Shown: piece after piece, positions 1-64,000 of the stretch
Numbering within the stretch: position 1 is the first letter of the stretch
Layout of the letters: every line of letters starts with the position of its first letter
IMG/VR virus record: IMGVR_UViG_3300037468_000262
Span: 1-64,000 of that record
Source: a virus
Length of the DNA stretch: 64,000 nucleotides
Direction: 5' to 3' (one strand)
Made by a program: the position numbers and the translations under genes
The notes under the pieces: generated by a model
What the model saw: only the letters and a program-made list of their open reading frames with translations
Databases searched by the model: none
What the model was told of the DNA's origin: nothing

Positions 1-1183
1 CATTGGAGCTAAGCTAGTAAGCCTGATTCCTCAATATGGCCGCTGGGACGACCTTGTCGTCCTTGAAGGAACCCTAGTTTGGAATGTTGCACTTGAGGCA
101 ATCAAGGCACAGCTGAACGCTGACTTGAACACCGAAGTTGGCAACTCCGTGTCATTGCTTGCAAAGTGGTTGCCTTCCATCAATGCCTCAAGCAAGGAGT
201 CTAAGCGAGTTGGCCGTCTTATCGCTAAGGCAATGGGCTGGAATGAGCGTCAATACCGCAAGGCTCTGACTGCTCTTAGGACACAAATCAAGATTGTCGA
301 ACAGGCAATGTGTGCCCGTGAGTGGGACGCCATTGATTATAGCAAGTTGCCTTCTCGTGCAGGATTCATGTATCGTAAAGCCTTCGCTAACCGCGACGGC
401 GTCCGTTACCAATCCTACCTGAACGCTGTTCAAAAGGGAGAAGCGAAGATTAATGCTGGTACAATTTACCCCTACGAAATCGTTGACAAGTACCTTTATA
501 AGGGGGAAAGGAGCGATCAAACCCTAAACCTAATGTGGGAGGCTTTGCCGAACTACATGGAAGGTAAGGAATTGAACGGGTTGGTCGTTGCCGACGTTTC
601 AGGTTCTATGGAGATGTACGACGGTATGCCCATGGCAGTATCCATCTCCCTGGCAATGTACATCTCAGAGCGTAACACCGGTATCTGGAAGGATAAGTTC
701 CTCACTTTCTCTGCAACTCCCGAACTGCAAAATGTTACGGGATCTACGCTCTCTCAGAGAATTACAAACCTGTCTCAAGCATCCTGGAGTATGAACACGA
801 ACCTTCAAGCTGTCTTTAACCTTGTGTTGAACACGGCGGTTAAGTACCGTGTCCCTGAAGGAGAAATGCCGCGCAAGCTCATCATTGTCTCCGACATGCA
901 GTTTGACAGCTGCTGCCATGGCGCGTCAGTAACTAACTTTGAAGCCATCCGCATCAAGTACGCCCAAGCTGGATATTCCATGCCGGAACTTGTTTTCTGG
1001 AATGTGAAAGATAGCGGCAACGTACCTATGAAGATGCACGACACCGGTACCTGCCTTGTATCCGGTTGCAGCCCTTCGATCCTGAAGGCTGTTCTTACCG
1101 ACGGAGTTATCACTCCGGTTGGTGTGATGAGGGATGCTGTCTATACCGAAAGGTATGACGCTGTGGGTGCTGTCTTTAACTGA
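1..1183 (+). CDS. DUF2828-family vWA-domain protein (5' partial)
   Basis: The frame is open from base 2, so the gene starts outside the window. Upstream residues reading IPQYGRWDDL and the later DVSGSM motif (near base 595) fit DUF2828, a family with a C-terminal von Willebrand A fold distantly like the Ro60/TROVE proteins. DVSGSM is a MIDAS-type metal site (DxSxS). A second acidic strand, LIIVSDMQFD, lies near base 880. Ro-type proteins bind small RNAs, but no RNA-binding role can be shown here. The TGA stop overlaps the next ATG. Confidence 0.8.
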   Translation, partial: IGAKLVSLIPQYGRWDDLVVLEGTLVWNVALEAIKAQLNADLNTEVGNSVSLLAKWLPSINASSKESKRVGRLIAKAMGWNERQYRKALTALRTQIKIVEQAMCAREWDAIDYSKLPSRAGFMYRKAFANRDGVRYQSYLNAVQKGEAKINAGTIYPYEIVDKYLYKGERSDQTLNLMWEALPNYMEGKELNGLVVADVSGSMEMYDGMPMAVSISLAMYISERNTGIWKDKFLTFSATPELQNVTGSTLSQRITNLSQASWSMNTNLQAVFNLVLNTAVKYRVPEGEMPRKLIIVSDMQFDSCCHGASVTNFEAIRIKYAQAGYSMPELVFWNVKDSGNVPMKMHDTGTCLVSGCSPSILKAVLTDGVITPVGVMRDAVYTERYDAVGAVFN

Positions 1184-1359
1184 TGGAATTAAGGACCCTC
1201 GTAACTACGTTAATGTCAGCCCAGGGACTTCTCCTTGGGTTGAAGTTAACGGGGCAAATAGCCTGGCCGTGGCTATCGGTTTTTAGCCCTAGTTTAATTG
1301 TGATCTTCGGGTTGGGGTTATTCACTCTAGTTCTCATTGTGGGACTGATGGATAAGTAA
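1183..1359 (+). CDS. Small membrane protein, 58 aa
   Basis: The ATG overlaps the stop of the vWA gene (TGATG), a typical coupled start. The product has two hydrophobic stretches, roughly residues 9-22 and 36-55, and ends LMDK. No family recognised; the tight coupling and membrane character support a real gene. Confidence 0.55.
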   Translation: MELRTLVTTLMSAQGLLLGLKLTGQIAWPWLSVFSPSLIVIFGLGLFTLVLIVGLMDK

Positions 1360-1441
1360 GCAGACCCGTAAGATGGTTCAGCGATCAAACCCTTTCTTTG
1401 CAACAGAAAAACCAACCATCATGTTTTAATAAAGTTAGCTT

Positions 1442-1460
1442 CCCTGGTAGTTCACCAGGG
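1442..1460. other. Hairpin just upstream of the first tRNA
   Basis: CCCTGGT (1442-1448) pairs perfectly with ACCAGGG (1454-1460) around a 5-nt loop, 6 nt before the tRNA. No T tract follows, so it is not a standard terminator. It could be a processing signal for the tRNA 5' side. Confidence 0.45.
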
Positions 1461-1466
1461 CAACAA

Positions 1467-1584
1467 AGGGGAATGGTGCAGTGGTAGCACACGTAATTAA
1501 CGGTTACCTTGTACAAGGTACAGACAGCAATTACAAAAATCCCATCATACGGACGTGACGGAGGTTCGATTCCTTCTTCCCCAA
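1467..1584 (+). tRNA. tRNA-Met(CAT) with a 47-nt insert in the anticodon stem
   Basis: Acceptor strands are AGGGGAA (1467-1473) and TTCCCCA (1577-1583), six pairs plus an A1:A72 mismatch. The D arm is GTGC/GCAC and the T arm has loop TTCGATT. The anticodon stem forms only if 1495-1541 is removed: CGT (1492-1494) plus CC (1542-1543) then pairs with GGACG (1551-1555) around loop ATCATAC, with T33 and anticodon CAT at 1546-1548. No CCA is encoded. The 1:72 mismatch recalls initiator tRNA, but the GGG/CCC anticodon-stem signature of initiators is absent. Confidence 0.8.
1495..1541 (+). other. tRNA intervening sequence I1 (47 nt)
   Basis: The insert sits between tRNA positions 29 and 30. It holds hairpin TACCTT-GTAC-AAGGTA (1505-1520), then CAGA, then CAGCAAT (1525-1531), then an A-rich run to the 3' junction. 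From the end of CAGCAAT to the conserved GGA (1551) is 19 nt, exactly as in I3. It is far too short for a group I or II intron. Boundaries come from restoring the anticodon stem, not from known splice signals. Confidence 0.7.
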
Positions 1585-1610
1585 TTTGACAAACTGAAAC
1601 TTCCAAAGAC

Positions 1611-2429
1611 ATGACTAACTTTAGTGACAACTTAAATATTCTCCTAGACTTTTACTATGAGTTGAATGAAGTTAGGTTCAAGCTGGGCGACAATATTCGC
1701 ACACCTCACGCATGGGATAACGTAGCTGGCAATTTTGTACCCTTATTTGAAGAAACTCCCCAAATACCTTTGGAGTCCGAAATTGTAGAAATGCGAAATA
1801 AGGTACTTAATTTCTTTAGTTCTACAAAACGGTTTTTCTGGCGGGATGGTGATCGGGTTGTGCAAGATGGATTGAACCCAAATCTATCCTATGGCGGGGT
1901 AAGCCCTTTTCTTTTTGGGGATTGTTCCAACTTAATTGGTTACATCAATCATGAACTTACAGGAGATATAACTTACTTGTCGGGAGAGTTGAGTCAGGGC
2001 TTAAAAGGTAGAGTTTTGCCTTCGTTGAAAGGAGACATTTCTAATTTATATGGAAATTTGGGGCTGGGTATTGACCCACATGAGCGCCTATCTGGAATCC
2101 TTAACGAAAGTCTAACGGGCAATCTTAGCGGGTTGCGAGGAACAATTAACATCAAATTAAGGGGAGACTTGTCAGGTATCACAGGGACTATCAGCCCCAA
2201 CTTAACAGGTGACTGCTCCGGTTTAAGAGGCTTTATCTCAGGTCTCACAGGTGACTGCTCCGGTTTAAGCGGTAGATTGATCAACTTAGTTGGGGATTGC
2301 TCCGGTCTGTCAGGAGACTGTACAGGGGTGGAGGGAGATTGTACTAGCGTACCAGGTAATTTAGGTAATATTCCCTATGATCTAAGACCCACCAGACTTG
2401 AGTATGTTCTAAACAAACTTAACCCTTAA
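1611..2429 (+). CDS. Repeat protein with GDCSGL/LSG-type repeats
   Basis: A 272-residue protein. The first 100 residues are ordinary; from about residue 105 it is a string of degenerate repeats of the form (L)xGD(C/L/I)SGLxG. Such short-period Gly/Leu repeats suggest a beta-solenoid, as in phage fibres or surface proteins. No catalytic motif is seen. The ATG lies 27 nt after the first tRNA. Structural role is inferred from composition and from the collagen-like gene nearby. Confidence 0.6.
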   Translation: MTNFSDNLNILLDFYYELNEVRFKLGDNIRTPHAWDNVAGNFVPLFEETPQIPLESEIVEMRNKVLNFFSSTKRFFWRDGDRVVQDGLNPNLSYGGVSPFLFGDCSNLIGYINHELTGDITYLSGELSQGLKGRVLPSLKGDISNLYGNLGLGIDPHERLSGILNESLTGNLSGLRGTINIKLRGDLSGITGTISPNLTGDCSGLRGFISGLTGDCSGLSGRLINLVGDCSGLSGDCTGVEGDCTSVPGNLGNIPYDLRPTRLEYVLNKLNP

Positions 2430-2434
2430 AATCA

Positions 2435-2611
2435 ATGAAATCATCTCATCTTTACACTTTGATCGGTGTTGTAGCAGCGTGGTTTGTATTAACCTTGACA
2501 CTAATTCTCAAGGGGAACTATCAAGGTGCTATCGGAACTGGAATTGCTCTTTTCTTTTCCTCAGCCGGTACGATGAGTATTGTTGCCCATTTTGAAGGGA
2601 GCAGACGGTAA
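2435..2611 (+). CDS. Small membrane protein, 58 aa (paralogue of 5189-5374)
   Basis: Starts MKSSHLYTLIG and ends AHFEGSRR, matching MKSTHFNTLIG and CHFEGMGKDRR in the later gene. Two hydrophobic segments, about residues 6-26 and 32-50, make it a two-helix membrane protein. The paralogy supports both genes and fixes their starts. Function unknown. Confidence 0.7.
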   Translation: MKSSHLYTLIGVVAAWFVLTLTLILKGNYQGAIGTGIALFFSSAGTMSIVAHFEGSRR

Positions 2612-2700
2612 GCCCCCTTACCGTACCAACTGGAACTTTTTAAGTGCAAACTTAAGTAAAGAAAGGTTCGGGTTCGCCCTAGCCTTTTTCCACATTAGGG

Positions 2701-2711
2701 TATAATACTGA
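2701..2711 (+). promoter_or_regulatory. Promoter -10 with GTG at +1
   Basis: TATAAT at 2701-2706 is followed by 5 nt and then GTG (2712), so transcription should begin at about the start codon. No clear -35 hexamer is seen. The geometry matches the leaderless modules elsewhere in the window. Confidence 0.5.
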
Positions 2712-3749
2712 GTGACGTCGACAAAACGTCAACCAAGATGGAATCCTATAGAGCTGCATTGTCAGAGTTATAAAATTCCTTCTAACAACTCACCGCGCAC
2801 AATAGCGATGTTAGACCCTAGTCAAGCTAACTTGGGGCAAGGGCCACTCAATATGCCTCAACCTAAGGTTCAGGAAGCTAGTACAATACCTTCAAAACCT
2901 ATCGCAGAAGAGAGATTAGTTTCTACTGCAAAAAATTCGATTGCGCAAAAAACAGATACACCCAAACCAGTACTTAATTCCTTAATAGAAAATACCATGG
3001 AAATCGATTCAACAGACATTCTAAATCTGTATCGCGACCACTCCGACATTCGTCGTGATGTTGCTAAAGAATCCTCTGACATTCGTCATGAAGACGCCAA
3101 AGGTTTCGGAGACACCCGGTACGCCATTGCTACTGGCAATTGTGCTATCGGACGAGACGTTATGAGCACTGCTCATGACACTTCGGACAAAGTTGACGAA
3201 GCCGCTGACAAAATCCAGCAACGTGCGGCCGACTTTTACATCGCTGGACAAGCGAGAGATTTCGATAACGCCCGTGATCTCGCTACCCTTAGGGCAACTA
3301 CAGATCTTGCTGCTCAGAGACTCAGCCAGGAAATCCTTCTTGCTTCTGAGAAGAACGCTGCTGCTACTGCCCTTGAGTCTGCTAAGGTCGCTGCTGCCGT
3401 GGCACTTGGCCAGTCTGGTTTGAGCAAGGAAATTGCTGAAAGCAAATATGACCTCAGCAAGCAAGTTGCTTACGAAAATGAGAAGACCCGTGATCTCGTC
3501 AATTCTCTCAAGAATGATGAACTCAATCGTCTTCTTATTGAGCGTAACACAGACCTGACTCACTGCCGCCACGACTATTGGGGCGCCCGTGATGGCTTGT
3601 TCAATACCCAGTTCGCTGCGCTTACCTCGCAGGTTAATTCGCAATTTAACGCTCTGAATAGCCAAGTTGCCGAGACTCGTCAAGGCATGGTTAACTTCGG
3701 AACAATGGCCGGTGTGGGGCAATCCTCAACCAGCAACGCTGTGCGCTGA
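2712..3749 (+). CDS. Alanine-rich coiled-coil protein, possibly structural
   Basis: A 345-residue protein with a disordered, Pro/Ser-rich first 80 residues, then repeated helical units (DIRRDVAKES, DIRHEDAKGF, RDLATLRATTD) and a long heptad-like helix rich in Ala, Glu and Lys. The C-terminus repeats QVNSQFNAL. The GTG at 2712 sits at the predicted transcription start; ATG 2808 is an alternative. A strong terminator follows. No family recognised; a filament or fibre-associated role is a guess. Confidence 0.6.
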   Translation: MTSTKRQPRWNPIELHCQSYKIPSNNSPRTIAMLDPSQANLGQGPLNMPQPKVQEASTIPSKPIAEERLVSTAKNSIAQKTDTPKPVLNSLIENTMEIDSTDILNLYRDHSDIRRDVAKESSDIRHEDAKGFGDTRYAIATGNCAIGRDVMSTAHDTSDKVDEAADKIQQRAADFYIAGQARDFDNARDLATLRATTDLAAQRLSQEILLASEKNAAATALESAKVAAAVALGQSGLSKEIAESKYDLSKQVAYENEKTRDLVNSLKNDELNRLLIERNTDLTHCRHDYWGARDGLFNTQFAALTSQVNSQFNALNSQVAETRQGMVNFGTMAGVGQSSTSNAVR

Positions 3750-3771
3750 TCTAGTTCAGTAGTTAATAAAC

Positions 3772-3796
3772 GGGGGAGTTAACTCCCCCTTCTTTT
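3772..3796 (+). terminator. Intrinsic terminator
   Basis: GGGGGAGTTAACTCCCCC (3772-3789) is a perfect inverted repeat followed by TTCTTTT. It separates the coiled-coil gene from the collagen-like gene. Confidence 0.85.
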
Positions 3797-3809
3797 AAGG
3801 GGACTAACT

Positions 3810-4364
3810 ATGGACACAGCCGAAAGAAAACTCATTGACTTATATAATCTTCTTGCCATTCACCAAAGGGTGGAGGATCCCGATGTTCTTGAAAACATTC
3901 AAACAATTCGTACCGAAATCACCAAGCTACTAAACCATAGCGGCGGCGGAACTAACAATATCAACATTGTTATAGACGATGATGATTGCCCTGAGGAGTG
4001 CCCACCTGGCCTACCAGGGCCACCCGGAGAACCGGGGGAGCCAGGCCCACCAGGGCCACCAGGACCACCGGGTACCTGCTTACACCCTTGCATACTCGTC
4101 TCCGAGGACTATACAGCTACTGACTTCGATTATTACATCGGCGTGAACAGCGAAAAACCAGTGACCGTTACTCTTCTAAGCTACGTAGATAGCTGCACTG
4201 AGTACACAATCAAAGCTGAAATGGGTCCCCCGTTAGGGAACCGTAAAGTGACAATAAAACCCGAGGGGTCAGCTCTTATAGATGGGGATGAGGAATATAT
4301 ATTAACTTCCCCGTATGAAGCAGTCACAGTGCTGTTTCGGGGTGGAAACTGGCACATTGTATGA
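3810..4364 (+). CDS. Collagen-like repeat protein, 184 aa
   Basis: The N-terminal 65 residues are helical and acidic. A Gly-X-Y run of about eight triplets (GLPGPPGEPGEPGPPG and on) occupies residues 67-90, flanked by cysteines (ECPPG, GTCLHPC). A roughly 90-residue beta-rich domain with LLSYVDSCTEYTIK and ending FRGGNWHIV follows. The layout of trimerising helix, collagen stalk and beta head is typical of phage fibre or surface-decoration proteins. Confidence 0.7.
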   Translation: MDTAERKLIDLYNLLAIHQRVEDPDVLENIQTIRTEITKLLNHSGGGTNNINIVIDDDDCPEECPPGLPGPPGEPGEPGPPGPPGPPGTCLHPCILVSEDYTATDFDYYIGVNSEKPVTVTLLSYVDSCTEYTIKAEMGPPLGNRKVTIKPEGSALIDGDEEYILTSPYEAVTVLFRGGNWHIV

Positions 4365-4372
4365 AAGTTTAC

Positions 4373-4489
4373 GCGGCGTTTACACAGCGTTTACACAGCG
4401 AATGAGGTTCCTATTCCTCAATTACCACTTAAGGGGGAAAGTATAATTAGGGTGGTTCTTCGAAGGATCACCCATTAACACTATGTGTC
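4373..4489 (+). promoter_or_regulatory. Intergenic promoter region with leader hairpin
   Basis: A GCGTTTACACA direct repeat (4374-4398) is followed by TATAAT at 4442-4447 and a leader in which GGGTG and CACCC can pair around CTTCGAAG. The -35 is not clear. The leader is about 36 nt, unlike the leaderless modules. Confidence 0.4.
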
Positions 4490-4864
4490 ATGAAACCTTA
4501 CAATTATTACACTTCTTTTACAGTTGACTTTCCTGATAAATCTAACTACACCTTAAAATATTACTACAGAAAAGGTAAGCTCATGTGTATCAAGAAACCT
4601 TTTTGTGATCTCAAAGAAATCCCTATCAATGCTGTGGAAGAAACTGTTTTTGACGAGGACGGGTTCAAGTTGCACGAAAAGGCATGGCTCTCTGAGAAGA
4701 TAAAATTAGAGGAAGAATTCAAGGAAGACCTTATTAGAGAAGAGGGCCTCTCCCCTTCAGAAAAAGTTGATATATGCTTCTCCCTGGCGTGGGACTACGG
4801 TTGTTCCCAAGGTCTCAAAGAGGTACACGATTATTTTAGAGAACTTTCACAACTTGTAAAATAG
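4490..4864 (+). CDS. Hypothetical protein, 124 aa
   Basis: Tyr-rich beta-like N-terminus (residues 1-40) followed by a charged helical half rich in Glu and Lys. No motif recognised. It begins a short operon with the next two genes. Confidence 0.6.
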   Translation: MKPYNYYTSFTVDFPDKSNYTLKYYYRKGKLMCIKKPFCDLKEIPINAVEETVFDEDGFKLHEKAWLSEKIKLEEEFKEDLIREEGLSPSEKVDICFSLAWDYGCSQGLKEVHDYFRELSQLVK

Positions 4865-4880
4865 TTACAGTTAAACTACC

Positions 4881-5192
4881 ATGCTTACAACGCCAAACAC
4901 ACCGGTGCTTTCAGCTCACCAAGAAAAGAATACCGCTATAACAGGGTCGCCTTCAGAGACTGCGTCTAGTACACACTCGGGTGGTACACAAAAGGAATTT
5001 TCTGCAATTGCAATCGTAAAAATTCCCTTACAGTTCTCGGAAGAAAAGGTTAAAATCTTGATGGGAAGCATGGAAGCACAATTCGAAGGAACCGGGCACA
5101 AAGTAATATTCGTTCCTGAAGAAGTTGACATTAGCGTTGTGGGGTGTCCCCCTCTACCTGTAAACAACAAGAAGAGTCTACGGCAAAGATGA
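4881..5192 (+). CDS. Hypothetical protein, 103 aa
   Basis: The first 35 residues are Ser/Thr-rich and probably disordered; residues 40-90 look like a compact alpha/beta domain (IVKIPLQFSEEKVKIL, HKVIFVPEEVDISVV). Stop and next start overlap as ATGA. Confidence 0.5.
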   Translation: MLTTPNTPVLSAHQEKNTAITGSPSETASSTHSGGTQKEFSAIAIVKIPLQFSEEKVKILMGSMEAQFEGTGHKVIFVPEEVDISVVGCPPLPVNNKKSLRQR

Positions 5193-5374
5193 AATCAACT
5201 CACTTTAACACCTTAATTGGCATTTCAATAGCATGGTTTACCATAACGCTAACTGCCATTTTGAAGAGTAATCTACCAGTTGCCGCCTATGGTTTTTTGA
5301 TGAGTTCGTTGATGTCAGCGTTTATAATTGGAGCCGTTTGTCACTTTGAGGGCATGGGCAAGGATCGGAGGTGA
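5189..5374 (+). CDS. Small membrane protein, 61 aa (paralogue of 2435-2611)
   Basis: The start at 5189 is chosen because it overlaps the upstream stop and because MKSTHFNTLIG aligns with the start of the paralogue. Two hydrophobic helices, then CHFEGMGKDRR. Function unknown. Confidence 0.7.
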   Translation: MKSTHFNTLIGISIAWFTITLTAILKSNLPVAAYGFLMSSLMSAFIIGAVCHFEGMGKDRR

Positions 5375-5412
5375 ACCGCCCATATGGTTCGGTCTTTTTG
5401 CAGTAGCAAAAA

Positions 5413-5485
5413 GGTTCGGTAAACCGAACCGATCCGTTCGGTTCTCACCCTTGCTTCTGCAAGGCAGAAACGCTATGATTATAGC
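5413..5485 (+). promoter_or_regulatory. Stem-promoter module 1 (leaderless)
   Basis: GGTTCGGT/ACCGAACC (5413-5430) forms an 8-bp stem. It is followed by -35 TTGCTT (5451-5456), a 17-nt spacer containing CTGCAAGGCAG, and -10 TATGAT (5474-5479). Six nt separate the -10 from ATG 5486, placing +1 on the A of the start codon. This is the clearest template for the module repeated through the window. Confidence 0.8.
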
Positions 5486-5929
5486 ATGAACCGAGAGACC
5501 TTCTTCCCCTGCTCCCGCCAGATCGAGATCCTCGATCAGCACGACAACGCCAACGAGATTCCCCCGTACGTTGATTACCTGGTGCGGTTTGAGAATTCCT
5601 ACGGCGGAGAAAGCGTCGGAGTGGTAATTGAGCCCAACTCCAAAGGTGTCGAAGAAGTCTACACCAACCAGAAATTCCCGGTAGCTTCCATGCTTCCCGG
5701 TCAATCTGAAAATGACGAGCTTCTGCTGAACCTTTTCCGGACCTGGGTGTTGACTCCGCCAATGTTTACGCAAGTCACTGTTCGCCGACAGCCTGACAAG
5801 TTCTACACCTTGAGTTTCCACAATCAGCACTGGAATTTCCACTCTCGTTCCAAGAACCTTTCATACATCAAAGGAAAGATTCGGGACCTGGCGAAGTCCC
5901 GTGATGTGAAGGTCACCTGGGAGGTTTGA
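5486..5929 (+). CDS. Hypothetical protein, 147 aa
   Basis: Soluble, mixed alpha/beta composition with a basic C-terminus (HSRSKNLSYIKGKIRDLAKSR). No recognised domain. GC content and codon use are higher than in the small neighbouring genes, as for most genes directly behind a stem-promoter module, suggesting strong expression. Confidence 0.65.
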   Translation: MNRETFFPCSRQIEILDQHDNANEIPPYVDYLVRFENSYGGESVGVVIEPNSKGVEEVYTNQKFPVASMLPGQSENDELLLNLFRTWVLTPPMFTQVTVRRQPDKFYTLSFHNQHWNFHSRSKNLSYIKGKIRDLAKSRDVKVTWEV

Positions 5930-6006
5930 CTCCAAGTTTACCTCCCTCCCCGGGACCTATACTGTTTTTGAGGTGAGTCAGCGCTCACCTCGTTCACAAA
6001 CGAAAC

Positions 6007-6130
6007 CGAAGAGTAGCCAAGTGGATAGGCAGCGGTCATGCAAAAAAGATCACCTAGTTTAGGTGATTCAGCAATACCCCAATACGCTAAAGGAAACCGC
6101 CATACGCAAGTTCGAATCTTGCCTCTTCGA
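6007..6130 (+). tRNA. tRNA with about 52-nt insert; proline-like acceptor end, anticodon unresolved
   Basis: Acceptor CGAAGAG/CTCTTCG pairs fully, the D arm is GCC/GGC and the T arm is GCAAG TTCGAAT CTTGC. Anticodon stem GCGGT (6032-6036) pairs with ACCGC (6096-6100), but 59 nt lie between them instead of 7. C1-G72 with A73 is the bacterial tRNA-Pro pattern, and several cut choices give an AGG or TGG anticodon. Every simple excision leaves A rather than T at position 33, so the mature form is uncertain or the gene is defective. Confidence 0.65.
6037..6095 (+). other. tRNA intervening sequence I2 (about 52 of these 59 nt)
   Basis: AAAAAAG (6042-6048) leads into hairpin ATCACCTA-GTT-TAGGTGAT (6049-6067), then T, then CAGCAAT (6069-6075) and a tail with AAAGGAAAC. 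The order matches I1 and I3, and the tail resembles the orphan copy I4. Exact borders cannot be set from the sequence. Confidence 0.65.
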
Positions 6131-6133
6131 TTG

Positions 6134-6199
6134 TTTCTCTACGAGAAACGTAGATAGTTCAGCAATTTACCCTAACTCAACAAGGAAAACAACTATCTA
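6134..6199 (+). other. Orphan copy of the tRNA-insert element (I4)
   Basis: Just after the second tRNA, TCTACG-AGAAA-CGTAGA (6138-6154) or the alternative TTTCTC-TAC-GAGAAA forms a hairpin. It is followed by CAGCAAT (6160-6166) and a tail with ACCCTAA and AAGGAAA like I2. The core is enclosed by a perfect 9-bp stem, TAGATAGTT (6151-6159) with AACTATCTA (6191-6199). No D or T arm flanks it, so it is not inside a tRNA. It lies in the leader of the gene at 6225. Confidence 0.6.
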
Positions 6200-6224
6200 G
6201 TTTAACTCTGACTTTGTCAACAGA

Positions 6225-6548
6225 ATGAAAGTAAAAGACTTGAAAGAAAGACTGAACGACTTCCCGGATAATATGGAAGTTGTTGTTAGTGCGAATTACA
6301 CTCTGCCTCCTGAAAATGTGCCTCTAACTAAAGTAGAAGGAAAAATTAGCATTAAGGAGGACTTTGTAGCAGTTCTCGAGCCCGAAGACGAGCAGGATCT
6401 TCCGAGCTACTATTACGACAATTGTTTCTATGCGGACCCTAAAAATCAAACTGGTGCGAAACTCCATCCTTGCTATTTTCCCGGTGAGAATCTTCCAAAA
6501 AGAAAAGTGTTGATGTTAGATGTTTATTTAAGCGCAGGTGTGCTCTGA
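6225..6548 (+). CDS. Small phage protein with KxxDLxExLxxFPDxxEV motif, 107 aa
   Basis: The start KVKDLKERLNDFPDNMEVVV is a motif I know from many small phage proteins of unknown function, and recurs in the gene at 40042. The rest is acidic and Tyr-rich. It ends just before the third tRNA. Confidence 0.65.
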   Translation: MKVKDLKERLNDFPDNMEVVVSANYTLPPENVPLTKVEGKISIKEDFVAVLEPEDEQDLPSYYYDNCFYADPKNQTGAKLHPCYFPGENLPKRKVLMLDVYLSAGVL

Positions 6549-6611
6549 TAGCCAAGAGGGTTAAACCTAACCCTGTTTAATCTTGTTTCAAACTGTTTGC
6601 GAAGCAAACAA

Positions 6612-6726
6612 GGGACCGTAGCTCAACTGGTAGAGCGCTAAAAAAGTTATCTTGACAAAGATACATCAGCAATTAAAAATTCCTATTTTAAAGGAGAGGT
6701 TTCAGGTTCGAGTCCTGCCGGTCCCC
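6612..6726 (+). tRNA. tRNA-Lys(TTT) with a 42-nt insert in the anticodon stem
   Basis: Acceptor GGGACCG/CGGTCCC, D arm GCTC/GAGC and T loop TTCGAGT are clear. Removing 6640-6681 joins CT (6638-6639) to CCT (6682-6684), which pair with AGGAG (6692-6696) around loop ATTTTAA. This restores T33, anticodon TTT (6687-6689) and A37. No CCA is encoded and base 73 is C. Confidence 0.8.
6640..6681 (+). other. tRNA intervening sequence I3 (42 nt)
   Basis: The insert lies between tRNA positions 28 and 29, or one base earlier because a T is ambiguous. It contains AAAAAAG, hairpin TATCTT-GACA-AAGATA (6648-6663), then CAT and CAGCAAT (6667-6673), then an A/T run. The 19-nt spacing to GGA equals that in I1. 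Confidence 0.7.
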
Positions 6727-6740
6727 TTTAAATTTTTCTT

Positions 6741-7085
6741 ATGACTAACAGTACGACCCCGTTTCTCTTAACTCAAAACCACCTGAAACTGCTGAGGCGA
6801 ATGTTCGTCGGGTGGAGCGACTGTGAATTCGGTGCTCCGGAGATAAACCCGAAAAGACCGTACGGGAACAGTTGGGTGCTTGGCGACATACACGAGATTC
6901 TGACTGGGGAAGACCCAGAGGAGCTGACCGAATCACAGGAAGAGGAGTATAGGCAGCTTCACCGAGAAACTCAAACAGCCCTCCAGATTATTCTCTCAGT
7001 TGGTAAGTTTGAGGAAGGTTGGTATAAACTCACACGACCCTATTCTTCCACATGGGTGCCGTGCAGCACTATACTAGAAAGCTGA
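6741..7085 (+). CDS. Hypothetical protein, 114 aa
   Basis: An acidic central segment (LTGEDPEELTESQEEEYRQLH) sits between two aromatic, possibly beta-rich parts. No family recognised. It follows the tRNA-Lys gene by 14 nt. Confidence 0.6.
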   Translation: MTNSTTPFLLTQNHLKLLRRMFVGWSDCEFGAPEINPKRPYGNSWVLGDIHEILTGEDPEELTESQEEEYRQLHRETQTALQIILSVGKFEEGWYKLTRPYSSTWVPCSTILES

Positions 7086-7089
7086 CAAA

Positions 7090-7257
7090 ATGAACAGAGT
7101 CTCAATTGCTATGTTAATACTTTGTCCCGTTTTGTTTGGCAGCGAGGCTTTATGCAAGACTCAAGTACAAAGAAATGCGTTCAGGGCCAAAATGAGCTAC
7201 CCGCTCAGACCGATAAAGTGCAGCCAACGCTGCTCCCAATTATGGGAACGTGATTGA
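7090..7257 (+). CDS. Small secreted Cys-rich protein, 55 aa
   Basis: The N-terminus MNRVSIAMLILCPVLFGSEA looks like a signal peptide or lipoprotein signal, followed by a short basic, Cys-containing tail (KCSQRCSQLW). The ATG begins 4 nt after the previous stop. A periplasmic or membrane role is plausible but unproven. Confidence 0.45.
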   Translation: MNRVSIAMLILCPVLFGSEALCKTQVQRNAFRAKMSYPLRPIKCSQRCSQLWERD

Positions 7258-7299
7258 GCCTTCTGTTACTACAGAAAGGTTCGGTCTTTGCTGCTCAAA

Positions 7300-7371
7300 G
7301 GGCGGTAAACCGCCCTGAACCGTTCGGTTTTCACCCTTGGCCTTTGCCCGCAAAGGCGCTATAGTATTAGT
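7300..7371 (+). promoter_or_regulatory. Stem-promoter module 2 (leaderless)
   Basis: Stem GGGCGGT/ACCGCCC (7300-7315), -35 TTGGCC (7337-7342), 17-nt spacer with palindrome CCTTTGC/GCAAAGG, -10 TATAGT (7360-7365), 6 nt, ATG 7372. The palindrome differs in sequence from module 1 but keeps its position. Confidence 0.8.
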
Positions 7372-7542
7372 ATGGAAATTTTCGCTGTTATGATCGAGCT
7401 CTACGGGTTCGTTAATCGCTTCGACTTTGATGATGCTCGCTTGCGGCTTTTCGTCCACGAAAAAGATGCGCAGGCGTACCGTGAAGAGCTTGTGGATGAA
7501 GGCTGGGATGGCGTTCTCATTGAACGTCGACCGGTCCTCTAA
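7372..7542 (+). CDS. Small acidic protein, 56 aa
   Basis: Begins MEIFAVMIELYGF and contains DDARLRLFVHEKDAQAYREELVDEGW, reminiscent of short phage proteins with one helix-strand unit. Its start is exactly at the predicted +1 of module 2 and its stop lies at the edge of module 3, which strongly supports it. Confidence 0.7.
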   Translation: MEIFAVMIELYGFVNRFDFDDARLRLFVHEKDAQAYREELVDEGWDGVLIERRPVL

Positions 7543-7563
7543 GGGCGGTCTTTGCTGCTCAAA

Positions 7564-7629
7564 GGGCGGTAAACCGACCCGAACTGTTCGGTTCGCTCCC
7601 TTGTTTCTACCCAGCAGAAACGCTAAGAT
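7564..7629 (+). promoter_or_regulatory. Stem-promoter module 3 (with 38-nt leader)
   Basis: GGGCGGTAAACCGACCC stem, -35 TTGTTT (7601-7606), 17-nt spacer with TTTCTACCCAGCAGAAA, -10 TAAGAT (7624-7629). Unlike most copies the next ATG is at 7668, so this mRNA has an A/C-rich unstructured leader. Confidence 0.75.
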
Positions 7630-7667
7630 ATATACAGTTCAAAGAAACCACTTCACAAACAAACAAA

Positions 7668-8495
7668 ATGCCCGCATTTGCAGTCACAGACAACCTCAAC
7701 TGGGAAGTTGAGCAGCGTCCCGTCTTCTTCCCTGATTCCCAGGGCAATCCCGTCCGCTTTGAAGACCGGGTCGCTATTGTCCGCAGCGACAACGAGTTCC
7801 CCCTGGGTATCGTGTCTGAGGATTACGAAACGGTTCAGAACAAAGACCTGCTCGGTCTCATTAACCCCATGGTTGAAGAAGGCCTGCTGACCATTGAAAA
7901 CATGGGTTATCTAGCCCACGGCGCCAAAGTGTTTGCCCAAGCCAGGATTAACCAAGAATTTCGTGTGATCGGCGAAGATTACAGAGCTTTCATCACCCTG
8001 CTTAACGGTCACGTGGGTAATGCCTCTGTGGCTATCGGTCCGGTGGCCACCCGCGTTATTTGCGGTAATACTTTCTCCATGGCATATTCCAACATTGGGG
8101 AAAAGTTCCGCCACTCTCTGGGTGTGAACGAGCGCATTCTTGAGAGCACCGCAGTGCTTGACTTTGTGAATAGCGCCATGAAGAAGTACTCCGAAAACGT
8201 TGAAACCATCGCCTCGGCGACTTGCACTTCCGCTCAGTTCCGCACCTTCCTGGAAGCAACCTACAAGAAGGAAGCTGACAAGATGCGCAATGTGAACGTT
8301 CTCAACGACCTGTTCTACAACGGCGCTGGCAACGAAGGTCATACCTTCTACGACGCCATGAATGCGGTCACGGACTTCAGCTCTAACCGCAGCCGAAAGA
8401 CTTCCTCTGGCCGCTTCGGCTACGCCAACTTCGGTCAAGGTGCCTCCATCAACCAACGGGCGATGCGAGTGGCCCTGGAGATGGCTGCTGTCTGA
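7668..8495 (+). CDS. DUF932 family protein, 275 aa
   Basis: The opening LNWEVEQRPVFF, followed by EDRVAIVRSDNEFPLGIV and later YRAFITLLNGHVGNASVAIG and TRVICGNTFSMA, is the characteristic pattern of DUF932, a family widespread in phages and plasmids with no firmly known role. The full domain appears present. Codon use and GC are higher than in the neighbours, suggesting high expression behind module 3. Confidence 0.85.
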   Translation: MPAFAVTDNLNWEVEQRPVFFPDSQGNPVRFEDRVAIVRSDNEFPLGIVSEDYETVQNKDLLGLINPMVEEGLLTIENMGYLAHGAKVFAQARINQEFRVIGEDYRAFITLLNGHVGNASVAIGPVATRVICGNTFSMAYSNIGEKFRHSLGVNERILESTAVLDFVNSAMKKYSENVETIASATCTSAQFRTFLEATYKKEADKMRNVNVLNDLFYNGAGNEGHTFYDAMNAVTDFSSNRSRKTSSGRFGYANFGQGASINQRAMRVALEMAAV

Positions 8496-8601
8496 ATTCC
8501 CTGGGGGTTGACTTTAGGGTTGGCCCCCTTAGTTTCAGTCTGGGTACGGAGATTAAAACATTTCTCCTTACTTCATTAGAAAAATCACCGTAAACCTTAA
8601 C

Positions 8602-9042
8602 ATGGATTGTTCTAGTCTTAATCAACAAATTCAAGAAACCGAGAGACAACTTGAAATCCTGAAGCAAAGGCTACTCAATTACAAAATTATTGAAGGAGCC
8701 GGAGTAGGAGATGAAATTGAGGACGGGAGCATCGTCTTGGCCAAAGGAGAAAATCACGCTATCGTCGTTTGCCCCAAAGAAAGAGAGTTTCAATCTAATT
8801 GGGATGGTATGAAGTGTAGGGCCGGACGAACATTCGACCCCGAATGGTTCATTCCGTCAAAAGATCTGCTGCTACTGGCACACAAACGGATTCCGCAATT
8901 TTTCGGTAAGCATCGCTATTGGAGTTCATCAGAGTTTAATTTTCTTGACGCTCATATAGTGAATGTTAACGAAGGGTTTACAAACGTCTTCCCTAAAAAC
9001 ACTGTGTGCAATGTACGTCCTTTTAATGTCTTAACGTTCTAA
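8602..9042 (+). CDS. Hypothetical protein with N-terminal coiled coil, 146 aa
   Basis: Residues 3-28 form a coiled coil (LNQQIQETERQLEILKQRL); the rest is a beta-rich domain with several aromatic residues. No family recognised. Four nt separate it from the zinc-finger gene that follows. Confidence 0.6.
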   Translation: MDCSSLNQQIQETERQLEILKQRLLNYKIIEGAGVGDEIEDGSIVLAKGENHAIVVCPKEREFQSNWDGMKCRAGRTFDPEWFIPSKDLLLLAHKRIPQFFGKHRYWSSSEFNFLDAHIVNVNEGFTNVFPKNTVCNVRPFNVLTF

Positions 9043-9045
9043 ACT

Positions 9046-9657
9046 ATGGATATTGAAATACTAGAAAAGTTCTGTTCGTCTTGGAGAACAAACTTCGAGA
9101 AACCCTTCGTCTACGGGAGAAAAACTTATTCAACTGATGGACACATTCTCCTCCGCATCGAGGAGGTACTAGAAGGTGTTGAAGAAAATCCCGGCTTCCC
9201 TTACGATGGGATCAAGGATAGCTTTGAAGGACCCTTCTTGAACCCTTATCCCTTGGTCAACTATCGCACCGAGGAGAAGACAAAGATTTGTCCCGAGTGC
9301 AATGGCAAAGGATTCGTGTCGACTTGCCCCGAATGTGAGGGAAGTGGCGAGGTAGAATGGGACTCCGGATGGAACTACTACTCCGCTGAATGTCAATCTT
9401 GTGAAGGCACAGGGACCCTCTCTGATGGGAATTCGGGAGATGAATGTGATAACTGCGGCGGGAAAGGAGTGGTTGCAGTGAGCGAGAAAGTTCAGATTGG
9501 CAACTCAACTTTCAGCAATCTCCTGATCAACAAACTTCTGAACAATTTGCCAGAAGGTCTTGAGATCCTCCCGAGTACGGAGATACGAAAGCCAGCACTC
9601 CTGCGTTGGAACGGGGGAGACGGTCTGCTTATGCCCCTTTTCGAATACTCTTACTAA
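9046..9657 (+). CDS. DnaJ-type zinc-finger protein, 203 aa
   Basis: Four CxxCxGxG-like units (CPECNGKG, CPECEGSG, CQSCEGTG, CDNCGGKG) at about residues 84-144 form a complete DnaJ cysteine-rich domain binding two zinc ions. No J domain is present. The flanking parts contain FVYGRKTYSTDGHILLRIEE. Phage proteins of this shape are common and of unknown use; a protein- or nucleic-acid-binding role is likely. Confidence 0.75.
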   Translation: MDIEILEKFCSSWRTNFEKPFVYGRKTYSTDGHILLRIEEVLEGVEENPGFPYDGIKDSFEGPFLNPYPLVNYRTEEKTKICPECNGKGFVSTCPECEGSGEVEWDSGWNYYSAECQSCEGTGTLSDGNSGDECDNCGGKGVVAVSEKVQIGNSTFSNLLINKLLNNLPEGLEILPSTEIRKPALLRWNGGDGLLMPLFEYSY

Positions 9658-9681
9658 ACCCACATTATCCACAAACACAAA

Positions 9682-10129
9682 ATGACAACTACCACTCTTT
9701 CCTTGACTGAAACCACTCGCCTTAACCTCCAGAACCTGGACATTGTATCTGGTCTCCCCCCCACTGCCTCACATTCCTGAGAGCCTAGATATTCTGCTCA
9801 CCCCTGAACAACAAGAGGCTAACCTCCTGCACGTTGCTCTATGGATTGTAGAGCGTGACCAAGAAAACTTCAGAATGAGAGATTGGCACAAAAGATGGGC
9901 TGAATTACTTTTCAATATAAGTATCCGTGGTGAACAAGCCCATACTAATTGCGGTACAACTCACTGCATTGCAGGATTCTCTCAAGTAATGGCCGGAAAA
10001 AGGGGGTTTACGGAAAGCCCTTGGAAAGCCGGAACATTTTTGCTTGGGCAGGAAGCCCGCTGCCACTTTTGGGACAGTGATGAAGCGGGTATGGACTTTT
10101 TGAAAGAAGTTATTACCAGGAATTCTTAA
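9682..10129 (+). CDS. Hypothetical protein, about 149 aa, frameshifted at a C7 run
   Basis: ATG 9682 starts a frame that stops at 9780. Reading one C fewer in the seven-C run (9756-9762) fuses its first 27 residues to the frame running to 10129, giving SGLPPLPHIPESLDILL. The downstream part has NCGTTHCIAGFSQVMAG, a Cys/His pattern I have seen in small phage proteins. Either a base-call error, a mutation or slippage at the homopolymer is involved. Confidence 0.6.
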
Positions 10130-10130
10130 A

Positions 10131-10475
10131 ATGACTGTAAACCTCCGCCCCCAGACATTCCTGCAATCCGTACGATTCATCGAGAGGGGTGGCACCGTTT
10201 TATTGCCGAATGACTTAACCAGGGTCACAAACGCAAACATCCGCTTTCTACTAAAGAATCAAAAATGCAAATTACATACAAGGCCCCAACTGCCATTGAA
10301 CGCACAGTCGAACTTGACGAGTCCGAGTTACCATCCTTATATGCTGCAATCCGAGATTGCTTCTTACAACGTCTCAGAACCTTTGGATTGGCGGACCCGT
10401 ACCTACCCTTCGAAGAGGCAGCGATTGAAGTCTGCCGCAAAGTGGGTGTGGACCCGGCTAACCGCTTCGATGTAG
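10131..10475 (+). CDS. Possible small protein, only the first ~44 codons convincing
   Basis: Starts 1 nt after the previous stop with MTVNLRPQTFLQSVRFIERGG. From 10265 on it overlaps a better-looking frame and its composition becomes shadow-like. It may be a short or damaged gene. Confidence 0.25.
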   Translation: MTVNLRPQTFLQSVRFIERGGTVLLPNDLTRVTNANIRFLLKNQKCKLHTRPQLPLNAQSNLTSPSYHPYMLQSEIASYNVSEPLDWRTRTYPSKRQRLKSAAKWVWTRLTASM

Positions 10476-10555
10476 TTGCGTTTTTCGAGGGTTTCCTCAT
10501 TTGTAATGGGCCAGAAAATTCGGAGCAGGATGGCAATGAACACTCAAATAACTAG
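10265..10555 (+). CDS. Hypothetical acidic protein, 96 aa
   Basis: Helical and acidic, with LPSLYAAIRDCFLQRLRTFGL and VCRKVGVDPANRFDVVAFFEGF. No family recognised. It overlaps the next gene by about 26 nt. Confidence 0.6.
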   Translation: MQITYKAPTAIERTVELDESELPSLYAAIRDCFLQRLRTFGLADPYLPFEEAAIEVCRKVGVDPANRFDVVAFFEGFLICNGPENSEQDGNEHSNN

Positions 10556-10976
10556 CTTAAGGGTAATTGAGAAGGTCACGAAATCCACGGGCAAGTTCCC
10601 GGACATCCCCTACCTAATAGCCAATATAACTTGGCAAGTTCCCACCGATAGTTTTTACTTCTCAAGGTTTCTCCGAGACTCAAAGGAAGTTGTGGAAGAA
10701 CTGGCGATTGATAACCCTTCATCTTATGGTGATACTCGGGGGAACCCACCAAAGTACACAAAGGTTTGGACACCTCACGACCCAAAGTGGGAGTACCTGG
10801 AGAAGTTCCAGACTTTTTGGATGAAAACATGGGTTTCCGATTGTCCTGTAGTTAGGTCTGTGTTAGATGAACTGAAGCACTTTGAGCAAGCTGGGGAGTT
10901 CTCATCTGTATACAGGTTCCACAAAGAGTCTACTCTCCATACCCATCTGTCTACTTTGGACTCTTTTACGGATTAA
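10530..10976 (+). CDS. Hypothetical protein, 148 aa
   Basis: The start at 10530 (or 10536) follows GGAGCAGG, a usable ribosome site. Residues are mixed with many Trp and Phe (DPKWEYLEKFQTFWMKTW). No motif recognised. Confidence 0.6.
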   Translation: MAMNTQITSLRVIEKVTKSTGKFPDIPYLIANITWQVPTDSFYFSRFLRDSKEVVEELAIDNPSSYGDTRGNPPKYTKVWTPHDPKWEYLEKFQTFWMKTWVSDCPVVRSVLDELKHFEQAGEFSSVYRFHKESTLHTHLSTLDSFTD

Positions 10977-11002
10977 ACAGGGTAAAATCAGCTAGGTCAA
11001 CT

Positions 11003-11293
11003 ATGGAAAACTTGGATAAGAACAACGAAAGTCCAGAATGTTGCCGCCGCAGTTTCGGAGCCTCTATTAAGGATACCGCTGCCAGATTGCTGGCTGACCC
11101 CACAATTGCTCCTCGCCAAGTTGCGAAAGACAGGTTAGCGATTTGCGAAAGTAACGTTTGCGGGGCATTTAACGAAAAGAGTTCAACTTGTGAGCAATGT
11201 GGGTGCTACCTGCCATTAAAAACGACGATGGCGAACATGAGATGCCCACGAGATTATTGGACCGAATGGAAGAGGGAGAAAAGTGAAGATTGA
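11003..11293 (+). CDS. Small zinc-binding protein, 96 aa
   Basis: The pattern RLAICESNVCGAF...CEQCGCYLPLKTTMANMRCP matches a small phage family with four to six metal-binding cysteines and an ending like CPRDYW. Probably binds one zinc. Role unknown. Its end overlaps the next gene by 11 nt. Confidence 0.65.
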   Translation: MENLDKNNESPECCRRSFGASIKDTAARLLADPTIAPRQVAKDRLAICESNVCGAFNEKSSTCEQCGCYLPLKTTMANMRCPRDYWTEWKREKSED

Positions 11294-11570
11294 GCGACTG
11301 ATTTACAAGGTTTGGCCTCCTGAGTTCGTAAAAGACTTCTTACAAGTAGACAACGAAGTGAGAACACCCTGGTTGCAAAGGCAACCTGGTTTCCTGAACA
11401 AAACTTCCGAGTTCAAGTCAAATGGTGAAGTTTCTATATTGATTTTCTGGAAAAGTGATTCAGACTGGTTCGAAGCTAAGAACAAAGTTCTCGAGTTGAA
11501 AAACGTAGAGCGTTTACTGAAACAACGCTCTCCGGGTTCTTTTAGACTCATAAGTTCACTTTCTATCTGA
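11283..11570 (+). CDS. TIGR03792-like dimeric alpha/beta-barrel protein, 95 aa
   Basis: IERLIYKVWPPEFVKDFLQVD, then WLQRQPGFLNKTSEF and VSILIFWKSDSDWFE, resemble TIGR03792, a small cyanobacterial family of the ABM/ferredoxin-like fold. The order of elements and the length agree. The reaction, if any, is unknown. Its presence supports a cyanobacterial host and points to gene capture. Confidence 0.6.
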   Translation: MKIERLIYKVWPPEFVKDFLQVDNEVRTPWLQRQPGFLNKTSEFKSNGEVSILIFWKSDSDWFEAKNKVLELKNVERLLKQRSPGSFRLISSLSI

Positions 11571-11615
11571 CCTTGAGTTTACTTAGTTTCGGCCTACGCT
11601 AAGCTAAATGTGAAT

Positions 11616-11687
11616 GCCCTGGTAGCTCAGTGGAAGAGCAGCGACCTTCTAAGTCGTCGGTCGGGGGTTCAAATCCCTCTCAGGGTG
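11616..11687 (+). tRNA. tRNA-Arg(TCT)
   Basis: GCCCTGG/TCAGGGT acceptor, D arm GCTC/GAGC, anticodon stem GCGAC/GTCGT with loop CTTCTAA giving TCT, and T loop TTCAAAT. No insert and no encoded CCA. It decodes AGA/AGG, which are often rare host codons. Confidence 0.9.
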
Positions 11688-11727
11688 TCGGTTGCCTTGG
11701 CAACCTTATCAAACAACAGCATAACAA

Positions 11728-11880
11728 ATGGCAAACCTTTCACTGACGGCAAGAGCTGCGAGGATCTCCACCAAGAGTCCTTCCGGCGCTACCCTCCTTT
11801 TAAAGCTTAGCGAAGCCAAATCAAACTCCGAGATTCAAAGAGCCTTGGAAGAATACGACCAGGTTTCAGCTTCAACCTGA
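11728..11880 (+). CDS. Small protein, 50 aa
   Basis: MANLSLTARAARISTK, a basic N-terminus, followed by a helix LSEAKSNSEIQRALEEYDQV. It sits between two tRNA genes and is followed by a terminator-like hairpin. Unknown function. Confidence 0.5.
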   Translation: MANLSLTARAARISTKSPSGATLLLKLSEAKSNSEIQRALEEYDQVSAST

Positions 11881-11888
11881 TAAACTCT

Positions 11889-11926
11889 AGGGTTGCCGAT
11901 ATCAAAGCAACCCTGACATTTAATTT
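11889..11926 (+). terminator. Likely intrinsic terminator
   Basis: AGGGTTGC (11889-11896) pairs with GCAACCCT (11907-11914), followed by an A/T stretch including TTTTT. It is just after the small gene and just before the next tRNA, so it might also insulate or process that tRNA. Confidence 0.55.
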
Positions 11927-11928
11927 TT

Positions 11929-12018
11929 GGGCGTGTGGTGTAAGGTAGCACAGGGTCCCTTATACAGACCTCTCCGGCAGATTACCGGCTAGTTAGGGTT
12001 CGATTCCCTACGCGCCTA
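11929..12018 (+). tRNA. tRNA-like gene with enlarged anticodon-variable region; identity unresolved
   Basis: Acceptor GGGCGTG/CGCGCCT, D arm GTGT/GCAC and T arm TAGGG TTCGATT CCCTA are clear. Between D and T arms lie 41 nt plus base 26, instead of about 22. GGGTC can pair with GACCT around a 9-nt loop, or GGTCC with AGACC around CTTATAC (anticodon TAT). An extra hairpin CCGG-CAGATTA-CCGG precedes the T arm. It may be an unusual long-variable-arm tRNA or another insert type; CAGCAAT is absent. Confidence 0.6.
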
Positions 12019-12109
12019 TTTTATATTGGGTAATAATGACCAGGGTTTAGGCCCTTCTCACTAACACCCTATTACCACTCTAAAAATAACAACAATTAAA
12101 ACATAAAAA

Positions 12110-13468
12110 ATGGCAAACACCAAGCTAATTAAAGAACTAACTAATAAGTGGTCTCAGCCTGAAGGTATGCCAGGCAAAGGATACGAACTGGTGAGAGAGG
12201 AAAAAGGTCTCAGCCCTTGTGCCCAAAGTGAAGCGATTATGCTTTCCAAAGGCATAGGGGTTATGGACTTTCAGGCTCTTTGGATAGGGGGTCCGCAAAA
12301 TGAAAAAAGTTTGAATTTCGGTGAGAAAACAAATCTTGATAAAATTACAGCTAAAGCCCTAGGAATAAGTGTAGTTCACTCTGTACTTTTACGGAGGTTT
12401 AATGATCTTTCAAGCCAAAGTCCGGCCATCGTACTCAACGAACCTGAGAAGGTCTTGGGCAGGAATTGGGATAAGGTCTTAGAATTTTGGCACTTTATTG
12501 ACTCCCTTACTCAGGGGCAATGGAAAGAATTGCAGAAGGAACTGACTATCAATAATGTAACAAAAGAATACGAATCGAAGAAGAGAGACTTAAAGCTTCT
12601 AACTGAAACACTAGATGTTATTATTCCGGACTTGTACTATACGATGGATTCTTCAAAGCCCTTAGACCCTGCCCTCATAGAGAGACAAACTGAAGAGGGG
12701 GTAGCTGAGATAGTCCCTGAGTTTAAAGTTTCCTACTCTAGCAACCAACATGCACCCCGTATCCTGCCTAAATCAACCAGAAATGTAATAGTGGTAGGTG
12801 ACTATTCCCGTGCGTATTTCGGTTGGATTGCCGCTTCTGATTATGCTCGTTCCGACATTTTCCCAGTCGGACTCAGCTCAAGGGCACTGCAAGTCTTACT
12901 CGCTTGTGCAACGAACGAGATCCAAACCTTAAAGAAAGGTCAAAGTTATGAAGACCTTTACTTTTGTAAAATCATCGGTTACAATCCCACCAAAGGTAAC
13001 ACTCTTAGAAAAGTCAAGCGAAAAGCCCAAGAATACAAACAGTCTTTGTTGTACAATCTAACCAGGTTATACCGCATTACGGATAATCTCATTTTCAGCA
13101 ATTTGTCCAAAGACACCAATGTTAAGCAAGCTCCAACGAAAGAGATGGTTGAGGGTGTCTTGGACTTGACTGTAGATGACATAGTTAACGAACTGGCTTG
13201 GAAAAAGATTCGGGAAACATACGAAGTTGGTAAAGGGAGATTTTTCGGAACTTTACGGATTCGAGTGCCTAAACTGGGACCTGACACAGAAGCAGATAAA
13301 AAGTTCTACGAACTGGTGAATGCCCTAAAGCAGGATTATTATGTACAGCCTTTGTCATTTTGCGATGTGGACGATTCATCCTCAAAAGAAGGGGCTGAAT
13401 GGGCCGTTACTTCCAAGAAAGAGAAGTCTAAGCCAAGATTCAACGCACCAACTGGTTACAAATCCTAA
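12110..13468 (+). CDS. Hypothetical protein, 452 aa
   Basis: A large soluble protein with no motif I recognise. A central segment (NVIVVGDYSRAYFGWIAASDYARSD) near residue 225 looks like a folded alpha/beta core; the C-terminal 40 residues are charged and Ser/Lys-rich. Preceded by an A-rich leader with no clear Shine-Dalgarno site. Confidence 0.7.
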   Translation: MANTKLIKELTNKWSQPEGMPGKGYELVREEKGLSPCAQSEAIMLSKGIGVMDFQALWIGGPQNEKSLNFGEKTNLDKITAKALGISVVHSVLLRRFNDLSSQSPAIVLNEPEKVLGRNWDKVLEFWHFIDSLTQGQWKELQKELTINNVTKEYESKKRDLKLLTETLDVIIPDLYYTMDSSKPLDPALIERQTEEGVAEIVPEFKVSYSSNQHAPRILPKSTRNVIVVGDYSRAYFGWIAASDYARSDIFPVGLSSRALQVLLACATNEIQTLKKGQSYEDLYFCKIIGYNPTKGNTLRKVKRKAQEYKQSLLYNLTRLYRITDNLIFSNLSKDTNVKQAPTKEMVEGVLDLTVDDIVNELAWKKIRETYEVGKGRFFGTLRIRVPKLGPDTEADKKFYELVNALKQDYYVQPLSFCDVDDSSSKEGAEWAVTSKKEKSKPRFNAPTGYKS

Positions 13469-13472
13469 GACA

Positions 13473-13781
13473 ATGTCACTAATCTCCAAGCAAGATAAAG
13501 AACTAGCCATCGAAGCTCTTGACTTTTACGCATCAGAGTTAATTTTAGAGAGAGAATTTCTCACCTCAGAGGCAGATTCTGACCTTGGGTACGTCTCTGC
13601 AGGTTATGATTCTGATAAAAACGACATTTTTCTAGATAGGAGGGTTATATCAATATTTGAGGTTGGCATTCATCACGAAAGCTCAGATGCTCGTACAGTC
13701 TTGTCTAACAAGATTCGAAGCGTTCAAACCTTGAGAAACTGGATCGCATTGGACCTTGCCAAGTCTAATTTGAAAGGTTAA
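13473..13781 (+). CDS. Hypothetical acidic protein, 102 aa
   Basis: Start chosen at ATG 13473, 4 nt after the previous stop. Mostly helical with DAR-TVLSNKIRSVQTLRNWI near the end. No family recognised. Confidence 0.6.
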   Translation: MSLISKQDKELAIEALDFYASELILEREFLTSEADSDLGYVSAGYDSDKNDIFLDRRVISIFEVGIHHESSDARTVLSNKIRSVQTLRNWIALDLAKSNLKG

Positions 13782-13827
13782 TGCACTAAGGGTAAAATCG
13801 AGGGTAGGTCTACCCCTCCCTTCAGCC

Positions 13828-14718
13828 GTGAAACTCGAAGCTGTTATTGTTTGCGTCAACTACTCTGACTTTTTGGCTCATACCCTACCAAGCACTCGAA
13901 ATCAGTTTAATAAGTTTGTAGTCGTTACCGATACTAAGGATAACGATACTAAGAAGCTATGCGAATACTACAACGTAGAATGTGTTCAGACAGACGTATT
14001 CTATGAAGGTAGAGACGCATTCAATAAAGGCAAAGGAATCAATGCCGGTTTAGAACGATTGGACCTTGACGGCTGGGTCATTCACTTAGATTCAGATATT
14101 TACTTACCGCCTCAAACACGGTCAATTCTGGAGAATTTGCCCCTAGAGAATGGGAAAATCTACGGGGCTGACCGTCTAATGTGCCCTGGCTACGAAGAGT
14201 GGTTGAGATTTCTAGATAAACCCTCCCCTATCCAAGACTCTTGGATTTTTATCCACCCGACTAGGTTCCCAGTCGGAGTCCGAATAGCAGAATACAAATC
14301 TTGGCACGGAGGTTATGAGCCCATTGGTTACTTCCAGTTATGGAATCCAAACGGATCAGAAATTTACAGTTACCCAGATAAGCATGGATTTGCCGACCGC
14401 ACAGATGTTCTGCACTGCAAAAAGTGGCCCCGAGAAAAAAGGGAATTGCTTCCTGAAATTCTCGTTATTCACTTAGAAAGCGAAGCCGGAATCGGCCTAA
14501 ACTGGAAGGGCAGAAAGACCCCTATGTTCGGTCCCAAGGTTTCCTTACCTGTCTTATCTTGGTTGGACAAATTATTCTTATTCCTGGATAAATTAAGTAA
14601 GTGTGGTTACAAGGCTAACCTTAAAGCTTCAGGGAAATCAAAGAAAGGGAAACCAAGTGAGTTGAAACGGGGGGGTCCATTAGATAAATCATTGGAAGAG
14701 TGGCTGAGCGGCCGATAG
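13828..14718 (+). CDS. GT-A fold glycosyltransferase-like protein, 296 aa
   Basis: EAVIVCVNYSDFLAHTLPST at the N-terminus is the first strand-loop of a family 2-like fold, and VIHLDSDIYLPP at residues 85-100 is the DxD metal/nucleotide-sugar motif. GGYEPIGYFQLW and VIHLESEAGIGLNWKGRKT follow. The start is GTG behind a TAAAAT -10 and a GAGGG/CCCTC hairpin. Acceptor unknown; in a phage with base-modifying enzymes, a hydroxymethylated base is one possibility. The last eight codons overlap tRNA-Ser. Confidence 0.7.
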   Translation: MKLEAVIVCVNYSDFLAHTLPSTRNQFNKFVVVTDTKDNDTKKLCEYYNVECVQTDVFYEGRDAFNKGKGINAGLERLDLDGWVIHLDSDIYLPPQTRSILENLPLENGKIYGADRLMCPGYEEWLRFLDKPSPIQDSWIFIHPTRFPVGVRIAEYKSWHGGYEPIGYFQLWNPNGSEIYSYPDKHGFADRTDVLHCKKWPREKRELLPEILVIHLESEAGIGLNWKGRKTPMFGPKVSLPVLSWLDKLFLFLDKLSKCGYKANLKASGKSKKGKPSELKRGGPLDKSLEEWLSGR

Positions 14719-14778
14719 CAGCAGTTTCGAAAACTGCCGAGGGTGAAACCTCCGGGGGTTCGAATCCCTCTTCTTCCT
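14694..14778 (+). tRNA. tRNA-Ser(CGA)
   Basis: GGAAGAG/TTCTTCC acceptor, anticodon stem GCAGT/ACTGC with loop TTCGAAA (anticodon CGA), a long variable arm with GAGG/CCTC, and T loop TTCGAAT. Its 5' end lies inside the 3' end of the glycosyltransferase gene, so that gene's last residues (LEEWLSGR) are tRNA sequence. Confidence 0.9.
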
Positions 14779-14847
14779 TTACGGTTTCCCCGAGGAATAA
14801 TAATAAGTTCAGCGGTGCTGAAGAAACCGTCTTATACAAAATTTAAC

Positions 14848-15090
14848 ATGACAATTGAAAACAAAACAGAATTTGTGAACGAAGTAATTTCACGAGTGCT
14901 TAGCAATGCCCCTGTGAGCGAAGTTATGAGAGTTTATTCTCTATCAGTACAGGCAGCAATCGAAGAACTAGACGACGAAGGATTCCTTCAAGCAGTTCTT
15001 AACGCTGGGTTTACAGACCTGATTGAAAAGTATGTCGAACCCGAAGACTTCTTCGAAGAAGAAGATCTCGAGCTTGCAGAGGTAGTCTAA
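14848..15090 (+). CDS. Hypothetical acidic protein, 80 aa
   Basis: Start ATG 14848. Helical, with SVQAAIEELDDEGFLQAVLN and a strongly acidic tail (EDFFEEEDLELAEVV). Unknown function. Confidence 0.65.
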   Translation: MTIENKTEFVNEVISRVLSNAPVSEVMRVYSLSVQAAIEELDDEGFLQAVLNAGFTDLIEKYVEPEDFFEEEDLELAEVV

Positions 15091-15095
15091 AGAGA

Positions 15096-15158
15096 CGGTT
15101 AACCGAACGGAAGCCGACGGCTTCCACCCTTGTTTTCGCTGAGCGAAACCGCTATAGT
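15096..15158 (+). promoter_or_regulatory. Stem-promoter module 4
   Basis: GGAAGCC-gac-GGCTTCC stem (15109-15125), -35 TTGTTT (15130-15135), 17-nt spacer with TTTCGCTGAGCGAAA, -10 TATAGT (15153-15158). The ATG is 28 nt on (15187); the leader starts with a GTAGG/CCTAC hairpin. Confidence 0.8.
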
Positions 15159-15186
15159 AGGTTCATAAACGAGCCTACTTTTTCGT

Positions 15187-15684
15187 ATGAAGAGAGCCAT
15201 ACTGGTCGAAGGAAGGGTCTCTCTACCAGAGGACACTCTTCACCGATTGTTTAAAATTGCGAACGAAATTGTTGTTCCTTCCAGTTGGACCCTCGGTGAA
15301 GTAGGTGCTAGAGCCCAACCCACTTGGCTTCTACCTCAAATGGAAGAAGCTTTGGTGAGGTTAAACTCACAAGGATCTCGTAAGTTTAGATTCCTTGATA
15401 AGGATTCCCCTGTCATGAGAGAAATCTCCGCAATTGCTTATGGGAAAGGTTCCGTACCTACACACACTGACCACATCTCTGGGTTGTCCCTGCTGACTTT
15501 CCTCGGTGGATCCCTTGAAGACAGCGACGGAGCCCACCTTGTGGCAGAAGGAGAGTTTTATGCTGGAGGGCAAATGGTAACACTCAAGGCCGGAGAGTCG
15601 ATTGTTTTCGACGACAGTGAACCTCACTCTTGGATGCACAACGGTTACTGGTTTTTCGCTGTTAATGCCCTTGAGAAAGTTTAG
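15187..15684 (+). CDS. HxD/H double-stranded beta-helix protein, 165 aa
   Basis: PTHTDHISGLSLLTFL near residue 97 gives an HxD pair, and KAGESIVFDDSEPHSWMHNG near residue 140 gives the distal His, the arrangement of Fe(II)/2-oxoglutarate oxygenases and cupin-like enzymes. No arginine follows the distal His, so 2OG binding is uncertain. A divergent paralogue lies at 16359, with a primase-like gene between them. Confidence 0.55.
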   Translation: MKRAILVEGRVSLPEDTLHRLFKIANEIVVPSSWTLGEVGARAQPTWLLPQMEEALVRLNSQGSRKFRFLDKDSPVMREISAIAYGKGSVPTHTDHISGLSLLTFLGGSLEDSDGAHLVAEGEFYAGGQMVTLKAGESIVFDDSEPHSWMHNGYWFFAVNALEKV

Positions 15685-15732
15685 CATGGAAAAGCACTAC
15701 GAAAATTTCAACCATCACGCATAAACCACTGA

Positions 15733-16314
15733 ATGAAAACGAACAGCGTTCTCTGCCAAATTGACCATCGCGGTCGCTTGACCAAGCCCGAAACTCTGAA
15801 AGAGTATGGTAAACTCCGAGACCACATGATTCAGAGACCTTGGGAGTTGCTGAGCGACGAGACTTTTATAGACTTAATCACTGAAAAGGGTTGTACCTTC
15901 TACGGGTGCTTGTTCAAAGGTCTTGATCTCATGGAGCTACAGTACCAGCGTCTATGCTGGCACACGCAAACCCTCATCGGCGTAGATTTCGACGAATGCG
16001 AAGTTGATCCGGAGGAAATGGTAGACCTTCACTCTCACTTGGGCTATCAACCTTGGCTCGCCTATCGGACGTTTTCTGATGGGGAATTTCAGGGGAGAAA
16101 TTCTTACCGCCTACTGTGGAAAGCTCGCGTTAACTTGAATGTTTCCTACGAACGGACTCACGCTTTTATTAAAGCTTTTGCTGCACTTGCCGGAGAAGGA
16201 TTGGCTGACAAGCACAGTATGGACCCGAATCGAATGTGGCAGGGTAGTCGAAAAGGCTTCACCCATTACGACCCGGAATCCCCTTCACTAGACCTGCAAT
16301 GCTCAGTACTTTGA
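15733..16314 (+). CDS. Primase/Rep-like (AEP-type) protein, 193 aa
   Basis: LIGVDFDECEVDPEEM gives an acidic strand pair like the catalytic DxD of archaeo-eukaryotic primases, and AYRTFSDGEFQGRNSYRLLW followed by MDPNRMWQGSRKG resembles the second half of Rep/primase domains (YxTxS...RxRLxW...R.W.G). It is short for a full primase and lacks a helicase. Function is inferred from these motifs only. Confidence 0.5.
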   Translation: MKTNSVLCQIDHRGRLTKPETLKEYGKLRDHMIQRPWELLSDETFIDLITEKGCTFYGCLFKGLDLMELQYQRLCWHTQTLIGVDFDECEVDPEEMVDLHSHLGYQPWLAYRTFSDGEFQGRNSYRLLWKARVNLNVSYERTHAFIKAFAALAGEGLADKHSMDPNRMWQGSRKGFTHYDPESPSLDLQCSVL

Positions 16315-16358
16315 CCTAAATCTCCGTAGTTCCCCAAGGTTTTCACGTCACAAGTGAG

Positions 16359-16805
16359 ATGGCCGAGGACATTGTCAAGGAAGCAGGAAGTCCCCCGGAA
16401 GAGTGGTTATTCGGGGCTGTCGATGTGGCGAAACTTCCGGAGTCTTGCCTGCATTTGGGGCAACAAGCGATTGCTTCTTTGAACGAAGTGACGAAAGATT
16501 TCACATGGAGTCTCGGCGGTCAATCACATGCAAAACCAGCAATGGCGTTTGGTCGTGGAAGCATCCCTTTTCATATTGATGAAATTACAGGGTTGACTTT
16601 GCTGATTCTCCTATATTGCCGCCCTTGGCAGTTAGTCCATGATCTAGCAACCTCCGGTCAATTTTTATCTGAAGACGGGTACACCTCATTGACCTTGGGA
16701 AAAGCCCTAGTCTTTAATGATTGCCAGTTTCACGCCTGGTTGACAAACTCGGCCTGGGCCTTCGCGACGTTCCCAATCGTAAAGGAGCGCAGGCACGCTC
16801 CCTGA
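16359..16805 (+). CDS. HxD/H beta-helix protein, 148 aa (paralogue of 15187)
   Basis: FHIDEITGLTLLILL and LTLGKALVFNDCQFHAWL align with THTDHISGLSLLTFL and LKAGESIVFDDSEPHSWM of the earlier gene. HxD and distal His are both kept. The final residues run into a GC-rich palindromic element. Confidence 0.5.
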   Translation: MAEDIVKEAGSPPEEWLFGAVDVAKLPESCLHLGQQAIASLNEVTKDFTWSLGGQSHAKPAMAFGRGSIPFHIDEITGLTLLILLYCRPWQLVHDLATSGQFLSEDGYTSLTLGKALVFNDCQFHAWLTNSAWAFATFPIVKERRHAP

Positions 16806-16890
16806 GGCTCTGTAAGAGCCTTCGCTCCGCTCCGGGCCCAACCCCTTGACCCCGCTCCGACGCTCCCCTCTCGGCCTTCTGGGCCCCTCT
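16786..16890. repeat. GC-rich palindromic island A
   Basis: About 100 nt of sharply higher GC than the flanks, dense in short inverted repeats such as AGGCTCT-GTA-AGAGCCT (16805-16821). It covers the end of the beta-helix gene and the gap before 16920. Similar islands lie inside genes at about 47990 and 59470. Confidence 0.5.
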
Positions 16891-16919
16891 TACGGAGTTC
16901 ACTTTACAACCTTAAACCA

Positions 16920-17442
16920 TTGAGAAGCAAAGTTGCTTTAACCTTCGGTCGATTTAACATAGGCCACTCCGGTCATATTGAGCTGATTGAAAAGTTGCTC
17001 ACCCACGGCGACATTGCCAAAGTATACGTATCGTCGGGCGGGAAGAACAACGACTGGAACCTTCGCGTTCTCCTACTCCGTACGTTATGTCGCCAAGCTA
17101 AAGTCGACCTAAACAGGGTATCATTTCTCAAGGCTATCAATCCCTTTAGAGCTCTTTCTGAGACCTTGGGGGGAGGAACACCCAGAGGACATTTCTCTGG
17201 TCTTAGGCTCGGATCAAACTCACATGGGCAGAGAACTTTCTCAAAAGTTCGACGTTTTCTTCTTTGAGAATAGAAGGAGTAATTCAAGTAGCGAAGTTAG
17301 AAAAATCTTGGACAAAGGTGAGACTCCGGACCCCTACAAAGAAAACAGGTATGCCTTCAAACTTTCAAAACTTTTGAGACACGAGGAAGCTTCAAATGAA
17401 AAGTTCAGAAAAGCTCAAAGAAAAACTAAGACTGCTGCTTAA
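16920..17442 (+). CDS. Nucleotidyltransferase (NMNAT/cytidylyltransferase-like), frameshifted at a G6 run
   Basis: LTFGRFNIGHSGHIELIEKL is the GxFxxxHxGH ATP-binding motif. The first frame ends near 17267, while residues of the second half, SLVLGSDQTHMGREL and NSSSEVRKIL (the SSTxxR-type motif), are in the +1 frame. Removing one G from GGGGGG near 17167 joins them as ETLGEEHPEDISLVLG. The start is TTG 16920. The family makes NAD or CDP-type intermediates. Confidence 0.65.
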
Positions 17443-17617
17443 GGGCTATCCTGGACTTAAAGTCAGTTCCCGCTGGCCTTGGGGGGAGCAAACCTTTCAG
17501 GAAATTGCCTGGGTAGTTCAAGACTATGTAAATAACAGTGGGGACGTAATAAACGAAGACCCTCTTCAGGAATGGGTAGAGGAGTATAACTTTTTCCAAT
17601 TCGAGGTTAAAAAGTAA
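17396..17617 (+). CDS. Hypothetical protein, 73 aa
   Basis: Basic helix MKSSEKLKEKLRLLLKGYPG followed by WPWGEQTFQEIAWVVQDYV. Overlaps the previous gene by 47 nt. Its stop is at the edge of a promoter module. Confidence 0.55.
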   Translation: MKSSEKLKEKLRLLLKGYPGLKVSSRWPWGEQTFQEIAWVVQDYVNNSGDVINEDPLQEWVEEYNFFQFEVKK

Positions 17618-17621
17618 GCTC

Positions 17622-17693
17622 GGGCGGTAAACCGAACCCAAACCGACGGTTGCCACCCTTGGCTTAGCCGAGCGAAACAGGTATAGTTATTCT
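17622..17693 (+). promoter_or_regulatory. Stem-promoter module 5 (leaderless)
   Basis: GGGCGGTAAACCGAACCC and ACCGACGGT stems, -35 TTGGCT (17659-17664), 17-nt spacer with TTAGCCGAGCGAA, -10 TATAGT (17682-17687), 6 nt, ATG 17694. Drives the kinase-phosphatase pair. Confidence 0.8.
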
Positions 17694-18155
17694 ATGAACG
17701 AACTCGAAGCCTACGTGATGGTCGGTGCCCCTGGCTCCGGCAAGTCAACCCAAGTTTCCAAGCTGGTAGCGTCTCACCCAGATGCCGTTGTGATTTCCGG
17801 TGATGACATCCGCGCTGAACTCTACGGCGACGCAGACGTCCAAGGCAACTACGTCGAAATTCACGACCGGATGCTGGAAATTCTCGAAGAGAATGTCGGC
17901 CGCACCGTGATCATGGATGGCACCCACTACAGGGCAGCTTACCGCAAGGAAGCTATCGATATGCTGAACTCATACGGGTACAACAAAGTTGTTGCGGTAG
18001 TAGTCGACAAACCTCTTGCTGTTTGTTTGCGGCAGAACTCTTTGCGGGACCGTAAAGTTCCCGAGCATGTGATTGAGCTCATGCACAACTCTTTGCAAGC
18101 TTCCCTCAAGAATATTACCAACGAGCCCTTCCACCGCATTGACTTCGTCTACTAA
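17694..18155 (+). CDS. Polynucleotide kinase-like P-loop protein, 153 aa
   Basis: GAPGSGKST at residues 11-19 is the P-loop; SGDDIRAELYGD (about 36-47) and IMDGTHYRAAYRKEAI (about 76-91) match the acceptor-binding DD and lid regions of the Pnkp/T4 Pnk kinase family. That family moves ATP phosphate onto 5'-OH ends of RNA or DNA. At 153 residues it equals an isolated kinase domain. It is 6 nt upstream of a PPP-type phosphatase, the same order as in fused bacterial Pnkp. Confidence 0.75.
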   Translation: MNELEAYVMVGAPGSGKSTQVSKLVASHPDAVVISGDDIRAELYGDADVQGNYVEIHDRMLEILEENVGRTVIMDGTHYRAAYRKEAIDMLNSYGYNKVVAVVVDKPLAVCLRQNSLRDRKVPEHVIELMHNSLQASLKNITNEPFHRIDFVY

Positions 18156-18161
18156 ACTACC

Positions 18162-18881
18162 ATGATCACCTATGATGACAAACTTCAGCCGGGGGACGTA
18201 GTCGCCCTCGGAGACATTCACGGAACCTGGAATCTCTTCGAGCAGTTCTTGGAGTGGGTCGAAGGTAATCAAGCGACCGTTGTCTTACTGGGCGACATGA
18301 TTGACCGTGGAGGCCAAGACTTGGAGGTCTTGAAAGCAACCAAGCAACTGCTGGATGACCCCGAGCATCGCGGACTTCAAGCTTTTTATGCTCTGATGGG
18401 CAACCACGAGAGGATGTTTCTTGACGCCATGTTGGTTGACCCGTATGGTCAAGGTTACCATCTGTGGATTCAAAACGGGGGTAATTTCGATCAGGCACCT
18501 GAGATGGTGAAAGAGCACGCAGCCTGGGTGAAAGAGTTACCGATCTATATGGTAATCGGGGATACAATGTTTGTTCACGGGGGTATTTACCCTGGTCACG
18601 ACCCAGCTAAAGCTGTTGCGGAGAAGCGAGGAGATGCCCTTCTGTGGATGCGCCAACCTTTCCTCACGTTTGGCCCTGAGTTTGAGCGTTGGAACCCTAA
18701 CTTAAAAAGGGTTGTTCACGGTCACACCCCTACAGTTTATGAAGAAGGTGGTCGAGACCGAGTGCCAATTCACAAAGGCGACAGGGTGAACATTGACACC
18801 GGTGCTTACGTTCGTGAGGGGTGCCTCACTGCCTACAACGTAACTCGAAACACTTTTCACCAGTTTATAAAACCTAAATGA
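18162..18881 (+). CDS. PPP-type metallophosphatase, Pnkp phosphatase-like, 239 aa
   Basis: GDIHG (about 17-21), GDMIDRG (about 44-50), GNHE (about 80-83) and VHGHTPTV (about 186) are the metal-binding motifs of calcineurin-like phosphatases. The family includes lambda-type protein phosphatase, ApaH and the central 2',3'-phosphatase of bacterial Pnkp. Adjacency to the kinase favours an RNA/DNA end-healing role; a protein phosphatase remains possible. Confidence 0.8.
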   Translation: MITYDDKLQPGDVVALGDIHGTWNLFEQFLEWVEGNQATVVLLGDMIDRGGQDLEVLKATKQLLDDPEHRGLQAFYALMGNHERMFLDAMLVDPYGQGYHLWIQNGGNFDQAPEMVKEHAAWVKELPIYMVIGDTMFVHGGIYPGHDPAKAVAEKRGDALLWMRQPFLTFGPEFERWNPNLKRVVHGHTPTVYEEGGRDRVPIHKGDRVNIDTGAYVREGCLTAYNVTRNTFHQFIKPK

Positions 18882-18945
18882 AAGTATACTAACTTCAGGT
18901 GGTAAGAGTCTCACCGCTGCTTCTCAAAAGTCACCCAAGCTTATT

Positions 18946-19599
18946 ATGGACTACTTCGACCTGTACTACTCATACCTTTCCAAGTGTGAAAAGAGTAATT
19001 GGATGAATCTTAGGGACCCTAATCATGACGATATGGAGTGGAATCACACTCTGCCCCAGTGCATATTCAAGGGTCATGGACCAGGTCAGTGGCTAACTAT
19101 GGAGCAACATGCAATTGCTTCGGCGTTGCAGACGTTGGCGTTTGAGCATGACGTGATTTGTGGTTGGCACTGGAAATACTTGCCGGAAGAACTGAGAAAG
19201 AAAACAAAAGAGGTGGTTAGCCGCGTAAAAAGCGAACGCATAACAGGAATAAATAATCACCAATACGGGAAACCTCACACACAAGAAACGAAAGAAAAAA
19301 TAGCAAGAACCCTTTCCAATGGGGCGGCAGACGGTTTCAATCGAAAAGGTAAGCTTCACCCCATGTACGGAAAAAGCCATAATCCCGAGTCGAAAAGAAA
19401 AATCTCTGAATCCATGAGAGGAGATAAAAACCACAATTACGGTAAACAAATGTCTCAAAAGCAGAAAGACGAAATTTCCCTAACGAAAAAGAAAAGGTTT
19501 AAATGTTTAGTTACAGGATTTATTAGCAGTTTTTCGGGTTTATCTAAATACCAGAATAGTAGGAGGATAGACACTTCACTTCGCATTCAAATCAACTAG
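18946..19599 (+). CDS. Free-standing homing endonuclease with NUMOD3 repeats, 217 aa
   Basis: Residues 27-65 (MEWNHTLPQCIF, then LTMEQHAIAS) look like an HNH/His-Me core. The remainder carries three NUMOD3-type DNA-binding repeats, GINNHQYGKPHTQETKEKI, HPMYGKSHNPESKRKIS and NHNYGKQMSQKQKDEIS. Its A-rich base composition differs from the neighbours, consistent with a mobile gene between the phosphatase and the exonuclease. Confidence 0.8.
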   Translation: MDYFDLYYSYLSKCEKSNWMNLRDPNHDDMEWNHTLPQCIFKGHGPGQWLTMEQHAIASALQTLAFEHDVICGWHWKYLPEELRKKTKEVVSRVKSERITGINNHQYGKPHTQETKEKIARTLSNGAADGFNRKGKLHPMYGKSHNPESKRKISESMRGDKNHNYGKQMSQKQKDEISLTKKKRFKCLVTGFISSFSGLSKYQNSRRIDTSLRIQIN

Positions 19600-19600
19600 T

Positions 19601-20521
19601 ATGAAACGTCTTTTATTGATTGACACCTCTGCGTTATTTTTCCGCTCTCGCTCTGCGTTGACGCGAACAATGGGAGAAATGGTCACAACATACGGGTCCC
19701 CGGTCACCGGAACGTTCGGTTTCCTAAACTCTTTATTTGCCATACTTGCAAAGTACGATTACTCTTCGGTTGTACCTTGCGCTGAAGGAGGGAATAACTG
19801 GAGAAAACGTGAATCTAACACCTACAAGGTTAATCGGGATACTGCAGGTGCTGTACATTATACTGATCAAAGTTTGTTACTTGAAGAAGTTCTGCCCACC
19901 CTTGGTATGAATGTGTCGAAAGTTGAGGGGTTTGAAGCGGATGATGTGATTGCTCACATTTCAAGAAACTCGTCAGCATACGATGAAGTTCATGTGTGCA
20001 GTTGCGATCGTGACCTGCTACAACTTGTTACCAACAGAGTGAAAGTTTTGTTGTTCAGCTCCTCTAAAAAAATGGAGTTAGTGGACATTGATTGGGTGTT
20101 GAATAATGAGGGTGTGTACCCCTCAGAAATTAAGTTCAAAAAATCTCTGTGTGGTGATAAATCAGACAACGTTTCAGGTATCCCTAAAATCGGGAACAAG
20201 ACCGCTGTGAAAATTATCGAGGAGTGCCGCTCTGAAGGGCCCAGAGAAGGCTTCTCGATCGCAGATCGGATCACTTTCCATCCGAAAGTTGTATCAAACG
20301 CCTCAACTTTCCTCGGAAATTTGCGTCTCGTTACCTTAGAAAACGATGTTCCAGATCTCTCGTGGTACGCTTCGTCCCCTCCTATTGAATCACACGTTAA
20401 AGCGTTATTTGAAGGGCTTGAGTTCAAGTCATATTTGAAACCTACCCGGTTGGGTAAAATCTTGAAAGCCCTCAAGGTTTTGACGAATGAGACTAGTAGC
20501 AGTTCAGCTCCTAACCCATGA
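19601..20521 (+). CDS. 5'-3' exonuclease / flap endonuclease, 306 aa
   Basis: LLLIDTSALFFRSRSAL starts the PIN-like N domain; KVEGFEADDVIAHIS (about 106-120) and VHVCSCDRDLLQLV (about 128-141) carry the acidic metal ligands, and CGDKSDNVSGIPKIGNKTA (about 184-202) is the helix-hairpin-helix. This matches the PolA N-terminal or T4/T5 exonuclease that removes RNA primers and flaps. It would complement the Pol gamma-like polymerase, which lacks this domain. Confidence 0.85.
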   Translation: MKRLLLIDTSALFFRSRSALTRTMGEMVTTYGSPVTGTFGFLNSLFAILAKYDYSSVVPCAEGGNNWRKRESNTYKVNRDTAGAVHYTDQSLLLEEVLPTLGMNVSKVEGFEADDVIAHISRNSSAYDEVHVCSCDRDLLQLVTNRVKVLLFSSSKKMELVDIDWVLNNEGVYPSEIKFKKSLCGDKSDNVSGIPKIGNKTAVKIIEECRSEGPREGFSIADRITFHPKVVSNASTFLGNLRLVTLENDVPDLSWYASSPPIESHVKALFEGLEFKSYLKPTRLGKILKALKVLTNETSSSSAPNP

Positions 20522-20621
20522 CAAACAAGTCACCTGGTATCATATCCCGTGGGGGGAAAAGTACCTTGACGATCTGCGTAAGAAAGGTCACATCCTTCAG
20601 ACTCAGGTTTACTATGAGTGA
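20487..20621 (+). CDS. Small protein, 44 aa, overlapping the exonuclease end
   Basis: MRLVAVQLLTHDKQVTWYHI, then PWGEKYLDDLRKKG. It overlaps the exonuclease by 35 nt and the next ATG by 8 nt, a chain of coupled starts. Unknown function. Confidence 0.4.
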   Translation: MRLVAVQLLTHDKQVTWYHIPWGEKYLDDLRKKGHILQTQVYYE

Positions 20622-20832
20622 GTTGCGAGTACTCGGCAACTTCGCTCTAATTGTTGGTCAATTTATTCTACTTTTCAAGAGTAGGCAGATCGGACTCCTG
20701 ACACTTCTCCTTGGTAGTAGCCTCAGCCTCCCTTACTTTCTGAATCAGAAGCAATGGGATGTTGTTGCGGTTATCGTGATGGGAATCACCCTTAACCTCA
20801 CCGGTCTTTTCATAAACCCTTTTCACTCTTGA
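20614..20832 (+). CDS. Small membrane protein, 72 aa
   Basis: From ATG 20614 the product has three hydrophobic segments (about 5-20, 24-38 and 48-66), so it is probably a three-helix membrane protein. Unknown family. Confidence 0.5.
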   Translation: MSELRVLGNFALIVGQFILLFKSRQIGLLTLLLGSSLSLPYFLNQKQWDVVAVIVMGITLNLTGLFINPFHS

Positions 20833-20840
20833 GTGTAGAG

Positions 20841-20910
20841 TCGGACAACCGAACCACTGAGGCCGGTTTCCACCCTTGCCCCTACAGGGAAGACACGCTA
20901 AGATTATAGT
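20841..20910 (+). promoter_or_regulatory. Stem-promoter module 6 (leaderless)
   Basis: -35 TTGCCC (20876-20881), 17-nt spacer, -10 TAAGAT (20899-20904), 6 nt, ATG 20911. The upstream stem and spacer palindrome are more degenerate than in other copies. Confidence 0.7.
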
Positions 20911-21048
20911 ATGGAAAACGACTCGATTCGCTGTAAACTCGGACCTCGTGAGAAAGGTCGGAAACACAAGGGCAAAGTTAAGCCCCAAGCTCTACGGCAA
21001 GCCAAGGCTCGCCGGACTGCTCTCGTTCAAAAGCTCGCTTCAAAATGA
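20911..21048 (+). CDS. Small basic protein, 45 aa
   Basis: Very rich in Lys and Arg (REKGRKHKGKVKPQALRQAKAR), so probably nucleic-acid binding. Its ATG is at the predicted +1 and its stop overlaps the next ATG. Confidence 0.55.
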   Translation: MENDSIRCKLGPREKGRKHKGKVKPQALRQAKARRTALVQKLASK

Positions 21049-21308
21049 CAACCCTTCCTGTAATTCACTTGAACGGCACCGGAGCCGCTCCACTCACTGC
21101 CGAGTACGAGGATGCCTACAGAGCCCTCCAGACGGCTCAGAGCAAGCTAGCCGAAGCTACCTGTCATCCTCGAGACTTCTATCCCCTCGGAGATCAAGTC
21201 TGGCTTCAAGCTCGCGAAGAGCGCGAAATTGCACTCATGAAACTCCGTGATGTAAAAGAGTACTTAGGTGACTGGGCGAACCATTGCTCCGAACACATTC
21301 GAAAATGA
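21045..21308 (+). CDS. Small phage protein with HLNGTG motif, 87 aa
   Basis: VIHLNGTGAAPLTAEYEDAY, then CHPRDFYP and a helix, is a recurring pattern of small phage proteins without known role. Overlaps both neighbours by 4 nt. Confidence 0.65.
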   Translation: MTTLPVIHLNGTGAAPLTAEYEDAYRALQTAQSKLAEATCHPRDFYPLGDQVWLQAREEREIALMKLRDVKEYLGDWANHCSEHIRK

Positions 21309-21649
21309 GTTTTAACATGACCGCAGATAGCAACCTGAGCAAAATCAAACCGAAGCTGAGGACAGAGGGTCGAGTATCTGGTAACTTCGGCAGAAATAAA
21401 GTTGAAGGGAAAAGGCAAACTCTGGACCTGAGCTCCAACACCCTGAACAAAGACAGTCTAAGAATTCCTGATCCCCGAGAAGTTTACGAAAGGCTAGAAC
21501 AAGCCTATACTATTACAACAGACCCCGAGCTGAAGGCTTTTTTAGCTGAGATGTTGAAAAAGCGTAAAGCAACAACCCAGACGAGAGCAGTAGAAAAAAC
21601 TACTCGCTCCCGGTCCGAATACTGGGAGGAAGTTAACCGTGTACGGTGA
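21305..21649 (+). CDS. Hypothetical basic protein, 114 aa
   Basis: ATG 21305 overlaps the previous stop. Disordered basic N-terminus, then helix DPREVYERLEQAYTITTDPE and a Lys/Arg/Thr-rich tail. Unknown. Confidence 0.6.
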   Translation: MSFNMTADSNLSKIKPKLRTEGRVSGNFGRNKVEGKRQTLDLSSNTLNKDSLRIPDPREVYERLEQAYTITTDPELKAFLAEMLKKRKATTQTRAVEKTTRSRSEYWEEVNRVR

Positions 21650-21878
21650 TCCAGTGACTTACAAATCGCCCCTTAGAATATACGAAAACTTTCCCAGCCT
21701 TGTAGTTTACAAGTGCTCTAAAACAGAGGCTGTAGTTGGTAAAATTTATAAGACGTTTGAAGGGAAGTGGTTTTTGGCGACACGCTACATCGGTCACTGG
21801 CAACCCATTGAAGTTTTCACCAAGTACCAAGGTTTCCTTTTTCTAAACGAACTTCACAAACAACGCACTCAAATCTGA
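21639..21878 (+). CDS. Hypothetical protein, 79 aa
   Basis: GTG start overlapping the previous gene by 11 nt. Beta-rich with EGKWFLATRYIGHWQPIEVF. A GGCTGC-TTCG-GCAGCC hairpin (21891-21906) follows its stop. Confidence 0.5.
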   Translation: MYGDPVTYKSPLRIYENFPSLVVYKCSKTEAVVGKIYKTFEGKWFLATRYIGHWQPIEVFTKYQGFLFLNELHKQRTQI

Positions 21879-22000
21879 GTCAAACGTTCAGGCTGCTTCG
21901 GCAGCCCGGAAGTAGGTGACAAAGGAACGCATTCGTTCAGTCTTTTTACAGACCGGGATTGTCTCCAAAGGAACGCGCAAAGCAACCCTAGGAGAACACA

Positions 22001-22120
22001 ATGACTAACACTTCAGACAATTCAACCAAAAGTCTCAACCCTTTGTATCTTATCAAGAAAAGCCTCATCAAAGAAGGCAAACTAAAAGAAGCACAGCTTG
22101 AGATGGCCAAGAAACCTTAA
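22001..22120 (+). CDS. Small basic protein, 39 aa
   Basis: Preceded by a clear GGAG ribosome site 8 nt before the ATG. A short helix (LYLIKKSLIKEGKLKEAQLE). The 120 nt upstream of it hold two AAAGGAACGC repeats and a short hairpin but no other gene. Confidence 0.55.
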   Translation: MTNTSDNSTKSLNPLYLIKKSLIKEGKLKEAQLEMAKKP

Positions 22121-22131
22121 ACCCTCAAAAA

Positions 22132-22392
22132 ATGAGCTATACCCCTATTTTAGTGTTGCTTCCCGAACCGGAAGCCGAAGAAATTCACCGAGCTGTAAGT
22201 CTTTCTAACCAGGAATGGCTTGTTCTTTCTCACTGCGCCGAATCTTTTTCGGCCACTTACCGGGAAAGTCACAGTCAAGTGATTGCAACCTATGTAACCC
22301 GTGGACAGCTTGATTTAGCTGTAGAAGAAGCGGCAAAAATGAACGTTTTGCTACTGCAACTCGATAAAATTCAAGCCAAACTTATATCTTGA
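22132..22392 (+). CDS. Hypothetical protein, 86 aa
   Basis: LPEPEAEEIHRAVSLSNQEW followed by a helical C-terminus. Unknown function. Confidence 0.55.
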   Translation: MSYTPILVLLPEPEAEEIHRAVSLSNQEWLVLSHCAESFSATYRESHSQVIATYVTRGQLDLAVEEAAKMNVLLLQLDKIQAKLIS

Positions 22393-22400
22393 CGAATCGA

Positions 22401-22799
22401 ATGCTCAGCAACGTCCCTCCTGTCGTGTTTGACATTGACATGACATTGACCAGCGAATGGTACTACAATGAAGATGTTACTAGGCTTAGAGTCAACAAAC
22501 CGCTCGTGCAACTTGCGAGAGCACTTGTTGACTCGGGAGTCCCAGTTGTGATTTCAACCGCTCGACCTGAACGTTTAAGAATTGACTCACAAGTTTGGCT
22601 TCGAGGTATTGGTCTTCGCTACGAAGCCTTATATATGAGGGAAGACGGCGACGATCGGCCAGACCACTACGTAAAAACTAAACAAGCACTTTCGATTATT
22701 GAAGACTTCGGTCGCCCTATATTGTGGTATGACGACAACGTAGACAACTGCAAAGTTGTTAAAAACTTAGGTATACCTTGCATACAAGTCACCCAATGA
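22401..22799 (+). CDS. HAD phosphatase, Pnkp 3'-phosphatase-like, 132 aa
   Basis: FDIDMTLTS (about 10-18) is the catalytic DxDxT loop, VVISTAR (about 49-55) motif II, and WYDDNVDNCKVVKNLGI (about 112-128) the acidic metal site. Length and order resemble the C-terminal 3'-phosphatase domain of T4 polynucleotide kinase. It may be another nucleic-acid end-healing enzyme or a 5'-nucleotidase. TTG 22389 is an alternative start. Confidence 0.7.
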   Translation: MLSNVPPVVFDIDMTLTSEWYYNEDVTRLRVNKPLVQLARALVDSGVPVVISTARPERLRIDSQVWLRGIGLRYEALYMREDGDDRPDHYVKTKQALSIIEDFGRPILWYDDNVDNCKVVKNLGIPCIQVTQ

Positions 22800-23017
22800 A
22801 AAAGAATCGAAAAGAAATAAGTTTAGACCGTCAGGTTAAAATTGACCCGAAAGAGTCTCAAAACCGCAGGGATTTGATGGCGACAATGGCAGAGATGAGC
22901 CAGCACTTGCCTAACGTTTCAATGGAGAAACAAGAGCTGGTAGCCCAGTTTATGGTGGAACAACTCCGTGGGGCGGCCAACCGAACCGAACCGTTCGGTT
23001 CAAACCCTAAACCCTAA
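22796..23017 (+). CDS. Hypothetical protein, 73 aa
   Basis: Starts on the upstream stop (ATGA). Basic N-terminus, helical middle; its last codons read through an ACCGAACCG/CGGTTC stem like those of the promoter modules. Confidence 0.5.
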   Translation: MKKNRKEISLDRQVKIDPKESQNRRDLMATMAEMSQHLPNVSMEKQELVAQFMVEQLRGAANRTEPFGSNPKP

Positions 23018-23060
23018 AGAGAGATTCAAGCTAAACTAAAATTACCTAAACAACCCCCCA

Positions 23061-23297
23061 ATGGAAACCAAGTCCGAAATCTCCATCCCGCTCAGCAGCG
23101 AATCTTGGCAACTTTTGCACGACCTTTTGAAGGTGCGGCAATATTCTCTCGAGCGCGACATTGCTCGGGCAGACGAGACTGACTCTATGGACTACGCACA
23201 AATTCTCCTAGACGAAGCTGTCGAATGCAAGAAGATTTCCGACCGGATTTCTTTTAACCTCACTCTCACTAGCCTGTCGGAAGTCCTTGCAAAGTAA
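23061..23297 (+). CDS. Hypothetical protein, 78 aa
   Basis: Starts with a beta strand (KSEISIPLSSESWQLLHDLL) and continues helical. A TAAACT -10 lies upstream near 23032. Unknown family. Confidence 0.55.
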   Translation: METKSEISIPLSSESWQLLHDLLKVRQYSLERDIARADETDSMDYAQILLDEAVECKKISDRISFNLTLTSLSEVLAK

Positions 23298-23329
23298 GGC
23301 AAAGTTCACTGTTAACCCGCGACGCTTTC

Positions 23330-23638
23330 ATGCTATCTACGAATACCCGGCTAAGGCTGGTGATTATTGCAGACAAGATCTCAAAAAGTGAGGAAGTTTC
23401 CTTCGAGGAAGCAGCCTTCATTCAAAAGTGGGCAAGCCACAATCGTCATGCCTATGGGATTCTTCAGAAGGCTAGGCGGAGGGCAATCTCGGGGGAGCCT
23501 GAGCCGGGGTCGCTTGACGATCTTATCGACGGTATGAACCTCGGCTTTGCAGATCCTTCCTCTCACTTAATCGGTCCTCAATCTCCAAACGACCTGGCAA
23601 ACTTTTTTCAAAGCACCACCGTGGCTCAAAATGACTGA
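23330..23638 (+). CDS. Hypothetical protein, 102 aa
   Basis: Helical, with LVIIADKISKSEEVSFEEAA and KARRRAISGEPEPGSLDDLI. Overlaps the next gene by 8 nt. Unknown function. Confidence 0.55.
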   Translation: MLSTNTRLRLVIIADKISKSEEVSFEEAAFIQKWASHNRHAYGILQKARRRAISGEPEPGSLDDLIDGMNLGFADPSSHLIGPQSPNDLANFFQSTTVAQND

Positions 23639-23861
23639 CAACCTCCCAGAAGAAAGCCCTGAGCTCTACGACGATTGCTTCCGCGTAGAACAAAGTGCGC
23701 GAAAAACCTGGAACTCTCTGGACAAAGATGGAACCAAACTGGTCACCTCGCTGTCGAAAGAACTCTGCATTGACGCAACCCGTTTCTACCTGAAGGGCAA
23801 ACAGGAAGCTTCCCTAGAAAATGTTAAAACTTACGAAGGAACTGTCGGAGGGAAACTTTGA
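23631..23861 (+). CDS. Hypothetical protein, 76 aa
   Basis: Acidic, with a helix LVTSLSKELCIDATRFYLKG. Overlaps both neighbours. Unknown. Confidence 0.55.
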   Translation: MTDNLPEESPELYDDCFRVEQSARKTWNSLDKDGTKLVTSLSKELCIDATRFYLKGKQEASLENVKTYEGTVGGKL

Positions 23862-24010
23862 CTACTGAGAGTAAACTCGAAACCTTGGACCCCTCAACAC
23901 CCTGGTACGAGTTTCTTTCATACTGTGAAGTTTGTAGGAGTTTAGGGGTGACTCCGTCTGTTGGTCGTTTCACCCGGTATCGAAACTACTTAAAATCTCT
24001 TCAATCATGA
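23858..24010 (+). CDS. Small protein, 50 aa
   Basis: TTG start on the previous stop; TPWYEFLSYCEVCRSLGVTP is a compact Cys-containing segment. Its TGA overlaps the dTMP kinase ATG, so it lies in the same coupled operon. Confidence 0.45.
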   Translation: MTTESKLETLDPSTPWYEFLSYCEVCRSLGVTPSVGRFTRYRNYLKSLQS

Positions 24011-24681
24011 TTTCTAAACACAGAGGACAACTAATAACCTTTGAAGGTATCGACGGCTGCGGAAAGACTACCCAATTGAAGGCTGTTGCCGAATGGTTGC
24101 CTACGAGCGGATTACTTCCGGAAGGAGCCGGAGTTGTAACAACTAGAGAGCCAGGGTGCATTCCTGGTATTAGACAACTTCTTAAAGACCCGGACACTGT
24201 GATCACATCTAGGGCAGAGCTTCTGCTTTTGATGGCAGACCGGGCTCAGCATGTTGAAACCGTGATTAAGCCTGAACTTGAAAAGGGAAGCTGGGTGTTG
24301 TGCGACCGCTTCTACGCAAGTACCCTGGCCTACCAAGGTTGGGGGCGAGCATTAGGGTGGCAAGCAGTCAAGCAAGCTCATGAACTTGCTTCAGGGCTGT
24401 TGTACCCAGATCTGGAACTATTCTTCGACGTTCCAGCCGACGAAGCCTTGGCAAGGTTGAAGCGTAGAGAAGGCAGCGAATTTGCCGGCGACCGGTTCGA
24501 AGTGCAGGGACGACCTTTCGTTGATCGCTTAGTAGACGGGTTTGATACTTCTACTAAATTACCCTTCCTTAAGGAATACCCTCACACTACGATCGACGGG
24601 TGTCGTAAACCTGAAGAGGTTACTGCCGAGTGTATTCAGACAATTTCGAGGTTAGGCCGCCTCTGGGGGTCTCAGCTATGA
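24007..24681 (+). CDS. tmk: Thymidylate kinase
   Basis: TFEGIDGCGKTTQL (about 10-23) is the P-loop, TTREPG (about 48-53) the DR(E/Y)-type loop and CDRFYASTLAYQGWGR (about 99-114) the dTMP-binding and lid region. It phosphorylates dTMP to dTDP. Full family length at 224 residues. In a phage with thymine-modifying enzymes it may secure the dTTP supply or act on a modified dUMP. Confidence 0.9.
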   Translation: MISKHRGQLITFEGIDGCGKTTQLKAVAEWLPTSGLLPEGAGVVTTREPGCIPGIRQLLKDPDTVITSRAELLLLMADRAQHVETVIKPELEKGSWVLCDRFYASTLAYQGWGRALGWQAVKQAHELASGLLYPDLELFFDVPADEALARLKRREGSEFAGDRFEVQGRPFVDRLVDGFDTSTKLPFLKEYPHTTIDGCRKPEEVTAECIQTISRLGRLWGSQL

Positions 24682-25040
24682 AGCCTTTCCTACATGGGCG
24701 AAAACACGCCAAGAAGTACGGCGGGTCGCCAGACGATTACGCTGACATCGACGACTTCATCGACAGCAGCAAGATTGCGTTTCCGGACATTCGGCACCGT
24801 GCGCTGTTGCACTCTTCTTTCGGGTGTTTCGTCGTCGAGCAAATGTTCGGACGCACTCGTGTAAACTCTGCGGGAGTGACTTACTCTCCGCGAGACATTG
24901 CCGAAGACCACATCATTCAAGATCTGGGTTTTATCCCCACAGTCGAGAAATACCTGAACAATATGGAAATTCAACCGTGGATGTCAGGTACCAACAAATC
25001 ACCAAACAAACGAACCAAATTCATTCCAATCGGAGACTAA
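24678..25040 (+). CDS. DUF6915-like protein, 120 aa
   Basis: HGRKHAKKYGGSPDDYADID and HRALLHSSFGCFVVEQMFG, with further conserved His, resemble a small family of metal-binding-looking proteins found in phages and bacteria. Role unknown. ATGA overlap with the kinase gene. Confidence 0.55.
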   Translation: MKPFLHGRKHAKKYGGSPDDYADIDDFIDSSKIAFPDIRHRALLHSSFGCFVVEQMFGRTRVNSAGVTYSPRDIAEDHIIQDLGFIPTVEKYLNNMEIQPWMSGTNKSPNKRTKFIPIGD

Positions 25041-25043
25041 ACC

Positions 25044-25520
25044 ATGTCACAATCCCTTGACTCTCTCATTCAAGATTTCATCTCTTACCAAGAGCAATTC
25101 AGGAAAGCAGCTACGGAAAAACTTAAAGAATTCTTCGTAAAATTCTGGGAAGAGAACCCTGCTATCAAAGCTGTAACTTGGGTCCAATACGCTCCTTACT
25201 TCAACGACGGAAACGCTTGTGAGTTTAGTGTAAATGACCCTTACTTCACGAATGCCGAAGGAAAAGACCTTGAAGAAATCGACTGTTGGGGTGGATACGA
25301 AGGGGGAAAAGAGGACATTTGGTCTGAGTGCTCGTTCTCAGGTCGATATGGCGGGGTTATCCCTGAAGGAGTAGACCCGGTCTCAACGAAATCTCTTTCT
25401 TCTCTTTTAACCTCGGAGGTGATGAAACCGATTATGGAGGAAACATTCGGGTCAGACAACACTGTAATTGCAACACGAGAAGGGTTCCAGGTGGAGGATT
25501 ACTCAGGGAGTCATGACTGA
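25044..25520 (+). CDS. Hypothetical acidic protein, 158 aa
   Basis: Aromatic and acidic with VTWVQYAPYFNDGNACEFSV and a Gly-rich centre. No motif recognised. Confidence 0.6.
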   Translation: MSQSLDSLIQDFISYQEQFRKAATEKLKEFFVKFWEENPAIKAVTWVQYAPYFNDGNACEFSVNDPYFTNAEGKDLEEIDCWGGYEGGKEDIWSECSFSGRYGGVIPEGVDPVSTKSLSSLLTSEVMKPIMEETFGSDNTVIATREGFQVEDYSGSHD

Positions 25521-25551
25521 GCTTGTCAAGAGATAGGCTCTAAGAAAAAAA

Positions 25552-25626
25552 GGGGGGCGGTTAACCGAACCGAAACGTTCGGTCTCCGCCCTTGTTTTCG
25601 CGGAGCGAAAACGCTATAGTAAGAGC
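25552..25626 (+). promoter_or_regulatory. Stem-promoter module 7 (leaderless)
   Basis: GGCGG/CCGCC outer pairing with inner ACCGAAC/GTTCGGT, -35 TTGTTT (25592-25597), spacer with TTTTCGCGGAGCGAAAA, -10 TATAGT (25615-25620), 6 nt, ATG 25627. Confidence 0.85.
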
Positions 25627-26232
25627 ATGGAACTCAAGTCTACCCTCTCCTCCTCGTTCTTTCGCCGGTTCTGCCCCGACCCTACGGTGATGTACGACCT
25701 CGGCGACCTCCACGCTGAGTTAAACGCTCGCTTCTTCAACGGTGAACTGCCTGTCCTTCCGTCCGACACTTACACGGACAAGAACGGCGAGACCCGCACC
25801 CGCTATGGCACCTTGAAGTGGGATGGCCGCATGGGACAGCGCACTCTGGGCACCTACAAGGCGTCGAGCCGCCGTGGGAACGGAACCATTCGCCTCTCTC
25901 GTCGTATTGCTTCCGACCCTGTGAAGACCCGCAGTGTTCTCCTGCACGAGATGCTTCACAAATACCTCGACCTTAAGAGTATGGACGACGGTATTCTCGG
26001 CCACGGTGAGAACTTCGTGTCTGAAGCAAAGCGCATCAATGAAGCTTGCGAAAAGAGCGGCGTTGAGTATCGTATCCACTTCTATGACGAAGCGGTCACC
26101 CGGGACGAACCCTTTGTGATTTCTGATCTTACTAAGAAAGAGATTTACTGCGGTAAAGATCTAGATATAGCCAGAAACATGCAGGCGGTTGTGAGAGCCG
26201 CGTTTGACCAAAAGTTCGAATACTTCCAGTGA
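25627..26232 (+). CDS. SprT-like zinc metalloprotease, 201 aa
   Basis: LHAELNARFFNGELPVLPSD at residues 27-46 is the SprT-family entry, and LLHEMLHKYLDL (about 105-116) is the HExxH zinc site. A third ligand is probably the His in GHGENF near residue 125. SprT/Spartan proteins cut DNA-bound proteins; in phages the role is not settled. Confidence 0.8.
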   Translation: MELKSTLSSSFFRRFCPDPTVMYDLGDLHAELNARFFNGELPVLPSDTYTDKNGETRTRYGTLKWDGRMGQRTLGTYKASSRRGNGTIRLSRRIASDPVKTRSVLLHEMLHKYLDLKSMDDGILGHGENFVSEAKRINEACEKSGVEYRIHFYDEAVTRDEPFVISDLTKKEIYCGKDLDIARNMQAVVRAAFDQKFEYFQ

Positions 26233-26255
26233 GACCTTCGGGTCTCTTTTTATTT
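26231..26255 (+). terminator. Intrinsic terminator
   Basis: GAGACC-TTCG-GGTCTC followed by TTTTTATTT immediately after the protease stop. Confidence 0.85.
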
Positions 26256-26271
26256 CACTTGAGCACTTACA

Positions 26272-26634
26272 ATGAAACCTACAAAAGACCAGTTAAGCGA
26301 ATGGACAGAGCACTACTTTTCGCCTGGAGCTGACCTTCTAACTATTCGAGAAACCATTATGCCCAACTTAGTTCAAGACGTGGTAGAGTGGGTCACCGAA
26401 GAGATTGCACAGGAGTTTGACAGGAAAGAACGAGGAGGAGCGAAAGGTTACGGACTGAGTGTTCCAGCTAAGATAGTACGAGAGTTAGGAACCTCTGCTG
26501 GACCTACCTTAAAGGAAATGTGTCTCCGTGCTCTTGAGGACATGGTCCCTCCCGAACAAAGAGAAGCAAGTTCTTACAAACTACTTAAAACTGTTCTGTC
26601 AAACATCCCTGAATCACCAACCAATACTAGATGA
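26272..26634 (+). CDS. Hypothetical acidic protein, 120 aa
   Basis: Helical; LVQDVVEWVTEEIAQEFDRK and KEMCLRALEDMVPPEQ. Unknown function. Confidence 0.6.
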   Translation: MKPTKDQLSEWTEHYFSPGADLLTIRETIMPNLVQDVVEWVTEEIAQEFDRKERGGAKGYGLSVPAKIVRELGTSAGPTLKEMCLRALEDMVPPEQREASSYKLLKTVLSNIPESPTNTR

Positions 26635-26679
26635 AGGGTGGGTGAGACACTGCCATACCAACCTACATAAGAAATTACT

Positions 26680-28161
26680 ATGGTAATAGAAAATGCAAGG
26701 CAGACCGCTGCGGCAGTCTGTGATAAAAATATCGAATGCGACAATAGCTGCTCGGTTAGTGAAACCGTTCTCTGTGACTTGCGTTCTCGCCCCGCCCCAC
26801 GCAGGATCAACCTCGACGCACTTTACAAATGCGACCCGAAAGATTACATCGGCTATTTTGCTGACGAAACTTCATACGACAATCTCATTCAAGAAGACTG
26901 CGACGTTTACGTTGCCGGAGTCAAAGTTGTCGCCTTCCGTAAGTCCCTGTTCCCGAAGCTGAAGGAAGGTTCCAAGGGCGATCCGAAGACTTGGGAATAC
27001 TTTCGCTGGGCAGCTCGCGATCTTTACTCGGACCAGCGCGGTCTTGTTGCCGGTCGAGAACTTACCACGGATCTTGAAATCAGGGTCACGAACGGAATCG
27101 TGAACTTTCTTAAGAAGGCCATGGCTGGTCAAGTTACCGAAGTTGAAGAGGCTCTGAAAATTGTTAGCCTCTCCCCAGACCATGGTAAGCTCACGGTTAG
27201 AATCACAGAAGTCAAGAAAGACTACCCGGAAATTGCCAAAGCTCTTGAACCTATCGAGGCAGAACTTCGCAAGAAAGCAACAACCGAAGAAAGAAAAGTA
27301 GAGCTGAAGAAGGCGAAGGGAGAAGAACTTGCAAAGTGGTTCCCAACCTGGCTGTCGCAAACCTGGGCTGGTGCGAAGGATAAAGAGGCTGAAGCCAAGA
27401 GAGCTGATGACAGGTACATTAGCAAGCAGCTACGCTCAAACAAATGCTATTCTAACGTTCTTGGGGCTTTCGATAGAGGGGCAAGAAACCCTTACGGTCG
27501 CTTGACCGCTACCACCCTTAAAAACTACGATGGTTTCGTGGGCCATACAGACATTTATCAGACTGCGTGTGCAGCACTGAAGGAAACCCTGAACACCGAG
27601 GAAAACCCTCGCTGGGATCGCCTTCACAACCGATTCGGCAACGTGAAAGACCCGCACTACAACCTTTTCGGTACGGTGTTTACCGCCCTGACACTAAACT
27701 GGAACTTCCGCTGTGCAATGCACTATGACGGGAACAATTGCGAAGGGGGTATTGCCGTTCTTACTGCAATGACTCAGGGCGAATACGACGGTCATTACCT
27801 GGTGTTCCCAGAAATCCGCTGCGCCTTTGACCTTCGTGACGGGGACTTCATTGCCGGTGACAACCAAGGTTTGATCCATGGTAACACAGCGATGATTCCG
27901 AAAACCTCTGACGCTGAACGGGTCTCTTTCGTTTTCTATTCTCGTGAGCGTATGACCCTGCTTGATGATATGAAGTGCGAAGATTGCCGCCGCGATTTCA
28001 TGAAGTACGCCGCTGAAAACTATACTCAGTACGGCAAGGGACACAAAACCTGGAACGGCGTGTGGCAAGGAATGTGGAAGTCTTCAGAATGGATGAAATT
28101 CAAAGTATTTAATGGAGCGGAGCGTTGCTCAAACACCAACTACTGGGGAACTGAAAATTAA
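26680..28161 (+). CDS. TET/JBP-family dioxygenase, copy 1 (493 aa)
   Basis: MHYDGNN near residue 347 gives the HxD pair, EYDGHYLVFPEIRCAFDLR follows, then RDGDFIAGDNQGLIHGN with the distal His near 400 and AERVSFVFYSR with the 2-oxoglutarate-binding Arg. This is the JBP/TET signature of Fe(II)/2OG enzymes that hydroxylate the methyl of thymine or 5-methylcytosine in DNA. The N-terminal 140 residues are extra to the core, and CEDCRRDF may bind metal. A second, shorter copy follows at 29164. Confidence 0.8.
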   Translation: MVIENARQTAAAVCDKNIECDNSCSVSETVLCDLRSRPAPRRINLDALYKCDPKDYIGYFADETSYDNLIQEDCDVYVAGVKVVAFRKSLFPKLKEGSKGDPKTWEYFRWAARDLYSDQRGLVAGRELTTDLEIRVTNGIVNFLKKAMAGQVTEVEEALKIVSLSPDHGKLTVRITEVKKDYPEIAKALEPIEAELRKKATTEERKVELKKAKGEELAKWFPTWLSQTWAGAKDKEAEAKRADDRYISKQLRSNKCYSNVLGAFDRGARNPYGRLTATTLKNYDGFVGHTDIYQTACAALKETLNTEENPRWDRLHNRFGNVKDPHYNLFGTVFTALTLNWNFRCAMHYDGNNCEGGIAVLTAMTQGEYDGHYLVFPEIRCAFDLRDGDFIAGDNQGLIHGNTAMIPKTSDAERVSFVFYSRERMTLLDDMKCEDCRRDFMKYAAENYTQYGKGHKTWNGVWQGMWKSSEWMKFKVFNGAERCSNTNYWGTEN

Positions 28162-28181
28162 CCTTTAAGATACCGGGAGGG

Positions 28182-28213
28182 GCGGAGTAAACGATGGTAT
28201 ACTCCGCTTTTAT
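28182..28213 (+). terminator. Intrinsic terminator
   Basis: GCGGAGT (28182-28188) pairs with ACTCCGC (28201-28207) around a 12-nt loop, followed by TTTTAT. Confidence 0.75.
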
Positions 28214-28249
28214 ACAGCTACACTAGAACTGAAGTTTAATACGAGGAAC

Positions 28250-28552
28250 ATGTCAAGCTTTGATGACCTATTTGAAGCAACAGAATCTATATTGTCCGAC
28301 TTGTCTAGAAATATGAACGACATACGGGATGAAACTGAAGGACTTGCAAGAGAATATGAGGAACTGCTCACCTTATTGGGAGTTTCTGATCACAAGTCAG
28401 CGGTAGAAGCAATTCATAAGTTGAAATCTGACCCTTGCACTGCCTCGGCTACTGAAAAAATCAAGGTGATTTTTGCAGAGTCTATCTCAAAAGCCCTGGA
28501 AGCTGAGTTTTCTAAAGCCAAAACGTTCCGTGACATTGCAGGCTTAGCTTGA
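28250..28552 (+). CDS. Hypothetical coiled-coil protein, 100 aa
   Basis: Acidic helices throughout (SILSDLSRNMNDIRDETEGL). Lies between the two dioxygenase copies. Unknown. Confidence 0.6.
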   Translation: MSSFDDLFEATESILSDLSRNMNDIRDETEGLAREYEELLTLLGVSDHKSAVEAIHKLKSDPCTASATEKIKVIFAESISKALEAEFSKAKTFRDIAGLA

Positions 28553-28582
28553 ACTTTTCAAATCCTCTACCACACAACAAAT

Positions 28583-28882
28583 ATGACAACTGACAACCTA
28601 GAACAAGCCCCACAGCAAACACAATTTACTGAAGTCACGATTAATTTGCCGACAGACTTTGCTGAGGCTTTGAACTCGCTGGCAGAACGAGAAGGGCTGA
28701 CTGCAGATGCTTTGGTAATGCGATCGCTTGGCCTTTACTCCATGGCATCACAAGCCGAGAGTGGTGGCCACGGTCTAACGTTCACTCGTATCGAAGGTAC
28801 CAACGATTTAACAGTTAAGGAGATGATTCGTATCGAAGATGAGCCCGAATCTAACTTGTTTATTCCAGGTAAGAGGAAATGA
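28583..28882 (+). CDS. Ribbon-helix-helix-like protein, 99 aa
   Basis: TEVTINLPTDFAEALNSLAE followed by LTADALVMRSLGLYSMA fits the beta strand and two helices of CopG-type regulators. A C-terminal extension with LTVKEMIRIEDEPE is shared with the next gene. It could regulate the dioxygenase genes; target unknown. Confidence 0.6.
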   Translation: MTTDNLEQAPQQTQFTEVTINLPTDFAEALNSLAEREGLTADALVMRSLGLYSMASQAESGGHGLTFTRIEGTNDLTVKEMIRIEDEPESNLFIPGKRK

Positions 28883-29100
28883 CTCGAGAAGCAATAGCGA
28901 AAGAATTGCGGGCTACTGATGAATTTCTTGGTGCTCTAGATGGCTTGGCATCGAAAGAAAACCTTTCTAGAGCTGATATTATTCGAAGGGGAGTTGGCCT
29001 TTATGCGCGCATGATCGTAGAGAAGGAGCAAGGGCGTTTTTTTGCTGTTGTTGCAGTAGAAAACGGGGGGTTAACCGTAAAAGAAGTCGTCCAGCCATAG
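28879..29100 (+). CDS. Ribbon-helix-helix-like protein, 73 aa (paralogue of 28583)
   Basis: DEFLGALDGLASKENLSRAD, IIRRGVGLYARM and LTVKEVVQP align with the previous protein. ATGA overlap. The strand part is poorly conserved. Confidence 0.55.
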   Translation: MTREAIAKELRATDEFLGALDGLASKENLSRADIIRRGVGLYARMIVEKEQGRFFAVVAVENGGLTVKEVVQP

Positions 29101-29163
29101 AATTTTGATTAGGCCGTAGTCATTGCAGTCGCGTCCGTCCGTGCCAGCGCTCACGAGTCTTTC

Positions 29164-30342
29164 GTGGAATTTCGGCTAGGATCTCGTTTAACTAAGGGGC
29201 AAGTTGCCTTCTTCGCCGGTGCTTCTGTGGGTTTGATTACCACGCTTGCCCAAGCGCGAGAGGCCCTAGAAAGCTCGGATGAACTTACTAGCAAGACGCT
29301 CAAGATCAAGTACATAAAGAAAGACTATCCAGAACTCGCGGAAAGAATGAAACCCTTGGAGGCAGAAATTCGAACCCTAGGCGCTGACGACCCCAGACTA
29401 GAAAGTCTGAGAAACCAGAGAAGAGATCAACTTTGGAGCTGGTTTGAGCCTTGGTTGTTGGAAACCTGGTTGCCCTCAGAAAACAAAGTAGAAGAAGTTA
29501 AAAAGGTTCTAAGCACGTACATAAGTTCCCAGTTGAACTTTAACCACTGCTACAGTAACGTCCTTGGGGCGATTGACCGTGGGGCGAGATTTCCCTACGG
29601 TCGTTTGAGCGGAACCACTCAAAGGTACTACGAACAGTTCTCAAAGTACAGGGACATTTATTACGAAGCTTGCGAAGGTTTCCGGCATACTTTCCCGGAA
29701 ACATGGAGCAAAGTTAAGGAAGTAATTTCGAGGGTTAAAGATCCCAACTACAACTTGTTCGGCACTGCCTTTACGAGTGTGACTCTAAACTTCAATTTCA
29801 AGACTGCCTACCACGTTGACAAGAACAATTTGAAAGGAGGTCTGGCCGTCTTAACTGCTTTCACAAAGGGTGTTTATGAAGGCCACTACTTGGTGTTTCC
29901 CGAAGTGAGATTGGCCTTCAACTTAAGAGATGGGGACTTTATCGTAGGGGACACTCAAACCTTGCTTCATGGTAACAGCCCCATGACAAAACTTACTGAA
30001 GATGCTGAGCGGGTTTCTCTGGTTTTCTACTCACGAGAGAACATGACCCGATTGGACGATCTTGAGTGCGAAGAATGCCGAAAACAGTTCATGAAGTTTT
30101 CACTTCAGACTCTGAAAGAACGAGGCAAAGATCACAAAGATTGGAGGGGCGTGTGGCAAGGAATGTGGACTTCTCAAGAATGGCTAGACTTTCGAAAAGA
30201 AAGAAACTTGGAATACTGTTCAAACTCCAATTGGCAGCTTTCCTCGCCGTACGAGAACGAAGTTACGAAAGAGGTGAAGCTGTTCAAGGATGATCCCGGC
30301 GAAGGATGGAAACTCGTACAAGTGTTTACACAAGGTCGGTGA
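29164..30342 (+). CDS. TET/JBP-family dioxygenase, copy 2, N-terminally shortened (392 aa)
   Basis: Every core element of copy 1 is present: YHVDKNN (HxD), VYEGHYLVFPEVRLAFNLR, RDGDFIVGDTQTLLHGN and AERVSLVFYSR. The first recognisable match begins at about residue 115 of copy 1, because a TAG (29110-29112) closes the frame upstream and GTG 29164 is the likely start. The catalytic core looks intact, so it may be active with a different target. It ends inside module 8. Confidence 0.75.
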   Translation: MEFRLGSRLTKGQVAFFAGASVGLITTLAQAREALESSDELTSKTLKIKYIKKDYPELAERMKPLEAEIRTLGADDPRLESLRNQRRDQLWSWFEPWLLETWLPSENKVEEVKKVLSTYISSQLNFNHCYSNVLGAIDRGARFPYGRLSGTTQRYYEQFSKYRDIYYEACEGFRHTFPETWSKVKEVISRVKDPNYNLFGTAFTSVTLNFNFKTAYHVDKNNLKGGLAVLTAFTKGVYEGHYLVFPEVRLAFNLRDGDFIVGDTQTLLHGNSPMTKLTEDAERVSLVFYSRENMTRLDDLECEECRKQFMKFSLQTLKERGKDHKDWRGVWQGMWTSQEWLDFRKERNLEYCSNSNWQLSSPYENEVTKEVKLFKDDPGEGWKLVQVFTQGR

Positions 30343-30405
30343 ACCGCCCGGAAGCCTTCGGCTTCTCCCCTTGTTTCTGCTTCGCATAAGCGCTAAACTT
30401 GATTT
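30334..30405 (+). promoter_or_regulatory. Stem-promoter module 8 (leaderless)
   Basis: GAAGCC-TTC-GGCTTC stem (30351-30365), -35 TTGTTT (30371-30376), 17-nt spacer, -10 TAAACT (30394-30399), 6 nt, ATG 30406. The stop of the dioxygenase lies in the 5' part of the module. Confidence 0.8.
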
Positions 30406-30621
30406 ATGACCGAACCGACTGACAAAGCAATGACCCCTGACGAGCGTTATCTGAGCATTGCTCAAGAAGTTTACCTGCATGCTGTTAAGACTTACAGTTC
30501 TTCTTATAATCTCCTGGATATTAATTCCACTCTATTACGAACAGAATTTGATGGCATAGCGGCTATGGCAGACGAGGCAGCTGCTGCATTTAACGATCGC
30601 TTCTTGACCGGACACGAATAA
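30406..30621 (+). CDS. Hypothetical protein, 71 aa
   Basis: Acidic, helical, with ERYLSIAQEVYLHAVKTYSS. Its stop overlaps the next ATG (TAAATG). Unknown function. Confidence 0.6.
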   Translation: MTEPTDKAMTPDERYLSIAQEVYLHAVKTYSSSYNLLDINSTLLRTEFDGIAAMADEAAAAFNDRFLTGHE

Positions 30622-31206
30622 ATGGAAATCTACTTTAGCACAGACGTTGAAACTGACGGGCCGATTCCTGGTCCCAACAGCATGCTCTCCCTGGGGTCAG
30701 CTGCGTTCTCCTCTTCAGGAAAGCTGCTAGCAACCTTCTCGGTGAACCTGGAGACCCTCCCCGGAGCCGAGGCGGACCCCTCTACCCAAGCGTGGTGGGA
30801 GGCCCACCCAGAGGCTTACAGAGCCTCCAGAGAAGGGACCCTACCCCCGGATCAAGCCATGCTTGCCTTTTCACAGTGGGTCACTGCTACGGTTAGTTCG
30901 TACACTCAAGCGACTGGTCGAAGAGTTTCTCCAGTATTCGTCGGGTTCCCTGCAGGTTTTGACTTCTTGTTCGTGTACTGGTACCTCATCAAATTCACAG
31001 GGCAGTCGCCATTCAGCTTCTCTGCTCTTGACGGTAAGACCTATGCCATGGCACTTCTTAAGAAAGGCTACCGGCAATCTACAAAAAGGAATTACCCAAA
31101 AGAATGGTTTCCTCTCAAGGACAAACACACCCACATTGCTCTGGAAGATGCAATTGAGCAGGGTCGTATTTTCTGCAACATGCTGGCCGCAAATGGACAA
31201 TCTTGA
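30622..31206 (+). CDS. DEDDh 3'-5' exonuclease, RNase T-like, 194 aa
   Basis: [20 protein letters not shown] at residues 5-24 contains the DxE motif Exo [11 protein letters not shown] region the second Asp, and [13 protein letters not shown] near 172-184 the Exo III H...D. The family trims 3' ends of RNA or DNA. With phage tRNAs that lack CCA, tRNA 3' maturation is one possible job. Confidence 0.75.
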
Positions 31207-31543
31207 AATTTACAACCGTAAGCTCAAGCTCGTGGTAGAACTGAGGGAACAAGGCGAAGAAGAAGCTGAAGATAGCCTGCTGGAGGAGTTGGACGATCTC
31301 TGGCATACGTTGTACGAATCCGACCGGGCCCAGGCCCAGGCTTTCACCTATACTCTACTTTACGGAACAAACTTCTTCAACCCTATGGGCACTCTTTCAG
31401 AAAAGATGATAGAATACTCTCAGAAAGTTAATGCGTCTTTTAAGGCGCGACTAGAGGGAGATATTCAGACCAGTGAGGCTCTGCTCAAAGAAGTCAAATC
31501 ACTGTGGGAAGAATTAATCTCAGATGAGTTCCAAGAAGAATGA
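31193..31543 (+). CDS. Hypothetical coiled-coil protein, 116 aa
   Basis: ATG 31193 overlaps the exonuclease by 14 nt. Very acidic helices ([20 protein letters not shown]). Unknown. Confidence 0.6.
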
Positions 31544-31605
31544 TAGAGATTTTGGCCGCATTCATAGCCGTTGGTTTACTCATGTTTGTATTATCTGTCC
31601 TTTAA
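31540..31605 (+). CDS. Single-helix membrane peptide, 21 aa
   Basis: [20 protein letters not shown] is one hydrophobic helix; the ATG lies on the previous stop. Too short to be sure, but the coupling is suggestive. Confidence 0.3.
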   Translation: MIEILAAFIAVGLLMFVLSVL

Positions 31606-31617
31606 CTCTTGGCCGCA

Positions 31618-32385
31618 ATGAAAGACCCAACCTTCCTTCTTCAATCCGGTGGCCCGCTACCAACCGAAAAAATTGCCTGCAGCTTCTCGTGTTACCCTAT
31701 AAAGTATTGCTCTTTTACAGACATTGAGAAGTTGGACCCTAAGGAATCCTTGACTCGATTCGTTCCAGTCGGATCCGTAGAGTTCGTTAAAGCCTACAGC
31801 CAGCATATTGGAATTAGACTACCTGAGGACTTCTCCTACGGGATTTGCGATGGTCAACTTGACCAGTTCCTAATGAGGCCTATCCGAAAAGGCACTTACG
31901 GCGAGGCAACTCTAACTGATTTCGTCAAGCCTATTGCAATTAAGATGTTTACAGGCAATGTTAAGGGTCACATTGAGCTAAGTTCAGCGTGCCCCTCCCC
32001 TTCTGAGGATACCCCCGTTTGGATTTCCCCAGCCGTACCATTTGGAGCTGAGTTCCGCTTCTACATTCACGATTTTATCAGGGGTGGTAAAATTCAAGGG
32101 TGGTCTCGATACGATGATTCAAACATGGAATGTCCGGAGCCTGACATCGGCCTGGTTGAAGCCGTAATGAAAGAGTTGGAAGAAAACATTGCTCCGGGTG
32201 CGTACACGGTGGACATCGGATGGAGACCCGACTTGGAACGCTATTGCTTGGTAGAAATCAATGATGCGTGGGCGCTCGGTTTGTATGAAAACTCAGATTT
32301 CCAGTCGAACCCTCCAACCCGACAGCAGTACGCTGACATGTTGGTTTCCCGTTGGAGACAAATTCTTTTCTGTAGCTTGGTATAA
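31618..32385 (+). CDS. R2K-clade ATP-grasp ligase, 255 aa
   Basis: FGAEFRFYIHDFIRGGKIQG near residue 140, YTVDIGWRPDLERYCLVEIN near 200 and the arginine/lysine pattern in MRPIRKGTYGEA fit the R2K group of ATP-grasp enzymes (DUF4343-type). They form amide or peptide bonds through an acyl-phosphate. It is the first of four overlapping genes with a glutamine amidotransferase and two amidoligases, a combination known from predicted peptide-tagging operons. Confidence 0.7.
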   Translation: MKDPTFLLQSGGPLPTEKIACSFSCYPIKYCSFTDIEKLDPKESLTRFVPVGSVEFVKAYSQHIGIRLPEDFSYGICDGQLDQFLMRPIRKGTYGEATLTDFVKPIAIKMFTGNVKGHIELSSACPSPSEDTPVWISPAVPFGAEFRFYIHDFIRGGKIQGWSRYDDSNMECPEPDIGLVEAVMKELEENIAPGAYTVDIGWRPDLERYCLVEINDAWALGLYENSDFQSNPPTRQQYADMLVSRWRQILFCSLV

Positions 32386-33044
32386 TGTGCGCCTTATTTG
32401 GATGTGACCTGGAAGAAGTCACTCAAGACAACATTCAAACAATACAACGCATCGCCCTTGAATCCCAGGTCAGGGGTAAACATGCAACAGGTATTTCCTA
32501 CATTGGGAAAAACGGTCTTGAAACAATCACTGCGCCTGTTTGTGCACAGGAATTTCTGAACATCTATGACATAAATGATTGTGTCTCAGATGACTGTTTA
32601 ACTTTGATTGGCCATTGCCGCTATTCTACCTCTGACATCAGGTACAATCAACCGCTAACGAACGGCTCTCTTGCCATCGCCCACAACGGTGTCATTGAGC
32701 AGTCGCCCCCTGAAACTTGGACAAAGTTTGGGTACGAACTTGAAACTACCAACGATTCAGAACTTGTACTTCGCGCTATCGAAAATAAAGAACAACCCTT
32801 GAAAAAGTTTCCTGAAGCTTCTATGGCTGTATTAGAGCTGAGAGAGAATGGTTCCATGCGCTATTATCGCAATGGAAAAAGACCTTTGTGGAAAAGTGAA
32901 GTCGAAAACGGTTTCTTCCTCACCTCAACGAAAGACATTGCCTTGAGGGCGGGATTGAAGAATCCAGTCCGCTGCCTTCCGGGTTTCCTTTACCAGGGCA
33001 AGGCTGCAACTAAAATAATTGAAGTTGAAGAGCTGATCGCATGA
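32385..33044 (+). CDS. Class II glutamine amidotransferase (Ntn hydrolase), 219 aa
   Basis: Cys2 directly after the initiator Met (MCALFG) is the nucleophile. GHCRYSTSDIRYNQPL near 68-83 and LAIAHNGVIEQ near 88-98 are the glutamine-binding motifs seen in PurF, GlmS and AsnB. There is no synthetase domain, so it probably hands ammonia to, or trims amides for, the flanking ligases. Start and stop overlap its neighbours. Confidence 0.8.
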   Translation: MCALFGCDLEEVTQDNIQTIQRIALESQVRGKHATGISYIGKNGLETITAPVCAQEFLNIYDINDCVSDDCLTLIGHCRYSTSDIRYNQPLTNGSLAIAHNGVIEQSPPETWTKFGYELETTNDSELVLRAIENKEQPLKKFPEASMAVLELRENGSMRYYRNGKRPLWKSEVENGFFLTSTKDIALRAGLKNPVRCLPGFLYQGKAATKIIEVEELIA

Positions 33045-33919
33045 CTTACGACCCTCGAAAGTTTACATACGGGTACGAAATTGAGTGGGGGGACATACCG
33101 AGAGATTTCAACATACCTGAGCACTTGGGAACTTGGGAACATGCGGAAACCGACATCCTTAATTTGCACGGGGACTACGCTCTTAGAGCTGTAGATCCTT
33201 TGGGAACTGACCCACCCATGGGCGGTGAAATAAATACCAAGCCGACGCATACCTGGAAAGAGCAAGTTGAGAGAATCTTAGAAATTCGCGATATGTTCAT
33301 CAACGTCGGACACACTCCGACTGCATCTTTGGTGAACCACGGTCACTTACATGTCTTCGTGCCAGGACTGAAGGAAGACTTGTCAAGCCTACGAAAACTG
33401 GTCTCTTACGTTCGAGATAACCAACAACTAACCGTTGAAAAGTGTTACGGCTACTATGATGACCCGGACATGAAGGGGGCAGTCAGAGGAGCCAAGTCTT
33501 ACCTGAAGCTCGATGGGGGTAGGTTAATGCCCCAGTACATGATCGACAACATATTAAACTTGTCCACGGACTTCAACCACTTGATTAAGTTGCACGCTGC
33601 AGGGAAAGACGGCGTGTCAATGGGACGACCGTTCAGATATGCAATAAACATCTACTGCATGAAACACACAGGTACTGTTGAGTTCCGTTGTTTCAGATCC
33701 AGCGTAAATCGCCGGGAGATCGAAGACCAGTTCCGCTTCGTAGAGGCATTCATTGATGCCGCCCTTAACGACGGCCCACCTGTTGAGACTATTCTCAAAG
33801 AGAACAACTATCAGTTTCCTCCTTATGTCTGGAACAAGGAACACTGGAACGCTTGGGCGCTCACCAAGTGGGACAAGTCCAGGGGCAAAAAAGTCAGAAA
33901 TTACTACGAGGTTCAATGA
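33041..33919 (+). CDS. Amidoligase-like protein 1, 292 aa
   Basis: FTYGYEIEWGD at the N-terminus, GGEINTKPT (about 66-74), HGHLHVFVPG (about 102-111) and GTVEFRCFRSS (about 211-221) follow the order of metal and ATP motifs in the amidoligase (GCS-like COOH-NH2 ligase) superfamily. It likely joins a carboxylate to an amine. The substrate is unknown. It overlaps the next, homologous gene by 4 nt. Confidence 0.7.
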   Translation: MTYDPRKFTYGYEIEWGDIPRDFNIPEHLGTWEHAETDILNLHGDYALRAVDPLGTDPPMGGEINTKPTHTWKEQVERILEIRDMFINVGHTPTASLVNHGHLHVFVPGLKEDLSSLRKLVSYVRDNQQLTVEKCYGYYDDPDMKGAVRGAKSYLKLDGGRLMPQYMIDNILNLSTDFNHLIKLHAAGKDGVSMGRPFRYAINIYCMKHTGTVEFRCFRSSVNRREIEDQFRFVEAFIDAALNDGPPVETILKENNYQFPPYVWNKEHWNAWALTKWDKSRGKKVRNYYEVQ

Positions 33920-34866
33920 TTGAGGCTACTTTCGGAGCTGAATATGAACTCGGAGACGTTAACCGCTTGCTGGAACTACCTGCTGGGGCAAATTGGAACT
34001 TTAAAGATCACAGCATTGCCAATTCTACGGGTATCGCAAATGATGAAAAAGCCAAGTTGTACACCATTGGTGGTGAGATAAACTCTGACCCAACCAGTAC
34101 AATCGAAGGGCAGTTGAGAATATGGGAATCTATAAGGGATTCCCAAAGTCAGATTCACATTAATCACAGGACCAATTTACACTTGCACATTCATGTGCCA
34201 GGGTTGAGAGAAGACCTTGATCCGTTGAAGCGTCTAATGCAATACGTTCAAGAACAACAAGACAGGGTCTATCACTTGATTGAACCCCTGAATCCACCCG
34301 AGAAAGTAAATTACAAAACAGCAGCATCTTTTAAGGGTGCTATGGATCGTTACAAGCGTCGTTTAGTCAGCCACCAAAACAGACTCAGGCCTGCGCAGGT
34401 TAAGTCTTGTATGGAAGCAGTGACTGCTGAAGAGTTTATCAACGGTCACGCACCGAAAAACAAGAAGGGTGAACCCTTGTGGGCCTTGGCAATTAGAGGT
34501 GGAATTAATATATCACAACTTCGCGAAACCAATACAATCGAATTCCGACATTTCACTCCCACTGTAGACATCGAAGAGCTAGAGTGTTGCTTCTCATGGA
34601 TCCATGAATTTATGAACGCAGCATTGGTTACAGGTGAATCTGTCGATAGCATCTACTCAAGAAAGCCCTGGAAGTTCCCACCGTTCGCTGCCTACGACCA
34701 CGACATTGATGTGGTCTTTCGTTGGACAGACTTGGAGAAGAACAAACGTTCCGAAGTGAAACAACGTCTTGATCGTTTGACCGAACACTTTGATATTTAT
34801 TCCCAACCGGCGAGGGATATGTCAGAATTTGTCAGCTTAGAAAGTGGTGGAAAATTAGCTCTTTAA
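33916..34866 (+). CDS. Amidoligase-like protein 2, 316 aa
   Basis: ATFGAEYELGD, IGGEINSDPTST, NLHLHIHVPG and NTIEFRHFTPT line up with the same motifs of the preceding protein, so the two are paralogues that may form a heterodimer or act in sequence. Start ATG 33916 overlaps the upstream stop. The 3' end converges with, and overlaps by 35 nt, the antisense phosphatase gene. Confidence 0.7.
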   Translation: MIEATFGAEYELGDVNRLLELPAGANWNFKDHSIANSTGIANDEKAKLYTIGGEINSDPTSTIEGQLRIWESIRDSQSQIHINHRTNLHLHIHVPGLREDLDPLKRLMQYVQEQQDRVYHLIEPLNPPEKVNYKTAASFKGAMDRYKRRLVSHQNRLRPAQVKSCMEAVTAEEFINGHAPKNKKGEPLWALAIRGGINISQLRETNTIEFRHFTPTVDIEELECCFSWIHEFMNAALVTGESVDSIYSRKPWKFPPFAAYDHDIDVVFRWTDLEKNKRSEVKQRLDRLTEHFDIYSQPARDMSEFVSLESGGKLAL

Positions 34867-35248
34867 TCTGCTGGGCTACTGCGCGATGCACTTCTTCACC
34901 CTTGTGCCTGAACGGATCTTCAACGTTCCAGTTTCGAACCTTCAAGGGATCAACAAAGAAGTTCTTATTTATGCGGTCTACATGCAAATGAGACATGCAA
35001 ATGACTTGATCAGCCCAGTCCAACAATTCTTGGGAGTAAGGTTGTGCGATGTGTTGCTCACCACTGTAACCCATCTCTGCCAAAACCCGTCTCATTTTAG
35101 GAGCCATTCTTGAGTGGTCCACGGCTTGTTTTGAAGTCCCACACGAATCTACTTTGTACAAACCCGTATTATGAAAACTAAGGATAACATGAGCAGCAGC
35201 GCTTCTATTTATATTACCGGTGCAACAAAACAAAACATTAGAGACCAT
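34832..35248 (-). CDS. Low-molecular-weight protein tyrosine phosphatase-like, 138 aa
   Basis: VLFCCTGNINRSAAAHVIL (about 5-23) is the CX5R phosphate loop with the nucleophilic Cys, and NVEDPF near 108-113 holds the general-acid Asp. VDSCGTS and the remaining layout agree with LMW-PTP. Targets include phosphotyrosine and arsenate in other members. It is the only convincing minus-strand gene in the window and overlaps genes on both sides. Confidence 0.8.
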   Translation of the reverse strand: MVSNVLFCCTGNINRSAAAHVILSFHNTGLYKVDSCGTSKQAVDHSRMAPKMRRVLAEMGYSGEQHIAQPYSQELLDWADQVICMSHLHVDRINKNFFVDPLKVRNWNVEDPFRHKGEEVHRAVAQQIKELIFHHFLS

Positions 35249-36250
35249 GTTGATTACCGATTGTTAGAGAATAGAAGGGAGGGTTTTTTGCAGTGGTGGA
35301 TTACCTCAACGGCGGCACTCGACACAGACCCTAGTCTATGGATGATGCGGTACTTGAACGACCGTTATGAGCATAGCACCGAAGAGAAACTTTGGTTCGC
35401 TTGGCTGTTCCACACATATAATTTACCCACATCATGGACAGTTAAGCAGGAATTTCCTGATGAAGAGTTAGCAAGTGTAGAAAGATTCGACACTTTCGTT
35501 GGTGAAAATTACCCCAGAATTCGTCATGAAAAAGACACTAAGTGGTCGCGTGGACACCTGGCAGCAATGTATGCGAGCTACCACGATTGGGTTGGTGAGA
35601 GTACTCAGAGAGACAAATTCTGGGAACTGTGCCAAGGCTCCCCCGAAGAAAACTTCTGGCGTCTTTGGAACTTAGTCATAGAGAAATTCTTCAAGTTCGG
35701 TCGGTACACCACCTTCTTTTACTTACAAACTCTTAAGCAAACGTGTAATTTGCCGTTAGACTGCCCCTCTCTATTTCTGAGCGATTACTTAGGTAGTAAA
35801 AGCCATAGAAACGGTCTTTGCTTCGCGGCTGGAAAAGATGACTGGGTCAATCAAAAGTTGACTCCGGCAGAGTACGCTTGGCTAGAGGGCTTCGGTGCTG
35901 ACTTGCTTGTAGAAGCACATTCGCGGTGGCCCGACTTCAAAGGAGACATGGACAACTTCGCCCTTGAAACCTGTCTGTGCTCCTACAAAAAAGTTTTCCG
36001 GACAGCTAACGGCCGTTATATCAATTATTACAACGATCGAGTCTCTGAGCAAATTGCCAAGGCAGAAGGAGATGGTTGGTCAGGTATCGATTGGAATGTT
36101 TTGCATCAGTGCCGCAGCGAGTGCTCTAACGGGCGTCTTCGTAAAGAAGACAAAATTGACAAAACAAAAATGCACCTCTTCGTTGATCAAGGAACTTTTC
36201 ACTTCCTTTGGCATGGCAGCGAACTAACTCCGCTTACTGGGAACCTGTAG
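35171..36250 (+). CDS. Amino acid:DNA transferase-like (ADDT-type) protein, 359 aa
   Basis: REGFLQWWITSTAALDTDPS, then LNDRYEHSTEEKLWFAWLF and YNLPTSWTVKQEFP, resemble the ADDT/glutamyl-putrescinyl thymine transferase group of phage hypermodification enzymes (compare EExxWFAFL...TS). These replace a phosphate on 5-hydroxymethyluracil in DNA with an amino acid or polyamine. The kinase expected to make that phosphoryl-hmU lies directly downstream. Recognition is from motif memory, so family assignment is moderate. Start could be ATG 35171 or 35189. Confidence 0.6.
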   Translation: MKTKDNMSSSASIYITGATKQNIRDHVDYRLLENRREGFLQWWITSTAALDTDPSLWMMRYLNDRYEHSTEEKLWFAWLFHTYNLPTSWTVKQEFPDEELASVERFDTFVGENYPRIRHEKDTKWSRGHLAAMYASYHDWVGESTQRDKFWELCQGSPEENFWRLWNLVIEKFFKFGRYTTFFYLQTLKQTCNLPLDCPSLFLSDYLGSKSHRNGLCFAAGKDDWVNQKLTPAEYAWLEGFGADLLVEAHSRWPDFKGDMDNFALETCLCSYKKVFRTANGRYINYYNDRVSEQIAKAEGDGWSGIDWNVLHQCRSECSNGRLRKEDKIDKTKMHLFVDQGTFHFLWHGSELTPLTGNL

Positions 36251-36283
36251 GGCTATACTCATCTTGTAACACACTCACACACA

Positions 36284-36771
36284 TGAAACTAACTCACTAC
36301 TTTGGAGTGCCCGGTTCCGGGAAGACGACGTTGATGCGACAAAAACTCGAAATTCTCCGTTCCGTTGAAGCAGACGAGTTTGTCAAAGAGGGTTTCATAG
36401 CCTACCATAAATTCACCCAACAAAAAACTATCGTCCTAGGGTGCTACGACGAAAGAACTTTTTCTGGCACTGACACGTGGTCGAAATCGGCTGGCCCCAA
36501 GTTTCGCCAATGGCTACTCGATAATTCTGAAAGGTATGTGGGTTGGGAGGTCTTTTCGGAAGGAGAGAGGCTGTCGAACAGCCCTACCTTAGATGCAATG
36601 TTCGCCACGGGGGACATGACGCTTGTTCTTGTTCAAGTTAGCGACGAAGAACTTGAGAAAAGAAGAGCAGCCAGGAATAACACCCAAAACGAGACTTGGA
36701 TGAAAGGTATGCAAACTCGGATGAACAACCTTGCCCAAAAGTACACTCATACCGTACTCATCAACGATTGA
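36284..36771 (+). CDS. 5-hmU DNA kinase-like P-loop protein, 162 aa
   Basis: YFGVPGSGKTTLM (about 6-18) is the P-loop; FSGTDTWSKSAG (about 61-72), EVFSEGERLSN and the C-terminal RAARNNTQNETWMKG...RMNNL follow the pattern of the 5-hmdU DNA kinase family (GTD-S and EGDR motifs, with RRxxR-N near the end). That family phosphorylates 5-hydroxymethyluracil in DNA. It sits 33 nt after the ADDT-like gene. Confidence 0.65.
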
Positions 36772-36779
36772 AATCGACA

Positions 36780-37295
36780 ATGTCAAATTCTCAAGAGATT
36801 ATCGAAAAGCTGAAAGACCAGATCGCTTTTCTGACTGCCGAACTCAATAGAGTTGAGCAAAAGTCCAATTCTTTGTGGAGTCAACTACAAGACGCTTTCC
36901 TTCAGGAAGGAAACGACTCGGAAAATGCGGACTTTTGGGCCGACCGGATTTCACAGATTTTTTCTACCTGGGTTCACAATCAGAGAACCAACCTCACTCA
37001 GAGAATAATGTCAACGGGCGTAATGCCTCCCTACACGGACTGCCTTAACGATCTTGTCGTAAGTATCTCTCCTCCAGGGTCAACGCCACCAAGTTTGCCT
37101 CCTGAGTTTGCGGAATTGGCCAATACCTCTGTAGTTGGTCCCACCCTTTTAAGCCCCGGACTTGATCAACCCGCCTATCAAGGGCTTTCAGCAGACGCTC
37201 AGGTTGGACCCCCGAAGCAACGGAAGATAGGAGTCCCAACTCCCATTCCGGGGGCAGTTCCTCTGCCGTTACCTCCCTTGACTGAGCAGAGTTGA
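36780..37295 (+). CDS. Hypothetical protein with coiled coil and proline-rich tail, 171 aa
   Basis: Residues 5-40 form a coiled coil; from about residue 95 the chain is Pro/Gly/Leu-rich and probably disordered. Unknown function. Confidence 0.6.
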   Translation: MSNSQEIIEKLKDQIAFLTAELNRVEQKSNSLWSQLQDAFLQEGNDSENADFWADRISQIFSTWVHNQRTNLTQRIMSTGVMPPYTDCLNDLVVSISPPGSTPPSLPPEFAELANTSVVGPTLLSPGLDQPAYQGLSADAQVGPPKQRKIGVPTPIPGAVPLPLPPLTEQS

Positions 37296-37312
37296 AGGTG
37301 ATTTCTGTTGGG

Positions 37313-37377
37313 GCCGGTTAACCGAACGGAAGCCGACGGCTTCCACCCTTGTTTCTGCTCGGCAGAAACGGTATAGT
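37313..37377 (+). promoter_or_regulatory. Stem-promoter module 9
   Basis: GGAAGCC-gac-GGCTTCC (37328-37344), -35 TTGTTT (37349-37354), spacer TTTCTGC-TCG-GCAGAAA, -10 TATAGT (37372-37377). The ligase ATG is 24 nt further on, so this copy has a short leader. Confidence 0.85.
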
Positions 37378-37401
37378 AAGTTCAAGACCAGAGACACTGA
37401 C

Positions 37402-38034
37402 ATGGAAGCCTACACCAAGTATCCTCGGACTTTTCACTTCCCGTGGTCCGAAGCTGTCACGTCTGACGACAAGGTTGTTCCTTCTGTCGCCCATTTAGAG
37501 GGCCGCCAAGTGATTGTAACCGAGAAGATGGATGGCGAAAATACGACCATGTATCGGCATCACATTCACGCCCGCAGTCTTGACAGCAAAGGTGGTGAGG
37601 ACCGTGCCTGGGTCAAGCAGTTCTGGGCGTCGATCCGTGGTGAAATCCCTGAAGGGTGGCGAATCTGCGGTGAGAACCTTTGGGCGAAACATTCTGTTTC
37701 CTACACCAACCTTCGGTCATACTTTTACGGGTTTAGCATCTGGGACGCAGATAACCAGGCACTGTCTTGGGAGGATACTGTGGACTACTTTGCAATGTTG
37801 GGCATTACTCCCGTTCCCATGCTTTATTCTGGAGTTTGGGATGAGGTTGTTATCCGCAATTTGTCCAAAAGTCTTAACTTAGTTGAGGCCGAAGGCTATG
37901 TCGTTCGCCTTGCCGATTCCTTTCACTACGACAACTTTAGCACTTCCGTGGCAAAGTTTGTTCGCAAGGGTCATGTTCAGACTGACAAGCACTGGCGATC
38001 ACAGCAGTTTGTCCCCAATGGCCTGGCTACCTGA
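37402..38034 (+). CDS. RNA ligase (covalent nucleotidyltransferase), 210 aa
   Basis: TEKMDGEN (about 40-47) is motif I with the lysine that becomes adenylated. FYGFSIWD (about 110) is motif III/IIIa, EGYVVRL (about 164) motif IV and VAKFVRKGH (about 182) motif V. All five nucleotidyltransferase motifs are in order, and HFPWS before motif I is common in this RNA-ligase group. It seals 5'-phosphate to 3'-OH ends. Same promoter type as the kinase-phosphatase pair at 17694. Confidence 0.85.
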   Translation: MEAYTKYPRTFHFPWSEAVTSDDKVVPSVAHLEGRQVIVTEKMDGENTTMYRHHIHARSLDSKGGEDRAWVKQFWASIRGEIPEGWRICGENLWAKHSVSYTNLRSYFYGFSIWDADNQALSWEDTVDYFAMLGITPVPMLYSGVWDEVVIRNLSKSLNLVEAEGYVVRLADSFHYDNFSTSVAKFVRKGHVQTDKHWRSQQFVPNGLAT

Positions 38035-38060
38035 CTACCTCCCAACTTCAATCTAACCGA

Positions 38061-38603
38061 ATGGCAACCACATACAAACCCCCCGCATCATTCACCCCTG
38101 CAATTCAATCCCAAAAATTCAGCGTTTTTCTAGCAGGCTCTATAGAAATGGGCACCGCACCTGACTGGCAAGCCGAGGTAGAAAATCAGTTGGCAGATCT
38201 CGATATGGTCATCTACAATCCGCGCCATGAAGACTGGGACCCAACTTGGGTTCAAAGCGCAGATAATCCCCAATTCCGTGAACAAGTGGAGTGGGAACTT
38301 AGTGCTTTAGATATCGCTGACTTGATCTTGATTTACCTGGCCCCAGGTACAGTGTCCCCAATATCTTTACTTGAGTTGGGTATTCACGCCGCTAAAAGAT
38401 ACTATACTCGTGAAAAGCAGCCGAGTTTCCGACATGAAAATACCATATTGTGCTGCCCCGAAGGGTTCCAGAGAAAGGGCAACGTAGACATTATCTGCGA
38501 GCGTTACGGTGTTGAACAAGTCAAAGACTTAGCTAGCCTATCAGACAGTGCTCGACATTGGTATAAGAACTGGGAATACAACACGAAGTTACACTCTAAC
38601 TAA
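38061..38603 (+). CDS. Nucleoside 2-deoxyribosyltransferase-like protein, 180 aa
   Basis: SVFLAGSIEMGTAPDWQAEV (about 22-41), then NPRHEDWDPTW and FREQVEWELSALDIADLILI match the Nuc_deoxyrib_tr_2 group, which exchanges bases on deoxynucleosides. The catalytic Glu is probably in WELSAL. A role in recycling or editing modified nucleosides fits the context. Confidence 0.75.
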   Translation: MATTYKPPASFTPAIQSQKFSVFLAGSIEMGTAPDWQAEVENQLADLDMVIYNPRHEDWDPTWVQSADNPQFREQVEWELSALDIADLILIYLAPGTVSPISLLELGIHAAKRYYTREKQPSFRHENTILCCPEGFQRKGNVDIICERYGVEQVKDLASLSDSARHWYKNWEYNTKLHSN

Positions 38604-38972
38604 ATGACCACCACATTAAACCACCCACCTCACCTCCCTGACTTCGATGACATGGACCCTGATGGTGCAATTGAAATTTTGTTGGGGGAAGACGAGGATG
38701 GCTATCAACATCTAGACTATCAGCATGTTTGTCACTACAGGGACGATTGCTCTAACCTAGGTAGGTACAGACCGTGGCGTCGTACTACGGACTGGATCCC
38801 TCGCCAAGATTACTCCGAGGCTGACTTTGCATGGGCATTGGGAAAAATCTTGCGTAACCTGAATTCCTCTCGGGACTTGAAAAGTTTGAGACTGGGCCTG
38901 ACGGATAAAGAATGCCGTCGCATCTATTCAATGAGAGATCAGGCCATGGGCAAAAGTAAGCAGGGCGGTTAA
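38604..38972 (+). CDS. Hypothetical protein, 122 aa
   Basis: Acidic first half with several His, basic second half. Its stop (TAA) lies inside the GGTTAACC stem of the next module, so terminator stem and coding end overlap. Confidence 0.6.
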   Translation: MTTTLNHPPHLPDFDDMDPDGAIEILLGEDEDGYQHLDYQHVCHYRDDCSNLGRYRPWRRTTDWIPRQDYSEADFAWALGKILRNLNSSRDLKSLRLGLTDKECRRIYSMRDQAMGKSKQGG

Positions 38973-39028
38973 CCGAACGGAAGCCGACGGCTTCCACCCT
39001 TGTTTCTGCGCTGCAGAAACTCTATACT
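38963..39028 (+). promoter_or_regulatory. Stem-promoter module 10
   Basis: Stem GGAAGCC-gac-GGCTTCC (38979-38995) identical to modules 4 and 9, -35 TTGTTT (39000-39005), spacer TTTCTGC-GCT-GCAGAAA, -10 TATACT (39023-39028). Leader of about 19 nt to ATG 39053. Confidence 0.85.
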
Positions 39029-39052
39029 AACAATGTAATCCCCTTCCGATCC

Positions 39053-39520
39053 ATGACCGCCAACGGCCAACTCCTTGACAAAATGCTTGTCCTTGCCACT
39101 AATGCCCACGCTGGACAATACGACAAGGGCGGCAAACCCTACATCCTTCACCCCCTCAAAGTGCTTCACTACCTGAAGACCGAAGACGAGGAACTTCAGT
39201 GCATTGCGCTGGGTCACGATATCATTGAAGATACCAAAGTTACTTACGCGGATCTTCGAGAGCAAGGGTTCACTCACCGGGTAATCGAAGGGATCCGCGC
39301 CCTCACCAAACAGCCTGGCGAAACCTACGACGAGTACAAGCACCGTGTGTTTGCCAATGAAGATGCAATGCGTGTCAAGCTGTGCGACTTGAGGCATAAC
39401 ACTGATGTGCGCCGCCTGAAAGGTGTGACCGATAAGGACATTGCCCGAATGGCAAAGTATCACCTGTTTTATATGGAAATTCAAGCACGGTTGCAAAGTG
39501 CCAATGGTGACGATCAGTGA
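39053..39520 (+). CDS. SpoT/MESH1-type HD hydrolase, 155 aa
   Basis: ATNAHAGQYDKGGKPYILHP (about 15-34), LGHDIIEDTKVTYADL (about 59-74) and KLCDLRHNTD (about 106-115) are the HD-domain metal motifs of (p)ppGpp 3'-pyrophosphohydrolases. No synthetase domain. Phage versions may clear the host stringent-response alarmone; related NADPH or nucleotide substrates are possible. Confidence 0.8.
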   Translation: MTANGQLLDKMLVLATNAHAGQYDKGGKPYILHPLKVLHYLKTEDEELQCIALGHDIIEDTKVTYADLREQGFTHRVIEGIRALTKQPGETYDEYKHRVFANEDAMRVKLCDLRHNTDVRRLKGVTDKDIARMAKYHLFYMEIQARLQSANGDDQ

Positions 39521-39848
39521 GGCAAAACCCGAATGTTATAGCCCCGGCAGGACAAAGTCCTGTGTCGAAATTGCAGAGAACGATTGCTTTACGTGCCCTG
39601 AAAGAGTAACTTGCCTCGAATTTGTTGCTGAAGTTAAGGAAATGGATGCTACCGGAGTGTCAACCAGTCACCGTCCCCCACCATTGCCCACCCCTGAGCA
39701 AATCATTTCGCTGGCTGCTTCAACGGATCTAGCCCACGAGGATATTTACGGAAACGTTTATTCCCCTTACGTTGAAGACACCGACATTCGAGACATCATA
39801 GTAGACTTTGCCACCAAACTTCTATACACTTACGGCAACCTACCATGA
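39504..39848 (+). CDS. Hypothetical Cys-containing protein, 114 aa
   Basis: CVEIAENDCFTCPERVTCLE could bind a metal; the second half, PTPEQIISLAASTDLAHEDI to FATKLLYTYGN, is duplicated as the next gene. Start ATG 39504. Confidence 0.6.
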   Translation: MVTISEAKPECYSPGRTKSCVEIAENDCFTCPERVTCLEFVAEVKEMDATGVSTSHRPPPLPTPEQIISLAASTDLAHEDIYGNVYSPYVEDTDIRDIIVDFATKLLYTYGNLP

Positions 39849-40045
39849 CAATTGAAAAAGAAGCGCAACTAACATTACCAACCGTAGAGGAAATTATGAC
39901 TTTAGCTTGTCAAACCGAGTTGGTATATGGCCCGCAACCTTGCGGTGGCACTTACTTTACAAACATTTACCCAGGGATTGATATTACACCTGCGCTAGTT
40001 AACTTTGCCACGGAACTCTTGAACAAGTACGGTAACACAAAATGA
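39845..40045 (+). CDS. Hypothetical protein, 66 aa (duplicate of the previous C-terminus)
   Basis: LPTVEEIMTLACQTELVYGP to NFATELLNKYGNTK aligns with the C-terminal half of 39504-39848, a local duplication. ATGA overlap. Confidence 0.6.
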   Translation: MTIEKEAQLTLPTVEEIMTLACQTELVYGPQPCGGTYFTNIYPGIDITPALVNFATELLNKYGNTK

Positions 40046-40245
40046 CAAAAGCAGAGCTGATTGAAGCCTTGAACGAATTCCCCGACGAGACTATGGTAGT
40101 TGTAAGAGGCTGTAGAGGAGGTTGCACTACTAATTTGGATGTTGAAATGGTGAAGTTAGAAATCAATGTCAATATTTATGATTGTGATTTAGAGCCACAT
40201 GAAGTAGACGAAGATGGTGATACCGATGCAATTTACATTTATTGA
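40042..40245 (+). CDS. Small phage protein, 67 aa (KAELIEALNEFPDE type)
   Basis: TKAELIEALNEFPDETMVVV shares the motif of the protein at 6225, followed by an acidic tail. Unknown role. Confidence 0.65.
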   Translation: MTKAELIEALNEFPDETMVVVRGCRGGCTTNLDVEMVKLEINVNIYDCDLEPHEVDEDGDTDAIYIY

Positions 40246-40247
40246 TC

Positions 40248-40460
40248 ATGATTCCAACAAGATTTAACGTAATTTTGCCACTCGACATGGCCCAAGACAT
40301 GCAAGATCTAGTGGACGAAACAGGCCATTCCCGTGGTGAAATCTTCCGCCGCGCAATGACACTCTACAAAAAGGCAATAGAGACTCGTTCAGCAGGAGGC
40401 AATGTGATTCTTCGCGATGAAGATGGCACCTTGCGTGATGTCGTGGGGCTAGGGATATGA
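40248..40460 (+). CDS. Ribbon-helix-helix regulator-like, 70 aa
   Basis: TRFNVILPLDMAQDMQDLVD and HSRGEIFRRAMTLYKKAIE match the strand-helix-helix of CopG-type proteins, similar to 28583. ATG 40248 preferred. Target unknown. Confidence 0.6.
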   Translation: MIPTRFNVILPLDMAQDMQDLVDETGHSRGEIFRRAMTLYKKAIETRSAGGNVILRDEDGTLRDVVGLGI

Positions 40461-40933
40461 CTGCGATATACCGTTGGCTCGATGCCGCAGGGATGGCGTT
40501 TGAGATAGAACTAGACCCGACGCAGGAGGCATGGCTTTTTCGTAATAAGAAAGCTCTTGCCTCTGTTAGGCGTGGCCTAGACCAAGCGAGAAAGGGAGAG
40601 TTTGTCGATCCGCCAGACCTTGATGAAGACGAAAAGCTTACCGCAATGGTCCCAGATGATGAACAGGAATTCTCTGACGAGGAAATTCGCTTAGCTATTG
40701 CTGTAGCTGATCGAGTAGAGCAAGGCAAGGAACGTGTTTTCACTCTTGAAGAGTCCGCCGAAGACATTTTCGTTGCAACCGTAAACGAGCTTGCGGTAAA
40801 GACGCAGCAAAGCAAGGCTGAGGTACTTGCAAGTGCCCTAAATTTGTACTATAGATTTGTTCACGACGAAGCACTTCGGTTCATGGTACATGGCGAGATT
40901 AGCGCCAACCCTACTAACCCCGACCACCCATAG
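40457..40933 (+). CDS. Hypothetical protein with antitoxin-like segment, 158 aa
   Basis: ALASVRRGLDQARKGEFVDP resembles the linker of small antitoxins, and the C-terminal part (VNELAVKTQQSKAEVLASAL) is a ribbon-helix-helix-like unit. No adjacent toxin is recognised. Confidence 0.5.
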   Translation: MTAIYRWLDAAGMAFEIELDPTQEAWLFRNKKALASVRRGLDQARKGEFVDPPDLDEDEKLTAMVPDDEQEFSDEEIRLAIAVADRVEQGKERVFTLEESAEDIFVATVNELAVKTQQSKAEVLASALNLYYRFVHDEALRFMVHGEISANPTNPDHP

Positions 40934-40935
40934 CT

Positions 40936-41220
40936 ATGAAAGAACCCATAGAAATCCTACTTCGAGTCTTGCTGGCAGGGCACACCGTGACAGATGTCAA
41001 TGGGGAGGAATACGGTATGGATGATGAAGGGCACCTTTGTATTAAAGCGAGTTTCTACCCCGGATATCTACCAAATGAACATCCAGAGCCAACTTGGCTA
41101 CAAGTGCCATGCGATGTGTCTGAGTTAAAGACGATCGCTGATCGCATTGGCCGCGATGCCCTTTGGTTGAAGGCTTGTGAAATTGGTTTAAGACAAGCCA
41201 ATCTGGATTTTCTGACATGA
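40936..41220 (+). CDS. Hypothetical protein, 94 aa
   Basis: Acidic, single domain, with IEILLRVLLAGHTVTDVNGE. ATGA overlap with the next gene. Unknown. Confidence 0.55.
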   Translation: MKEPIEILLRVLLAGHTVTDVNGEEYGMDDEGHLCIKASFYPGYLPNEHPEPTWLQVPCDVSELKTIADRIGRDALWLKACEIGLRQANLDFLT

Positions 41221-41372
41221 CTAAAATCCCGTATTGGCTGAAGGAGTTTCATGAAGAAACTGAGGCAATCCGAAAGCAGACTGCCGACATACAAGCAGAG
41301 ACGGAAAATCTCCGCCAGCAAAATGCCTCACTACGGGCACTCAGAGAGCTTAACCGGAGCCCGGAAAAGTAA
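41217..41372 (+). CDS. Small coiled-coil protein, 51 aa
   Basis: One long heptad helix (ETEAIRKQTADIQAETENL). Start lies on the previous stop. Confidence 0.55.
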   Translation: MTKIPYWLKEFHEETEAIRKQTADIQAETENLRQQNASLRALRELNRSPEK

Positions 41373-41410
41373 GACAAATTGTCGAAGCATCTATCATCAA
41401 ACCAACACCT

Positions 41411-41632
41411 ATGGCTGATTCCGGCCCTAAAGATTACTTCCAGTGGCAGCAAGAGCGCCAAGAGCTGAGAGAAGCCGTAGACATGCTCGGAAACTTCATT
41501 GCTAAGCACAGCAAGTTGAATTCTTTTGACTCCAGCATGTTGGCTATGCAAATCTTTGTAAATGGCGAAAGCTCCGGCTGCGTCTCTGCTGCCAGAGCTG
41601 CCCGCCTTATGGCAGAGGCCGACGATGCCTGA
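41411..41632 (+). CDS. Hypothetical protein, 73 aa
   Basis: Helical, with FQWQQERQELREAVDMLGNF and ARAARLMAEADDA. Overlaps the next gene by 8 nt. Confidence 0.5.
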   Translation: MADSGPKDYFQWQQERQELREAVDMLGNFIAKHSKLNSFDSSMLAMQIFVNGESSGCVSAARAARLMAEADDA

Positions 41633-41843
41633 TCCCACCATGCACGCATCCGACTGGGCAAACATCGCCCGTTGCGCCGGAGCCCGTTACAAGGCTGCCT
41701 ATTGGCAAGCGATGGAGACTGGCGAGAAGGCTCCCCACGGTGTCCTATGGGGGCCGCTGTATGATCTTGCCTGGCGCGAACTCAACACCTGCCTGATGGC
41801 ACGAAATATGGCATTTATCCGACGGCAGCGCTCCAATGCCTGA
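41625..41843 (+). CDS. Hypothetical protein, 72 aa
   Basis: Trp-rich helices (WANIARCAGARYKAAYWQAM). Unknown function; overlaps both neighbours. Confidence 0.5.
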   Translation: MPDPTMHASDWANIARCAGARYKAAYWQAMETGEKAPHGVLWGPLYDLAWRELNTCLMARNMAFIRRQRSNA

Positions 41844-42240
41844 AGACCCAGCCGCAATCCCTATCCTTCACCCCCGCTGCACAGTCACGATGCCCGACCC
41901 ACACAAACAAACTGGCCGAACCACAAGGATGCTAACCGAAGCGTTCAAACTAGCGAAAGAAGGAAAAGCCGTCTACGTTCTAGCCGCTAACAGCGAGCAT
42001 ATGTACTATATGGAAAGGATGGCTGACCGGCTATTCGGGTCGGGCGAAGCTAGTAGTCTAGGTGTGAAATTTGAAACGCCTACTTCATTAACAACATTCG
42101 ATTTCCGAACGATGCAACTCAAGGGTGCTCACCCCAACTGTCGCACTTTAATTGACCACTGGACCATCGAGTCAGAGTATGCTATAATGCTAAAGGAGCT
42201 GCACAGGTATGACGCCCCGACCCCTGAGACACAACCATGA
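41836..42240 (+). CDS. Possible NTPase-like protein with GRTTRML motif, 134 aa
   Basis: KQTGRTTRMLTEAFKLAKEG and AVYVLAANSEH look like a reduced P-loop followed by strand 2, a pattern seen in several small phage proteins. No Walker B is obvious. Confidence 0.5.
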   Translation: MPEDPAAIPILHPRCTVTMPDPHKQTGRTTRMLTEAFKLAKEGKAVYVLAANSEHMYYMERMADRLFGSGEASSLGVKFETPTSLTTFDFRTMQLKGAHPNCRTLIDHWTIESEYAIMLKELHRYDAPTPETQP

Positions 42241-42443
42241 ACACTGAAACGCTGCATGACCAACAGAATAACCTGAAATGTTGGTGTAATACCTGCTGTA
42301 AAAATGCGACTGGTTATCATCATTTGTTTCGCATGGTGCTATGCCCTAAATGTGGTAATAAGCGGCGCCCCAGAGCAACTAACCATATGTTAGAATGTTC
42401 AGGAAGTAATGCCCCAGGGCAGGAGGGAAGTGTATATGGATGA
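42237..42443 (+). CDS. Small zinc-ribbon protein, 68 aa
   Basis: CWCNTCC, then VLCPKCGNKRRPRATNH and ECSGSNAPGQEGSVYG; at least four Cys suit one zinc site. I recall near-identical phrases from other phage proteins of unknown role. Confidence 0.65.
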   Translation: MNTETLHDQQNNLKCWCNTCCKNATGYHHLFRMVLCPKCGNKRRPRATNHMLECSGSNAPGQEGSVYG

Positions 42444-42891
42444 TGACTTAATTATGAAAGACTTCAATAGAAAAATGCAAGACTCTCCAACAACCGTGAA
42501 TACCGAGCCCCGAAACCTAGATGAGACCGTAGAAAAGCTCAAAGTCATAAACGACACGTTGTCGCGAAACGCAGAGGCCCTGGCAGATCTGGGCGCGATA
42601 CTTACACACATTGGGCCCCTAGTTAAAAAAGCTTACCACAGGGGTGAGTGTTCCGTAGAACTAACTATCTACTGTGTTGTGGACAAAGGGAACCCAACCA
42701 CAAGAAAACCATATTATATTACTGCATTTAAACTCCTTCAAGAGTTTGGTTTCGAAGTCTCGGAGAGGGCCGTAAGAGAAGGTGATACCATGTGTACACT
42801 AAGGGTTTCTTGGCCCCACCCAGGCACAGCCAGACCCGATCCTCCTGGAATCAATGGCCATGCGCTACCGGCACGATTTCGGACTGCTTGA
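42436..42891 (+). CDS. Hypothetical protein, 151 aa
   Basis: Start ATG 42436 overlaps the previous gene. N-terminal helices ending LVKKAYHRGECSVELTIY resemble LVRTAYSHTACLKEVAWR of the gene at 42989, so the two may be distant paralogues. Confidence 0.55.
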   Translation: MDDDLIMKDFNRKMQDSPTTVNTEPRNLDETVEKLKVINDTLSRNAEALADLGAILTHIGPLVKKAYHRGECSVELTIYCVVDKGNPTTRKPYYITAFKLLQEFGFEVSERAVREGDTMCTLRVSWPHPGTARPDPPGINGHALPARFRTA

Positions 42892-42922
42892 CTCTAAGCA
42901 CCAAGCTGCTATACTAGTAACG
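42888..42922 (+). promoter_or_regulatory. Promoter, near-consensus
   Basis: -35 TTGACT (42888-42893), 16-nt spacer, -10 TATACT (42910-42915), ATG 42923 seven nt later. It lacks the upstream stem and the spacer palindrome of the modules but keeps the start codon at about +1. Confidence 0.7.
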
Positions 42923-42982
42923 ATGCGACAACTTTGGGAAGAGGTCGTTGGCCTCGGCTTCACCGACCCGACTGATCACTAA
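42923..42982 (+). CDS. Possible leaderless 19-residue peptide
   Basis: MRQLWEEVVGLGFTDPTDH begins at the predicted transcription start and ends 6 nt before the next gene. It may be a leader peptide for that gene or noise. Confidence 0.3.
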   Translation: MRQLWEEVVGLGFTDPTDH

Positions 42983-42988
42983 ACAACA

Positions 42989-43429
42989 ATGGACAACCCA
43001 GTAACAACCGGGCAACTAAACTCAAAATTCAACGAGTTTGTAGATTTGTTTCTCAATTTTAGAACACAGGACTGCGAAGCAGAGAATCTAAAAGGTCTTG
43101 CGGATCTTATAACCACCATGGAAGGGATAACCGCTCTCGTCAGAACTGCTTATAGTCACACAGCTTGCCTTAAAGAAGTCGCCTGGCGAATGGGGAAGGT
43201 TCTTATGGTGACATCAAGAAAGGAAATTACCAACGGTTGGGAATCTCATATCAACTATACTTGGAGGGCCGACAGCAAAGTCGGACAAGAACGTGCAAGG
43301 AGAGATGTTGTAAAGTTCAATTGCACAGTGTTCTTGTATACTCCAGAAACTGACACCGTCATCGATGTCACAGAATATTTCAAGGCCACCGATAATTTCA
43401 TAGATTTTTCCAACTTCCCCCTTTCTTAA
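42989..43429 (+). CDS. Hypothetical protein, 146 aa
   Basis: Helical N-terminal half, beta-rich C-terminal half. Distant similarity in order to 42436-42891. No known motif. Confidence 0.6.
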   Translation: MDNPVTTGQLNSKFNEFVDLFLNFRTQDCEAENLKGLADLITTMEGITALVRTAYSHTACLKEVAWRMGKVLMVTSRKEITNGWESHINYTWRADSKVGQERARRDVVKFNCTVFLYTPETDTVIDVTEYFKATDNFIDFSNFPLS

Positions 43430-43436
43430 ATAGAAA

Positions 43437-43817
43437 ATGCTAAAGTCCAAAGCAGTACAAATAGTTCAGCACTATGACTGGGATGAATTTGTAGAAGAAG
43501 TCTACGCAAAGACTTATAAGCTTAAGAATCAGCCTGATATGCTATTTACAACAATGCAGTATATCACTGTCCCCTTGGCGGAAGTAGAAGAGTATAAAAA
43601 TACGAAGATTCCATTAGAACCTTTTCCTCTACAGTTTGGGGTCAGTTTTGAAACCTGGAAGAATTCCACACCAGAAGATACCCTACAACACTTTAAGTTC
43701 GATTGGGATAACGATACTTTTCGGGAATGTGGATTTTTTCCACATATTCAAATGATTGCCAATGATTTACACGCCAAGGGTCTTTTAGAAGCTGGTGAGT
43801 ATGTTATTGTTTATTGA
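43437..43817 (+). CDS. Hypothetical protein, 126 aa
   Basis: Acidic and aromatic, with DWDEFVEEVYAKTYKLKNQP and HFKFDWDNDTF. Unknown family. Confidence 0.6.
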   Translation: MLKSKAVQIVQHYDWDEFVEEVYAKTYKLKNQPDMLFTTMQYITVPLAEVEEYKNTKIPLEPFPLQFGVSFETWKNSTPEDTLQHFKFDWDNDTFRECGFFPHIQMIANDLHAKGLLEAGEYVIVY

Positions 43818-43864
43818 TCCCATTAACTTAGAAATTAATTTAACTCCCTAAACCAAACAGCGAA

Positions 43865-44406
43865 ATGCAAACCGCCACCTTATACACCCTTCAATCTAAG
43901 GTTATTCCAGTCTACGATGACAAGAGTATTAGATACTTGGGCCATGTTGATGATGTGTCTCCCCTTTATATTGAGGGTGGGCACACCGTGTTTACTGACA
44001 AGGCTTTGTTTAAAGAGACCTACCTACCTTTGCACCATGTGTGTAAATCATTTAGCGTGCCCCGAGGGTGTCCTGGAATTACACCCCCGAAACCCTGGAA
44101 ATTTTTTGATTCCCAAGAAGACCGAGGATCCGGTGAACGCGAAGACACCTATCACCACCTGTTTGCCGTCGATCCGAACTAGAAAAGATCCTACGGCACG
44201 TATTCAACGGGGAGAAAGTTTCGGAAAAGATCTCAAAGTTAGAGCAAGAGAAAAAGGATGTCTTAAGCACGAACGCTTCTTTGAACGAACGATTACTTTC
44301 AACCGATGACAAACTTTATGAACTTAGACGAAAGGTTCATACATTCTGTGAGTGCAATGTCTTTAAGCGCCTATGGGTTGCATTCCACAACGATCTTGTT
44401 CCATAA
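43865..44406 (+). pseudogene. Hypothetical coiled-coil protein with two apparent frameshifts
   Basis: Three successive frames look coding. The first runs from ATG 43865 to about WKFF, the second reads IPKKTEDPVNAKTPITTCLP, and the third reads ILRHVFNGEKVSEKISKLEQ to FHNDLVP and a stop at 44404-44406. Dropping one T from the T6 run near 44102 and one A from the AAAA near 44183 makes a single protein of about 179 residues. Either the gene is broken or these are base-call errors. Confidence 0.55.
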
Positions 44407-44475
44407 GGGATACCCCATGTTAAATTCACAAATTAATGACTGACCGACACCCCCGAACCGAAACAACTGAAACCA

Positions 44476-44601
44476 ATGACAATTACCATTCCCATCTGGC
44501 TCCTATACATTGTAGGCGGCGCTGCAGTTATTGTGACGCTGGCCCTGGCCTGCTTCGGAGCGTTGGCTCTCCGGTACCTGCGATCAATTAAACTGCAATG
44601 A
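44476..44601 (+). CDS. Single-helix membrane protein, 41 aa
   Basis: MTITIPIWLLYIVGGAAVIV and on is a membrane helix with a basic C-terminus (LRYLRSIKLQ). Paralogous to 45037-45156 (MTIIIPIWLLHFAAG). Its stop overlaps the next ATG. Confidence 0.6.
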   Translation: MTITIPIWLLYIVGGAAVIVTLALACFGALALRYLRSIKLQ

Positions 44602-44951
44602 CTGACAAACACCCGATTAACCCTCCCGCCACTCTTGTGGCAGAATGGGCTAGTGAAAGCCTGTCCACTCAATTCGTATGCACCAGGGCTGCCCGATGGG
44701 GTGCCGACCATGAATTAGAAGCGTGTTGTGACATTCTGCGTGGTGAGTACAACTACCACCATCTCGCTGAACCACTCCGCCAGCTCCGCCGACCTAGACC
44801 GCTATCACAAAAAGAGCAGGCACTTTCAGGACTCGCTGCTGCTGTTGCTGCTGGGGACATCACGCCTGAACGCGGGGCAACCATTCGCCTAGCACTCGAA
44901 GCCCTGCCCGATGGGCCCAGTAATTCCAGAAACACCCAACTAACCACATGA
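44598..44951 (+). CDS. Small phage protein with ACCDxL motif, 117 aa
   Basis: ARWGADHELEACCDILRGEY and PLRQLRRPRPLSQKEQALSG are a pattern I know from several cyanobacterial-phage-type proteins. The C-terminal part of 46674-47189 is a paralogue. Function unknown. Confidence 0.6.
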   Translation: MTDKHPINPPATLVAEWASESLSTQFVCTRAARWGADHELEACCDILRGEYNYHHLAEPLRQLRRPRPLSQKEQALSGLAAAVAAGDITPERGATIRLALEALPDGPSNSRNTQLTT

Positions 44952-45040
44952 CTCCTAACAACCCTGATCTTCGCTCCGCCATGGAACACCTCTCAATACT
45001 TACCGACGAACTAGAGTCCCACCATAAGGGGAGAAAATGA
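44948..45040 (+). CDS. Small protein, 30 aa
   Basis: Short helix with SAMEHLSILTDELESHHKGRK; coupled by ATGA overlaps on both sides. Confidence 0.4.
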   Translation: MTPNNPDLRSAMEHLSILTDELESHHKGRK

Positions 45041-45156
45041 CAATTATCATCCCAATTTGGCTCCTTCACTTTGCTGCGGGGGCCGTAAGCGTTGTGGTTG
45101 TAGGTGGTGTTATCTACTTCGGATTGGCCGTCTGGGTTATGAGTCAGATACGATGA
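45037..45156 (+). CDS. Single-helix membrane protein, 39 aa (paralogue of 44476)
   Basis: MTIIIPIWLLHFAAGAVSVV, then a short basic end (SQIR). Coupled overlaps on both sides. Confidence 0.6.
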   Translation: MTIIIPIWLLHFAAGAVSVVVVGGVIYFGLAVWVMSQIR

Positions 45157-45425
45157 CTACTAAAACCGCCCGCCGCCTATGGCGAGCCATAGATAACGCA
45201 GAGAGTGAACTTCTGGCGAAAGAAAGAGAAACGGACGAGTCCTTCGACGACGCAGTATTTAATGCTGCTAGCATCCGCGCTATTCGCGACTGGCTTGTTC
45301 CAGAAGAGGAACCATTGGACCCTATTTGGTTTGGATCTTCAATGGAACATAACTACAACTTCCGACAGCAACTTCGTACCCTGCTCACGTCTGAGGCCGA
45401 CCATGCGGAGCATTACAATGACTAA
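45153..45425 (+). CDS. Hypothetical acidic protein, 90 aa
   Basis: RRLWRAIDNAESELLAKERE and NAASIRAIRDWLVPEEE. Overlaps the next small gene by 8 nt. Unknown. Confidence 0.55.
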   Translation: MTTKTARRLWRAIDNAESELLAKERETDESFDDAVFNAASIRAIRDWLVPEEEPLDPIWFGSSMEHNYNFRQQLRTLLTSEADHAEHYND

Positions 45426-45489
45426 ACCGAAGAACCACAATACTGCCGGGTGCCGTATCACCACTAATCAGGAGAGTTATGAGGTCTGA
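45418..45489 (+). CDS. Small peptide, 23 aa
   Basis: MTKPKNHNTAGCRITTNQES; its first 11 residues repeat as MSEPKYHNTAG at the start of the gene at 45699, and the DNA beneath is a near-perfect 23-bp direct repeat. Possibly a remnant of a duplication. Confidence 0.35.
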   Translation: MTKPKNHNTAGCRITTNQESYEV

Positions 45490-45706
45490 ATTGAGCCCTG
45501 CTGCCCAAGCGATTATAAATGCCATGTACGAAATCAACATGAACTCCAACTACGACAACACTTCGTTGGCCATCGTTACCCTTCGTGCCGTTGCAGATCA
45601 TGTGGCACCGCAGTGTAGCACTCGCACTAATCGTGGGGTCCAACAAATGTCAACCCGCATCAAATTACATGCCATCGCAGCCGAATTGGCAAGTTCCAAT
45701 GTCTGA
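45479..45706 (+). CDS. Small phage protein with LSPAAQAIINA motif, 75 aa
   Basis: LSPAAQAIINAMYEINMNSN and LRAVADHVAP recur in weaker form in 46113-46508 (LSPTAQAVFDAAW). Helical, unknown role. Confidence 0.6.
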   Translation: MRSELSPAAQAIINAMYEINMNSNYDNTSLAIVTLRAVADHVAPQCSTRTNRGVQQMSTRIKLHAIAAELASSNV

Positions 45707-45923
45707 ACCGAAGTACCACAATACTGCCGGACACCCTCGAATTGGTTCGAGCGCACTCACTGCCGAGTCAGAGAAACAGACTCAATCAAAGCAATGCACC
45801 ACAGAGCAACAATCCTGGGAATGCCCCAACATGGTGGAAGTCAATTCTGACTTTGATTGCGAGTACTACAAATGCAACCTATGCAACCGCACAATGACCC
45901 TTTATTATGACGATATGAAATGA
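45699..45923 (+). CDS. Hypothetical protein with CxxC pairs, 74 aa
   Basis: Begins MSEPKYHNTAG and ends with CEYYKCNLCNRTMTLYY, a possible zinc site together with the earlier WECPN. Overlaps both neighbours. Confidence 0.5.
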   Translation: MSEPKYHNTAGHPRIGSSALTAESEKQTQSKQCTTEQQSWECPNMVEVNSDFDCEYYKCNLCNRTMTLYYDDMK

Positions 45924-46120
45924 ACTTACGAAGTTGTGACAGTTGCGGAGTCGTATTAGACCTTGACAAGTTGATGTTCCCCGATCAGAAGCATTGGTGG
46001 CACGAAGACGGAAGTGTTGACGAATCCTTAGCCGGATGGAATAAGGACGCAAGCGCATGGCGAGCAAAGGTGCCGTGCCCTGTCTGTAAATCTGACATTT
46101 TTGAGAACCCCTATGACTGA
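45920..46120 (+). CDS. Small zinc-ribbon-like protein, 66 aa
   Basis: CDSCGVVLDLDKL and CPVCKSDIFENPYD provide two CxxC pairs, suited to one zinc ion. Unknown role. Confidence 0.6.
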   Translation: MNLRSCDSCGVVLDLDKLMFPDQKHWWHEDGSVDESLAGWNKDASAWRAKVPCPVCKSDIFENPYD

Positions 46121-46508
46121 CTCCCGCCACCCTAGCCAGGAACCTGGGCCACTTGACAGGTTACGAGCTGCTCTGGAATTATGGGGAGAACCACCCCGTT
46201 TCGAATACACACCCGGCCTTCAATACACAAAGAGACTCCCTTTGGACCCCACCGAAAGAAACCAACCAGTGCCCCTATCCCCCACAGCTCAGGCAGTATT
46301 CGATGCTGCGTGGACTTTGCCCGTAACTCTTCTTGACGCCATTGGTGACCAAGAGGTGATACGCCGATGCCAAATCGCTGCTTCTCTGCGCACTGCTGCC
46401 GGATGCCTACAGCCAGACCCAACTCAAAGTTCACCACTCGGTACGCTCCTTGCCTGCCAAGACCAAATCTACGCCATTGCCGACGAGTTGGATGGTGTCA
46501 ATGGTTGA
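46113..46508 (+). CDS. Hypothetical protein with LSPTAQAV motif, 131 aa
   Basis: Pro-rich N-terminus, then PLSPTAQAVFDAAWTLP and IAASLRTAAGCLQPDP, shared with 45479-45706. Start ATG 46113. Confidence 0.55.
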   Translation: MTDSRHPSQEPGPLDRLRAALELWGEPPRFEYTPGLQYTKRLPLDPTERNQPVPLSPTAQAVFDAAWTLPVTLLDAIGDQEVIRRCQIAASLRTAAGCLQPDPTQSSPLGTLLACQDQIYAIADELDGVNG

Positions 46509-46677
46509 ACCCCTTCCCAATATCCCAGCAGGCTCAAAGATTCGTCAAAACTCCGACGGATCCTGGCAGTATCAACGCCGCAGTGTTGGCCCCTGGCTGC
46601 CGATGCCCGCCCCTCAACAGTGCCTGTCATGGCAAACGCAACCGAACTTGAAACCCACTAATAACAACAACCAATGA
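46501..46677 (+). CDS. Small protein, 58 aa
   Basis: Short beta-like segment GSKIRQNSDGSWQYQRRSVG; Pro-rich tail. ATGA-type overlap with the previous and next genes. Confidence 0.45.
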   Translation: MVEPLPNIPAGSKIRQNSDGSWQYQRRSVGPWLPMPAPQQCLSWQTQPNLKPTNNNNQ

Positions 46678-47189
46678 CTACTGAACTTGAATCTACCATT
46701 GAACCTGAAATAATTGATGCCCTTTGGCAAACTACGGCAAACTATAAAACATTTGCTAGGGATATTGCAGTACTGGTGTGTTGTAGCACTAATGAGAAGG
46801 TAACAAAAAAGGTAACAAACCAGTGGGCAGAAGCACTCACAAATTTCATTGACGAAATTGGTGGTGACGGCCCTTATCTTTGGGAATGGAAAGGAATTAC
46901 TCCAACTCCAGAAAAGGTTGTGGAATATCTCCGAGAGTACATCCAGTATCTTGAGCAAAGTGCTGCCGATAGTGAACTGAATGCTTGTTGTAACGTTATG
47001 GAAATAAATGGGGCGTATGTATCTGGGAATGTTCTTCGCGCTATTCGCCGCCCAAAGCCCCCAACTCTGAACGAACTAGCTCTACAATTCCTGGGCACTA
47101 TCGAAAAAGACGGCAGATACCTGCCAGAAATCACAGACACAATTCGCAAGGCTCTGACTGCCAAGATTAACTCACCGGATGCACACTAA
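46674..47189 (+). CDS. Hypothetical protein with ACC motif, 171 aa
   Basis: N-terminal 95 residues are unique and helical; the C-terminal part, ADSELNACCNVMEINGAYVS to AIRRPKPPTLNELALQFLG, is a paralogue of 44598-44951. A modular small phage protein of unknown role. Confidence 0.6.
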   Translation: MTTELESTIEPEIIDALWQTTANYKTFARDIAVLVCCSTNEKVTKKVTNQWAEALTNFIDEIGGDGPYLWEWKGITPTPEKVVEYLREYIQYLEQSAADSELNACCNVMEINGAYVSGNVLRAIRRPKPPTLNELALQFLGTIEKDGRYLPEITDTIRKALTAKINSPDAH

Positions 47190-47191
47190 CT

Positions 47192-47587
47192 ATGCCCTAC
47201 CACATTTTCATGACGCTTGGCATACTAGCGGCCTTATCTGGCGTCTATTTGCTATACGGGAGGCAAGAACAAATCATTAGGAAGCTGCGCTCCTTGCATC
47301 CAACAACTATTTTGGACCCGGATGCCTCAGAATTGCCCGAGCTAGAAAGGAAACTCAGAGAGGCTGACCTTAGAATTGAAGCCAGTATGATTAGAATTCG
47401 AGAGCTTAAAGGTGAAACACGATTAACTTTGAACAGCTTGAGAAGTGGTGGGCAACCGGGCCCAACCCGCCAACAAGCCTTAGCCGCCCTCCACGCAATC
47501 GCATCCGGTGCGAACGACACCCGCGAACAGCACCAAGACCTTGAGACGGTACGTGATGCCTTGCTTAGACTGCCTCCGGATGTCTAG
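47192..47587 (+). CDS. Membrane-anchored coiled-coil protein, 131 aa
   Basis: Residues 5-22 form one membrane helix (FMTLGILAALSGVYLLYG); residues 45-85 are a coiled coil and the rest is helical. Shape resembles spanin-like or scaffold proteins but no specific motif is seen. Confidence 0.55.
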   Translation: MPYHIFMTLGILAALSGVYLLYGRQEQIIRKLRSLHPTTILDPDASELPELERKLREADLRIEASMIRIRELKGETRLTLNSLRSGGQPGPTRQQALAALHAIASGANDTREQHQDLETVRDALLRLPPDV

Positions 47588-47588
47588 C

Positions 47589-47650
47589 CTACGGGCACCG
47601 TTCGGTTACCCGCCCCTTTATATCCATCTGGTGACTGCTACAATAAGAAC
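47589..47650 (+). promoter_or_regulatory. Stem-promoter module 15, divergent (leaderless)
   Basis: ACCGTTCGGT stem remnant, weak -35 CTTTAT (47616-47621), 17-nt spacer, -10 TACAAT (47639-47644), 6 nt, ATG 47651. No spacer palindrome. Confidence 0.6.
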
Positions 47651-48280
47651 ATGATTGACATAAACCAAATCACCAAATCCATATGCAACGCAGTAACCAA
47701 AGCCCATTGCCTTTGGGAATGGGACAACGCCAACGACCCGCCTTGCCACCCAGACGATGAAGGCTGGAAAGGGTGCAGTTCTTGCTATGCCAATCGCGAA
47801 ATCCTTGCGGTGGCTTTTCATGTAGCTGCCGACCGTCTGATCCCTCATCCATCCAGAACCCCTTGGATTAACACCAACGACAAGGAACCTTACTTCAATG
47901 AAACCTTCGAGAATTACGAAGCCCTCGGAGAGCTAACAATCGTCGAACAACTAAGGCAAATTGCCTCCGAGCTGAGCCCAAAAATTTCGGGAGGGGGCGT
48001 AGCCCCCGACCAGGGACGGGCGCCGCAGGCGATACCCGGACCCAACCCAACCCGCCAAGACCCCCCAACCGGAATGACTACCCCCGTCTTCTTCACTACA
48101 CGGCTGCCTGATCCCGTAGACGATTGCATGTCCCCCTTCATGGAAATCTGGGTGTTTTGCGATGACGGGAATTGGGAGTTAATGCGGTATGACCACCCAA
48201 ATCTAGATTTCCGAGCCCACTATGGCCTCACTCACTGGTTACCCTGGGACAAAATCCCATACCCGTTAAACAATGACTGA
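47651..48280 (+). CDS. Hypothetical protein with GC-rich insert, 209 aa
   Basis: Residues 1-110 contain CHPDDEGWKGCSSCYANREI, a possible metal site; residues 115-140 are coded by GC-rich palindromic island B; the C-terminal part (VDDCMSPFMEIWVFCDDGNW) recalls DUF551-type domains. The insert keeps the frame. Confidence 0.6.
   Translation: MIDINQITKSICNAVTKAHCLWEWDNANDPPCHPDDEGWKGCSSCYANREILAVAFHVAADRLIPHPSRTPWINTNDKEPYFNETFENYEALGELTIVEQLRQIASELSPKISGGGVAPDQGRAPQAIPGPNPTRQDPPTGMTTPVFFTTRLPDPVDDCMSPFMEIWVFCDDGNWELMRYDHPNLDFRAHYGLTHWLPWDKIPYPLNND
47985..48045. repeat. GC-rich palindromic island B
   Basis: Contains GGGGGC-GTA-GCCCCC (47993-48007) and GGGCGCCGC. It lies in-frame inside the gene at 47651 and shares the GTA-looped stem design of island A. 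Confidence 0.5.
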
Positions 48281-48668
48281 CAAAACCCCCCTACAACAAC
48301 TCCAAGAGTGGCAAGAGCTTTCTGAGTTCTTTCATTCGTTGTACACAAAAGACTTATTCGCACCGGAAAATTCCCTATCAGTGGCTGTAGACCATTGGAT
48401 GGATCCTATGGCCTTTGACAAAAGTTTCACACTACGGGCGAGGTGGAAATTAAATGGAAAAGAAACCACTCGTGATATTACTTTTTCAATGTTTGACTCT
48501 GAAATGAGTAATGGAACTCCGGTAGTTGAAGCCGTAAAGAAACTTGCAGCGTCTATTGCTGATGATGTAACTAAGGGTCTAGAAGAGGAAATGTTGCGTT
48601 TCCTAGTCCAGAATGACCAATACAATACTGTCCGCCCATTGATTATGTCTGAACTTTACAAGCAATGA
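48273..48668 (+). CDS. Hypothetical protein, 131 aa
   Basis: Overlaps the previous gene by 8 nt. Beta-rich centre, helical C-terminus with VVEAVKKLAASIADDVTKGL. Unknown. Confidence 0.55.
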   Translation: MTDKTPLQQLQEWQELSEFFHSLYTKDLFAPENSLSVAVDHWMDPMAFDKSFTLRARWKLNGKETTRDITFSMFDSEMSNGTPVVEAVKKLAASIADDVTKGLEEEMLRFLVQNDQYNTVRPLIMSELYKQ

Positions 48669-48880
48669 TTGCAACATTTCTTTTTCTCATGGTGTACACA
48701 AGCATTGTCGGTGCCACCGGATTCTTGATAGGGAGAGTATTATACCTTAATGAAAAACAACTCCGAAATTTTCAGACTCGGCTCAGGACACACCCTGATG
48801 AAGGTTTTGCAGAAGACGCAGAGAATTTGCGTAGGGGTTGGGAGAGAGTTCTAGGGAATGTTAAGCAGCAAGGGAAATGA
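48665..48880 (+). CDS. Membrane-anchored protein, 71 aa
   Basis: One N-terminal membrane helix (ATFLFLMVYTSIVGATGFLI), then a charged tail. Coupled on both sides. Confidence 0.55.
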   Translation: MIATFLFLMVYTSIVGATGFLIGRVLYLNEKQLRNFQTRLRTHPDEGFAEDAENLRRGWERVLGNVKQQGK

Positions 48881-49377
48881 TTGAGAAGATTTGCCTCAAG
48901 TGCCGTAACGTCGCTTCCGGAGCCGAAAACAGAACGTGTTGTGGCAAATCGGTTGCGTTCGACCCCTGTGAACACGGTAAACTCTTAATCTCCGGGGCAA
49001 ACTCTTGGAATATGGTTATCAGCAGGTGGGGTGACCACCCCACTTTTGAAGCCGTCAGCGAAGACATGCTACGGGGGAATAGTGCAAGTGCTCCAGGCCA
49101 TTTGAACGAGTTTATTCGGCGTCTTCTGAGCTATAAAGAAGCATTGCTAGAGCCGAGACCTATCAAGACAGAAGGGTTGCCGTACCCTGAAGATTGCCAC
49201 CCCGAGGGTGGCTGGGCCTGGTTTGCAACTTTCGGATGTGACTGGACACAGGACACCCCTCCCGAAGACATCTCTCTTGATAAAAGATGGAACGTTGACC
49301 CTGACACAGGAATGTTCAGATACAGCCATTGGCTCCCTTACTGGGCCATTCCATCAACTGATACTTTATTAACATGA
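48877..49377 (+). CDS. Hypothetical protein with Cys cluster, 166 aa
   Basis: CLKCRNVASGAENRTCCGKS and CEHGK give a possible zinc site at residues 6-36. The C-terminal half is Trp/Pro-rich with SHWLPYWAIP, recalling the end of 47651-48280. Confidence 0.6.
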   Translation: MIEKICLKCRNVASGAENRTCCGKSVAFDPCEHGKLLISGANSWNMVISRWGDHPTFEAVSEDMLRGNSASAPGHLNEFIRRLLSYKEALLEPRPIKTEGLPYPEDCHPEGGWAWFATFGCDWTQDTPPEDISLDKRWNVDPDTGMFRYSHWLPYWAIPSTDTLLT

Positions 49378-49601
49378 GCAAAAGTTGCGGATCCTGCGTC
49401 TACTATATTAAGTGGAAAAAAGATTCCCTTGTCAAAAAAGACGGTGGCAAAGGTGGGGAGCTAGCGTCCGGATTATGCGAGTTTTTAGATCGCAGAACCA
49501 AGCCAGATTGGGGCCACTCCTGTCTTCACTGGACCGGCAAACGCTACGACCGAAACTTGCAAAAACAACTAACCAACAACGAAGTAGACAACGAAGACTA
49601 A
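49374..49601 (+). CDS. Small Cys-containing protein, 75 aa
   Basis: SCGSCVYYIKWKKD, then LCEFLDRRTKPDWGHSCLHW, is a common phage pattern with four cysteines, probably one metal site. Confidence 0.6.
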   Translation: MSKSCGSCVYYIKWKKDSLVKKDGGKGGELASGLCEFLDRRTKPDWGHSCLHWTGKRYDRNLQKQLTNNEVDNED

Positions 49602-49616
49602 ACAAATGACCTTAAC

Positions 49617-49832
49617 ATGGCCTTAACACAACCTTCATACATCCGCTGCATACGGCACACTAACGCAAACCTTTCGAAGCTGTCATGGTGTGGTCTTCCC
49701 TTAAGTAACTTTGACCTTCCTTTTGTAGACATTGACCATGCCGCCTATACTGTTAGGGACGAAGGTCGCATTGTTCCCTGCCCAGATTGCATCAATGTGA
49801 TTACCTCACTATTTGACCCGAAAGCAAAATGA
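49617..49832 (+). CDS. Hypothetical protein, 71 aa
   Basis: IRCIRHTNANLSKLSWCGLP and GRIVPCPDCINVITSLF; the Cys/His set could bind zinc. Coupled to the next gene. Confidence 0.5.
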   Translation: MALTQPSYIRCIRHTNANLSKLSWCGLPLSNFDLPFVDIDHAAYTVRDEGRIVPCPDCINVITSLFDPKAK

Positions 49833-50095
49833 CTGAACTCGACAAAATTCAGTTGGATGGGACATTCACAAAAGAACAACTTTTAGAGCTGGCCTTTGCT
49901 ATGGACGGTCAAAGTTGGGATCCTAGGCCCCATGGCATTTCCTACTCTGTAGACCCTACTCAATTCGAACATCCAGGTGGTCCCCCCGTGGTTTACACCG
50001 AGGAAATGGCTGCAGAAGACGATAAATTACTGGAAGATCTGGGTTCTGAAGGTCCACTATCCGAATTCGGTCCAGACGATATGCCCTTAGGGTAG
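49829..50095 (+). CDS. Hypothetical acidic protein, 88 aa
   Basis: Strongly acidic with a Pro-rich middle and a DDMPLG end. Unknown. Confidence 0.5.
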   Translation: MTELDKIQLDGTFTKEQLLELAFAMDGQSWDPRPHGISYSVDPTQFEHPGGPPVVYTEEMAAEDDKLLEDLGSEGPLSEFGPDDMPLG

Positions 50096-50127
50096 TTATA
50101 GTCCACATTATCCTCACAAACCCCGCA

Positions 50128-50382
50128 ATGACTGACACAGAAAGAGCCTCAAAATTGTTGCAATTGCTAGAAGCAATGGACCCAGACATAGATTGGGCAT
50201 CCGTACCTGAACTCACCCCAGAGCAAACACAACTTGTGACCGTATTAATCGAACAGCAAGTGGCATATGCTATGGACGAAGGAATGGCCCTTGCGGTTGA
50301 ACTAATCCGTTTGAGCCCTCCGCATCTTTCCAAAGATGAAATTGCCGATCTGATTGAAAGTAGTATGCAGGACTCCAAATGA
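50128..50382 (+). CDS. Hypothetical acidic helical protein, 84 aa
   Basis: TERASKLLQLLEAMDPDIDW and LVTVLIEQQVAYAMDEGMAL. Stop overlaps the next ATG. Confidence 0.5.
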   Translation: MTDTERASKLLQLLEAMDPDIDWASVPELTPEQTQLVTVLIEQQVAYAMDEGMALAVELIRLSPPHLSKDEIADLIESSMQDSK

Positions 50383-50513
50383 CTGACAAGCAGCTCTACA
50401 CTCTTTGTGGCACGATCTCATTGGCCGGGTCGTTCATCGCAAATTCCCCGTTACTTGGCATCATGGCGGTTATCTGGTTCGTTAGTGCGGTTGCCGAAAA
50501 GCGAGGCCCATGA
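50379..50513 (+). CDS. Small membrane protein, 44 aa
   Basis: Two short hydrophobic segments (TLCGTISLAGSFIA and LLGIMAVIWFVSAVA) ending EKRGP. Coupled start. Confidence 0.5.
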   Translation: MTDKQLYTLCGTISLAGSFIANSPLLGIMAVIWFVSAVAEKRGP

Positions 50514-50562
50514 CTGACTCTTTGACTTAAGCAATCTACTCCTCACAACCCACCCACCAACA

Positions 50563-50964
50563 ATGACAGAACTCACAAAAGCAGACACTTTTCAACAGCG
50601 AATGTTTGAACGCATTCGTGAATCGATGGGAGAGCTTCTTTCAGAAGACGACTTGAAAGAACTCCTGGAAAGAACTATCGAAAAGTCGTTTTTCGAAGAA
50701 CGAATTGTCCAATCTTCGAGTTATTACAGTAGCGCTCAAAAGAAACCGTCCCTATTCCAAGAACTTGTAACCGAACAAGTCCAACCCATGGTGGAAAAAG
50801 CGATCACCGTTTGGCTACAAGACAATTCAGAACAAGTCACCTCTACAATCGATGCCGTATTAAAAGATGGCCTACTGAGTGCTCTGTCAAAAGCCATCGA
50901 TTACAAAATGCAAATTCCTGTCTTAAACCTCAGGACGGAAATTTCAAACAAACTCCTTTCTTAA
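50563..50964 (+). CDS. Hypothetical helical protein, 133 aa
   Basis: Amphipathic helices (ERIRESMGELLSEDDLKELL, EQVQPMVEKAITVWLQDNSE). Unknown. Confidence 0.6.
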   Translation: MTELTKADTFQQRMFERIRESMGELLSEDDLKELLERTIEKSFFEERIVQSSSYYSSAQKKPSLFQELVTEQVQPMVEKAITVWLQDNSEQVTSTIDAVLKDGLLSALSKAIDYKMQIPVLNLRTEISNKLLS

Positions 50965-50992
50965 CCTTACAATTCCCATTTAGCTGAGTACC

Positions 50993-51316
50993 GTGAATAG
51001 AGACCCCGTAGTAATGACGAAACTCGTCTTCAATTCCCCCTACAAAACACGAATAGTCGCATACAACAACAAAAATAGACAACAAGTTGCAGTAATTACT
51101 GGCAATGCTGCAGAACCCGACGACACGACCCCCTTCATGACCGAATGGTTCTTCAAGGTTTCGGTACCGATTGAGGGTATGAATGGGTGGACAATCGAGT
51201 GCAATAACTGGCCGGGAATTTTAGCAGTCGCAACTCGGGAATGTTCCCGCCTTGGAAAATTAAGAAACCGCTTGGTTACAATCCCGATTGCCTTCTTAAG
51301 GGGCAACCTAAGCTAA
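50993..51316 (+). CDS. Hypothetical protein, 107 aa
   Basis: GTG start at 50993; beta-rich with KTRIVAYNNKNRQQVAVITG. Unknown. Confidence 0.5.
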   Translation: MNRDPVVMTKLVFNSPYKTRIVAYNNKNRQQVAVITGNAAEPDDTTPFMTEWFFKVSVPIEGMNGWTIECNNWPGILAVATRECSRLGKLRNRLVTIPIAFLRGNLS

Positions 51317-51349
51317 ACTGAAAATTCACACAAACGCTGGTAAAAAGAA

Positions 51350-51760
51350 ATGGGAACACGAGCAGACTTTTACGTTAGAAACGGAGACCAAGGGGAATGG
51401 CTTGGATCAATTGCATGGGATGGTTATGAGTGGGAAGAAGGGAATTTTCCACTAACCGAAGCCAAAACTCCCGAAGACTTCCGAGCAGCCGTTCAAGACA
51501 TTGCGAATGACCGCCAAGACTTCACCGACCCGAGCGAAGGGTGGCCTTGGCCATGGGATAACAGCCTAACTACTGACTACAGATACGTCTTCAATGAAGG
51601 GCTGGTAGAGGTTTATCGCTTCGGTCGCAAAAAACTTTCAGTCGATGGTGAAGAGGTGAATTATGCAGTCAACAAAGAAGAGTGGTTTCCCGATATGACC
51701 TCCATACAAAATGTCACTTTAGGGCCTCGGAGCGGGGTCATGCTATTTCACAGTGTGTGA
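51350..51760 (+). CDS. Widespread phage protein, MGTRADFYV family, 136 aa
   Basis: MGTRADFYVRNGDQGEWLGS, IAWDGYEW and WPWPWDNS are highly typical of a small family found in many phages and plasmids. Function unknown. Confidence 0.75.
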   Translation: MGTRADFYVRNGDQGEWLGSIAWDGYEWEEGNFPLTEAKTPEDFRAAVQDIANDRQDFTDPSEGWPWPWDNSLTTDYRYVFNEGLVEVYRFGRKKLSVDGEEVNYAVNKEEWFPDMTSIQNVTLGPRSGVMLFHSV

Positions 51761-51826
51761 GGACGGGAGCCGAATTTATAAGGTTCACACCACTGCCAAC
51801 CCGATACAAGCATTGAAACTAACGGA

Positions 51827-52339
51827 ATGATTATCTTTCTGCCAACATTTATACTCCTAACCATTGCGGCATTCTCTATAAACAGAGCAATCCAAAAGAC
51901 ACCTAAAGTACAACCCAAAGAGGGCACTGTTGAGGACCCGAAATCCCCAACCCTGCACCAAGACCTCATTCAACTTAGTCGCATTCGGAACACATACGGT
52001 GAAGCTACTGCTACTCTGGTCTCTAAGCATCATGTAAACAATCGGGGGACTAATACCGCCGAAAAGTCACAAACACTGAGAAACAACCGTACAAGTAATA
52101 ACTACACAAGAGACGAAGATAACAATACTTTCATTTATGATTTGGACTACGCATTAGTCTCGGACTACGACCTTAACTCCAAACACCTTAGTCATTCTGA
52201 TACCGGATCTAACCAAGATCATAGTTGTCATGACTCCGGACACAGCCATAGCAGCCATAACTATGGAAGCAGCCACGATTACGGTGGTCATGATTGCGGG
52301 GGTCACGACTTTGGTGGCTTTGATTGTGGCAGCGATTGA
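51827..52339 (+). CDS. Membrane-anchored protein with His/Gly/Asp-rich tail, 170 aa
   Basis: Residues 1-22 are a membrane helix. The last 50 residues are repeats of HDYGGHD, HDCGGHDFGG and SHSSHNY type, able to bind several metal ions. The middle is Asn/Thr-rich and disordered. Possibly a metal-binding or surface protein; similar tails occur in bacterial TIGR04222-type and zinc-import proteins. Confidence 0.6.
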   Translation: MIIFLPTFILLTIAAFSINRAIQKTPKVQPKEGTVEDPKSPTLHQDLIQLSRIRNTYGEATATLVSKHHVNNRGTNTAEKSQTLRNNRTSNNYTRDEDNNTFIYDLDYALVSDYDLNSKHLSHSDTGSNQDHSCHDSGHSHSSHNYGSSHDYGGHDCGGHDFGGFDCGSD

Positions 52340-52352
52340 CTGACCTCCAGCA

Positions 52353-52420
52353 GGCGGCAAACCGCCCAGAAGCCTTCGGCTTCCCTTATTTCAACTCCGC
52401 AGAAACACTATAATTAGTAC
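52353..52420 (+). promoter_or_regulatory. Stem-promoter module 11
   Basis: GGCGG/CCGCC and GAAGCC-TTC-GGCTTC stems, -35 TTATTT (52386-52391), 17-nt spacer, -10 TATAAT (52409-52414), 6 nt, ATG 52421. Here the +1 ATG opens only a 17-codon frame; the real gene begins at 52449 after GGAGGA. Confidence 0.75.
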
Positions 52421-52448
52421 ATGAACCTAAACCCACGGAGGAATTTTG

Positions 52449-52733
52449 ATGGTAAACGACGAACAACTACTTGAGGATTTCAACAGGGAAATCTACGCTG
52501 AAAATGGAGCTGACCCAGTTACGGTGGAGTACCTTATTAATACTCTTCGTACCATAAGAAAAAATAATAAAGAAGATGGCCCGAAATACAGGTCGGGGTA
52601 TCAGGAGGGTTACGATTTCGGATATAAAATGGGGGTAGAGAAAGCTGAAGCCGATACGATCATGTACGAAGACCTTCGTAAAATGACTATACAGGAACTT
52701 GCTAATTTAATCGGAGATGAAAATGCCTACTGA
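52449..52733 (+). CDS. Hypothetical acidic protein, 94 aa
   Basis: Start ATG 52449 has a strong GGAGGA site 8 nt upstream, rare in this window. YRSGYQEGYDFGYKMGVEKA near the centre is a Gly/Tyr repeat seen in tail-assembly and membrane proteins. Unknown. Confidence 0.6.
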   Translation: MVNDEQLLEDFNREIYAENGADPVTVEYLINTLRTIRKNNKEDGPKYRSGYQEGYDFGYKMGVEKAEADTIMYEDLRKMTIQELANLIGDENAY

Positions 52734-52896
52734 ATCTCTCATAACTTTCAGTCCATTTTCTCAAGCGGTTATGGACTCCCTGAACGAAGGCCACATGAGA
52801 GTTTCAGCTCTGTACCCTGACTTAAAAATTAAGTGTGGGACAAGGGGGCGGTTTACCGCCCAGAATCTTTCGGTTCCCACCCCCTTTTCCAGCTAG
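52723..52896 (+). CDS. Small protein, 57 aa, ending inside a promoter module
   Basis: MPTESLITFSPFSQAVMDSL; overlaps the previous gene by 11 nt. Its last 15 codons are the stem and -35 region of module 12, so its natural end may have been replaced by the module. Confidence 0.4.
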   Translation: MPTESLITFSPFSQAVMDSLNEGHMRVSALYPDLKIKCGTRGRFTAQNLSVPTPFSS

Positions 52897-52918
52897 GCAG
52901 AAACGCTATCATTAGTAT
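52846..52918 (+). promoter_or_regulatory. Stem-promoter module 12 (leaderless)
   Basis: GGGCGGT/ACCGCCC stem (52846-52861), weak -35 CTTTTC (52884-52889), 17-nt spacer ending GGCAGAAACGC, -10 TATCAT (52907-52912), 6 nt, ATG 52919. Confidence 0.75.
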
Positions 52919-53971
52919 ATGAACATGAAACCCACAAAGGCAACAATCCTAACTCTTACGGTTGCAATGCTGGTAACGGCATCTCCTGCTTTTGCCGCGT
53001 CTGCCGGTCGCATCAGTGGTGGCAGTTTCCGTAGCTCCCCTAGTTACAGCCGTCCAAGTTACAGCCGTCCAAGTTACAGCCGCCCCAGCTATAGCCGTCC
53101 CAGCCCTTCTCCGAGCTATAGCTATTCGCCACCGCGAGTGTACACTCCCCTGCCTACCACTAGACCTTCTTACAACCCTCCAAGTCGGTCTAGCACGAAC
53201 ATTATCGTTGTGCCAGACTTGACTCCAAATGTTGCACCGGTTATCCCCTACTCCTCGCCTTCACAGGTAACCGCAGTTAGACAAGAGCCTGCTAATCCCG
53301 CGTTCTTTTTGACGCTGCTTGTTACCATGGGTGTGACTGCTATTGCAGTCTTTCTCTTGTTCGGAGGTTGGGAAGATTTCGTAGGACCCTGGTTAAGCTC
53401 TCAAAAAGAAAAGTTCAAGAAACTAACAGTAGTGCGGCAAAGAGTGGCCCTACTCGCTTCTGCCAAAGATATCCAAACCGATTTGATTCGGATGGCTGAA
53501 CGGGGGAATACAGGTAGTTCCTACGGTCTTGCCAAGATCCTTCAAGAGACGACTCTTGCTCTTCTCCGCCACCCTGACAAAGTCGTGTACGCTTGGAGTG
53601 ACAGCCACACAGTTTCCCCTGGTGGCGCAGAGATCCTCTTTAATCAGTTCTCGATGGAAGATCGTTCCCGAGCGTCTGAAGAAACTTTGACGAATGTGGA
53701 CGGTCGTGTCTCAAAGAGTAAGGAGAAAGCACACGAAAAAACCCAAGGGAACGAATACATCCTTGTAAATGTTCTGGTGGTTACCAATGAGAATCTGAAC
53801 CTGAAGCCATCCGACTCACAAGAAAACCTGAAGTCAAATCTGGTAGCCCTGGGCTCTATTTCTCATGAGGACCTGGTCGCCCTTGAGATTATCTGGCAAC
53901 CGGAAGATGAATACGACGTTCTCTCGAAAGAGGAACTCTTGACCTTGTACCCCGACTTGAACATCCTGTGA
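52919..53971 (+). CDS. DUF1517 family membrane protein, 350 aa
   Basis: A signal peptide (to about ASPAFAAS, residue 28) is followed by five SYSRP tandem repeats and a Pro/Ser-rich stretch. A membrane helix lies at about residues 127-146 (FFLTLLVTMGVTAIAVFLLF). The cytoplasmic domain has LLASAKDIQTDLIRMA, ILQETTLALLRHPDKVVYAW, AEILFNQFSMEDRSRASEET and the YPDLNIL end, the full DUF1517 pattern of cyanobacteria and plastids. It is probably captured from the host. Confidence 0.85.
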   Translation: MNMKPTKATILTLTVAMLVTASPAFAASAGRISGGSFRSSPSYSRPSYSRPSYSRPSYSRPSPSPSYSYSPPRVYTPLPTTRPSYNPPSRSSTNIIVVPDLTPNVAPVIPYSSPSQVTAVRQEPANPAFFLTLLVTMGVTAIAVFLLFGGWEDFVGPWLSSQKEKFKKLTVVRQRVALLASAKDIQTDLIRMAERGNTGSSYGLAKILQETTLALLRHPDKVVYAWSDSHTVSPGGAEILFNQFSMEDRSRASEETLTNVDGRVSKSKEKAHEKTQGNEYILVNVLVVTNENLNLKPSDSQENLKSNLVALGSISHEDLVALEIIWQPEDEYDVLSKEELLTLYPDLNIL

Positions 53972-53978
53972 GAACCAC

Positions 53979-54051
53979 GGGGCGGTTTACCGCCCCACCC
54001 GGTTCGGTTCTCCGACTTGTTTCTACGGGGCAGAAGCGCCAGCATTAGTGC
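53979..54051 (+). promoter_or_regulatory. Stem-promoter module 13 (leaderless)
   Basis: Perfect GGGGCGGT/ACCGCCCC stem (53979-53996), -35 TTGTTT (54017-54022), 17-nt spacer, poor -10 CAGCAT (54040-54045), 6 nt, ATG 54052. Confidence 0.7.
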
Positions 54052-54114
54052 ATGAGTGAGGGTGAAATCATACTTTCAAACAACGGAAGATGGTTTGTTA
54101 CACCTACGTTATAG
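54052..54114 (+). CDS. 20-codon frame at module 13, possible interrupted gene
   Basis: MSEGEIILSNNGRWFVTPTL starts at the predicted +1. The endonuclease ATG begins 13 codons in, so this looks like the stub of a gene cut by insertion of the mobile endonuclease. Confidence 0.35.
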   Translation: MSEGEIILSNNGRWFVTPTL

Positions 54115-54896
54115 TGTTCGAAGACAGTTTCTTTTACATAGGGGTTAGAAAGTGTCCCAAAAACCTCACCCCCTTTACTGACCTGTACTCAGGCTCCCCT
54201 GTGACACACAAGGAAAAGTGGGTGAACACAACTTTCAAAAAGAAAGTTATCAGTATACACGGCACATGGAAAGAAGCCTCTTTCAAGGAAATAGAACTAT
54301 TGAACCACGTTAAATGGAACTCGAACCCTAGATGCCTAAATGAGAATAACGGGGGATGCTTCTCAGAAGAAACATGCTCCAAGGCAGGGAAAATAGGAGG
54401 AAAAACTACTATTGACAAAATGAGAAATGACCCCGATTTCGCTAAGGCTCGTAACAAGAAATTGTCGGAAAGTTTAAAAAGAAGATACAGAGAAAACCCT
54501 GAAGTTTTAGAAAAACAAAGAGTATTGGTTTTGGAAGCTTCAATGAAGTCACTGAAGTCAAGAGAAAGTTTATTAAGAAACAATCCAGATTATTATAAGA
54601 ATAACGGTCTTAAAATTTCTGAGGCTCTGAAGCTGAAAGCATCTGAAGACCCTTCTTTCAGGGAACAGCTGGCTATTAAAGCCAATAAAGCAAGTGAGAC
54701 TTACCGTAAAATGCTTAAAGAGGACCCCGAGTTTAGAGAAAAAGTTAAAGCAGGTAGGGAAAGAGCTGCCCTAAAGATTAAAAATAGTGTTTGGATAACA
54801 AACGGGCAGAAAGACAGAAGAGTAAGTGCAGATCTTCCAATTCCCGACGGATTTAGGAGGGGCAGGTCCAACAACAAGAGAAGGAGTGAACAATGA
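54090..54896 (+). CDS. GIY-YIG-type homing endonuclease, 268 aa
   Basis: CYTYVIVFEDSFFYIGVRKC at residues 3-22 gives a YxY/YIG-like pair and LYSGSP follows; KKKVISIHGTWKEASFKEIE supplies the basic and Glu region. Residues 100-250 are repeated basic helices (RNDPDFAKARNKKLSESLKR, ENPEVLEKQR, EDPEFREKV) that probably wrap DNA. A-rich composition marks it as a mobile gene. Confidence 0.75.
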   Translation: MVCYTYVIVFEDSFFYIGVRKCPKNLTPFTDLYSGSPVTHKEKWVNTTFKKKVISIHGTWKEASFKEIELLNHVKWNSNPRCLNENNGGCFSEETCSKAGKIGGKTTIDKMRNDPDFAKARNKKLSESLKRRYRENPEVLEKQRVLVLEASMKSLKSRESLLRNNPDYYKNNGLKISEALKLKASEDPSFREQLAIKANKASETYRKMLKEDPEFREKVKAGRERAALKIKNSVWITNGQKDRRVSADLPIPDGFRRGRSNNKRRSEQ

Positions 54897-55528
54897 AGAT
54901 AAGATTTATAGGAGACACCCATTGCCATTGGACTACCTACAAAAAACTCATTAAAGAGTGCGACCGCTCCTTGCAAGTTGGGGATTTTGGAGTCGGCTTC
55001 ATAAACCCTTACACCGACAAACCCTACAGCAACCCACCCTATGACCACATGGCCAAAGGCGAGCACTTCTTCATTCGGGGTAACCACGATAATCCCGGTG
55101 TTTGCAAAAGGCACCCCTTCTGGGTGAAAGACGGTGGCTCAGCATTTGGTCGCGATGACATCTTTTGTGTTGGTGGGGCTTTCTCGATTGACAAAGATCG
55201 ACGGACCGAAAACTACGATTGGTGGCATGATGAGGAGTTGTCCTATGGTCAACTTTGCAACATCATGGACACTTACGAGCTTGTGAAACCCAAGATCGTT
55301 GTCACACACGAGTGCCCAGATTCGGTTATTTCTCGAGTTTGTCAAGAAAGGGGCATGCACAAGTATGATATCCCGTCTGTGACTCGTAGATGTTTCGACA
55401 ATATGCTCGAAATCCACAAACCGGATCTCTGGATTCATGGCCACTGGCACCTAAGTGCCTGGACTATCCACAAAGGGGTGCAATTCATAGCCCTAAATGA
55501 GCTGGAATACGTAGACCTCGATGTTTAA
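54893..55528 (+). CDS. Calcineurin-like metallophosphoesterase, 211 aa
   Basis: RFIGDTHCHW (about 4-13), QVGDFG (about 28-33), IRGNHDNPG (about 59-67), VVTHECP (about 134) and WIHGHWH (about 176) are the five metal-site blocks. It hydrolyses phosphomono- or diesters; related phage enzymes act on nucleic-acid ends or cyclic nucleotides. Confidence 0.8.
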   Translation: MKIRFIGDTHCHWTTYKKLIKECDRSLQVGDFGVGFINPYTDKPYSNPPYDHMAKGEHFFIRGNHDNPGVCKRHPFWVKDGGSAFGRDDIFCVGGAFSIDKDRRTENYDWWHDEELSYGQLCNIMDTYELVKPKIVVTHECPDSVISRVCQERGMHKYDIPSVTRRCFDNMLEIHKPDLWIHGHWHLSAWTIHKGVQFIALNELEYVDLDV

Positions 55529-55742
55529 TCTTCCCTGTGAGGACTCCCCGGAATTGCTTCTTGGGGAGTTCGACTTTCAAACGTGTTATTACGAAGTGTG
55601 CTTTGAGACTATAGAGGAGCGGTACGGCTTATTTAATAACAAAATCAGAGAGGTGAATAGGTATTACATTACAGCGAATCGTAAGACTACAGGGCTTAAG
55701 AAAGAAGTCAAGACTTTGAGATTCCATTTTACAGAACTTTAG
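55521..55742 (+). CDS. Hypothetical protein, 73 aa
   Basis: Acidic N-terminus, basic C-terminus with NRKTTGLKKEVKTLRFHF. Overlaps the previous gene by 8 nt. Confidence 0.5.
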   Translation: MFNLPCEDSPELLLGEFDFQTCYYEVCFETIEERYGLFNNKIREVNRYYITANRKTTGLKKEVKTLRFHFTEL

Positions 55743-55753
55743 AGAATGACTAT

Positions 55754-55906
55754 ATGTTTCGAGTGGTGGGTCAATGTAGCGGGATACAAACTGTCTTTTG
55801 GGATAATCCTACAGATCCGATCAATTTGCTGACTTTCTTAAAAGGACGTCTGGACGAAAATTCTCACGAAGACTTCGTAATTTTCAGTTCAAAAGACTTA
55901 GAATAG
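55754..55906 (+). CDS. Small protein, 50 aa
   Basis: MFRVVGQCSGIQTVFWDN, then a helical, acidic end. Fits neatly between its neighbours. Unknown. Confidence 0.5.
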   Translation: MFRVVGQCSGIQTVFWDNPTDPINLLTFLKGRLDENSHEDFVIFSSKDLE

Positions 55907-55909
55907 ACA

Positions 55910-56095
55910 ATGTCATACCCTTCTGTCTTGAAAATTCGCAGGTGTCCCCACTGCAGTACAAATTTGGTAGCAGCCGAAGTGCTTTTGCCTGAAACTTGTG
56001 AACCTGGCGCCTTCCACTCACGCTTACTTGGTATCCTCAACGACGGCGCAGTAACCGGTTGGAAATGCCCCGACTGCGAGCACACTCTCCCTTAG
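55910..56095 (+). CDS. Small zinc-ribbon protein, 61 aa
   Basis: RRCPHCSTNLVAAEV and WKCPDCEHTLP form two CxxC knuckles. Unknown role. Confidence 0.65.
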   Translation: MSYPSVLKIRRCPHCSTNLVAAEVLLPETCEPGAFHSRLLGILNDGAVTGWKCPDCEHTLP

Positions 56096-56099
56096 CCGA

Positions 56100-56145
56100 G
56101 AGACGCTTACCGTCTAAGGCATCGGCTAAACTGGCTGTAGCGTCT
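56100..56145. other. Long-loop inverted repeat
   Basis: GAGACGCT (56100-56107) pairs with AGCGTCTC (56138-56145). The 30-nt loop contains CTAAGGCATCGGCTAAACTG. It may be a terminator stem or an operator; a TAAACT -10-like hexamer lies inside. Confidence 0.35.
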
Positions 56146-56155
56146 CACTCTTAAA

Positions 56156-56425
56156 TTGACCCCTTCTACTCTGGTATGGGTGACATTAATCGCGGTCTTC
56201 ACTTATGCTGCCTCGCGAGACTCTAATGTCATTACATACCTTTTTCTACTGTCCGAGCGGCTACGTTCTTCCGTGCTGGGATCCAAATATTACTTAACCC
56301 AGAACCCAGATCACTTCTGGGTAAGGGGGAGAATCAGTGAAAACGCAGACAAAGACGCTCGCAAACTCTCAAAAGAACTTGGTTTAGACAAAAACAAGGA
56401 CTGGTACGATGACAACGGTAATTAA
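56156..56425 (+). CDS. Membrane-anchored protein, 89 aa
   Basis: TTG start; one or two membrane helices in residues 3-34, then a soluble charged tail (ENADKDARKLSKELGLDKNK). Overlaps the next gene by 17 nt. Confidence 0.5.
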   Translation: MTPSTLVWVTLIAVFTYAASRDSNVITYLFLLSERLRSSVLGSKYYLTQNPDHFWVRGRISENADKDARKLSKELGLDKNKDWYDDNGN

Positions 56426-56978
56426 TCTTTTCGGTGGCTCAGGTTGTGGAAAGTCCACCACCGCCGCTTTACTCTTCTCCCGAATGAAACTGGCCGGAAT
56501 TCACGTAGAACTTGTAAGAGAATACGTGAAGTACTGGGCTTGGAACGACCGTAAGGTTCGAGAGTGGGACCAACTTTACTTGCTCGGTAAGCAGAGTGCA
56601 TACGAAAGCATGCTTTACGGTAAAGTAGACTACATTGTAACCGACAGCCCGATCTTACTCGCAGGGGTTTACCAGGAGTTTCGTTCCAATGGCAAAGATT
56701 CTTACGTGAGCAACGCTGCGCAAGCTTTCATGGCACACGCAGAAGAACAAGGTGTCACTTACAAGAACTTTTTCCTGAAGCGCAACAAGCCCTTCGACCC
56801 GCGTGGCCGTTATGAAACAGAGGATCAAGCTAAAGAAGTTGACCGATTTGTTTACGACTATTTGTGCAAGTATAGCGGGTTTAAGCCGATTGAAATTTCT
56901 GGTCCCGATGAGTACAGAGACGCGGAAATTCTGAGCTACCTCGGCGACATGGACTTTAAGGAGCCGCCCTCACTGTGA
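56409..56978 (+). CDS. NadR/AAA-type P-loop kinase-like protein, 189 aa
   Basis: NLFGGSGCGKSTTAALLFSR (about 6-25) is the P-loop; VDYIVTDSPILLAGVY (about 75-90) is a Walker B-type strand; FDPRGRYETEDQAKEVDRFV (about 136-155) a lid with Arg. This resembles the NadR C-terminal nicotinamide riboside kinase/AAA_28 group, so it could pair with the nucleotidyltransferase at 16920 in NAD salvage, but other nucleoside kinases fit too. Confidence 0.65.
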   Translation: MTTVINLFGGSGCGKSTTAALLFSRMKLAGIHVELVREYVKYWAWNDRKVREWDQLYLLGKQSAYESMLYGKVDYIVTDSPILLAGVYQEFRSNGKDSYVSNAAQAFMAHAEEQGVTYKNFFLKRNKPFDPRGRYETEDQAKEVDRFVYDYLCKYSGFKPIEISGPDEYRDAEILSYLGDMDFKEPPSL

Positions 56979-57193
56979 GCTTAACTTACAGAGAACTCCC
57001 GGAGTCTCTACTCTTTCTTTCAGAGGAGGACTTGGACAAAACAGTCACGGTATTAAGAGAGGATGAAGAATTCCAAGCTGTTGTTCAGTTAGAATTTTCA
57101 CCAAGTGATGACGATGTCTTAGACAGAGAACACCCCCACCTTCGACTTGACTACGTAAGTTTTCAGCTCACCGAATTGTGGCCGCCAGTGTAA
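56975..57193 (+). CDS. Hypothetical acidic protein, 72 aa
   Basis: GTG start on the previous stop. LSEEDLDKTVTVLREDEEFQ is typical of small phage proteins built around an OB- or SH3-like strand set. Its stop lies just before module 14. Confidence 0.55.
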   Translation: MSLTYRELPESLLFLSEEDLDKTVTVLREDEEFQAVVQLEFSPSDDDVLDREHPHLRLDYVSFQLTELWPPV

Positions 57194-57198
57194 GCCAG

Positions 57199-57271
57199 AG
57201 TTCGGTTTACCCTACCCCTCTTGGTTCGGCTTCCCCTTGTGTTTCCTCCGCAGAAGCGGTATACTATTAAT
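57199..57271 (+). promoter_or_regulatory. Stem-promoter module 14 (leaderless)
   Basis: GTTCGGTTTACC stem remnant, -35 TTGTGT (57237-57242), 17-nt spacer, -10 TATACT (57260-57265), 6 nt, ATG 57272. Confidence 0.8.
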
Positions 57272-57538
57272 ATGAACGACAACCGAGACTGGACCGTCCC
57301 ACCGGGCCACCTGATTGAAGAACTTCGCCAAGAGCGACGAATTTCTCTTCACGACTTTGCTGGGGAAACCGGCTTGACCGTGCCGGAAGTTTTAGAACTT
57401 GACTCGGGAGCCCTTAAAATTGACCCCCTGCTTGCTGAGCGCCTCGAGTACGTGTTCGGCATTCCAGAGAACTTCTGGCTAACTTTGCAAAGCAACTACG
57501 AAAAAGACCTTAAGAAAGGAAGAAAAATTTATGATTGA
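57272..57538 (+). CDS. HigA-type XRE regulator, 88 aa
   Basis: PPGHLIEELRQERRISLHDF, AGETGLTVPEVLELDSG and GIPENFWLTLQSNYEKDLKK are the helix-turn-helix and C-terminal helix of HigA/VapI antitoxins. No HigB toxin sits beside it, so it is probably a stand-alone regulator. It could act on the palindromic promoters, including its own. Confidence 0.7.
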   Translation: MNDNRDWTVPPGHLIEELRQERRISLHDFAGETGLTVPEVLELDSGALKIDPLLAERLEYVFGIPENFWLTLQSNYEKDLKKGRKIYD

Positions 57539-57800
57539 ACTTTGTGTATCGGAAAACAAAAGCTTCGACCCGTTTCGATTTTACCGGAATAGGGTGAGGG
57601 TGTTCCTCGACAGGGACTACCGTTACGGATTGTGGATTGACGAAGACAAGCTGTTCGATCTTCTATCTGACGAGCAGAAAAAGCAATACTTGAATGATAG
57701 ATCCACCGAAGGCATGTACTACGAAATTACGAGGGAGGTTGCTGAAGAGGTCTTAGAAACGGGGCATTCCCCTTACAAGAAACAAAAACTTCGCCCATGA
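57531..57800 (+). CDS. Hypothetical protein, 89 aa
   Basis: Charged and aromatic (FDPFRFYRNRVRVFLDRDYR). Overlaps both neighbours. Not similar to HigB. Confidence 0.5.
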   Translation: MIELCVSENKSFDPFRFYRNRVRVFLDRDYRYGLWIDEDKLFDLLSDEQKKQYLNDRSTEGMYYEITREVAEEVLETGHSPYKKQKLRP

Positions 57801-57991
57801 GTGAGATCCCCACCAGAGTTAGAGAAGCTACCGAGAAAGTTCTCGAAAGTCTTCAAGAAAGTGGCTTATCTGAATTGTACGAAGAAGGGCAAATCTCTAG
57901 AGACCTGTACGAAAAGTTCTTAAGCAAAGACTCTTGGGGCTGGACCTCTCACGACTTGTTCCAGTATTGGCAAATAAACAACTTAACTTAA
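57797..57991 (+). CDS. Hypothetical acidic protein, 64 aa
   Basis: VREATEKVLESLQESGLSEL, then YEKFLSKDSWGWTSHDLFQYW. Unknown. Confidence 0.5.
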   Translation: MSEIPTRVREATEKVLESLQESGLSELYEEGQISRDLYEKFLSKDSWGWTSHDLFQYWQINNLT

Positions 57992-58012
57992 CGTATAACT
58001 TTAATACCCGAA

Positions 58013-60034
58013 ATGACAAACACTATTAATGTAAACCTGGCACAGCAAGTCCAGGAGGATTACCTAGCTTATTCCTTAAGCGTAATCGTGGGTAGGGCAT
58101 TCCCCCGATACACAGACGGCTGTAAGACTATTTCTCGGCGTATCATGACAGCTATGAGATGGCTTAACCTAAAGCCCGAGGGACGCTATATGAAAAGCGC
58201 CAGGGTTGAGGGTGAAGTTATGGGTAAATTAAGCCCCCACGGAGGCAGTTATAGTTCCATTGTAACTTTGGCTGCCCCTTGGAATAACATGGTTCCTTTA
58301 GTGGATGGGCATGGAAATTGGGGGTCCTCGACAGACCAAGCCGCGAGTTCCAGGTACACTGAATGCAAACTATCTCCCTTCGCCTGGGACTGCCTCTTAG
58401 ACGACTCAGACACTTGGGAAACGACACCAAACTACGACGGCTCTTTGCAAGAGCCTGTGGAGCTGAATGTTAAGATCCCGTACGTTCTGCTCAATGGGCA
58501 AGAAGGCATTGGAGTAGGCTACGCCTGTAAAATAGCTTCCCACAACCTCCGATCTATTGTTGAAGCAACAAAGTTGGTGTGCGAAGACTCAGTCACAGAA
58601 AAAGCGTATGCCGAAAACCTTCGCAAAGCTCGAGAAATTCTCCTACCCGACTTCCCCACTGGCACCCAGATCGTTAAAGATGAGCAACTAGAGCAGTACT
58701 CCAAGACAGGTTCGGGTAGCATTCGTTGCATGGCGCGTGTAGAACAGGGTCTTCAAAAAAGAGATGGCAGGGCCAAAGATCGCGTTACCCTTTCTTTCAC
58801 ACACTTACCCCCCGGAACTAACCCTGAAAAACTAGGCGAACAAATTAAAAATGAGCTGGAAAAGGGTAGGATAGAGGGTGTTGCCGAGGTCAATGACCTC
58901 TCCGACCTTTCAGGAGACTGCGTTCAAATTATTGCTAAACCAGGTGTTGATGCAGAAAAACTTCGTAATCAACTCTACTCATACACAGACCTCGACACCA
59001 AGTTCTCTGCAAAAACCCTGGTGATCGATGGTATCAAACCTGTTGAGCTTTCACCAGTTCAAATTGTAGAGAAATGGGTGAGTTGGAGGCTCGACCGCCT
59101 TCAAGTGAAGTTTAGTAGAGAGCTTGACCTGAAGAGTGCTCGCTTACACATTGTTCAAGGGTTGCTCAAAGCCATTGACAAGATGGACTTGATTATCAAG
59201 AAGATCCGAGCAGCGAAGGACAAAGCCGAGGCGAAAGCTGCCCTGATGGCAACACCCTTCAAGTTCACAGACAAGCAAGCAGAAGCGATCCTAGAGATGC
59301 GTCTGAGGCAGCTTACTGGATTGGATCAGAACGATCTTACTTTTGAAGGAAACTCCCTGCAAGCGAGAATCGACGAGCTTGACGAGCTGGTTAGCGATGA
59401 AACCAGCGGCATCACCGCTCGCAAACTCTACATGCTGGAAGAGCTGAGTGAGCTCGGGAAACGACACGGAGAGGCTCGCAGGAGCCCCCTCGTGGAGCCC
59501 CCGGTGGGAGAGGTGGCCCCTAGCCCAGGCGAGAGGGCGAAGCGCCCTGCAGCCGCTCCGAAGCCCCGCTTCCTCAAGGTTGACGCCAAGAAGGGCATGG
59601 TTGAGCAAGCGAAGGGTCCTCGGGGTGCCCTCGTTGTTGATGCCAAAGAGAAAGTCATCCTCATGACTGAAGACGGAATGCTCAAGAAAGTTCCGGCAAA
59701 CTTTAAGGGAACCATCTCAACTTCTTACTCTGCCGTGTCCTTAGCTAAGCGAGAGGCCGACGTCTCCAAGCGGAAATACCTGGTTGTATTTGAACTTGAG
59801 GGGCAACTTAAGGCTCTGACTCTTAACGGCGAAGACCTTTGCAGAGCAACAAGTAAAGGCAAGAAGTGGTTACCCGAAGGTGCAACACTGAGACATTTCG
59901 GAGAAGGCGACTACACTGTGAACTGGGTGTCCACGCGGAAGAAAGCAGTGAAGCTTAACTTAAATGTTAAAGCGGGTAAGCCCGGTGGCAAAGGTGTCAA
60001 GGTCGCCAACATCTCGGAGGTGAAACTAGCCTAG
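58013..60034 (+). CDS. Type II DNA topoisomerase subunit A (GyrA/ParC/gp52-like), 673 aa
   Basis: QEDYLAYSLSVIVGRAFPRY (about 13-32) opens the breakage-reunion domain and SSRYTECKLSPFAW near 113-126 holds the catalytic Tyr. SPHGGSY, NWGSS and GIGVGYAC are conserved. DKQAEAILEMRLRQLTGLDQ near 420 is the usual end of the core. A short beta domain replaces the full GyrA propeller. Residues about 485-525 are coded by GC-rich island C. No subunit B gene is in the window. Confidence 0.9.
   Translation: MTNTINVNLAQQVQEDYLAYSLSVIVGRAFPRYTDGCKTISRRIMTAMRWLNLKPEGRYMKSARVEGEVMGKLSPHGGSYSSIVTLAAPWNNMVPLVDGHGNWGSSTDQAASSRYTECKLSPFAWDCLLDDSDTWETTPNYDGSLQEPVELNVKIPYVLLNGQEGIGVGYACKIASHNLRSIVEATKLVCEDSVTEKAYAENLRKAREILLPDFPTGTQIVKDEQLEQYSKTGSGSIRCMARVEQGLQKRDGRAKDRVTLSFTHLPPGTNPEKLGEQIKNELEKGRIEGVAEVNDLSDLSGDCVQIIAKPGVDAEKLRNQLYSYTDLDTKFSAKTLVIDGIKPVELSPVQIVEKWVSWRLDRLQVKFSRELDLKSARLHIVQGLLKAIDKMDLIIKKIRAAKDKAEAKAALMATPFKFTDKQAEAILEMRLRQLTGLDQNDLTFEGNSLQARIDELDELVSDETSGITARKLYMLEELSELGKRHGEARRSPLVEPPVGEVAPSPGERAKRPAAAPKPRFLKVDAKKGMVEQAKGPRGALVVDAKEKVILMTEDGMLKKVPANFKGTISTSYSAVSLAKREADVSKRKYLVVFELEGQLKALTLNGEDLCRATSKGKKWLPEGATLRHFGEGDYTVNWVSTRKKAVKLNLNVKAGKPGGKGVKVANISEVKLA
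59462..59570. repeat. GC-rich palindromic island C inside the topoisomerase gene
   Basis: Sharply GC-rich, with AGGGCG-AAG-CGCCCT (59534-59548) and GGCTCGCAGGAGCC. In frame, it codes a Pro/Ala/Arg linker between the core and the C-terminal domain, so it is tolerated. Confidence 0.5.
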
Positions 60035-60113
60035 AGACAGGAAACCGGGTAAAATGGTTGTGAGGCTTTACTGAAAGCCCCCCCAGCTAAACTCTAATTA
60101 GTTGAAAAGAGCC

Positions 60114-60653
60114 ATGTCCATAGTCTACCCTGTCTCTCGGTTACTCGCTAACCCTCGACTGTTTCTTGCCATCTCAAACTATCTGGGAGGAGTTTTCGAT
60201 TCGGGCGTCTTAAGAGATGTTTTTTACGATTTGTTAGAAGCAGAGGTTAATGAATTGCCCGACGAGGAATGTGAATTCTTAGCCGAAGAAGTTTGCTTTG
60301 AAGTTGAAGACGAAGGAAGGGTGTTTAACATATACTTCGATACCGGGTCTTCAATAAAAGTAGAGGCAACCGAAGAAGGTTACAAACCTCAAATCACATC
60401 GGAGTTCGAAATGGCTACTGCTTCAGCAGTTAATAATCGACTTATTTGCGCGATTGAGGAATCCCACCCAGAGCTCAAAGATGATATCGCTTTTGAGCAC
60501 CCTCCAACCCCTGGTAACGGGTTTCTGAGTTCTAAAGACGGTTTTTCCGGAAGTTTCCACCTTCGCTCAGACCCGAACAAAAAATATGCGTTTACTATAA
60601 CGATAGTAGACCCTGACACTGATCACTTAGAAGCCGAAGTTCGACCCCTTTAA
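60114..60653 (+). CDS. Hypothetical acidic protein, 179 aa
   Basis: Start ATG 60114 preferred over TTG 60102. Acidic, with beta-rich centre (DEGRVFNIYFDTGSSIKVEA). Unknown. Confidence 0.6.
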   Translation: MSIVYPVSRLLANPRLFLAISNYLGGVFDSGVLRDVFYDLLEAEVNELPDEECEFLAEEVCFEVEDEGRVFNIYFDTGSSIKVEATEEGYKPQITSEFEMATASAVNNRLICAIEESHPELKDDIAFEHPPTPGNGFLSSKDGFSGSFHLRSDPNKKYAFTITIVDPDTDHLEAEVRPL

Positions 60654-60666
60654 AGCGAAAACAACC

Positions 60667-61497
60667 ATGCAAGATAATATAGTGTTTGCGACCGATAGCA
60701 TGAGATCCTCGGTCTCTTCACTCAAGAAAAAACTATCAAACCTGAGAATTAGCGTTGAGCAACTTGGTTCCGAAGTTGAAAAGATTGAGTCCAAATTCGA
60801 CAAATTGCTCACCCAAACCGAAATCTATAAAGCCAAACTAGAACGAGAAAAAGGACGGGAAGTGCGCCGACTCGAACTCGAACTTTCGAAACTCCGGAAG
60901 CATTTGAAAGAAGTTAACCCCGTTGTGGACTCTCAGGAAGATCCGACAGAGCTTAGTATAGCTTCCACTCTAGCCGTCTTTGAGTGTCTACTTCGACACA
61001 TGTGCGAAGGCGCAGATGACTTTCGCCTCATGAGTTACGCTTTTCTGTTCCCTGCCATAATCGAAAGGGTTGTTTCTTCCGAAGACCCTGCTTACTTCAT
61101 ACAAAAGTTACCCGAGTCTTCTCAAATAGTTATCAACCGGGGTAAAGAATATGTTGCTTACCTGAGAGAAAACTGTGAAACCCATGTTACAGACCCAGAG
61201 GCGTGGGAGCAGTACATATACCAAGTTACGGACTGGTGGAGGAACGACGCTCTCCCCCTACTTTATGGTGAGAGAGACGAAGAGTGGGATTCTGATGTCC
61301 CTTTATCCCTTGTAGAGATTCTAATGTGGCGAGATGAGCCAGGAGAAAGACCGATTCACTTTTCCCCCGTGTTCGACGCTTACGAGATCTACAGAGCTCA
61401 TAAAGATGAAGTTTACAATAGTAGTGGGGTCAGGGCTTTTGACTTGAAGATGTTTAAGTTCGGCTCACCAGAACTCGATAACAAGGATCCAGGGTAG
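60667..61497 (+). CDS. Hypothetical coiled-coil protein, 276 aa
   Basis: Residues 10-90 form a long basic coiled coil (KLSNLRISVEQLGSEVEKIE); residues 100-276 are a helical globular domain. It lies just before the polymerase gene and could be a replication accessory protein, without direct evidence. Confidence 0.6.
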   Translation: MQDNIVFATDSMRSSVSSLKKKLSNLRISVEQLGSEVEKIESKFDKLLTQTEIYKAKLEREKGREVRRLELELSKLRKHLKEVNPVVDSQEDPTELSIASTLAVFECLLRHMCEGADDFRLMSYAFLFPAIIERVVSSEDPAYFIQKLPESSQIVINRGKEYVAYLRENCETHVTDPEAWEQYIYQVTDWWRNDALPLLYGERDEEWDSDVPLSLVEILMWRDEPGERPIHFSPVFDAYEIYRAHKDEVYNSSGVRAFDLKMFKFGSPELDNKDPG

Positions 61498-61574
61498 GTT
61501 CAGTTACCCCATAAAAAGACCTGAGTTTACCACACCCTAAACCAAGCTAAAATAAACCAGAACAATCAAACGAC

Positions 61575-64000
61575 ATGAGAACCAGCGAACTCGGATATCC
61601 TGTCCTTTCAAGCACTCTTCACCAGAAAGTGTTTGGCGACGAAAAGATGGCGCCCATGAGTACCTCTGCTCGCCGCAAGGCCGAGAGCCTTCTGAAGCAA
61701 TTCGACATCTCAGTTCCAGTAGATCACCCTGATAACTTGTATGATGGCCCACTGCCACTACCTAGTTTGAAGGGTGATTCTTTGCACGAGCACTTTGAGA
61801 GAATTGCAACAGAGCAAGTAGGGGTATATAAAGAACTTGGAGACAGTCTGTCCAAGTGCGTACTTCCGAAACTCCCGTCAACTTCAGACTTTGTTTATCA
61901 AGCCGGTTGGACACGCTACGAGTGGCTTGAAGAAGAAGGCAAGTTTCTGAGAGAGTCTGTGCCATTCCCCACAGAAGAAGCCTTCACATTTGACACAGAG
62001 ACCTTCGTGAAAGCAGGGGCATTCCCCATCATCGGCACTGCCCTTAGTGAAAAGGCGACTTATATTTGGCTAGCATCCGAACTCATTGACCCTACCCTAC
62101 CGGAAGAGCAGTGGGACCAACGAGACCTTATCCCTATTGGGGGAAACAGGTTTGTAGCGGGGCACAACATTAGCTACGACCGAGTGCGGTCCCGAGAAGG
62201 TTACTCTCTTGATCGCAATAAACCGGAAAACTTTTACTTCGACACCCTGTCTGCCCACATTGGGGTGTCCGGTTTGGCCGCTGGACAAAGGTGGTTGTAC
62301 CTTCTTGCTGCCAAAGACCCCGATAATCTAACAGAAGAAGAAAAGAGAAAGTTGAGGTATGCCCCGAAGTGGCTCGACGAGGGTTCCACGAACAGTCTTG
62401 TTCAATGCTACAACTTCCATGTATACGAGGTTAGGAAGTACTTTGGTGATGAGACGGTTCGCCCCCTGAACCAAGGGGACAAGAAAGTCCGAGACATATT
62501 CGTAGATGCTACACACATTTCTCAAATTACTGCTGTTCTTGAAAAAGCAGTTGAGTATGCCGTAAGAGACGCATTTTACACTGCGGAACTTTTCCAAGCT
62601 CTGTGGCCTAAATACCTTGACAGTACCCCTTCTATGGTGGGTCTTTGCGGACATTACCACTTAAACGGTTCCGTTGTCCCTCTAGTGGATGACTGGGCTG
62701 AGTGGATCCGTAATACTGAGAAAGTTTTCCACGAGCACAATCAGGAAATGACTGAGTTGTGTAGAAAACTTGTTTGGAAGACATATGAAGAGTGGAAAGG
62801 AATCTTCGAAGGTGAGGAAGATCCTGAGGAAGGGTTGAGGCAAGCTATGGCTTGGGTGAAACTTGACCCTTGGGTGTCCCAACTTAACTGGGAGGTAGCA
62901 AGTCGAAAAGGTAAGTATGCCTGGGTTCCAACTTGGATGCGCCCTTTCATAAAGGATCCTGATCAACACATCGGCGTTAAGTCTCAACTGGCCCACTTAC
63001 TATTGAGGCTTAAGTACGAAGGGTCCTACATGGTTCTCACCAAGGAAGACGGGTGGTGCTATTACGACGAGTCTCACAAACTTACTAAGATCCCCCACCC
63101 TAAGGGCAACGGAGATAATGTCGGGGGAGTTTTGTCAAAAGACTTCGTTCAAGACATGGAAACAGGTAAACTGAGTAGTGATCTACCTGAAGCGAAAAGA
63201 GCACTTGACATTTCCAACTCAATCTCTTACTGGACATCCGTTCGTAAGCGTGTGATGGATAGGATTTTCCTTGATGTTAAGAACCCTCACGGTACTGACA
63301 CCCTTGTTACTCTGCCCGAAATTCTGTGTCACGGCACCGTTACACGGAGAACGGTCGAGAGTCTCATGGCAACAATGTGTTCCACGAAAAACTGGCGCAT
63401 TGGGACCGAGCTGAAAACTAGGGTCCAGGCACCAGAAGGGTGGAAAATCGTGAGCGCTGACTACGATGGCCAAGAACTTCAAATTGCTTCCATCTACAGC
63501 GATAAATGGGAGGGAGGCTTCGTAGGCTGCTCTCCGATGGGTTATAACGTCTTGTCCGGTTCGAAGGAAAACGGAACAGATCCGCACACAGCTTTGGCCA
63601 GGGCCATTCTTCCTGAGCTGTATAAAGGTCTCGTTTGGGAAAGAAAGCTGGGCGTATGCTACAAGTTTGGAACTGAACCTCTGACAACCCCCGGTTGCGT
63701 AAAATTCAGTGACTATTGGCTTTGTCCCATTGACGACAAGAAAGACAAACTTCTGAAAAAAGCGAGAGATCTTAGCAAGATCGTTGGCTTCGCAACCCTA
63801 TACGGGGGAAGTGTAAGAGCCCTCAGCACTCCGATTCGGAGAACTTTCCCTGAAAAGAAAGAGCGAGAAGTCAAAGACTTTGCCTTGAAAGCTTTGTCTT
63901 CGAAGAAAGGAGTGTTGTCAAATGGGACTTACGAGGGAGGCTCTGACTCAGGTGCCTTCAACTTGATGGAACAAATTTCTATGAGAACGAAAGTTCCTCA
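61575..64000 (+). CDS. DNA polymerase gamma-like family A polymerase (3' partial)
   Basis: FTFDTETFVKAGAF (about 138-151) is exonuclease motif I, VAGHNISYDRVRSREGY (about 194-210) motif II with FDTLSAHIGVSGLAAGQR after it, and YAVRDAFYTAELFQAL motif III. TVTRRTVESLMATM, IGTELKTRVQAPEGW and SADYDGQELQIASIYSDKWE form motif A, and RDLSKIVGFATLYGG the O-helix motif B. Order and wording follow mitochondrial POLG rather than E. coli Pol I or T7. The motif C part lies beyond the window. Start ATG 61575. Confidence 0.9.
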   Translation, partial: MRTSELGYPVLSSTLHQKVFGDEKMAPMSTSARRKAESLLKQFDISVPVDHPDNLYDGPLPLPSLKGDSLHEHFERIATEQVGVYKELGDSLSKCVLPKLPSTSDFVYQAGWTRYEWLEEEGKFLRESVPFPTEEAFTFDTETFVKAGAFPIIGTALSEKATYIWLASELIDPTLPEEQWDQRDLIPIGGNRFVAGHNISYDRVRSREGYSLDRNKPENFYFDTLSAHIGVSGLAAGQRWLYLLAAKDPDNLTEEEKRKLRYAPKWLDEGSTNSLVQCYNFHVYEVRKYFGDETVRPLNQGDKKVRDIFVDATHISQITAVLEKAVEYAVRDAFYTAELFQALWPKYLDSTPSMVGLCGHYHLNGSVVPLVDDWAEWIRNTEKVFHEHNQEMTELCRKLVWKTYEEWKGIFEGEEDPEEGLRQAMAWVKLDPWVSQLNWEVASRKGKYAWVPTWMRPFIKDPDQHIGVKSQLAHLLLRLKYEGSYMVLTKEDGWCYYDESHKLTKIPHPKGNGDNVGGVLSKDFVQDMETGKLSSDLPEAKRALDISNSISYWTSVRKRVMDRIFLDVKNPHGTDTLVTLPEILCHGTVTRRTVESLMATMCSTKNWRIGTELKTRVQAPEGWKIVSADYDGQELQIASIYSDKWEGGFVGCSPMGYNVLSGSKENGTDPHTALARAILPELYKGLVWERKLGVCYKFGTEPLTTPGCVKFSDYWLCPIDDKKDKLLKKARDLSKIVGFATLYGGSVRALSTPIRRTFPEKKEREVKDFALKALSSKKGVLSNGTYEGGSDSGAFNLMEQISMRTKVP

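Follow-up and report, generated by a model that had tools for sequence, protein, structure and literature searches.

Ro60 proteins and Y RNAs are conserved from bacteria to humans, and the function of the Y RNAs is still debated. YrlA (RF02553), a ligand of Rsr/Ro60, has a permuted tRNA-like layout in which the stem is formed from the two ends of the molecule (PMC8394870). In phages, putative Y RNAs have been reported for mycobacteriophages (Chen et al. 2014, as cited in PMC12282133) and proposed for Listeria phage CKA15, in which abundant ncRNAs lie close to the Rsr-like gene (PMC12282133); the accessible portions of these accounts share with our elements the location of small RNAs near a phage Ro-like gene, whereas no common motif, leader copies or tRNA-embedded form is described in those portions. 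Conserved inserts in phage tRNAs are known from the Lak megaphages, where they were called enigmatic introns (Devoto et al. 2019, PMC6784885). In the accessible text of that report one of them possibly encodes a tRNA itself and neither a hairpin with CAGCAAY nor a Ro link is described.

In our study, three tRNA-like genes, all on the plus strand, were found to be split in the anticodon arm by a hairpin and CAGCAAT insert (H-type) in the window, that is, the whole 64,000-nt stretch analysed from the virus record IMGVR_UViG_3300037468_000262. Group I introns of bacterial and phage tRNAs share the anticodon-arm location, but they measure 200 nt or more in comparison to 38-47 nt for the H-type inserts, for which no Rfam group I match was obtained. 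The bulge-helix-bulge introns and permuted tRNA genes of archaea and eukaryotes also have small anticodon-arm inserts and flanking strands that pair; their conserved strands are, on the other hand, different, and tRNA_int_endo (PF01974) was found in 0 of 12 genomes. A preliminary description of this DNA had set both systems aside, rightly as these results indicate. The literature searched yielded no earlier description of the hairpin and CAGCAAT motif.

Split tRNA genes and permuted copies in the window

The first split gene (1467-1584) has a Met-type body and an insert of 47 nt (1495-1541) with an A-rich strand, a hairpin at 1505-1520 and CAGCAAT at 1525-1531, and the last one (6612-6726) has a Lys body and an insert of 42 nt (6640-6681) with an A-rich strand, a hairpin at 6648-6663 and CAGCAAT at 6667-6673. 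In both, the Rfam tRNA model runs across the insert and recognises a single tRNA interrupted by a long insertion (40.2 and 42.4 bits), and removal of 1495-1541 and 6640-6681 by hand gives canonical tRNA-Met(CAT) and tRNA-Lys(TTT), recognised as such by ARAGORN. The middle gene, of class C (6007-6130), keeps a complete anticodon stem (GCGGT/ACCGC) and carries the H-type element in the loop (6042-6094; A-rich strand, hairpin at 6049-6067, CAGCAAT at 6069-6075, then AAGGA); its U33 is regained by no excision. The Met- and Lys-type genes have a distance of 19 nt from CAGCAAT to GGA, the middle gene one of 16 nt and a further copy at 6160 one of 17 nt. The preliminary description had reported the three splits, the design of hairpin, 1-4 nt and CAGCAAT, the 19-nt distance and the anticodons left by excision, and all of these were confirmed by direct reading and hand splicing. 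ARAGORN without its intron option detected none of the three split tRNAs of the window and none of 69 H-type tRNAs of relatives. Public annotation labels such genes tRNA-Undet or tRNA-Pseudo. With 13 occurrences in the window against 8.1 expected, the bare CAGCAAT heptamer shows no enrichment.

Two permuted (P-type) copies on the same strand bring the window total to five. The copy at 6160 had been counted as a fourth member of the tRNA insert family; the motif is indeed present there, but it lies outside the tRNAs, in the interval that separates the tRNA-like gene from the following ORF (6151-6200; covariance model R1, 50.0 bits, E 5.6e-9), and is circularly permuted, being the insert motif opened at another loop (TAGATAGTT-CAGCAAT-...-AACTATCTAG). 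The fifth copy (1370-1423; R1 39.5 bits, E 1.3e-6) has the variant CAGCGAT and encloses an anticodon-arm look-alike, TTTCT TTGCAAC AGAAA. The model R1 was trained on cyanophage copies and is too narrow for other phages; in an alignment made for a mixed model the helix fell into two registers.

The module comprises a helix of about 6-10 bp, mostly ending in CTWG/WAG, flanked 3' by the CAGCAAY strand and 5' by an A-rich strand (AAAAAC). In the H-type a small loop closes the helix while the acceptor end of the molecule stays open, which makes the module an extra arm within the anticodon arm of an ordinary tRNA. In the P-type it is the helix that has open ends, and the module encloses a permuted tRNA, closed at its acceptor end, or else an anticodon-arm look-alike. 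A 7-nt loop of the look-alike kind occurs in 50 of 122 P elements as against about 10% in shuffles. The conserved RNA structure suspected from the window has proved to be that of a real family whose helix covaries, with 96% of the cells paired and 61 double-change cells in comparison to 16.6 in shuffles, counts which are not independent as the P and H sets include orthologues, and which involve P elements chosen partly on pairing.

A permuted tRNA is enclosed by the copies of MsGreen, vB_BcoS-136 and phiWec174. These copies share with YrlA a basal stem made of the two paired ends, an internal loop whose 5' strand has GC and whose 3' strand has AAAAC, the T, acceptor and D arms permuted above the stem, and a gene adjoining a Ro-type gene. 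On the other hand, the phage elements differ from YrlA in the CAGCAAY signature, in being cut down in many cases to an anticodon-arm look-alike, and in occurring as tandem arrays, as mRNA-leader copies and, in the H-type, inside non-permuted tRNA genes. Moreover, the elements matched no family of Rfam 15, YrlA and Y_RNA included, at the gathering threshold or up to E 10, and the lone weak YrlA match falls on ordinary tRNAs. Of the traits of Y RNAs, the Ro-site helix built from two RNA ends is present in the P-type and absent from the loop-closed H-type; a tRNA-like domain is found in the permuted tRNAs and the H-type tRNAs, most P-type copies having the anticodon-arm look-alike only. We know of no Y RNA whose acceptor ends are free and whose Ro stem is closed, as would be the case in the H-type.

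Occurrence of the motif and the Ro60-like gene

A tally in virus contigs, Synechococcus phage B23 and Aeromonas phages gave about 65 H-type tRNAs and about 120 permuted copies, and the motif is about twice as common outside tRNAs as inside them. Its P-type copies stand in tandem beside the Ro60-like gene, in the leader of the Ro mRNA and between tRNA genes. Unlike the bare heptamer, the full motif is enriched: a strict scan of three whole genomes (244, 258 and 279 kb) returned 5, 8 and 5 copies, all in tRNA or Ro regions. Related copies elsewhere, which the preliminary description expected of a genuine family, are thus available from independent virus contigs and from isolates, with the H-type form in Synechococcus phage B23 and in Aeromonas phages Ahp1, 4_4572, LAh_6, LAh_8 and LAh_9. 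The strict H-type pattern had no match in 84,980 bacterial and archaeal genomes, comparison of single elements with named phages by DNA similarity gave chance matches only, and blastn of the whole window region gave nothing beyond a low-level match within an unrelated gene.

The window opens with the 3' part of a gene for a Ro60-like RNA-binding protein (1-1183, plus strand; DUF2828 and vWA-type DUF7788 in Pfam; phrog_850, E 2.6e-113), the 5' end of which lies beyond the contig start. The AF2 model of a relative (L018) matched PDB entries including the Ro60 structures 1YVR, 1YVP and 9NF8, and the matches of the fold search at E<0.01 comprised eight entries, all of them Ro60. A phmmer search of the phage Ro protein against the PDB gave no match, so the kinship is visible by fold comparison only.

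As in Y RNAs, the elements are encoded near or with a Ro-type gene. The gene phrog_850 is encoded by 25 of 28 element-bearing virus records, the majority of which had been identified from the RNA motif alone, whereas none of the four control phages (T4, P-SSM2, phiKZ and SPO1) has it. In the 182-kb record with locus L054 the element is present and Ro was undetected. The Pfam models TROVE and DUF2828 had no match in the Ro-less exceptions, but they also miss the divergent, 25%-identical Leptolyngbya protein. Further, the Ro neighbourhoods of 18 named phages held 23 strict matches in comparison to 0.6 in shuffles, all on the Ro strand, and Ro-adjacent copies were found in phages of Bacillus, Listeria (in LP-125 just upstream of Ro), Mycobacterium, Campylobacter, Klebsiella, Enterococcus, Vibrio, Aeromonas, Leptolyngbya and Escherichia. 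In five such genomes, 17 of the 20 genome-wide matches lie within 5 kb of Ro (binomial p 3e-13). A P-type copy precedes the Ro start codon by 3-17 nt in all the cyanophage-type loci checked in which the 5' end of Ro is intact; the Ro leaders of B23 and of genome G005 have two copies each, and a recognisable leader form persists upstream of a Ro of 41% identity (L021, L022). No strict match was present near Ro in KVP40, Sf14, phiAS5, S-CoN_Ph10, LPCS28, 7t3 and PMS3, hence the motif is not used by every phage Ro.

A transposon end or DNA hairpin site was also considered and dropped, the motif lying always on the same strand, just after promoters and in mRNA leaders. Explanations as CRISPR-like repeats or as a homing element were dropped as well.

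Excision of the inserts and other rival readings

The preliminary description had taken the inserts for an undescribed intron or cleavable-insert class. The part of this claim concerning excision stands, since a perfect 5-bp anticodon stem with a 7-nt loop is restored in 46 of 66 H-type tRNAs as against 13.5 +- 3.1 expected from 200 exchanges of 5' halves (maximum 21), whereas a primary intron or self-cleaving role is not supported, the motif being commoner where there is nothing to splice and tracking Ro. True introns would be cut by a phage or host endonuclease, perhaps guided by Ro, and joined by ATP-dependent phage RNA ligases; this is an unlikely reading, yet the strongest of the rivals. 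Among the 46 restored tRNAs U33 is found in 35 and a purine at position 37 in 38, and ARAGORN accepted 19 of 19 hand-spliced forms. RNA ligase PF09414 is present in 12 of 12 and Rnl1 (PF09511) in 8 of 12 element-bearing genomes, and the Rnl2-like ligase of the window (37402-38034, plus strand; PF09414, E 3.3e-30) is a possible sealing enzyme if the inserts are cut out or tRNA halves are repaired. In B23 the anticodon of the inserted tRNA-Arg(TCG) is duplicated by no other tRNA gene, and the intron reading is compatible with Ro binding. On the other hand, the split stem can also pair unexcised with the insert as an extra arm, so its restoration is not proof of splicing; judging from the sequences, the pairing of the two separated strands is kept by selection. 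Orthologous bodies differ in anticodon, some loops have 6, 8 or 9 nt, class C genes never regain U33, both inserted tRNAs of G005 duplicate the anticodons of intact tRNAs, and neither tRNA_int_endo nor RtcB occurs in any of 12 genomes. Uninterrupted versions of the same tRNAs, sought among the relatives' loci to fix the splice sites, were not found there. The specific version in which pre-tRNAs, loaded on Ro by way of their insert, are spliced by protein enzymes and the halves sealed by the phage RNA ligase is slightly more doubtful than the intron reading as a whole.

An RNase processing signal separating the tRNAs of polycistronic transcripts is improbable: many P-type copies do lie a few nt from tRNA 5' or 3' ends or directly after promoters, but the copies in Ro leaders and the tandem arrays without tRNAs (Aeromonas 4_4572, a Leptolyngbya phage and a Listeria phage) do not fit, and the intact tRNAs in these clusters mostly follow one another without an intervening copy. 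Known small ribozymes combine a short conserved strand with permuted topologies, and about 40-50 nt suffice for them. A small self-cleaving or self-splicing ribozyme in circular permutations would thus suit the topologies and size of the motif, but it is rendered very improbable by the lack of any Rfam 15 ribozyme match even at E 10, by a helix that is partly conserved in sequence and by the tracking of an RNA-binding protein gene for which a ribozyme has no need. Functionless degenerate pseudo-tRNAs or assembly artefacts, which the public labels would suit, are scarcely credible given the conservation in isolates and independent contigs, an insertion site common to one Synechococcus and one Aeromonas phage, the covarying helix and the continued pairing of the separated anticodon-stem strands.

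Proposed Ro-binding modules of phage Y RNAs

The small tRNA inserts are probably Ro-binding modules of phage Y RNAs, a reading to which we assign a probability of about 0.74, because the motif is more frequent outside tRNAs and follows the Ro60-like gene across unrelated phages. The tRNA "introns" are most likely the same module as the P-type Y-RNA elements, set in the anticodon arm. The ring of the phage Ro protein would bind the helix and the CAGCAAY/A-rich junction, and when bound to the leader copy of its own mRNA it may limit Ro synthesis. The RNAs other than the leader copies would display tRNA-like or anticodon-arm-like parts on Ro, which may decoy anticodon nucleases or serve as docking sites against them, and which may also offer the phage RNA ligases a platform on which to repair RNA. 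An H-type molecule would then be a tRNA and a Y RNA in one.

This study has revealed one sequence signature that is shared by hundreds of RNAs and links them to the Ro genes of phages, and it accounts for some of the phage genes that had been annotated as undetermined or pseudo tRNAs. Stages between a tRNA and a Y RNA are represented by tRNAs bearing a Ro arm, by permuted tRNAs carried on a Ro stem and by Ro stems that hold an anticodon arm alone. Culturable phages with candidate partners are provided by B23, Ahp1, the LAh phages, MsGreen and the felixounaviruses. If Ro-loaded pre-tRNAs are in fact spliced, a protein-catalysed phage tRNA splicing guided by Ro and Y RNA would exist that is unrelated to the group I or archaeal systems. 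The elements point to tRNA protection or repair as their possible function.

Insert-bearing tRNA genes and their relatives

Three tRNA-like genes on the plus strand of the window, which takes bases 1-64000 of an IMG/VR record of 70,656 bases, have an anticodon arm that contains a hairpin and, 3' of it, CAGCAAT (1467-1584, 6007-6130 and 6612-6726), as the preliminary description had claimed. The Rfam tRNA model spans the first and third with a long insertion, and none of the three was called by ARAGORN. The supposed fourth copy, at 6160, lies outside any tRNA. Bare CAGCAAT has shown no enrichment in the window.

The Ro60-like gene with its 3' end at 1183 in the window was used as query, and 21 related loci were fetched, nearly all of which contain tRNAs with the same insert. 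With additional pattern scans of IMG/VR, the family was enlarged to about 65 distinct insert-bearing tRNA genes (H-type) and, outside tRNAs, about 120 distinct copies (P-type). The H-type runs from the A-rich strand through S1, a small loop and S2 to CAGCAAY, S1 and S2 being the two helix strands. In the P-type these strands recur in a permuted arrangement: WAG....(S2), CAGCAAY, small hairpin, A-rich strand and ....CTWG (S1). The helix shows covariation, 96% of cells being paired, with 61 double-change cells against 16.6 in shuffles, in a set including orthologues and P-type copies chosen partly on pairing; the pairing collapses once the partner strands are slid.

Strict whole-genome scans found 5 copies in the cultured Synechococcus phage B23 (244 kb), whose H-type gene is annotated tRNA-Undet, and 8 and 5 in G005 (258 kb) and G002 (279 kb), all within tRNA/Ro regions and on the tRNA-cluster strand. 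Several P-type copies in B23 and relatives directly follow sigma-70-like promoters or lie within a few bases of a tRNA end. In related jumbo phages (L015-L017, L019, L022), tmRNA genes of the ARAGORN permuted class overlap tRNA gene ends. Outside cyanophages, Aeromonas phage Ahp1 has the B23 insert at the identical site in a gene annotated tRNA-Pseudo, which after excision on paper gives a perfect tRNA-Asn(GTT) arm, and phages 4_4572, LAh_6, LAh_8 and LAh_9 carry another H-type tRNA.

The window also encodes two phrog_24024 paralogues, one matching the Tet_JBP oxygenase domain of DNA base oxidation (26680-28161) and one weakly matching the queuine tRNA-ribosyltransferase family (29164-30342), an ORF resembling a homing endonuclease (phrog_314, 54090-54896) and, within the tRNA region, an ORF with a Gly-X-Y collagen-like stretch (3810-4364). 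At 92 nt the tRNA-Ile(TAT) at 11928-12019 is unusually long, its counterparts in relatives measure 90-92 nt, and it may have a long variable arm. A glutamine riboswitch aptamer (RF01739, 21883-21933) is of a cyanobacterial type, consistent with a cyanophage.

Association with the Ro60-like gene

The Ro60-like protein contains DUF2828 and DUF7788 in Pfam. An AlphaFold2 model of a relative (L018; mean pLDDT 72.8, pTM 0.66) ranked Ro60 structures first in fold comparison, with eight matches at E < 0.01, all Ro60 (1YVR, E 1.9e-4, probability 1.00), and no other structure below 0.04. P-type copies, often two in tandem, lie 3-17 nt before the Ro60-like start codon in every cyanophage-type locus where this region is present, and a recognisable form precedes Ro genes of 41% identity (L021, L022).

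A general scan around the Ro genes of 18 named phages gave 23 matches, every one on the Ro strand, where shuffled sequence gave 0.6. When whole genomes were scanned in five phages of this kind, 17 of the 20 matches lay no more than 5 kb from Ro (p 3e-13); T4, P-SSM2 and SPO1 showed scattered background matches only. Ro is encoded by 25 of 28 virus records, most of them fetched through the RNA motif without use of Ro; the four control phages lack it. The remaining three records are two pieces of about 10 kb and a 182-kb IMG/VR record (L054), in which Ro was undetected and H-type tRNAs give perfect excision (CGT^GC, Arg TCT). A possible divergent element directly precedes the Ro start codon in Vibrio phage KVP40 (L243 3500-3617) and consists of a T-arm-like hairpin and TACAGCAATTT. 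In Listeria phage LP-125 (L245), P-type copies lie upstream of Ro, and some 1.3 kb downstream of the Ro-like gene there is an RtcB-type RNA ligase gene, as in bacterial RNA repair operons.

Likeness to bacterial Y RNA

Three phages, Mycobacterium phage MsGreen, Bacillus phage vB_BcoS-136 and Escherichia phage phiWec174, have copies whose P-type helix and CAGCAAY strand surround an entire permuted tRNA, in the order T arm, loop-closed acceptor stem, D arm and A-rich strand. YrlA, a bacterial Y RNA, has been described with this layout: its two ends pair into a basal stem that holds Rsr, and it has a tRNA-like domain (PMC8394870). The Rfam consensus of YrlA has ..AUGC.. opposite ..AaAcUuG.., and the phage elements have CAGCAAY opposite AAAAAC in the matching place. 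Many P-type copies are reduced to a hairpin, with a loop of exactly 7 nt in 50 of 122 (about 10% expected), usually on 5 bp and with U at position 2 in 32, so that the hairpin resembles an anticodon arm; Aeromonas phage 4_4572 has TTTGA CTTTTAA TCAAA. Copies with a T arm, some also with an acceptor-like stem, and without a D arm (L182:2125-, L174:1129+, L138:2718-, L160:5415-, L044:12116+, L186:310-) are intermediates between the permuted tRNA and bare anticodon-arm forms.

Excision, Y RNA and proposed roles

The simplest account of these observations is that CAGCAAY, the helix and the A-rich strand form a predicted Ro-binding module of phage Y RNAs, the H-type tRNAs being Y RNAs open at the acceptor end and not at the Ro stem. 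Splicing of the H-type inserts is possible and, if true, would be the more remarkable outcome. With hand-set boundaries, all 19 excised forms are canonical tRNAs by ARAGORN, which called 0 of 69 unexcised genes without and 65 of 69 with its intron option. Automatic excision restored a 5-bp stem and 7-nt loop in 46 of 66 (U33 in 35, purine at 37 in 38), against 13.5 +- 3.1 (maximum 21 in 200) when 5' halves were exchanged between genes; the separated anticodon-stem strands are thus kept complementary. This fits excision, and equally a tRNA whose anticodon stem carries the insert as an additional arm. Ordinary decoding is opposed by different anticodons on orthologous bodies, by some loops of 6, 8 or 9 nt and by the class of the 6007-6130 gene, which never acquires U33. 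Across phages, orthologous H-type bodies (L002-L020, L058, L127, L165, L168, L186 and 1467-1584 of the window) differ in anticodon, one body carrying for example CAT, CAG, TAC and TCC, and some have 8- or 9-nt loops or are without U33, as if the anticodon were outside normal constraint.

Bacteria are known to have Y RNAs, mycobacteriophages are reported to have them too (Chen et al. 2014, as cited in PMC12282133), and abundant RNAs close to the Rsr-like gene in a Listeria phage have been proposed as Y RNAs (PMC12282133). Unexplained tRNA introns occur in Lak megaphages (PMC6784885). In the literature, we found no description of this motif or its spread across phages of many hosts, nor of the Ro-leader copies or modules within tRNA genes. 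RNA ligases have been found combined with TROVE proteins in jumbo phages (PMC7824862); an RNA ligase is encoded in 12 of 12 genomes tested and RtcB in none of the 12. Binding of Ro to the copies in its own mRNA leader would amount to autoregulation, and the tRNA-like parts may draw off anticodon nucleases as decoys, a role suggested earlier for YrlA (PMC7790460), or serve as a repair platform.

What the first reader, a model, noticed from the sequence alone, without database searches (positions are those of the whole stretch)
6134..6199. Orphan copy of the tRNA insert outside any tRNA
The same hairpin-CAGCAAT-AAGGAAA layout occurs in the leader of the gene at 6225, closed by a perfect 9-bp stem (6151-6159 with 6191-6199). 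No tRNA arms flank it. It is either a mobile copy caught outside a tRNA, a reinserted intron RNA, or a regulatory RNA using the same fold. It helps define the element independently of tRNA context.
Basis: seen in the sequence. Interest (0 to 1): 0.75.

Follow-up and report, generated by a model that had tools for sequence, protein, structure and literature searches.

The report
Stand-alone phage Y-RNA-like Ro60 ligand
The "orphan" is not a stray piece of a tRNA intron: it is most likely one of a large, mostly unrecognised family of small phage and bacterial RNAs that go with a Ro60-like RNA-handling protein made next door, and the odd inserts in this phage's tRNAs are the same module turned inside out.

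Summary
The 9-bp stem and CAGCAAT at 6151-6199 are real. The preceding hairpin (6134-6148) and "AAGGAAA" are not part of a shared layout: the hairpin is a separate spacer and AAGGAAA changes in relatives. The conserved unit is P1 (WAGR...YCUWG) - 0-4 nt - CAGCAA - variable loop - A-rich - P1'. A second copy lies at 1372-1420.

The unit travels with a Ro60-like protein (phrog_850/DUF2828; truncated gene at ~11-1183 here). That protein's predicted structure matches Ro autoantigen over nearly its whole length (Z 20.3). Of loci fetched by the protein alone, 53/65 phage and 50/80 bacterial or archaeal ones carry the unit, far above scrambled motifs. A covariance model hits 14/15 records with the gene and 0/8 without. 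P1 and the inner hairpin covary.

Decisive link: in mycobacteriophages the recognised tRNA-like Y RNA (YrlA) has this stem and CAGCAA core, and phage Aegeus has a minimal orphan-type unit at the same site.

The orphan is best read as a stand-alone Y-RNA-like ligand of the phage Ro60 protein, not a mobile or reinserted intron, nor a leader of gene 6225 (relative L039 lacks that gene). tRNA inserts are the same module circularly permuted into tRNAs. Binding is untested.

The parts
6151..6159 (+). P1, 5' strand of the orphan (TAGATAGTT; the last UU may be the linker)
   Evidence: pairs perfectly with 6191-6199; conserved in L004 and L039; P1 covaries across copies
6160..6166 (+). conserved core CAGCAAT
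   Evidence: invariant CAGC-A across 33-43 aligned copies; 166 of 284 scanned copies read CAGCAAT
6171..6185 (+). weak inner hairpin P2 (CCU 6171-6173 with AGG 6183-6185)
   Evidence: RNAfold; in L004 it is CCC/GGG; in the copy upstream of the Ro60 gene in relatives P2 covaries strongly
6184..6190 (+). A-rich stretch before P1'
   Evidence: A-rich in nearly all copies
6191..6200 (+). P1', 3' strand AACTATCTA plus the conserved following G (YCUWG signature)
   Evidence: TCTA|G, TCTT|G and CCTT|G are the commonest P1' ends
6134..6148 (+). separate spacer hairpin after the tRNA (TTTCTC TAC GAGAAA); not part of the module
   Evidence: compensatory changes in L004 and L039; absent before most other copies
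1372..1420 (+). second orphan unit, GATGGTT-CAGCGAT...AAAAACC-AACCATC, after the Ro60-like gene
   Evidence: R1 model E=7.1e-5
11..1183 (+). Ro60-like protein gene (phrog_850; DUF2828 + DUF7788/vWA), cut off by the start of the record
   Evidence: structure of its close relative in L063 matches Ro autoantigen
1467..1584 (+). tRNA (anticodon CAT, initiator-like) carrying the module: P1 arm TACCTT/AAGGTA 1505-1520, CAGCAAT 1525-1531; insert between tRNA positions 29 and 30
6007..6130 (+). tRNA carrying the module in the anticodon loop: P1 arm ATCACCTA/TAGGTGAT 6049-6067, CAGCAAT 6069-6075
6612..6726 (+). tRNA-Lys(TTT) carrying the module: P1 arm TATCTT/AAGATA 6648-6663, CAGCAAT 6667-6673; intact anticodon arm TTCCT ATTTTAA AGGAG follows
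6225..6548 (+). 107-aa gene of unknown function; its position after the orphan is incidental
   Evidence: no Pfam match; absent between orphan and next tRNA in L039
17694..18881 (+). RNA-repair candidates: P-loop kinase (17694-18155) and calcineurin-like phosphatase (18162-18881)
37402..38034 (+). RNA ligase (PF09414)

Best explanation
The orphan is a stand-alone, minimal Y-RNA-like RNA of the phage's own Ro60-like ribonucleoprotein. SHOWN: it folds as a basal stem P1 formed by its two ends, with a CAGCAA/A-rich internal loop and a small inner hairpin. The same unit recurs beside phrog_850 (Ro60-fold) genes in phages of Cyanobacteria, Actinobacteria, Bacillota and Enterobacteria, and in bacterial genomes. 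The loop can be a plain hairpin, a T-arm, a whole tRNA body or the YrlA tRNA-like domain, and minimal and tRNA-like forms replace each other at one site. The tRNA inserts are the same module permuted, so that P1 becomes a capped arm on a normal-order tRNA. INFERRED: the Ro60-like ring binds P1 plus the CAGCAA loop, as bacterial Rsr is tethered by the basal stem of YrlA. Units with a tRNA or tRNA-like part then tether that cargo, or through it an RNase, to the ring. Minimal units like this one act as ring-gating or titrating ligands and, in the leader of the Ro60 gene, as a feedback site. During infection this would serve tRNA quality control or repair together with the phage kinase, phosphatase and RNA ligase.
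For: Stem and core are conserved at the same place in L004 and L039. Covariation at the homologous site upstream of the Ro60 gene: 98.2% of cells paired, 6 pairs with changes on both sides, score 0.301 vs 0.060 shuffled, 0/500; P1 over 33 copies 0.644 vs 0.253. Unselected test: 32 of 34 CAGC[AG]A sites upstream of the gene have P1 >= 7 WC pairs vs 90/1480 random sites. Gene linkage: 14/18 records found by DNA pattern alone carry phrog_850 vs 2/22 control records. Protein-selected phage loci: 162 hits in 53/65 loci on the gene strand vs 15 on the other, and a mean of 9.2 for permuted cores. Cellular loci: 74 hits in 50/80 vs mean 7.5. Model R1: 14/15 records with the gene, 0/8 without, and 0 hits in 62 control loci. 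Protein: AF2 pLDDT 90.2; VIA Z 20.3 to 1yvp 'Ro autoantigen complexed with RNAs', 410 residues aligned; also phage phiLo Ro60 9l5y and D. radiodurans Rsr 2nvo. Link to a known Y RNA: Rfam YrlA E=1.7e-7 in mycobacteriophage OhShagHennessy lies inside a P1-CAGCAA unit. In Faith1 and Lolly9 the same unit has a T-arm and a covarying P1; in Aegeus the same site holds a minimal 33-nt-loop unit. Permutation: bacterial locus L268 has GTGCCTTG-GC-AAAGGCAC-gga-CAGCAA inside a tRNA and AAGGCGGC-CACAGCAA...GCCGCCTT outside it. Literature: YrlA basal stem tethers Rsr (PMC8394870); Listeria phage CKA15 has an Rsr-like protein next to abundant unannotated RNAs that its authors suggest may be Y RNAs (PMC12282133).
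Against: No binding or expression data for any of these units. The Rfam YrlA match is below the gathering score (39.8 vs 69), and no Rfam family matches the window orphan. CAGCAA is not in the Rfam YrlA consensus, so the contacts would differ from Salmonella YrlA. Units are far more numerous than a single Y RNA gene, and many lie between tRNAs, which would also fit a processing signal. phrog_850 is found only as DUF2828 by sequence; the Ro60 relation rests on a predicted fold and on annotation of relatives.
Confidence: 0.8

Rival explanations
1. RNA-processing signal: the units are stems recognised by an RNase, or are small ribozymes, that cut polycistronic tRNA transcripts apart; the Ro60 link is indirect.
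For: Many units lie between tRNAs; a fixed short core in an internal loop and permuted topologies are also typical of ribozymes.
Against: Units also sit in Ro60-gene leaders and next to Ro60 genes where no tRNA is near (L135, L133, cellular loci). Most FelixO1 tRNAs are arrayed normally without a unit between them. The link is to phrog_850, rare in control phages. YrlA itself has the core.
Confidence: 0.1
2. Cis-regulatory leader: the orphan controls the gene at 6225 (or, elsewhere, only the Ro60 gene by feedback).
For: It lies 25 nt upstream of 6225; in cyanophages a unit ends just before the start codon of the Ro60 gene (L063 2048-2102, ATG 2114).
Against: In L039 the same unit stands between the two tRNAs with no gene after it; many units precede tRNAs, not genes. 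Feedback on the Ro60 gene itself remains possible as a side role.
Confidence: 0.05
3. Mobile copy or reinserted tRNA intron RNA, as first proposed.
For: Shared CAGCAAT core and stem with the tRNA inserts.
Against: Order of the P1 strands is permuted relative to the insert. Phages with ordinary tRNAs have the unit. Copies within a genome have unrelated loops. Site-homologous conservation is found in L004 and L039 rather than empty sites.
Confidence: 0.02

Closest known systems
Bacterial Y RNA YrlA (Rfam RF02553) with Ro60/Rsr
   Same: Basal stem from the two ends, internal loop, encoded next to a Ro60-fold gene; in mycobacteriophages one P1-CAGCAA unit contains the YrlA tRNA-like domain.
   Different: The window orphan has no tRNA-like domain; core is CAGCAA rather than the YrlA consensus; many tandem units per genome; no Rfam match to the orphan itself.
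Y RNAs reported in mycobacteriophages (Chen et al. 2014, as cited in PMC12282133)
   Same: Very likely the tRNA-like units seen here beside 'Ro-like RNA binding protein' genes.
   Different: I could not read that paper; flanking minimal units and tRNA-borne modules are not mentioned in the sources I could read.
Putative Y RNAs of Listeria phage CKA15 (PMC12282133)
   Same: Abundant unannotated RNAs upstream of an Rsr-like gene; the related phage LMTA-34 has three P1-CAGCAA units just upstream of that gene.
   Different: Authors did not define a motif; LMTA-34 also has a ROOL RNA there, which could be part of that signal.
tRNA introns (group I, archaeal/eukaryal)
   Same: Interrupt the anticodon arm of tRNAs (the insert form only).
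   Different: About 45-70 nt, no group I core found by Rfam, insert usually between positions 28/29 or 29/30; module also exists outside tRNAs.

Membership tests
Bacterial Y RNA (broad: RNA ligand of a Ro60-family protein) | Basal stem formed by the 5' and 3' ends with an internal loop | tested here: met
Bacterial Y RNA (broad: RNA ligand of a Ro60-family protein) | Encoded with a Ro60-fold protein | tested here: met
   fold
Bacterial Y RNA (broad: RNA ligand of a Ro60-family protein) | Binds the Ro60-family protein | not testable with these tools
   needs binding assay or CLIP
YrlA (RF02553) | tRNA-like domain (T, D and acceptor-like arms) in the loop | tested here: not met
   loop of the window orphan is 31 nt with no tRNA arms; other units of the same kind do have it
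YrlA (RF02553) | Score at or above the Rfam gathering cut-off | tested here: not met
   no hit for window 6100-6230; mycobacteriophage unit 39.8 bits vs 69
Self-splicing or enzymatic tRNA intron / reinserted intron | Same linear element with clean borders inside and outside tRNAs | tested here: not met
   P1 strands are in swapped order inside tRNAs
Known riboswitch or other Rfam cis-element | Match to an Rfam 15 family | tested here: not met

The most novel reading that the evidence does not exclude
A modular Ro60-docking RNA domain (P1-CAGCAA) is used across phages and bacteria as a plug-in: alone, around a tRNA-like fold, or grafted as an arm into real tRNA genes in circularly permuted order. 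The phage then delivers its own tRNAs, as tRNA-Y RNA chimeras, to a Ro60 ring for protection, repair or storage during infection.
Probability: 0.4. Interest if true: 0.88.

Novelty: new variant of a known kind. Interest (0 to 1): 0.74.

Why it matters
Ro60-family genes occur in at least 666 of 50,697 sequenced phage records (1.3%) and in many gut bacteria, yet what they do in phages is unknown. A short, findable RNA signature beside most such genes gives the field concrete RNA partners to test. The tRNA-borne form explains a set of phage tRNAs that gene finders miscall or report as undetermined (e.g. 'tRNA-Undet' in Synechococcus phage B23). It also suggests an evolutionary route between tRNAs and Y RNAs by circular permutation.

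Tried and rejected
Intron or ribozyme reading of the shared core: rejected once stand-alone units were found with Ro60 genes in phages with ordinary tRNAs. Alternative orphan hairpin TCTACG-AGAAA-CGTAGA: rejected, not kept in L004/L039. AAGGAAA as a conserved element: rejected. Rfam scan of window, orphan and loci: only tRNAs, a glutamine riboswitch, and YrlA (mycobacteriophage), ROOL and drum (Listeria phage). Sequence search of PDB with the protein or its profile did not reach Ro60; only the fold did. Loose DNA pattern scan gave about 100 chance hits, later used as controls. Position-33 test for non-decoding in tRNA-Y chimeras was inconclusive: many have a normal loop (ATNNNAA), some lack U33. 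Literature searches found no description of CAGCAA units or tRNA-borne Y modules; key subscription papers on bacterial Y RNAs are not held. A first structure job without an alignment was superseded by the alignment-based one.

Full report
Observation. The stretch 6151-6199 is a perfect 9-bp stem (TAGATAGTT/AACTATCTA) closing a 31-nt loop that starts CAGCAAT. The hairpin at 6134-6148 lies outside the stem, is present at this site in two relatives with compensatory changes, and is a separate spacer. AAGGAAA varies. R1-model and descriptor scans give one further unit in the window, at 1372-1420, after the gene that begins the record. The window is the first 64 kb of a 70,656-bp IMG/VR virus record. 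Its nearest named relative for that first gene is Synechococcus phage B23 (62%).

The tRNA inserts. Three tRNAs of the window (1467-1584, 6007-6130, 6612-6726) carry 45-70 nt in the anticodon arm. A pattern scan of IMG/VR found the same in at least 18 other phage records. In each insert a capped stem ...YCU(U/A)G-loop-(A/U)AGR... precedes CAGCAA and an A-rich stretch precedes the stem.

Orphans are common. In relatives, units of the orphan form stand between tRNAs, up to five per array, and in the leader of one particular gene. They share P1 ends WAGR/YCUWG, a 0-4-nt linker, CAGCAA and an A-rich end, but their loops differ: plain hairpin, T-arm (TTGGTTCGATTCCAA), or, in bacteria, a whole tRNA body lacking an acceptor stem. 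Stem strands are in the opposite order from the tRNA insert, i.e. the two forms are circular permutations. In the Lachnospiraceae locus L268 both forms stand side by side (GTGCCTTG-GC-AAAGGCAC-gga-CAGCAA inside a tRNA; AAGGCGGC-CACAGCAA...GCCGCCTTG after it).

Structure is selected. On an alignment of the homologous unit upstream of the gene, 98.2% of cells pair, six pairs change on both sides, and the covariation score is 0.301 against 0.060 for shuffles (0/500) and at most 0.061 for slid partners. P1 across 33 copies scores 0.644 vs 0.253. To avoid choosing sites by their pairing, all CAGC[AG]A sites in 260 nt upstream of the gene in cyanophage loci were tested: 32 of 34 have a P1 of 7 or more Watson-Crick pairs, against 90 of 1480 random sites; a few of these (the TCGATGG type) look like chance stems.

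The gene. It is phrog_850 'RNA-binding protein' (Pfam DUF2828 + DUF7788). A predicted structure of the L063 homolog (pLDDT 90.2, 36-sequence alignment) matches the Ro autoantigen over residues 9-465 (VIA Z 20.3, rmsd 3.9, 410 aligned), D. radiodurans Rsr (Z 12.7) and Ro60 of Thermus phage phiLo (Z 13.7); the next best, partial vWA matches score near 10. So the phage encodes a Ro60-fold ring protein. Sequence profiles alone do not reach Ro60.

Linkage. Records picked only by the tRNA-insert pattern carry the gene in 14 of 18 cases, the four misses being 11-40-kb fragments; controls with a chance pattern match carry it in 2 of 22. Conversely, loci picked only by the protein carry P1-CAGCAA on the gene strand in 53 of 65 phage loci (162 hits; 15 on the other strand; permuted cores mean 9.2) and in 50 of 80 cellular loci from Clostridia, Synergistota, Akkermansia, Methanobrevibacter and others (74 hits; mean 7.5). 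Some cellular loci may be prophages. Model R1 hits 14 of 15 phage records with the gene and none of 8 without, and nothing in 550 kb of control loci. Named phages with units beside the gene infect Mycobacterium, Staphylococcus, Listeria, Enterococcus, Salmonella, Bacillus and Synechococcus. In cyanophage arrays a sigma-70-like promoter often places the start of transcription at the 5' end of a unit (17/348 vs 19/9540 random positions).

The known Y RNA is one of these units. In mycobacteriophage OhShagHennessy the Rfam YrlA model matches between two minimal units (E 1.7e-7, below the gathering score). Reading outward, that RNA has its own P1, TGGACTCT-ag-CAGCAAT...AAAATC-GGAGTCCA, enclosing the tRNA-like domain. 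Faith1 and Lolly9 have the same unit with T-arm and changed, still paired P1 (GGACTCC/GGAGTCC, GGACCCC/GGGGTCC). In Aegeus the same middle position holds a unit with a 33-nt loop and no tRNA-like domain. So minimal orphans and tRNA-like Y RNAs are interchangeable forms of one thing.

Interpretation. [quoted passage not shown] Salmonella keeps rsr-yrlBA with RNA-repair genes (PMC7790460). By analogy the orphan is most likely a minimal Y-type ligand of the phage Ro60 ring. This phage also encodes a P-loop kinase, a calcineurin-like phosphatase and an RNA ligase, so a role in tRNA repair or quality control is plausible; that step is inference. In Listeria phage CKA15 an Rsr-like protein lies next to abundant unannotated RNAs, which its authors tentatively call Y RNAs (PMC12282133). 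The related phage LMTA-34 has three P1-CAGCAA units there, but also a ROOL RNA.

What it is not. It is not a mobile or reinserted intron (permuted order, present in phages with ordinary tRNAs, loops unrelated between copies), and not a conserved leader of gene 6225, since L039 has the unit between the same two tRNAs and no gene. Whether the tRNA-borne modules are removed or kept is open: many keep a normal anticodon loop, some do not.

Limits. No binding or expression data. Most phage records are metagenomic fragments. Model E-values are rough. The primary papers on bacterial Y RNAs could not be read, so earlier notice of this motif cannot be excluded.

Noticed in passing
window 1467-1584, 6007-6130, 6612-6726; L268 2708-2833: tRNA genes carrying the Y module as an arm in the anticodon region; missed by default ARAGORN, reported as 'tRNA-Undet' in phage B23. 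Splicing or retention unknown.
   Followed up: partly
L063/L103/L125/L030/L098/L094 arrays: Anticodon loops of the same tRNA body differ strongly between close relatives in sequence and length (ATCCAAA, ATAGGGA, ATCAGTAAA, AACATACAA), some without U33.
   Followed up: partly
L098 5562-5616, L103 3668-3720, L125 3389-3444, L094 6521: Stand-alone units whose loop holds a lone tRNA T-arm (TTGGTTCGATTCCAA).
   Followed up: partly
L132 7461-8012 and 4974-5072: ROOL RNA (88.5 bits, just below gathering) and drum RNA in the tRNA region of Listeria phage LMTA-34, upstream of the Ro60-like gene; may be among the abundant RNAs seen in phage CKA15.
   Followed up: no
window 21883-21933: Glutamine riboswitch (RF01739, 41.3 bits), in keeping with a cyanophage.
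   Followed up: no
window 17694-18155, 18162-18881, 37402-38034: Kinase, calcineurin-like phosphatase and RNA ligase: a possible split RNA-repair set.
   Followed up: partly
L063 2048-2102, L103 5727-5778, L125 1404-1456: A unit ends just before the ribosome-binding region and start codon of the Ro60-like gene, suggesting feedback control.
   Followed up: no
G001 133555-137590: Further R1 hits in the 277-kb relative about 70 kb away from its Ro60-like gene.
   Followed up: no
window 18946-19599 and 54090-54896: NUMOD3-type homing-endonuclease-like ORF (NUMOD3 found at 18946-19599; second ORF judged similar by eye only).
   Followed up: no
window 3810-4364: Collagen-like repeat protein (GPPGPPG).
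   Followed up: no
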